The notes beneath the pieces are model-generated. The model ran no database searches. It saw nothing but the letters and a program-made list of their open reading frames with translations, and was not told where the DNA came from. Source: an uncultured Eubacteriales bacterium (GTDB lineage: Bacteria > Bacillota > Clostridia > Peptostreptococcales > Anaerovoracaceae). From it: a stretch of 15,950 bases of DNA. Shown piece after piece: positions 1 to 15,950 of the stretch. The position numbers and the translations under genes are program-made. The stretch lies in assembly GCA_902796875.1 (NCBI GenBank), contig CADBQT010000055.1:1-15950 (forward strand), given 5' to 3'. How positions within the stretch are numbered: position 1 is the stretch's first letter; every line of letters begins with the position of its first letter.

Positions 1-1467
1 ACGGGATCGAAACAGAGTCCCGATGAAGGGTATCGGTTCTCCCACTGGACGGCGGACCGGACAGTTAAGCTTGAGGATGGGACGGTGATCGAAGAGGGAA
101 AGCTCCTTGACGAAGATCAGCTCCGCCAGGTGGTCCTGGAGGAGGAGATGACGTTTACCGCACACTTCGAGCCGGTCTGGAAGATCACCACGGAGGCGGT
201 CAATGGAACGATCACCCCGATGGAAGAGGACATCCCCACAGGAGAAAACCGGGTGGTGACCTATACGCCCGATGAGGGCCACCAGCTGGTGGAACTCGTG
301 GTGGACGGCGAGAAGAAAAGCATCCGGGAGCATCCGGTGTCCTATCGGTTTATCGATCTGGATGCCGATCACCACGTGAGAGCGGTCTTTGAACCGATCC
401 CGGCTCTGGAGATCGCCAAGTCCGCCGACCGGGAAATCTACAATGCGGGAGAAAAGGTGAAGTATACGGTGACCGTGAAGCAGACTGCGGAAGGTGCCCG
501 GGCGAGGAACGTGGTGATCCGGGACACTCTGCCATCCGGTCTGGTCCTGGTCAAGGACAGCTTCCAGGGGGAAGGGTTTCAGACGGTGTCGACCGGCGAC
601 GGAGGATATGAACTTCTGATAGCGGAACTGACCGATGAGCTGACCTACACCTACGAAGCCCTCACCCCGAAGGCGGCGGACGCCGAGGAACTGATCAACG
701 TGGTGACGGCGGAGGCAGATAACGTGCCGGGGGATCCGGTGCGGGATGAAGCCAGGGTGAGCGCATTTGCGCCGAAGCCGGTGATCGAAAAGACCGTCTC
801 CAACGAAGAGCCTTCGCCGGGAGATACGGTCACCTACACCATCTCCGTGAAAGAAACGGAAAAGGATATCGCCCTGTTCCATGCAGTGCTGACGGATCCT
901 TTGCCCGACGGCCTGGAACTGGTGGAAGGCAGTCTGACGCTGACGGGAGACGAAAGCGAAGTGGAAGCTGCGGATCAGGAACAGATCCGGATCGCCATTC
1001 CCCGCCTCGACGAGGAAACGGTGGTGAGCTTTCAGGCGAAGATCACGGCCAAAACCGAAGAGATCATAAACGAAGCCACCCTTACCGGTGAGGACATCGA
1101 ACCTCTCAAGGCCACTGCGAAACTGAAGGTAAAGGAGGAGCCCGCACCCCGGGATGCAAAGGCAACGGAAAGCGATGCCGACAAACCAGCAGCGGGAATA
1201 AAGGCAAAGACCATCGAGGATCCGACTTCCTCTGATCCGGAGGATCCGTCACCCGCCGATCCGAATGGGGCGCCTACAGAGAAGCCCGACGATGTATCTG
1301 GTCCTGCCGATCCCAAAAACCCGGGTCAGATGGATCCCGATTCCGGGGGAAACGGGGGCACGAAAACGGGTGATCACGTACCCTTGGCCGCCGCAGCCGC
1401 CATCTGCCTGGCCGCTCTGGCAGCTTTGATCACCATGCTGGCTGCGAGAAGACGGCAGAGTAAGTGA
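1..1467 (+). CDS. Cell-surface repeat protein with two DUF11-like domains and sortase-type anchor (5' partial)
   Basis: The frame is open from the first base, so the N-terminus and any signal peptide lie outside the window; the GTG at 85 is only an internal codon. In order: the end of an InlB/Flg_new-like beta repeat (nt 1-177, with GYRFSHW and FTAHFEP), a second such repeat (about 181-395, with YTPDEGHQL and VRAVFEP), two DUF11-like domains (about 403-770 and 775-1130, each opening with an E-K/S motif followed by G-(E/D)-x-V-x-YT(V/I)), an acidic Pro/Asp-rich linker (about 1138-1350), then KTGD, a hydrophobic Ala/Leu segment and RRRQSK at the end. This is the layout of a wall-anchored adhesin or stalk protein exposed outside the cell. 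Ligand unknown. It is transcriptionally separate from the pur operon, since a terminator follows. Family-level calls are by eye. Confidence 0.85.
   Translation, partial: TGSKQSPDEGYRFSHWTADRTVKLEDGTVIEEGKLLDEDQLRQVVLEEEMTFTAHFEPVWKITTEAVNGTITPMEEDIPTGENRVVTYTPDEGHQLVELVVDGEKKSIREHPVSYRFIDLDADHHVRAVFEPIPALEIAKSADREIYNAGEKVKYTVTVKQTAEGARARNVVIRDTLPSGLVLVKDSFQGEGFQTVSTGDGGYELLIAELTDELTYTYEALTPKAADAEELINVVTAEADNVPGDPVRDEARVSAFAPKPVIEKTVSNEEPSPGDTVTYTISVKETEKDIALFHAVLTDPLPDGLELVEGSLTLTGDESEVEAADQEQIRIAIPRLDEETVVSFQAKITAKTEEIINEATLTGEDIEPLKATAKLKVKEEPAPRDAKATESDADKPAAGIKAKTIEDPTSSDPEDPSPADPNGAPTEKPDDVSGPADPKNPGQMDPDSGGNGGTKTGDHVPLAAAAAICLAALAALITMLAARRRQSK
1357..1464 (+). other. C-terminal cell-wall sorting signal (KTGD variant)
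   Basis: The last 36 residues of the surface protein have the three parts of a sortase substrate: a TKTGD motif (nt 1360-1374), a hydrophobic stretch of about 23 residues rich in Ala and Leu, and a positive tail (ARRRQSK). The canonical LP of LPxTG is replaced by Gly-Gly before TKTGD. Variant xxKTGD signals are common in Clostridia, so anchoring by a sortase is likely, but no sortase gene lies in the window. Confidence 0.7.
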
Positions 1468-1483
1468 CGGGGTGAACGGAGGG

Positions 1484-1520
1484 CCGAAGATCAAAAGGTC
1501 CGAAGATGCAAAGATCAAAA
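1484..1520 (+). repeat. Short imperfect direct repeats after the surface-protein gene
   Basis: CCGAAGAT occurs at 1484-1491 and 1500-1507, and AAGATCAAAA at 1487-1496 and 1511-1520. They overlap and look like small slippage duplications in the spacer before the terminator. No function is evident. Confidence 0.5.
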
Positions 1521-1531
1521 ATCATTCAACG

Positions 1532-1572
1532 AAAAGCACTGTTTCCCACAAGTCGGGGGCGGTGCTTTTTTT
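1532..1572 (+). terminator. Intrinsic terminator of the surface-protein gene
   Basis: Arm AAAAGCAC (1532-1539) pairs with GTGCTTTT (1562-1569); inside it TCCC can pair with part of the GGGGG run. A run of seven T (1566-1572) follows. It sits 65 nt after the stop at 1467 and separates the surface-protein gene from the pur operon. Confidence 0.8.
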
Positions 1573-1688
1573 CGCTGCAAAGGCCGAAAACCAGCGATTC
1601 GTCCGTGGAAAAAAGTGTGTATCTGAGCGTTAGGAGAAAAAATCCGCACCATTTGCCAGAAATTGGAAGCCGCGAAAGAACCATACGA

Positions 1689-1711
1689 GCGGCGAATAAC
1701 CATTCGACCGC
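1689..1711. promoter_or_regulatory. Inverted repeat upstream of the pur promoter (candidate operator)
   Basis: GCGGCGAAT (1689-1697) is the reverse complement of ATTCG-CCGC (1702-1711, with one extra A at 1707), around the centre AACC. There is no T-run after it, so it is not a terminator. It ends 27 nt before the proposed -35 box, where a regulator could bind. The CGAA cores recall PurR-type PurBoxes, but spacing and flanks do not match the Bacillus consensus as I remember it. Nothing else is recognised between 1573 and 1738; the reading frames there look non-coding. Confidence 0.35.
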
Positions 1712-1738
1712 CAAATCGCATGGGAAGGGCAAAAACAC

Positions 1739-1767
1739 TTTAGATTTTCGGGTCGGTATGGTAAGAT
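1739..1767 (+). promoter_or_regulatory. Probable sigma-A promoter of the pur operon
   Basis: TTTAGA (1739-1744), a 17-nt spacer, then TAAGAT (1762-1767) preceded by TG at 1759-1760, an extended -10. Transcription would start near 1774, giving a leader of about 82 nt before purE. It is the best match in the 388-nt gap. Confidence 0.6.
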
Positions 1768-1773
1768 GAAATG

Positions 1774-1840
1774 GGTGAAGGCATACGGTTTGCTGATGAG
1801 TATGAGCGGACAGGTATCGACACCTGTCTTTTATCTTTTT
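1774..1840 (+). promoter_or_regulatory. pur operon leader with terminator-like hairpin (candidate attenuator)
   Basis: The leader can form a small stem CATAC (1782-1786) / GTATG (1800-1804). It then has a strong stem GACAGGT (1809-1815) / ACCTGTC (1822-1828) with a 6-nt loop, followed by the T-rich run 1829-1840 (TTTTATCTTTTT). The T-run touches the purE Shine-Dalgarno GGAGGAG (1841-1847). A terminator placed directly before the first gene usually means attenuation. I see no guanine-riboswitch, ykkC/PRPP or T-box hallmarks, and no clear antiterminator, so the signal sensed is unknown. It could also be a leaky, unregulated hairpin. Confidence 0.5.
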
Positions 1841-1855
1841 GGAGGAGAAGTGACG

Positions 1856-2338
1856 ATGAAAAAAGTAGGACTGATCATGGGAAGCGACAGCGATCTGCCG
1901 GTGGTGGAGAAGGCTGTCGATAAGTTGAAATCACTGGACGTTCCGTACGAAGCGCACATCTATTCGGCCCATCGGACACCCCTGCAGGCGAAGGAATTTG
2001 CAGAGGGGGCGGAGGAGGCCGGCTTCGGCGTGCTCATTGCCTTTGCGGGAAAGGCGGCCCATCTGGCCGGAGCTCTCGCGGCATCGACCACACTTCCGGT
2101 GATCGGCGTTCCGGTAAAATCCTCGACTTTGGATGGGCTGGATGCCCTGCTTTCCACAGTCCAGATGCCCAGCGGCATCCCGGTGGCCACGGTTGCCATC
2201 GACGGCGCAGCCAATGCGGCGATCCTGGCGGCTCAGATCATTGCCACGGGAGAGCCGGAACTGGCGAAGAGACTGAAAGAGGACCGTCAGGCGGCATCGA
2301 AGAAGGTGCTGGATAAAGACAGCAAACTGAAACTGTAA
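1856..2338 (+). CDS. purE: PurE, N5-carboxyaminoimidazole ribonucleotide mutase (class I type)
   Basis: A 160-residue cytosolic enzyme that makes CAIR, the carboxylation stage of IMP synthesis. Motifs: GSDSD (residues 9-13) for phosphate binding, SAHRTP (37-42) with the catalytic His39, AGKAAHLAG (64-72), PVIGVPV (81-87) and STVQMPSGIPVATVAI (100-115). AAHL in the third motif fits class I (N5-CAIR mutase) rather than class II AIR carboxylases, which have a RSN-type loop there. Length is normal. The ATG at 1856 is chosen because GGAGGAG (1841-1847) lies 8 nt upstream and MKKVGLIMGS is the typical start; the frame stays open to an ATG at 1766, but that extension is the leader. First gene of the operon. 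Class I enzymes normally need PurK, which is not seen here. Confidence 0.97.
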   Translation: MKKVGLIMGSDSDLPVVEKAVDKLKSLDVPYEAHIYSAHRTPLQAKEFAEGAEEAGFGVLIAFAGKAAHLAGALAASTTLPVIGVPVKSSTLDGLDALLSTVQMPSGIPVATVAIDGAANAAILAAQIIATGEPELAKRLKEDRQAASKKVLDKDSKLKL

Positions 2339-2359
2339 GAGAGAAAGGATATAAGCAAC

Positions 2360-3784
2360 ATGGGCGGATATTTTGGTGCAGTATCGACACGGGATGTGGT
2401 GATGGACATCTTCTATGGGACGGACTACCATTCCCACCTGGGAACCAAGCGGGGCGGAATGGCCATCTACGATGAAGAGATCGGCATCAAGCGGGAGATC
2501 CACAATATCGAGCATTCTCCCTTTCGGACCAAGTTTGAAGATCTGGTGACCCGGATCACGGGAACATCGGGGATCGGATGTATCAGCGACACGGATCCCC
2601 AGCCTCTGATGATCCATTCCAATCACGGCGTGTACAGCATCGTTATCGTCGGCGTGATCAATAATGAAGAGCAGCTGAAGCAGCAGTATCTGGACTTCAG
2701 CGGGGGACACTTCGAAGCCATGAGCGGCGGACGGGTGAATTCCACCGAACTGGTGGCTTCCCTCATCGACCAGAAGTCCGATTTCGTGGATGGCGTGAAA
2801 TTCGCCCAGAAATCCATCAAGGGCTCCTGTTCCATCCTGATTTTGAAGCAGGACGGGACCATTCTGGCGGCCCGGGACCGGATGGGGAGAACACCGGTGC
2901 TGATCGGCAAAGACGAGTACGGGCACAGCGTGTCTTTCGAACATTTCGCCTTTGAGAAACTGGGGTATGAGACCTGCTACGAGCTGGGCCCCGGGGAGAT
3001 CGTGGAGGTTCGTCCGAAGTCCGTCCGGTCCCTGGCTGAACCCCTGGAGAGAAAATGCATCTGCGCATTCCTCTGGTCCTACTACGGTTATCCCAACTCC
3101 ACCTACGAAGGAGTCAATGTAGAGACCATGCGGAACCGGAACGGCCGGCTCATGGCCCGGTTCGACAAGGAAAACGGCAAATCTTTCGATATCGACTATG
3201 TCTGCGGCGTCCCCGATTCCGGGATCGCCCATGCGGTGGGCTACTCCAACGAGTGCCACATCGACTACGCCCGTCCGTTCATCAAGTACACCCCCACCTG
3301 GCCCAGAAGCTTCATGCCGGTGAACCAGCAGGAGCGGAACCGGGTGGCCAAGATGAAGCTGGTCCCCGTTCATGAACTGATCAAGGGGAAAAAGCTTCTC
3401 TTCGTGGACGACAGCATCGTCCGGGGGACCCAGATGAGGGAGACGGTGGAATTCCTTTACGAGAACGGAGCGGAGGAGGTCCACATGCGGTCCGCCTGTC
3501 CGCCTATCATGTACGGGTGCAAATTCCTGAACTTCTCCCGGTCCACATCGGACATGGACCTGATCGCCCGGAAGACCATCCTGGAACTGGAAGGCAAGGA
3601 AGGGGAGAAGTACATCGAAGAATACAGCGACGGCCGGACGGAGCGGGGCAAAGCCCTGCGCCAGGCCATCTGCGAGGAACTTCATCTGAAGTCTCTGGAA
3701 TTCCAGAACATCGATCTGATCATCGAGGCCATCGGCCTGGATGAATCGGAAGTCTGCACCTACTGTTGGAACGGAAAGGAATAG
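2360..3784 (+). CDS. purF: PurF-like amidophosphoribosyltransferase with degenerate glutaminase domain
   Basis: 474 residues, cytosolic. Family role: transfer of ammonia to PRPP to give phosphoribosylamine, the first committed purine step. The phosphoribosyltransferase half is intact: GVPDSG (283-288), ARPFIKYTP (304-312) and the PRPP loop FVDDSIVRGT (348-357). Candidate 4Fe-4S ligands as in Bacillus PurF are Cys233/235, Cys387, Cys466 and Cys469 (CTYC). The N-terminal Ntn-glutaminase half (about 1-230) still aligns, but starts MGGYFG where active enzymes have (M)CG-xFG, so the nucleophile is Gly2. The conserved Arg-Tyr after GIG is replaced by SD (76-77), the Asn-Gly oxyanion pair is lost near 98-102, and an Asn127 stands at the usual Asp of the SDSE motif. 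Upstream in frame there is only the purE stop, so no cysteine start exists. It may use free ammonia, or be a paralogue. Start supported by GAGAAAGGA (2341-2349). Confidence 0.85.
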   Translation: MGGYFGAVSTRDVVMDIFYGTDYHSHLGTKRGGMAIYDEEIGIKREIHNIEHSPFRTKFEDLVTRITGTSGIGCISDTDPQPLMIHSNHGVYSIVIVGVINNEEQLKQQYLDFSGGHFEAMSGGRVNSTELVASLIDQKSDFVDGVKFAQKSIKGSCSILILKQDGTILAARDRMGRTPVLIGKDEYGHSVSFEHFAFEKLGYETCYELGPGEIVEVRPKSVRSLAEPLERKCICAFLWSYYGYPNSTYEGVNVETMRNRNGRLMARFDKENGKSFDIDYVCGVPDSGIAHAVGYSNECHIDYARPFIKYTPTWPRSFMPVNQQERNRVAKMKLVPVHELIKGKKLLFVDDSIVRGTQMRETVEFLYENGAEEVHMRSACPPIMYGCKFLNFSRSTSDMDLIARKTILELEGKEGEKYIEEYSDGRTERGKALRQAICEELHLKSLEFQNIDLIIEAIGLDESEVCTYCWNGKE

Positions 3785-3787
3785 CCC

Positions 3788-4831
3788 ATGAGCAAGGATT
3801 CGAGATCGGAGGCCTATGCAGCCTCAGGAGTGGACATCACCGCCGGATACAAAGCGGTGGAGCTGATGAAAGAGCACGTGGGCAGGACCCGGACCGACGG
3901 GGTCCTCTCCGATGTGGGAGGATTCGGCGGACTCTTCGCCCCGGACATCTCCGGGATGAAAGAGCCGGTCATGGTCAGCGGGACCGACGGCGTGGGAACG
4001 AAGCTGAAACTGGCTTTCCTGGCTGACCGTCACGATACGGTGGGCATCGACTGCGTGGCCATGTGCGTCAACGACATCGTCTGCGCAGGAGCACAGCCTC
4101 TGTTTTTCCTGGACTACATCGCCTGCGGCAAGAACGTGCCGGAGCGGATCGCCCAGATCGTCAAAGGGGTATCCGAAGGATGCGTCCAGTCGGGAGCGGC
4201 CCTTATCGGAGGTGAGACGGCGGAGATGCCGGGATTCTATCCGGAGGACGAATACGACCTGGCGGGATTCGCCGTAGGCATGGTGGACAAGAGCCGGATC
4301 CTGGACAAGACCAGGGTGGAAGAGGGGGATGTGATCATCGCCCTTCCTTCGAGCGGCGTCCATTCCAACGGCTTTTCCCTGGTGAGAAAGGTCTTCGATG
4401 TGGAAAACAGTGAGATCGACCAGCCGGTGGAAGCTCTGGGGGGCAAAGGCCTTCTGGAGACCCTGCTGACCCCCACGAAGATCTATGTGAAGCCGGTGCT
4501 GGCTCTCATGGAGGCGGTGGACCTTAAGGCGGCGGCTCACATCACCGGAGGCGGATTCTACGAAAACATTCCCCGGAGCCTTCCCGAAGGACTCTCGGCG
4601 AAGATCAAAAAAACGGATGTCCGAGTGCTCCCCATCTTCGATCACATTCAGAAGACCGGGAGCATCTCGGAGCACGACATGTTCAACACCTTCAATATGG
4701 GGGTGGGGATGATCTGCATCGTTTCCCCGTCGGAGGAGGAAGCGGCCCTTGCGGCCCTTCGCGGCGCCGGCGAGGACCCGTATGTCCTGGGCAGTGTAGT
4801 TTCATCGAATGAGGGGGTGATCCTGTGGTAA
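3788..4831 (+). CDS. purM: PurM, phosphoribosylformylglycinamidine cyclo-ligase (AIR synthetase)
   Basis: 347 residues, the usual length. It closes the imidazole ring of FGAM with ATP to give AIR. Motifs of the PurM/ATP-binding family: SGVDITAGYKAVELMK (13-28), SGTDGVGTKLKLA (64-76), CVAMCVNDIVCAGAQP (89-104) with the Asn-Asp metal/phosphate site, and GGETAEMPGFY (141-151). The ATG lies 3 nt after the purF stop, with GGAAAGGA (3773-3780) as ribosome binding site inside the end of purF, which indicates tight translational coupling. The 3' end overlaps the next gene by 7 nt. Nothing unusual. Confidence 0.98.
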   Translation: MSKDSRSEAYAASGVDITAGYKAVELMKEHVGRTRTDGVLSDVGGFGGLFAPDISGMKEPVMVSGTDGVGTKLKLAFLADRHDTVGIDCVAMCVNDIVCAGAQPLFFLDYIACGKNVPERIAQIVKGVSEGCVQSGAALIGGETAEMPGFYPEDEYDLAGFAVGMVDKSRILDKTRVEEGDVIIALPSSGVHSNGFSLVRKVFDVENSEIDQPVEALGGKGLLETLLTPTKIYVKPVLALMEAVDLKAAAHITGGGFYENIPRSLPEGLSAKIKKTDVRVLPIFDHIQKTGSISEHDMFNTFNMGVGMICIVSPSEEEAALAALRGAGEDPYVLGSVVSSNEGVILW

Positions 4832-6153
4832 AGACACGGATCGCCGTTTTCATTTCCGGAGGAGGAACCAACCTTCAGGCCCTCATCGATGCCCAGAAGA
4901 GGAGAGAGATCGTAAGCGGTGAGATCGTCCTGGTCCTGTCCTCCAGTCCACAGGCCTACGGCCTGGTCCGGGCGGAGGAGGCGGGGATCACCACGGCGGT
5001 GGTCAGCCGAAAGGAAGCGGGAAGTCAGGAGGCCTTCGAAGAGAGCATCCGGGCAGTCCTGGCGGAGCACGACATCGACCTGATCATCCTGGCGGGATTC
5101 ATGAAGATCCTGAGCGCCGACTTTACCCGGGCCTACGATAAGCGGATCATCAACGTCCACCCGTCCCTGATCCCGGCATTTTGCGGAAAAGGTTGTTACG
5201 GTCTCAAGGTCCACGAGATGGCTCTGGATTACGGGGTCAAGCTTACGGGGGCCACCGTTCACTATGTCAACGAGATCCCCGATGGCGGGGAGATCATCCT
5301 TCAGCGGGCGGTGCCCGTGGAAGAAGGGGATACACCGGAAGTTTTGCAAAAGCGCGTCATGGCAGAGGCGGAGTGGAAGATCCTGCCCCAGGCGGCGGAA
5401 ATCGTAGCGAGGAGGCTAATGATGGAAAAGAACAACAGTGGAATCTACAGCGTGGCGGACATCGGCGCCGGCCTTGCAGTCAACGCCTATCCGGGACGGG
5501 GCATCGTCATCGGCGCCTCGCCGGCGGGAAAGGCGGTCTGCGCCTACTTTATCATGGGCCGGAGCGACAACAGCCGGAACCGGATCTTCTCCGAAAAGAA
5601 CGGGGAGATCTTCACTGAGCCCTTCGATCCTTCGAAGGTGGAGGATCCGTCCCTGATCATCTATGCGGCGGTCCGCAAGCAGGATAACCACCTCATCGTC
5701 ACCAACGGAGATCAGACGGACACCATCTACGACTTCCTGGCCGACGGCAAGACCTTCGAGGAGGCTCTGGCCACCCGTCAGTTCGAGCCGGATCATCCCA
5801 ATCTGACCCCCAGGATCAGCGGAATGATCGATCTCGAAGAAGACGGCTTCGGCTACCGGATGAGCATCCTTAAGAGCATGGATCCGGAAGGACACCGGTG
5901 CGGCCGGTACACCTTCGTCTATGAACCGGAGGCAGGCCTTGGTCATTTCATCCATACCTACGAGCAGGACGGAAATCCTCTGCCCACCTTCCAGGGCGAG
6001 CCGGAGCGGGTGAATGTCCCGGAGAGCATCGATGCCTTTGCGGACGAGATCTGGAACAGCCTCGACGAGGACAACAAGATCTCCCTCTACGTCCGGTACA
6101 CGGACCCGGCCACGGGAGAGTACGAGGATAAGCTGATCAACAAGAACAAATAA
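4825..6153 (+). CDS. purN: PurN-PurO fusion: GAR formyltransferase + archaeal-type IMP cyclohydrolase
   Basis: One uninterrupted 442-codon frame. Residues 1-198 are PurN (10-formyl-THF-dependent GAR transformylase): FISGGGTNLQALIDA (9-23), LAGFMKILS (89-97), catalytic Asn110, His112 and Asp153 (INVHPSLIP, IPDGGEIILQ), and a normal PurN end (AEAEWKILPQAAEI, 180-193). Residues 200-442 are a complete PurO-like IMP cyclohydrolase, which closes FAICAR to IMP: NAYPGRGIVIG (220-230), AYFIMGRSDNSRNRIF (240-255), VTNGDQTDTIYD (292-303), TPRISG (328-333), GHFIHTYEQDGNP (373-385) and SLYVRYTD (420-427). In relatives these are normally separate proteins of about 200 and 240 residues. The GTG start has GAGGGGG (4811-4817) 7 nt upstream and overlaps purM by 7 nt. 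No frameshift is visible in either half. The junction carries an embedded ribosome binding site and ATGs (separate entry). Confidence 0.9.
   Translation: MVKTRIAVFISGGGTNLQALIDAQKRREIVSGEIVLVLSSSPQAYGLVRAEEAGITTAVVSRKEAGSQEAFEESIRAVLAEHDIDLIILAGFMKILSADFTRAYDKRIINVHPSLIPAFCGKGCYGLKVHEMALDYGVKLTGATVHYVNEIPDGGEIILQRAVPVEEGDTPEVLQKRVMAEAEWKILPQAAEIVARRLMMEKNNSGIYSVADIGAGLAVNAYPGRGIVIGASPAGKAVCAYFIMGRSDNSRNRIFSEKNGEIFTEPFDPSKVEDPSLIIYAAVRKQDNHLIVTNGDQTDTIYDFLADGKTFEEALATRQFEPDHPNLTPRISGMIDLEEDGFGYRMSILKSMDPEGHRCGRYTFVYEPEAGLGHFIHTYEQDGNPLPTFQGEPERVNVPESIDAFADEIWNSLDEDNKISLYVRYTDPATGEYEDKLINKNK
5410..5424 (+). promoter_or_regulatory. Internal ribosome binding site and ATG pair at the PurN/PurO junction
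   Basis: AGGAGG (5410-5415) lies inside the frame, 3 nt before ATG 5419 and 6 nt before ATG 5422, both in frame with the PurO domain (Met199, Met200). TAATG (5417-5421) and TGATG (5420-5424) overlaps, typical of coupled stop/start junctions, are present but their stops are in another frame. This would allow a free PurO of 242-244 residues as well as the fusion, and suggests that two overlapping genes were joined by a frame change. Confidence 0.65.
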
Positions 6154-6207
6154 GAACAGGATCACTGAAGAGAAACGTTTTCCCACCAGGAGAAAGGAGA
6201 CCAGACA

Positions 6208-7392
6208 ATGAAAGAATTCGAACTGAAGTACGGCTGCAACCCGAACCAGAAGCCGGCGAAGATCTACATGCACGACGGAGGGGAACTGCCCATCACCATC
6301 GTCAACGGCCGGCCGGGCTACATCAACTTCCTGGATGCCTTCAACTCCTGGCAGCTGGTCCGGGAGATCAAGGCGGCCACGGGACTTCCCGCAGCCACTT
6401 CCTTCAAGCACGTCAGCCCGACCTCTGCGGCGGTGGGAAAGAAGCTGTCCCCCGAGATGAAGAAGGCCTACTTCGTTGATGACATCGAAGGTCTGGATGA
6501 TTCCCCCCTGGCCTGCGCCTATGCCAGAGCCCGGGGAACGGACCGGCTTTGCTCCTTCGGCGACTTCATCGCCCTGTCCGATGTGTGCGATGAGACCACG
6601 GCCAGGATCATCGGCCGGGAGGTCTCCGACGGCGTCATCGCTCCGGGTTACACGGAGGAAGCTCTGGAGATCTTAAAAGGCAAGAAGAAAGGCAACTACA
6701 ACGTGATCGCCATCGATCCGGACTACGAGCCGGCCGAGCAGGAGATTCGCCAGGTCTTCGGGATCACCTTCGAGCAGGGACACAACAACGTGAAGATCGA
6801 CGAAAGTCTTCTGGAGAATATCGTAACGAAGAATAAGGATCTCCCCGATGAGGCAAAGACGGATCTGATCATCGCCCTCATCGCCCTGAAGTACACCCAG
6901 TCCAACTCGGTGTGCTTCGCCATGGACGGCCAGTGCATCGGCATCGGCGCCGGCCAGCAGTCCCGGATCCACTGCACCCGTCTGGCGGCCAGCAAGGCGG
7001 ACACCTGGCATCTGCGGATGCACGAGAAAGTGCTGAACCTGCCTTTTCGGGAGGATCTGCCCAGAGCGGTCAGAGATAACGCCATCGACGGCTACGTCAA
7101 CGAGTACGAAGAGGACGTCTGCGCCGAGGGGAACTGGCAGAAGTATTTCACGGAGCAGCCTGAGCCTCTGACGAGAGAGGAAAAGCGGGCCTATCTGGAT
7201 ACGAAGAAGGGCGCATCCCTTGCTTCCGACGCATTCTTCCCCTTCGGGGACAGCATCCAGAGGGGAGCCATGAGCGGCGTCTCCTACGTGGTCCAGCCCG
7301 GAGGATCCATTCGGGATGAGGAAGTGGTCGCGGCCTGCGACGAGTACGGCGTGGTGATGATCTGTAACGGCGTTCGCCTGTTCCACCACTAA
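6208..7392 (+). CDS. purH: AICAR formyltransferase, stand-alone (PurH transformylase domain only)
   Basis: 394 residues, cytosolic. It moves a formyl group from 10-formyl-THF to AICAR, giving FAICAR. It begins directly with the transformylase region (ELKYGCNPNQKPA, 5-17) and lacks the N-terminal MGS-like IMP cyclohydrolase domain of about 200 residues found in bifunctional PurH. Motifs: the catalytic Lys67-His68 in SFKHVSPTSAAVG (65-77), SFGDFIALSD (116-125), APGYTEEALEILK (145-157), YTQSNSVC (229-236), GQCIGIGAGQQSR (241-253), and the terminal RLFHH resembling the RHFRH-type end of the family. The ring-closing partner is the PurO domain just upstream. Start ATG follows AGGAGAAAGGAG (6189-6200). 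54 nt separate it from the fusion gene, with no terminator. Confidence 0.93.
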   Translation: MKEFELKYGCNPNQKPAKIYMHDGGELPITIVNGRPGYINFLDAFNSWQLVREIKAATGLPAATSFKHVSPTSAAVGKKLSPEMKKAYFVDDIEGLDDSPLACAYARARGTDRLCSFGDFIALSDVCDETTARIIGREVSDGVIAPGYTEEALEILKGKKKGNYNVIAIDPDYEPAEQEIRQVFGITFEQGHNNVKIDESLLENIVTKNKDLPDEAKTDLIIALIALKYTQSNSVCFAMDGQCIGIGAGQQSRIHCTRLAASKADTWHLRMHEKVLNLPFREDLPRAVRDNAIDGYVNEYEEDVCAEGNWQKYFTEQPEPLTREEKRAYLDTKKGASLASDAFFPFGDSIQRGAMSGVSYVVQPGGSIRDEEVVAACDEYGVVMICNGVRLFHH

Positions 7393-7438
7393 GGCCAGAA
7401 CGTCCGGCCGGGAAGGCCAGGGAAGGAGTAAAGCGCAA

Positions 7439-8707
7439 ATGAAGATCATGGTAGTTGGCGGCGGCGGCCGCGAGCACAGCATCATAAAAAAACTGAAAGA
7501 AAACCCGGACATCGAAAAGCTTTACGCTCTGCCGGGCAACGGCGGCATCGCGGCGGATGCCCAGTGCGTTCCCATCGGAGCCACGGACATCGAAGCCATC
7601 GCCGCCTTTGGACGGGAAGAAGCCATCGATTTCGCCGTGGTGGCCCCGGACGATCCTCTGGCCATGGGGTGCGTGGATGCCCTTCACAGTGAAGGGATCC
7701 CCTGCTTTGGCCCGGACAAGAACGCGGCCATCATCGAGGCCAGCAAGGTCTTCGCCAAGGATCTGATGAAGAAATACGGGATCCCCACCGCTCAGTACGA
7801 GGTCTTCACCGATATGGAAAAGGCCCTGGAATATCTTGAAACGGCGCCCATCCCCACGGTGGTCAAGGCGGACGGACTGGCTCTGGGCAAGGGCGTGATC
7901 ATCGCCGAGACCAGAGAGGATGCGAAAGCGGCGGTCCGGTCCATGATGGAAGAGAAGAAGTTTGGCGACAGCGGCAGCCGGGTGGTCATCGAGGAGTTCC
8001 TCACCGGCCCGGAAGTTTCCGTTCTGTCCTTTACCGACGGCAAGACCATCGTTCCCATGGTCGCTTCCCAGGATCACAAGCGGGCCCTGGACGGAGACCA
8101 GGGACTGAACACGGGAGGCATGGGCGTGGTCGCTCCCAATCCCTGCTACACGAAGGAGATGGCGGATCGGTGCATGGAGGAGATCTTCCTGCCCACCATC
8201 CGGGCCATGAAGGAGGAGGGAAGGACCTTCAAGGGATGCCTTTACTTCGGCCTGATGATCACGGAGAACGGTCCCAAGGTGATCGAGTACAACTGCCGCT
8301 TCGGCGATCCGGAGACCCAGGCCGTACTGCCTTTGCTCCGGTCGGATCTGCTGACCATCATGAAGGCGGTGGAAGAGGAGAAACTGGCGGAAGCGGACGT
8401 GGAGTTTGCGGACGAGGCCTCCTGCTGCGTGGTCATGGCCTCCGGCGGATATCCGCAGAGCTACGAGAAGGGCCATCCCATCACCATGGGGGAGCTGGAC
8501 GAAAACGTGGACGTGTTCGTGGCCGGCGCCAAACTGGAGGACGGTGTACTCAAGACCTCCGGCGGCAGAGTGCTGGGCGTCACGGCGGTGGCGGACACTC
8601 TGGAAGAGGCCATCGAATGCGCCTACCGGAACGTGGAGAAGATCCGGTTCGAGAAGGCCTACTGGCGCAAAGACATCGGGAAAAGAGCTTTGGAAGCATT
8701 GAAATAA
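7439..8707 (+). CDS. purD: PurD, phosphoribosylamine-glycine ligase (GAR synthetase)
   Basis: 422 residues, normal length. It joins glycine to phosphoribosylamine using ATP. Domains: N-terminal Rossmann-like part with MVVGGGGREHSI (4-15) and LPGNGGIA (31-38), then an ATP-grasp with VVKADGLALGKGV (141-153), EEFLTGPEVSV (185-195), LNTGGMGVVAPNP (223-235) and the metal site VIEYNCRFGDPETQ (281-294), and a C-terminal lid with GGRVLGVTAVADTLEEA. It acts on the product of the PurF step and feeds PurN. GGAAGGAG (7421-7428) precedes the ATG by 10 nt. The 46-nt gap before it is rich in GGCC repeats but has no T-run, so it does not look like a terminator. Confidence 0.98.
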   Translation: MKIMVVGGGGREHSIIKKLKENPDIEKLYALPGNGGIAADAQCVPIGATDIEAIAAFGREEAIDFAVVAPDDPLAMGCVDALHSEGIPCFGPDKNAAIIEASKVFAKDLMKKYGIPTAQYEVFTDMEKALEYLETAPIPTVVKADGLALGKGVIIAETREDAKAAVRSMMEEKKFGDSGSRVVIEEFLTGPEVSVLSFTDGKTIVPMVASQDHKRALDGDQGLNTGGMGVVAPNPCYTKEMADRCMEEIFLPTIRAMKEEGRTFKGCLYFGLMITENGPKVIEYNCRFGDPETQAVLPLLRSDLLTIMKAVEEEKLAEADVEFADEASCCVVMASGGYPQSYEKGHPITMGELDENVDVFVAGAKLEDGVLKTSGGRVLGVTAVADTLEEAIECAYRNVEKIRFEKAYWRKDIGKRALEALK

Positions 8708-8721
8708 GAAAGGATACAGCG

Positions 8722-11700
8722 ATGGTAGATCGGATATATGTGGAGAAAAAAGAGGCGGCTGCCGGCGAAGCGAAGGCCCTGCTCAGTGAGATCCGGGACT
8801 TTTTGGGGATCAAAGGGCTTACGAAGCTTCGGATCCTGAACCGCTACGACGTAGAGGGAGCAGACCCGGATCTGTTCGACACGGCTATCGTCAAGGTCTT
8901 TTCCGAGCCTCAGGTGGACCGGATCTACGCAGGCCTGGAGTCGGCGGGGATCGAAAAGGGAGCCCATGTTCTCGCGGTGGAGGCCCTGCCCGGTCAGTTC
9001 GACCAGCGGGCGGATTCGGCGGCCCAGTGCATCCAGATCATATCCTGCGGGGAGCGGCCTCTGGTGGCCTACGCCAAGGTCTACGTTTTCGAAGGCGACC
9101 TGACGGAGGACGATCTTGCCGCTATCCGGCGACACGTGATCAACCCGGTGGAGACCAGGGAAGCGGCCCTGGACGTGCCGGAGACTCTTCAGACCATCTA
9201 CGATGTGCCCCCGGATGTGGCGGTCCTGGACGGATTCACCGACCTGGACGAGGCGGGCCTTTCGGCCATGATCTCCGATCTGGGACTGGCCATGGACCTG
9301 GGAGATCTGAAGGTCTGCCAGGCCTACTTCCGTGAGGAAAACCGGCCGCCTACCATGACGGAGATCCGGATGATCGACACCTACTGGTCCGACCACTGTC
9401 GGCACACCACCTTCAATACGGTGATCGACGACGTGTCCTTCGCCGATCCGGTGCTCCAGGGAGCATATGAGGAGTATCTCAAGACCCGCGAGTCGCTGGG
9501 CCGGACGAAGCCGGTCACCCTGATGGATCTCGGGACCATCGCCGCAAAGGCAATGAAGGCCGCGGGAAAGATGGACGGTCTGGACGAATCGGAGGAGATC
9601 AACGCCTGCACGGTGAAGATCAAAGCCCGGATCGACGGTGTGGATGAGGACTGGCTTCTTCTCTTTAAGAACGAGACCCATAACCATCCCACGGAGATCG
9701 AGCCCTTCGGCGGAGCGGCCACCTGTATCGGCGGCGCCATCCGGGATCCCCTGTCGGGAAGAGCCTACGTCTACTCGGCCATGCGGATCACGGGAGCTGC
9801 GGATCCCCTGAAGCCTTTGGAAGATACCCTGAAGGGCAAGCTCCCCCAGCGGAAGATCGTCACCTCGGCTGCCGATGGATATTCCTCCTACGGCAACCAG
9901 ATCGGCGTGACCACCGGACTGGTGGAGGAGATCTACCACGACGGTTATGCGGCCAAACACATGGAACTGGGCGCAGTGGTGGGCGCGGCCCCGGCGGAAA
10001 ACGTGGTCCGGGAAAGACCGGTCCCGGGAGACCTGGTGATCCTTCTCGGCGGCAAAACGGGAAGAGACGGCTGCGGCGGAGCTACCGGTTCATCCAAATC
10101 CCACGACATGACCTCCCTGGAGAGCTGCGGAGCCGAGGTCCAGAAAGGCAATGCTCCCGAAGAGAGAAAACTTCAGCGTCTGTTCCGGAGAGGGGAAGCC
10201 TCCCGGATGATCCGGCGCTGTAACGACTTTGGCGCCGGCGGCGTGTCGGTGGCCATCGGCGAACTGGCCGACGGCCTGGACATCGACCTGGATGTGGTGC
10301 CGAAGAAATACGAAGGCCTGGACGGAACGGAACTGGCCATCAGCGAATCCCAGGAGCGGATGGCTGTGGTCATCGATCCGGCGGATCTGGAGCGGTTCAC
10401 CGCCATGGCGGATGAAGAGAACCTGGAGACCACCGTGGTGGCGAAAGTCACGGAGGAGCCCCGGCTGGTGATGCACTGGCGGGGCAAGACCATCGTGGAC
10501 GTGGCCAGAAGCTTCCTGGATTCCAACGGCGCCGAAAAACACGTCCATGTGGAGGCGCCGGCGGCGGTCATGCCGGAGAAAAAGGTGGAAGGGTCCTTCG
10601 CGGACAACTGCCGTGCTCTGGCCACAGACCTGAACGTCTGCTCCAAGCAGGGACTTTCGGAGAAATTCGACTCCACCATCGGCGCGGGCACGGTGCTCAT
10701 GCCCTTTGGCGGCAAGTACCAGAAGACACCTCCTCAGGTCATGGCCCAGAAGATCTCCGTGGAGGACAGAGTTTCCTCGACGGTGTCCCTCATGAGCTGG
10801 GGATACAATCCCTTTATTTCCGAGGCCAGTCCCTATCACGGAGCCTACCTTGCGGTAGTGGATTCCGTCTGCCGGCTTTATGCCGCGGGAGGCGGAGATC
10901 AGGCCAAGTACCTCAGTTTCCAGGAATTCTTCGAAAAACTGGGACAGGATAAGGCCAGCTGGGGGAAACCCTTCGCCGCCCTTCTCGGCGCCTACCGGGC
11001 CCAGATGGGTCTTCAGACGGCGGCCATCGGCGGCAAGGACTCCATGAGCGGGACATTCGAGAACATCCACGTTCCGCCGACCCTGGTCTCCTTTGCCGTG
11101 ACCACCACGGAGGCGGACCGGGTGATCTCTCCGGAATTCAAAGGTGCCGGCCACCCGGTATGGCTCCTCGCTCCGGAAACGGGTGAGGACGGATTGCCGG
11201 ATCTCACGTCCCTGAAGAAGAATCTGGATCTGGTCCTTTCGCTGACCGGCGAGGGCAAAGTCCTCTCCGCCTGGACCGCAGGCTTCGGCGGCGTCGCCGA
11301 GGGCGTGATGAAGATGGCTCAGGGCAACCGGATCGGATTCACTTATGAGGACGACTACACACTGGATCAGCTCTTCGGCTGGAACTACGGAGCATTCCTT
11401 CTGGAAACGGAACCGGGAGCAGAGGACAGCCTGAAGGCGGCGGGAGCATCTCTTCTGGGAGAGACCACCGATGCTCCCGAGATCCGAAAGGGAGAAGAGG
11501 TCCTTGCCATCGAAGAACTGGAGAAGATCTCCGAGGACAAGCTGGAATCCATCTATCCCTATAACATCGAAACCACTCCTCAGGAGCTGCCGGATCTGCG
11601 TTGGGAAAAGGAAAAGACCCCTGTGGGTCCCGTGGTCCGCACGGCCCGTCCCAAGGTGCTGATCCCGGCATTCCCGGGGACCAACTGTGAATACGACTCG

Positions 11701-12444
11701 GCCAGAGCCTTTGCGGCTGCCGGTGCCGAGCCCAAGATCCAGGTCATCCGCAACCGGACGGCCCAGGACATCGCCCAGTCCGTGGAGGACTTTGCCGCGG
11801 CCCTGAAGGAATCCCAGATGTTCTTCATTCCCGGCGGATTCTCCGGAGGAGACGAGCCCGACGGATCCGGCAAATTCATCACCGCATTCTTCCGCAACCC
11901 CCAGGTGGCGGAGGCGGCGACGGAGCTGTTGGACGCACGTAAAGGTCTGGCCGCCGGCATCTGCAATGGCTTCCAGGCGCTGATCAAACTGGGGCTGGTG
12001 CCCTTTGGCAAGATCACGGAGATGAATGAGAACTGTCCGACCCTGGCCTTGAACGAGATCGGCCGGCATCAGTCCAAACTGGTCCGGATCCGGGTGGCTT
12101 CTGTCAAGTCTCCCTGGCTTTCCCGGGCAGAGCTGGGCGGCGTCTACACCGTTCCCATCTCCCACGGAGAGGGACGGCTCATCGCACCCCCTGAAGTCCT
12201 GGCGGACCTGGCGGAAAACGGACAGATCGCGACCCAGTATGTGGATATGGAGGGAAAGTCCTCCGACGACATACGGTTCAATCCCAACGGATCCATGTAC
12301 GCCATCGAAGGCATGACCTCACCGGACGGCCGGGTATTCGGCAAAATGGGTCACGCGGAACGTGTCGGGGACAACCTGTACAAAAATGTTCCCGGCAGGT
12401 ACGACATGGAGATGTTCGCTTCCGCGGTTGATTATTTCCGGTAG
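8722..12444 (+). CDS. purL: PurL, single-chain phosphoribosylformylglycinamidine synthase
   Basis: 1240 residues: the large one-polypeptide form, which contains what PurS, PurL and PurQ do separately in Bacillus. It converts FGAR to FGAM using glutamine and ATP. Order: PurS-like N-terminal domain (about 1-150), linker motif DTYWSDHCRHTTF (219-231), the two PurM-like synthase halves with KNETHNHPTEIEPFGG (316-331), and a C-terminal class I glutaminase with FPGTNCEYDSARAF, nucleophile Cys1081 (GICNGFQ), His1148 and Glu1150 (SHGEGR). The glutaminase is intact, unlike that of the PurF homologue in this operon. Start is the ATG at 8722 after AAGAAAGGA (8705-8713); the frame is open far upstream only as a shadow of purD. 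Last gene of the operon; its end overlaps the convergent membrane-protein gene by 13 nt. Confidence 0.98.
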   Translation: MVDRIYVEKKEAAAGEAKALLSEIRDFLGIKGLTKLRILNRYDVEGADPDLFDTAIVKVFSEPQVDRIYAGLESAGIEKGAHVLAVEALPGQFDQRADSAAQCIQIISCGERPLVAYAKVYVFEGDLTEDDLAAIRRHVINPVETREAALDVPETLQTIYDVPPDVAVLDGFTDLDEAGLSAMISDLGLAMDLGDLKVCQAYFREENRPPTMTEIRMIDTYWSDHCRHTTFNTVIDDVSFADPVLQGAYEEYLKTRESLGRTKPVTLMDLGTIAAKAMKAAGKMDGLDESEEINACTVKIKARIDGVDEDWLLLFKNETHNHPTEIEPFGGAATCIGGAIRDPLSGRAYVYSAMRITGAADPLKPLEDTLKGKLPQRKIVTSAADGYSSYGNQIGVTTGLVEEIYHDGYAAKHMELGAVVGAAPAENVVRERPVPGDLVILLGGKTGRDGCGGATGSSKSHDMTSLESCGAEVQKGNAPEERKLQRLFRRGEASRMIRRCNDFGAGGVSVAIGELADGLDIDLDVVPKKYEGLDGTELAISESQERMAVVIDPADLERFTAMADEENLETTVVAKVTEEPRLVMHWRGKTIVDVARSFLDSNGAEKHVHVEAPAAVMPEKKVEGSFADNCRALATDLNVCSKQGLSEKFDSTIGAGTVLMPFGGKYQKTPPQVMAQKISVEDRVSSTVSLMSWGYNPFISEASPYHGAYLAVVDSVCRLYAAGGGDQAKYLSFQEFFEKLGQDKASWGKPFAALLGAYRAQMGLQTAAIGGKDSMSGTFENIHVPPTLVSFAVTTTEADRVISPEFKGAGHPVWLLAPETGEDGLPDLTSLKKNLDLVLSLTGEGKVLSAWTAGFGGVAEGVMKMAQGNRIGFTYEDDYTLDQLFGWNYGAFLLETEPGAEDSLKAAGASLLGETTDAPEIRKGEEVLAIEELEKISEDKLESIYPYNIETTPQELPDLRWEKEKTPVGPVVRTARPKVLIPAFPGTNCEYDSARAFAAAGAEPKIQVIRNRTAQDIAQSVEDFAAALKESQMFFIPGGFSGGDEPDGSGKFITAFFRNPQVAEAATELLDARKGLAAGICNGFQALIKLGLVPFGKITEMNENCPTLALNEIGRHQSKLVRIRVASVKSPWLSRAELGGVYTVPISHGEGRLIAPPEVLADLAENGQIATQYVDMEGKSSDDIRFNPNGSMYAIEGMTSPDGRVFGKMGHAERVGDNLYKNVPGRYDMEMFASAVDYFR

Positions 12445-14333
12445 AGAGGATCGGGCAGAGAGGCGAAGATCTCCGGATCCGGCGCCTCGCCCATGTCTGT
12501 GATGCCTTTGCCCGTATGAGGGTGGAAGTGGGTGTAGATCACGTCGCCGATGAAGGCGGCGGCAAGACAGATGGTCATTGTCCTCACCAGCCTGTTGTTG
12601 ACCCGCATGAGGAGGGTGTCCAAAACGGGGCCCAGGAAGTAGACCAGGGCGCTTCCCAGGACCGCAAAGGCAAAGAGGCCTTCGGCGCAGATCCTTCCGT
12701 CGAGATTAAGAAAATAATTGGAGTAGTCCCACCACCGCATCCCGGTGGTGGCTTCCATTATGTACGATGTCAGATACTCTACGAAGCCGCAGAGCGTGGC
12801 GATGCCGAAGAATTCGGCCAGGGGTTTGGTGCGCAGGCGGCATAAAACGATGAGGATCAGCGCTCCGCCGGCGCCGTATATGGGGATCCATGGTCCGTGA
12901 AGGCTGCCCCGATTGACCAGTTCTCCGGTCTGGATGATGAAGAGGATCACTTCCCAGAGCCACCCGATCATGGCAAAGAGGAAGAACATGAGCCCCAGGT
13001 TCCACAGGGTGTAACAGCGAATGAAGTTGGTCTGGATCCTTTCCACCAGAGGAACCTCCCGCAGGCGGGGATTCAGCCGGTCCGGATAGGCCAGGCCGCC
13101 GGCCTGCTCCATATCTCCCCGGACCCGGTATTTCCGGTTTTCCACTTCCTGATATCTCTCCTTGGCTTCCATGGTGCCCATCCAAAGAGCCATGTTTTCG
13201 GCAAAGAATCTCTTGACTCCCGTAAGCTCGATCTCGTATTTGTCCAGCTCTTCCATCTCCTTCGCAGAATCCCGATAGGTCTCCCGGAGAAGCCTGGGCT
13301 CAGCCTTCTCGAAAAGGAAGGTGTCATCCAAAGCTTCCGTCCCGGGAATGCCGGCTTCGATGGCCTGCTGACGGACCCGGGCGTAGTATTCCGCCATGGC
13401 GGACAGCTTGTAGGGGGCGTAGAAGAAGATGTTGATCACGCCGAAGGAGGCGAAGCCAAGAGCCAGCCATCCCAGAAAGGTCAGCTCAAGTTTGAAGCAT
13501 TCCATCTTGTGTCCGTCCATCATCCGCCGGGAAAGGGCCACCGCCTCCCGTGGGTCGATGTCCGGATTTTCCGCAGCGATATAGGGGACAAGATAGTAGG
13601 AATACCGCTTGATGAAGGCGCCGGCAATGGTGAAGAACCAGAGGGCGTAAAGGAAATCCGCCCAGATCACCGTCAGGGATACCCGGACCCAGCGCCGGGC
13701 GTGCTTCACATGGAGTATATGGTGAAACGGGACCTTCTCGTAGAGCCGGCATTCCTGATACATCCGCCGGACGATGACCGTATATGGCTCCCGCACCAGG
13801 ACAAAGACAAACGAGTAGAGAAGGGCGGCCAGAATAACGAAAAGGACCACCGACAGGGTGGGAGACCTGGTGATGGTGAAGATGGCCTGCAGGACTTTGA
13901 CGTACAGGTGGCCGGAGGTCACCGTGCCGATGGTGGAAGCCAGAAAGCCCTCTGTGTGGCCAAGGGCTCCGCCGCCGGAATTCTCATAGAGGGCCTGCAG
14001 CTCGTCGGAAAGCTCGATCCCCTCGATCACGTTTCCCATGGCGATATCCCGAAACACTTCCGAACCGGGATCCGAATACCGGGCGGTGTCGAAGCTCTCA
14101 GGCTGACCGGCATGACCCGGCAGCTCCGTATGGGTGGCATGAAGGAAGAGCGCTCCTCCGGAGAACTCGCTTCCCAGCATGATGGCGATCAGGGCGAGGA
14201 GGATCAATAGCCCGTAGTGACGTTTCATGGTCTTCAGGGCGCTCTTCTTGATGGCTCTTCGTTCCTTCCGCCCCATGAGAGGGGTATTTTCACCGGTTTC
14301 CGGCGTTGGGGTGGTGCTGGGTGTGGTGTTCAT
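12432..14333 (-). CDS. DUF975 + putative ABC-transporter type IV (CmpB/DUF1113-like) membrane protein
   Basis: 633 residues, integral membrane. The N-terminal region (about 20-320) resembles DUF975: a basic start (MGRKERRAIKKSALKTMKR, 20-38), helices near 40-55, 158-180, 221-242 and 281-304, and the signature SYYLVPYIAAENP (245-257) plus ALSRRMMDGHK (266-276). A charged cytosolic linker follows (about 315-440). The C-terminal region (about 441-612) resembles the putative ABC-transporter type IV family: FAMIGWLWEV (453-462), VNRGSLHGPWIPIYGAGG (473-490), CGFVEYLTSYIMEA (515-528), RWWDYSNYFLNLDGRICAEG (533-552) and HTGKGITD near the end, with about five helices. Function unknown for both. The start has GGAAGGA 10 nt upstream (plus-strand region 14343-14352) and its own promoter. 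The N-terminal 19 residues are Thr/Pro-rich, so a start at Met20 is possible. Convergent with purL. Confidence 0.85.
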   Translation of the reverse strand: MNTTPSTTPTPETGENTPLMGRKERRAIKKSALKTMKRHYGLLILLALIAIMLGSEFSGGALFLHATHTELPGHAGQPESFDTARYSDPGSEVFRDIAMGNVIEGIELSDELQALYENSGGGALGHTEGFLASTIGTVTSGHLYVKVLQAIFTITRSPTLSVVLFVILAALLYSFVFVLVREPYTVIVRRMYQECRLYEKVPFHHILHVKHARRWVRVSLTVIWADFLYALWFFTIAGAFIKRYSYYLVPYIAAENPDIDPREAVALSRRMMDGHKMECFKLELTFLGWLALGFASFGVINIFFYAPYKLSAMAEYYARVRQQAIEAGIPGTEALDDTFLFEKAEPRLLRETYRDSAKEMEELDKYEIELTGVKRFFAENMALWMGTMEAKERYQEVENRKYRVRGDMEQAGGLAYPDRLNPRLREVPLVERIQTNFIRCYTLWNLGLMFFLFAMIGWLWEVILFIIQTGELVNRGSLHGPWIPIYGAGGALILIVLCRLRTKPLAEFFGIATLCGFVEYLTSYIMEATTGMRWWDYSNYFLNLDGRICAEGLFAFAVLGSALVYFLGPVLDTLLMRVNNRLVRTMTICLAAAFIGDVIYTHFHPHTGKGITDMGEAPDPEIFASLPDPLYRK

Positions 14334-14368
14334 ATCGTGCTTTTCCTTCCGGTAGATAATCTGCCCAA

Positions 14369-14397
14369 AGTATACTACAGTCCCCGCCGATTGACAA
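14369..14397 (-). promoter_or_regulatory. Promoter of the minus-strand membrane-protein gene
   Basis: Read on the minus strand: TTGTCA (14397-14392), a 17-nt spacer, TATACT (14374-14369). Five of six bases match consensus in each box. Transcription would start near 14362, about 28 nt before the ATG at 14333, leaving room for the GGAAGGA site. Confidence 0.75.
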
Positions 14398-14432
14398 CGA
14401 AAGGGGGGATCCCCATGAATTCAAGCTTTTGC

Positions 14433-14461
14433 TTGCATTGGCCTTGTGGGTATGGTAGTAT
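14433..14461 (+). promoter_or_regulatory. Probable promoter of rpsO
   Basis: TTGCAT (14433-14438), a 17-nt spacer, TAGTAT (14456-14461) with TG at 14453-14454, an extended -10. The -35 is weak. The start would be near 14468, giving a leader of about 83 nt. The -10 region shares TATGGTA with the pur promoter. Confidence 0.55.
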
Positions 14462-14477
14462 ATGCGATGTGAGTTTA

Positions 14478-14524
14478 CCTGCGGCTGAGATACACGACAC
14501 TCCGACGTGGATCCCGGCTCCAGG
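14478..14524 (+). promoter_or_regulatory. Structured rpsO leader (candidate S15 autoregulatory element)
   Basis: A bulged hairpin can be drawn by hand: CCTG (14478-14481) with CAGG (14521-14524), CGG (14482-14484) with CCG (14514-14516), and GAT-A-CACG (14489-14496) with CGTG-G-ATC (14506-14513). CTGA and GCTC are unpaired bulges. It ends about 12 nt before the rpsO Shine-Dalgarno. S15 represses its own mRNA through leader structures in several bacteria, but I cannot match this fold to a known class, and a CTGAGA stretch in it is not a TPP riboswitch. Confidence 0.4.
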
Positions 14525-14550
14525 CATATGTGACAAAAGGAGAAATTATT

Positions 14551-14817
14551 ATGATCACCACGGAAAAGAAAGCTGAGATCATCAAGGAGTTTCAGACGAA
14601 GGAAGGCGACACCGGATCTCCCGAAGTTCAGGTAGCGATCCTGACCTATCGGATCAACGATCTGAACGAGCATCTGAAAGTCCATCAGAAGGACCACCAT
14701 TCCCGCAGAGGACTGCTGAAGATGGTCGGTCAGAGAAGAAACATCCTCAACTATCTGAAGGAGAACGATCTGGAGAGATACAGAAGCCTGATCGCCCGTC
14801 TGGGACTGAGAAAGTAG
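14551..14817 (+). CDS. rpsO: 30S ribosomal protein S15
   Basis: 88 residues, standard length. A primary 16S rRNA-binding protein of the small subunit platform. Family hallmarks: [17 protein letters not shown] (20-36), [19 protein letters not shown] (39-57), [11 protein letters not shown] (61-71) and [13 protein letters not shown] at the end. AAAGGAG (14536-14542) lies 8 nt before ATG 14551; the GTG at 14530 has no such support. The gene has its own promoter and terminator. The common neighbour pnp does not follow; a polysaccharide deacetylase does. Confidence 0.99.
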
Positions 14818-14833
14818 GATCATACAGATTGTT

Positions 14834-14860
14834 AGGCGGAACGCAAATGTTCCGCCTTTT
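14834..14860 (+). terminator. Intrinsic terminator of rpsO
   Basis: AGGCGGAAC (14834-14842) pairs perfectly with GTTCCGCCT (14849-14857) around a 6-nt loop, followed by T to 14860. It lies 16 nt after the rpsO stop. The T-run is short (four), so some read-through into the next gene is possible. Confidence 0.88.
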
Positions 14861-14886
14861 GCGTAAAATTGAGAAGGGACAATAAG

Positions 14887-15950
14887 ATGGATCGCAGAGC
14901 AGAAAGGTACAGAAAACAGCATCTCCGCCGCAGGGTATTGATCCTGCTGGCGCTGGTTATTGCTGTCGCCATTGCCTTTGGAGTACTCTGGTCCGGAGCC
15001 CTGGCAAAAGGCGTGCTCAAACCGGGAAAGGTGAGAAACGTCACCGCCGAAGCCACCTACTCCGGCATCGCCCTGACCTGGGATGAGGGGCGCCGGGCGA
15101 ACGGATACGTGATCTACGAAGATGAAGACGGGACCTACGTCAAGGTGGACAAGGTCAAAGGCAAAGAGTCCTGCGAATACACCGTGAAGGGCGCAGAGCC
15201 TGGTCAGGAACATACCTACTGCGTCGCCGCCTACAATTACAGCCGGCTGAGCAACCGGAACTTCGAAGGGGAGCCTTCCGACGAGGTCACGGCCTATTAC
15301 GACGAGGCCAAGTACGCCCAGAAGATCCCCATCCTGACCTATCACCAGGTCATGAAGAAGGGGGAGACCGCCCAGAGCGGCCTGCTCATCGGAGAGGATG
15401 TACTGGAAGAGCATCTGAAGTATCTTCACGACAACGGGTTCAAGACCCTGACCCCGGACGAGTTCTACCAGTGGTACAAAGGGGAGAAGGAATTCCCCAA
15501 GAAGACCGTCATGATCACCTTCGACGACGGTTACGACAACACCTACTATCTGGGATATCCCCTGATCAGGAAATACGACATGGCGGCCACGGTCTTTTTG
15601 ATCGGCAAGAACATCGGAGACACGACGACTCCCTTCGAGGGCCGGGATGAAGAGAAGAGCTACTACGTGGGATGGGACGTGATCCAGAAGGTCCGGGAGG
15701 AATACCCCAGATTCTCCTTCGAGAGCCACACCTACGATATGCACAGCCGTGTGGACGGAGAGAAACCGGCCAACGTCTTCACCTACGACCAGATCATGGA
15801 GGACTGCAAGAAGAACGAGAAGTTCGGGTTCAATTATCTGGCTTACCCCTGGGGGACCTACAGCGACGCCATGCAGAAGGCAGTCAAGGACAGCGGATTC
15901 AAACTGGCCTTTGCCTACCGCCCGTTCTACTACGCCACCCGGCAGGACGA
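14887..15950 (+). CDS. Membrane-anchored Fn3 / CE4 polysaccharide deacetylase (3' partial)
   Basis: Open from ATG 14887 to the window edge: 354 codons, no stop. Residues 1-16 are strongly basic, 17-38 form one membrane helix (signal anchor), and about 46-136 look like a fibronectin type III domain (KPGKVRNVTAEATYSGIALTW; ANGYVIYE; YCVAAYN). From about 146 a CE4 NodB-like domain follows: IPILTYHQV (147-155), the metal/base motif TFDDGY (211-216; Asp213, Asp214), SHTYDMH (280-286; His281, His286) and YLAYPWGTYSD (317-327). Such enzymes remove N-acetyl groups from peptidoglycan or exopolysaccharide outside the cell; the exact substrate is not readable. All metal ligands seen so far are intact. 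GAAGGGA (14873-14879) is the ribosome binding site. Only 26 nt separate it from the rpsO terminator, so it may rely on read-through or a promoter upstream in or before rpsO. Confidence 0.92.
   Translation, partial: MDRRAERYRKQHLRRRVLILLALVIAVAIAFGVLWSGALAKGVLKPGKVRNVTAEATYSGIALTWDEGRRANGYVIYEDEDGTYVKVDKVKGKESCEYTVKGAEPGQEHTYCVAAYNYSRLSNRNFEGEPSDEVTAYYDEAKYAQKIPILTYHQVMKKGETAQSGLLIGEDVLEEHLKYLHDNGFKTLTPDEFYQWYKGEKEFPKKTVMITFDDGYDNTYYLGYPLIRKYDMAATVFLIGKNIGDTTTPFEGRDEEKSYYVGWDVIQKVREEYPRFSFESHTYDMHSRVDGEKPANVFTYDQIMEDCKKNEKFGFNYLAYPWGTYSDAMQKAVKDSGFKLAFAYRPFYYATRQD

Follow-up and report, generated by a model that had tools for sequence, protein, structure and literature searches.

A gene joining PurN and a PurO-type IMP cyclohydrolase in a bacterial purine operon

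The operon and the two domains of the fused gene

The window, meaning the whole stretch of 15,950 nucleotides that was analysed, comes from an uncultured bacterium that probably lives in the gut. It possesses a purine operon with the order purE-purF-purM-purN::purO-AICARFT-purD, in which purN and purO share one reading frame; the two enzymes are ordinarily separate proteins. The features of the operon and of the fused gene are as follows.

1850-2338, + strand: purE
2360-3784, + strand: purF-like gene, under the TIGR01134 cut-off
3788-4831, + strand: purM, with a 7-nt overlap with the fusion gene
4825-6153, + strand: purN::purO fusion gene, a single frame of 442 aa with a GTG start, overlapping the 3' end of purM
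4837-5394, + strand: PurN domain (GAR formyltransferase), residues 5-190, with N110/H112/D153
5395-5433, + strand: junction, residues 191-203, the end of a predicted helix (171-203) continuous with the last PurN helix
5410-5415, + strand: AGGAGG, Shine-Dalgarno-like, inside the frame, a probable relic of the purO ribosome-binding site
5419-5424, + strand: two in-frame ATG codons (residues 199 and 200), a possible internal start for a 243-aa, 27.1-kDa PurO
5488-6105, + strand: PurO-type IMP cyclohydrolase domain (PF07826), residues 222-427
6208-7392, + strand: stand-alone AICAR formyltransferase, scoring 659.8 bits against NF005492 (cut-off 415) and lacking the cyclohydrolase half of PurH
7439-8707, + strand: purD

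Downstream of purD, a long purL-looking frame was observed. Outside the operon, the region 14530-15948 (+) holds a 95-aa frame that by eye resembles ribosomal protein S15 and then, starting at 14869, a frame that resembles a membrane-anchored polysaccharide deacetylase. The nucleophile of PurF is an N-terminal cysteine. The PurF-like protein of the operon (2360-3784, +) begins with MGGYFG, lacks an N-terminal cysteine and scored 164-167 bits against the NCBI cut-off of 350. Gly-Gly occupies this position in 42 of the 53 loci aligned at their start, with the alignment of the other 11 beginning later. Only one other match was found in the genome, as part of a 617-aa frame which is probably GlmS.

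The frame at 4825-6153 (+) contains no internal stop and its 442-aa product has a computed mass of 48.8 kDa. The first-pass annotation had described it as a complete PurN followed by a complete PurO-like domain, and both were recovered by Pfam, PF00551 (Formyl_trans_N) at residues 5-190 with 176.1 bits (cut-off 26.1) and PF07826 (IMP_cyclohyd) at residues 222-427 with 216.2 bits (cut-off 28.1). The boundaries given at that time, 1-198 and 200-442, were right within some residues, but the last PurN helix predicted in the model (171-203) crosses the boundary. The first half also scored above the cut-off of TIGR00639, the NCBIfam PurN equivalog (200.9 bits, cut-off 150.1). The catalytic residues Asn110, His112 and Asp153 are at the positions previously assigned to them and are invariant in all 118 distinct loci, the window included. 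In E. coli PurN, the catalytic Asn, His and Asp are at 106, 108 and 144.

The PurO half did not reach the NCBIfam model purO_arch, TIGR01922 (56 bits, cut-off 158.35), and is therefore classified as PurO-like and not as the archaeal equivalog. Its residues Y222, R225, R246, Y280, E321 and R330 are invariant in 118 of 118 loci and align with identical residues of 2ntk. The available text of one study assigns PurO catalysis to arginine, glutamic acid and tyrosine side chains (PMC6797443). A structure was predicted from an alignment of the window with 58 of 71 prepared rows, and structural comparison (VIA-align) was restricted to the chains ranked first by Foldseek. In the predicted structure, the PurN half showed the expected fold and the PurO half showed the Ntn-hydrolase-type fold of PurO. 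The earlier view of a PurO-type fold, and of two non-consecutive pathway steps combined in one protein, is supported. With a pTM of 0.62, the relative placement of the two halves in the model is unsure.

According to these assignments, the PurN half would formylate GAR with 10-formyl-THF (step 3), while the PurO half would close FAICAR to IMP (last step) following the separate AICAR formyltransferase of the next gene. The folate-type AICAR formyltransferase (NF005492) does adjoin the fusion, as had been noted before, and it is the single PF01808 match in the assembly. In the fused loci read, it is directly 3' of the fusion, except in L014, where the contig end truncates the locus. PF02142, the PurH cyclohydrolase domain, had no match in the genome of the window; it matched in 13 of 14 control genomes, including M. 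jannaschii, and is not specific to PurH. PF02142 is present outside PurH too, in CarB. The single PF01808 match argues better against a PurH. In this assembly, the search for IMP cyclohydrolases left the fused PurO as the sole candidate; the assembly is 91.6% complete in 267 contigs and may lack a further gene. The search for another PurN in the genome yielded only a 317-aa frame with 30% identity and Fmt-like appearance.

PF07826 was found in at least 173 of 391 genomes of the class, at least 172 of them above the Pfam cut-off, and among 14 control genomes in two, both archaea. The archaeal origin first given for PurO holds for its original description, but not for its range, as the family is common in the class of the window. 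In the portions of the literature available, PurO has been called exclusively archaeal (PMC4177761), reported in 22 of 1266 bacteria (PMC6797443) and listed for Butyrivibrio proteoclasticus in a proteomic study (PMC5217386). The spread of PF07826 in the class speaks against the archaeal-only view.

Distribution and origins of the fusion

Stop-free fusion was found in 19 of 49 genomes of the genus: that of the window, 17 others with the complete gene, and G024, in which it is cut by a contig end. The 18 other fusions share 66-76% identity with the window. G020 and G044 possess one stop between the purN and purO halves. G014 contains a fused copy (L008) along with a second copy with a stop (L132); the latter was placed beside G020 in the tree, and contamination of this MAG is likely. 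In other members of the genus, purN and purO are stop-separated neighbours or, going by the match coordinates, are spaced about 1.5 kb from each other, as in G005, G018 and G021, and the genus search of 49 genomes gave no match in G002 and G060.

In the family, at least 23 of 349 genomes carry a stop-free fusion, those listed outside the genus being G495, G564, G565 and G571; weaker fusions may have escaped the listing. For 391 genomes drawn evenly from the class, no other two-half match among the matches listed was stop-free. From the phylum, 398 genomes drawn evenly were searched at E <= 1e-110 and two matched, the window without a stop and G181 with one TAA. Among 80 named loci, kept from 249, nine were fused, representing eight copies of loci from the genus of the window and L086 from a MAG named Sphaerochaeta. 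In 325 genomes of the phylum of that MAG, Spirochaetota (E <= 1e-60), 50 had a match and two were stop-free fusions, G741 (L086) with 53% and G1052 (L170) with 44% identity to the window; the other matches listed contain one half only or a stop. Altogether 118 distinct loci have both genes within reach, 24 of them fused and 94 with stop-separated neighbours. In 61 of these 94, purN and purO are in the same frame.

A few candidates were rejected. The PurM piece, PurN tail and PurO frame of G057 (L137, reverse strand) probably results from a deletion during assembly, the MAG being fragmented, and was not counted. The long PurO frames of G065, G115, G201, G504, G521, G531, G537 and G629 proved to be unfused neighbours. 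G299 (L129), considered as a possible fusion, has a PurO frame of 243 aa and no row of its own among the 118 loci; its contig has the same length, 47,900, as that of L082, which is unfused.

The frame of L170, read on the reverse strand from 1387, shows by eye a changed PurN N-terminus and a displaced Asp motif, and its PurN half is possibly decaying. This locus is what favors the idea that PurN or PurO is an inactive passenger of the fusion. Such an explanation is very improbable for the window, as Asn, His and Asp are kept there and in 117 other loci, the PurO positions are nearly as well kept, and apart from the Fmt-like frame no other PurN was found in its genome.

The comparison of the junction across related genomes bears also on the quality of the assembly. 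A missed base or stop could have joined two separate genes artificially, and the TAA TGA present in the +1 frame right at the junction would fit the gain or loss of a base; many relatives are also split at the same position. The same in-frame join was nevertheless found in 18 further genomes of the genus. Fixed anchors at the junction are separated by 90 nt in 17 of the 19 fused genus rows, against 87 nt in the window and 75 nt in G024. The same join with a near-constant length across the genus could not have been produced by a single wrong base in the window, and separate joins were found outside the genus as well. An artefact is thus hardly credible, and close relatives are not all split, which would have spoken against the fusion. 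Judged from the sequences compared, the PurN-PurO fusion is genuine, conserved in many species and recurrent.

In a tree of PurN, PurO and the AICAR formyltransferase from the 118 loci, six changes of state were counted, at least five of them forced by starred branches; such counts cannot tell gain from loss. A 62-row tree represents a chosen part of the 118 loci, without L014, L086, the long-branch L113, L084, L165 and L116. Here one clade of the 18 genus fusions was not rejected (p-AU 0.54), a clade of the genus fusions with the unfused L041 gave a p-AU of 0.55, and a single clade of the 22 fused rows was rejected (p-AU 0.0022). A 40-row tree of chosen rows, with L170 added and with L001 and L007 representing the genus fusions, gave five changes (bootstrap range 5-5). 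These were positioned at the genus, at L149 (sister to the unfused L158), at L150 with L151, at L152 (sister to the unfused L167) and at L086 with L170 (100/98). L170 is on a long branch, which makes its common origin with L086 less sure. The trees call for several separate origins of the fusion, in about five apparent events. In L041, an unfused member of the genus, an ATGA overlap is visible by eye, and the fusion probably arose from an arrangement of this kind.

The junction and a possible internal start

The AGGAGG of the junction is situated six bases ahead of the ATG at 5422, within the reading frame. This ribosome-binding site and the start codons at 5410-5424 are absent from the first-pass annotation, and together they probably represent the former start of purO. 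The predicted pairing of the window junction with the anti-Shine-Dalgarno sequence was -11.6 kcal/mol, stronger than at 7 of 7 other in-frame ATGs, and this value was reached in 1% of synonymous shuffles. With the ribosome-binding site kept, some of the PurO could also be produced on its own. The locus would then give two products, the full fusion and a PurO from the ATG at 5422 (or 5419), resulting in mixed oligomers and extra cyclohydrolase.

Analysis of the other fused loci revealed an uneven pattern. Some start codon is kept at the junction in 22 of 24 fused loci; it is gone in L149 and L151, and L037 has a weak GTG only. Pairing of -6 kcal/mol or stronger was found in 18 of 24 fused against 72 of 94 unfused loci, and pairing of -4 or stronger in 20 of 24 against 94 of 94. 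In the shuffle test, which is flattering as it picks the best start per locus and which draws on related loci, the fraction stayed at or below 0.026 for L001, L004, L005, L007 and L032, which make up five of the 22 fused loci tested and all come from the subclade of the window, and was 0.098-0.70 in the remaining 17. The low fractions and the strong pairing in the window favor two products, while the higher fractions, the lost or weak starts and the weaker pairing compared with unfused loci count against them, and a decaying relic would account for the same facts. Two products are accordingly a possible but doubtful outcome. In the subclade of the window, the internal start may still be working. 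As it is lost in other fused loci, the fused protein may well be sufficient by itself. A product of +1 frameshifting that would stop at the out-of-frame TAA TGA was also considered and dropped, as by reasoning this stop follows near-automatically from the Leu/Ile-Met-Lys/Met codons.

Function and relation to known purine enzymes

The gene most probably encodes one bifunctional PurN-PurO enzyme, joined from tightly packed operon neighbours (probability roughly 0.8). Both halves are probably active, with the fused protein as the probable main product. In this type of operon purN and purO are end to end or overlapping, so that one small change, such as stop loss or an indel, would be enough to join them. 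The main effect is most likely to tether the two enzymes and keep them at equal dosage, and function would otherwise change little. Close relatives live without the fusion, showing that it is not needed for the pathway.

A selected metabolon would give the fusion a larger role, with PurO recruited to the formyltransferases and the use of 10-formyl-THF coupled to IMP closure. The AICAR formyltransferase gene next to the fusion in the fused loci read, with L014 excepted, agrees with this, as does the joining of PurN to AICAR formyltransferase in Halobacteria, showing more than one way of linking these activities (PMC3261824, as far as its available text goes). The occurrence is patchy, the placement of the domains in the model is unsure, and repeated joining of overlapping neighbours is expected without selection too, which makes a selected metabolon unlikely. 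The patchy and repeated occurrence, with five changes, is equally compatible with a metabolon and with near-neutral joining of neighbours. It is quite improbable that the gene makes two proteins by design, with 48.8-kDa fused subunits in mixed assemblies tethering extra 27.1-kDa PurO and AICAR formyltransferase in a small metabolon, and that the fusion recurs because such tethering is useful. The simple bifunctional enzyme remains the preferred reading.

The separate PurN, PurO (PF07826) and AICAR formyltransferase (NF005492) of relatives belong to the same families and have the same order purN-purO-AICARFT. Their PurN and PurO share 57-71% and 52-69% identity with the window, but form two stop-separated genes (94 of 118 distinct loci) instead of a single frame. 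M. thermautotrophicus PurO (2ntk, 1kuu) is a stand-alone protein with 22% identity, which begins at about residue 220 of the fusion. The vertebrate trifunctional GARS-AIRS-GART is likewise a multifunctional purine enzyme, with a GART (PurN) part from residue 808 on, and matches in sequence and structure; it joins GART to steps 2 and 5, as given in the accessible part of PMC10912719. PurH (ATIC) is bifunctional too and includes the IMP cyclohydrolase step, but it joins an unrelated cyclohydrolase family to AICAR formyltransferase, and its PF02142 was not found in this genome. In Halobacteria, PurN is fused to AICAR formyltransferase and a PurO-like gene is separate, according to the text available (PMC3261824). 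This PurN-PurH1 similarly combines PurN with a purine-pathway enzyme and would be expected to depend on the separate PurO for the last step. Its partner is an archaeal PF01808 AICAR formyltransferase, whereas here the partner is PF07826 and PF01808 is the next gene.

No mention of a PurN-PurO fusion was found in the accessible portions of open-licence papers. As far as searched, the pairing of PurN with an IMP cyclohydrolase is new as a domain architecture and ordinary in its parts. Together with PurH and the halobacterial PurN-PurH1, every pairing of the two formylation steps and the closing step would be naturally fused, and the cyclohydrolase in these fusions comes from two unrelated families. 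Split, overlapping and fused forms, the last with or without an internal start, provide a natural series on whether tethering is useful or near-neutral. On the whole, the PurN-PurO fusion seems to be a genuine, if modest, rearrangement of a familiar pathway.
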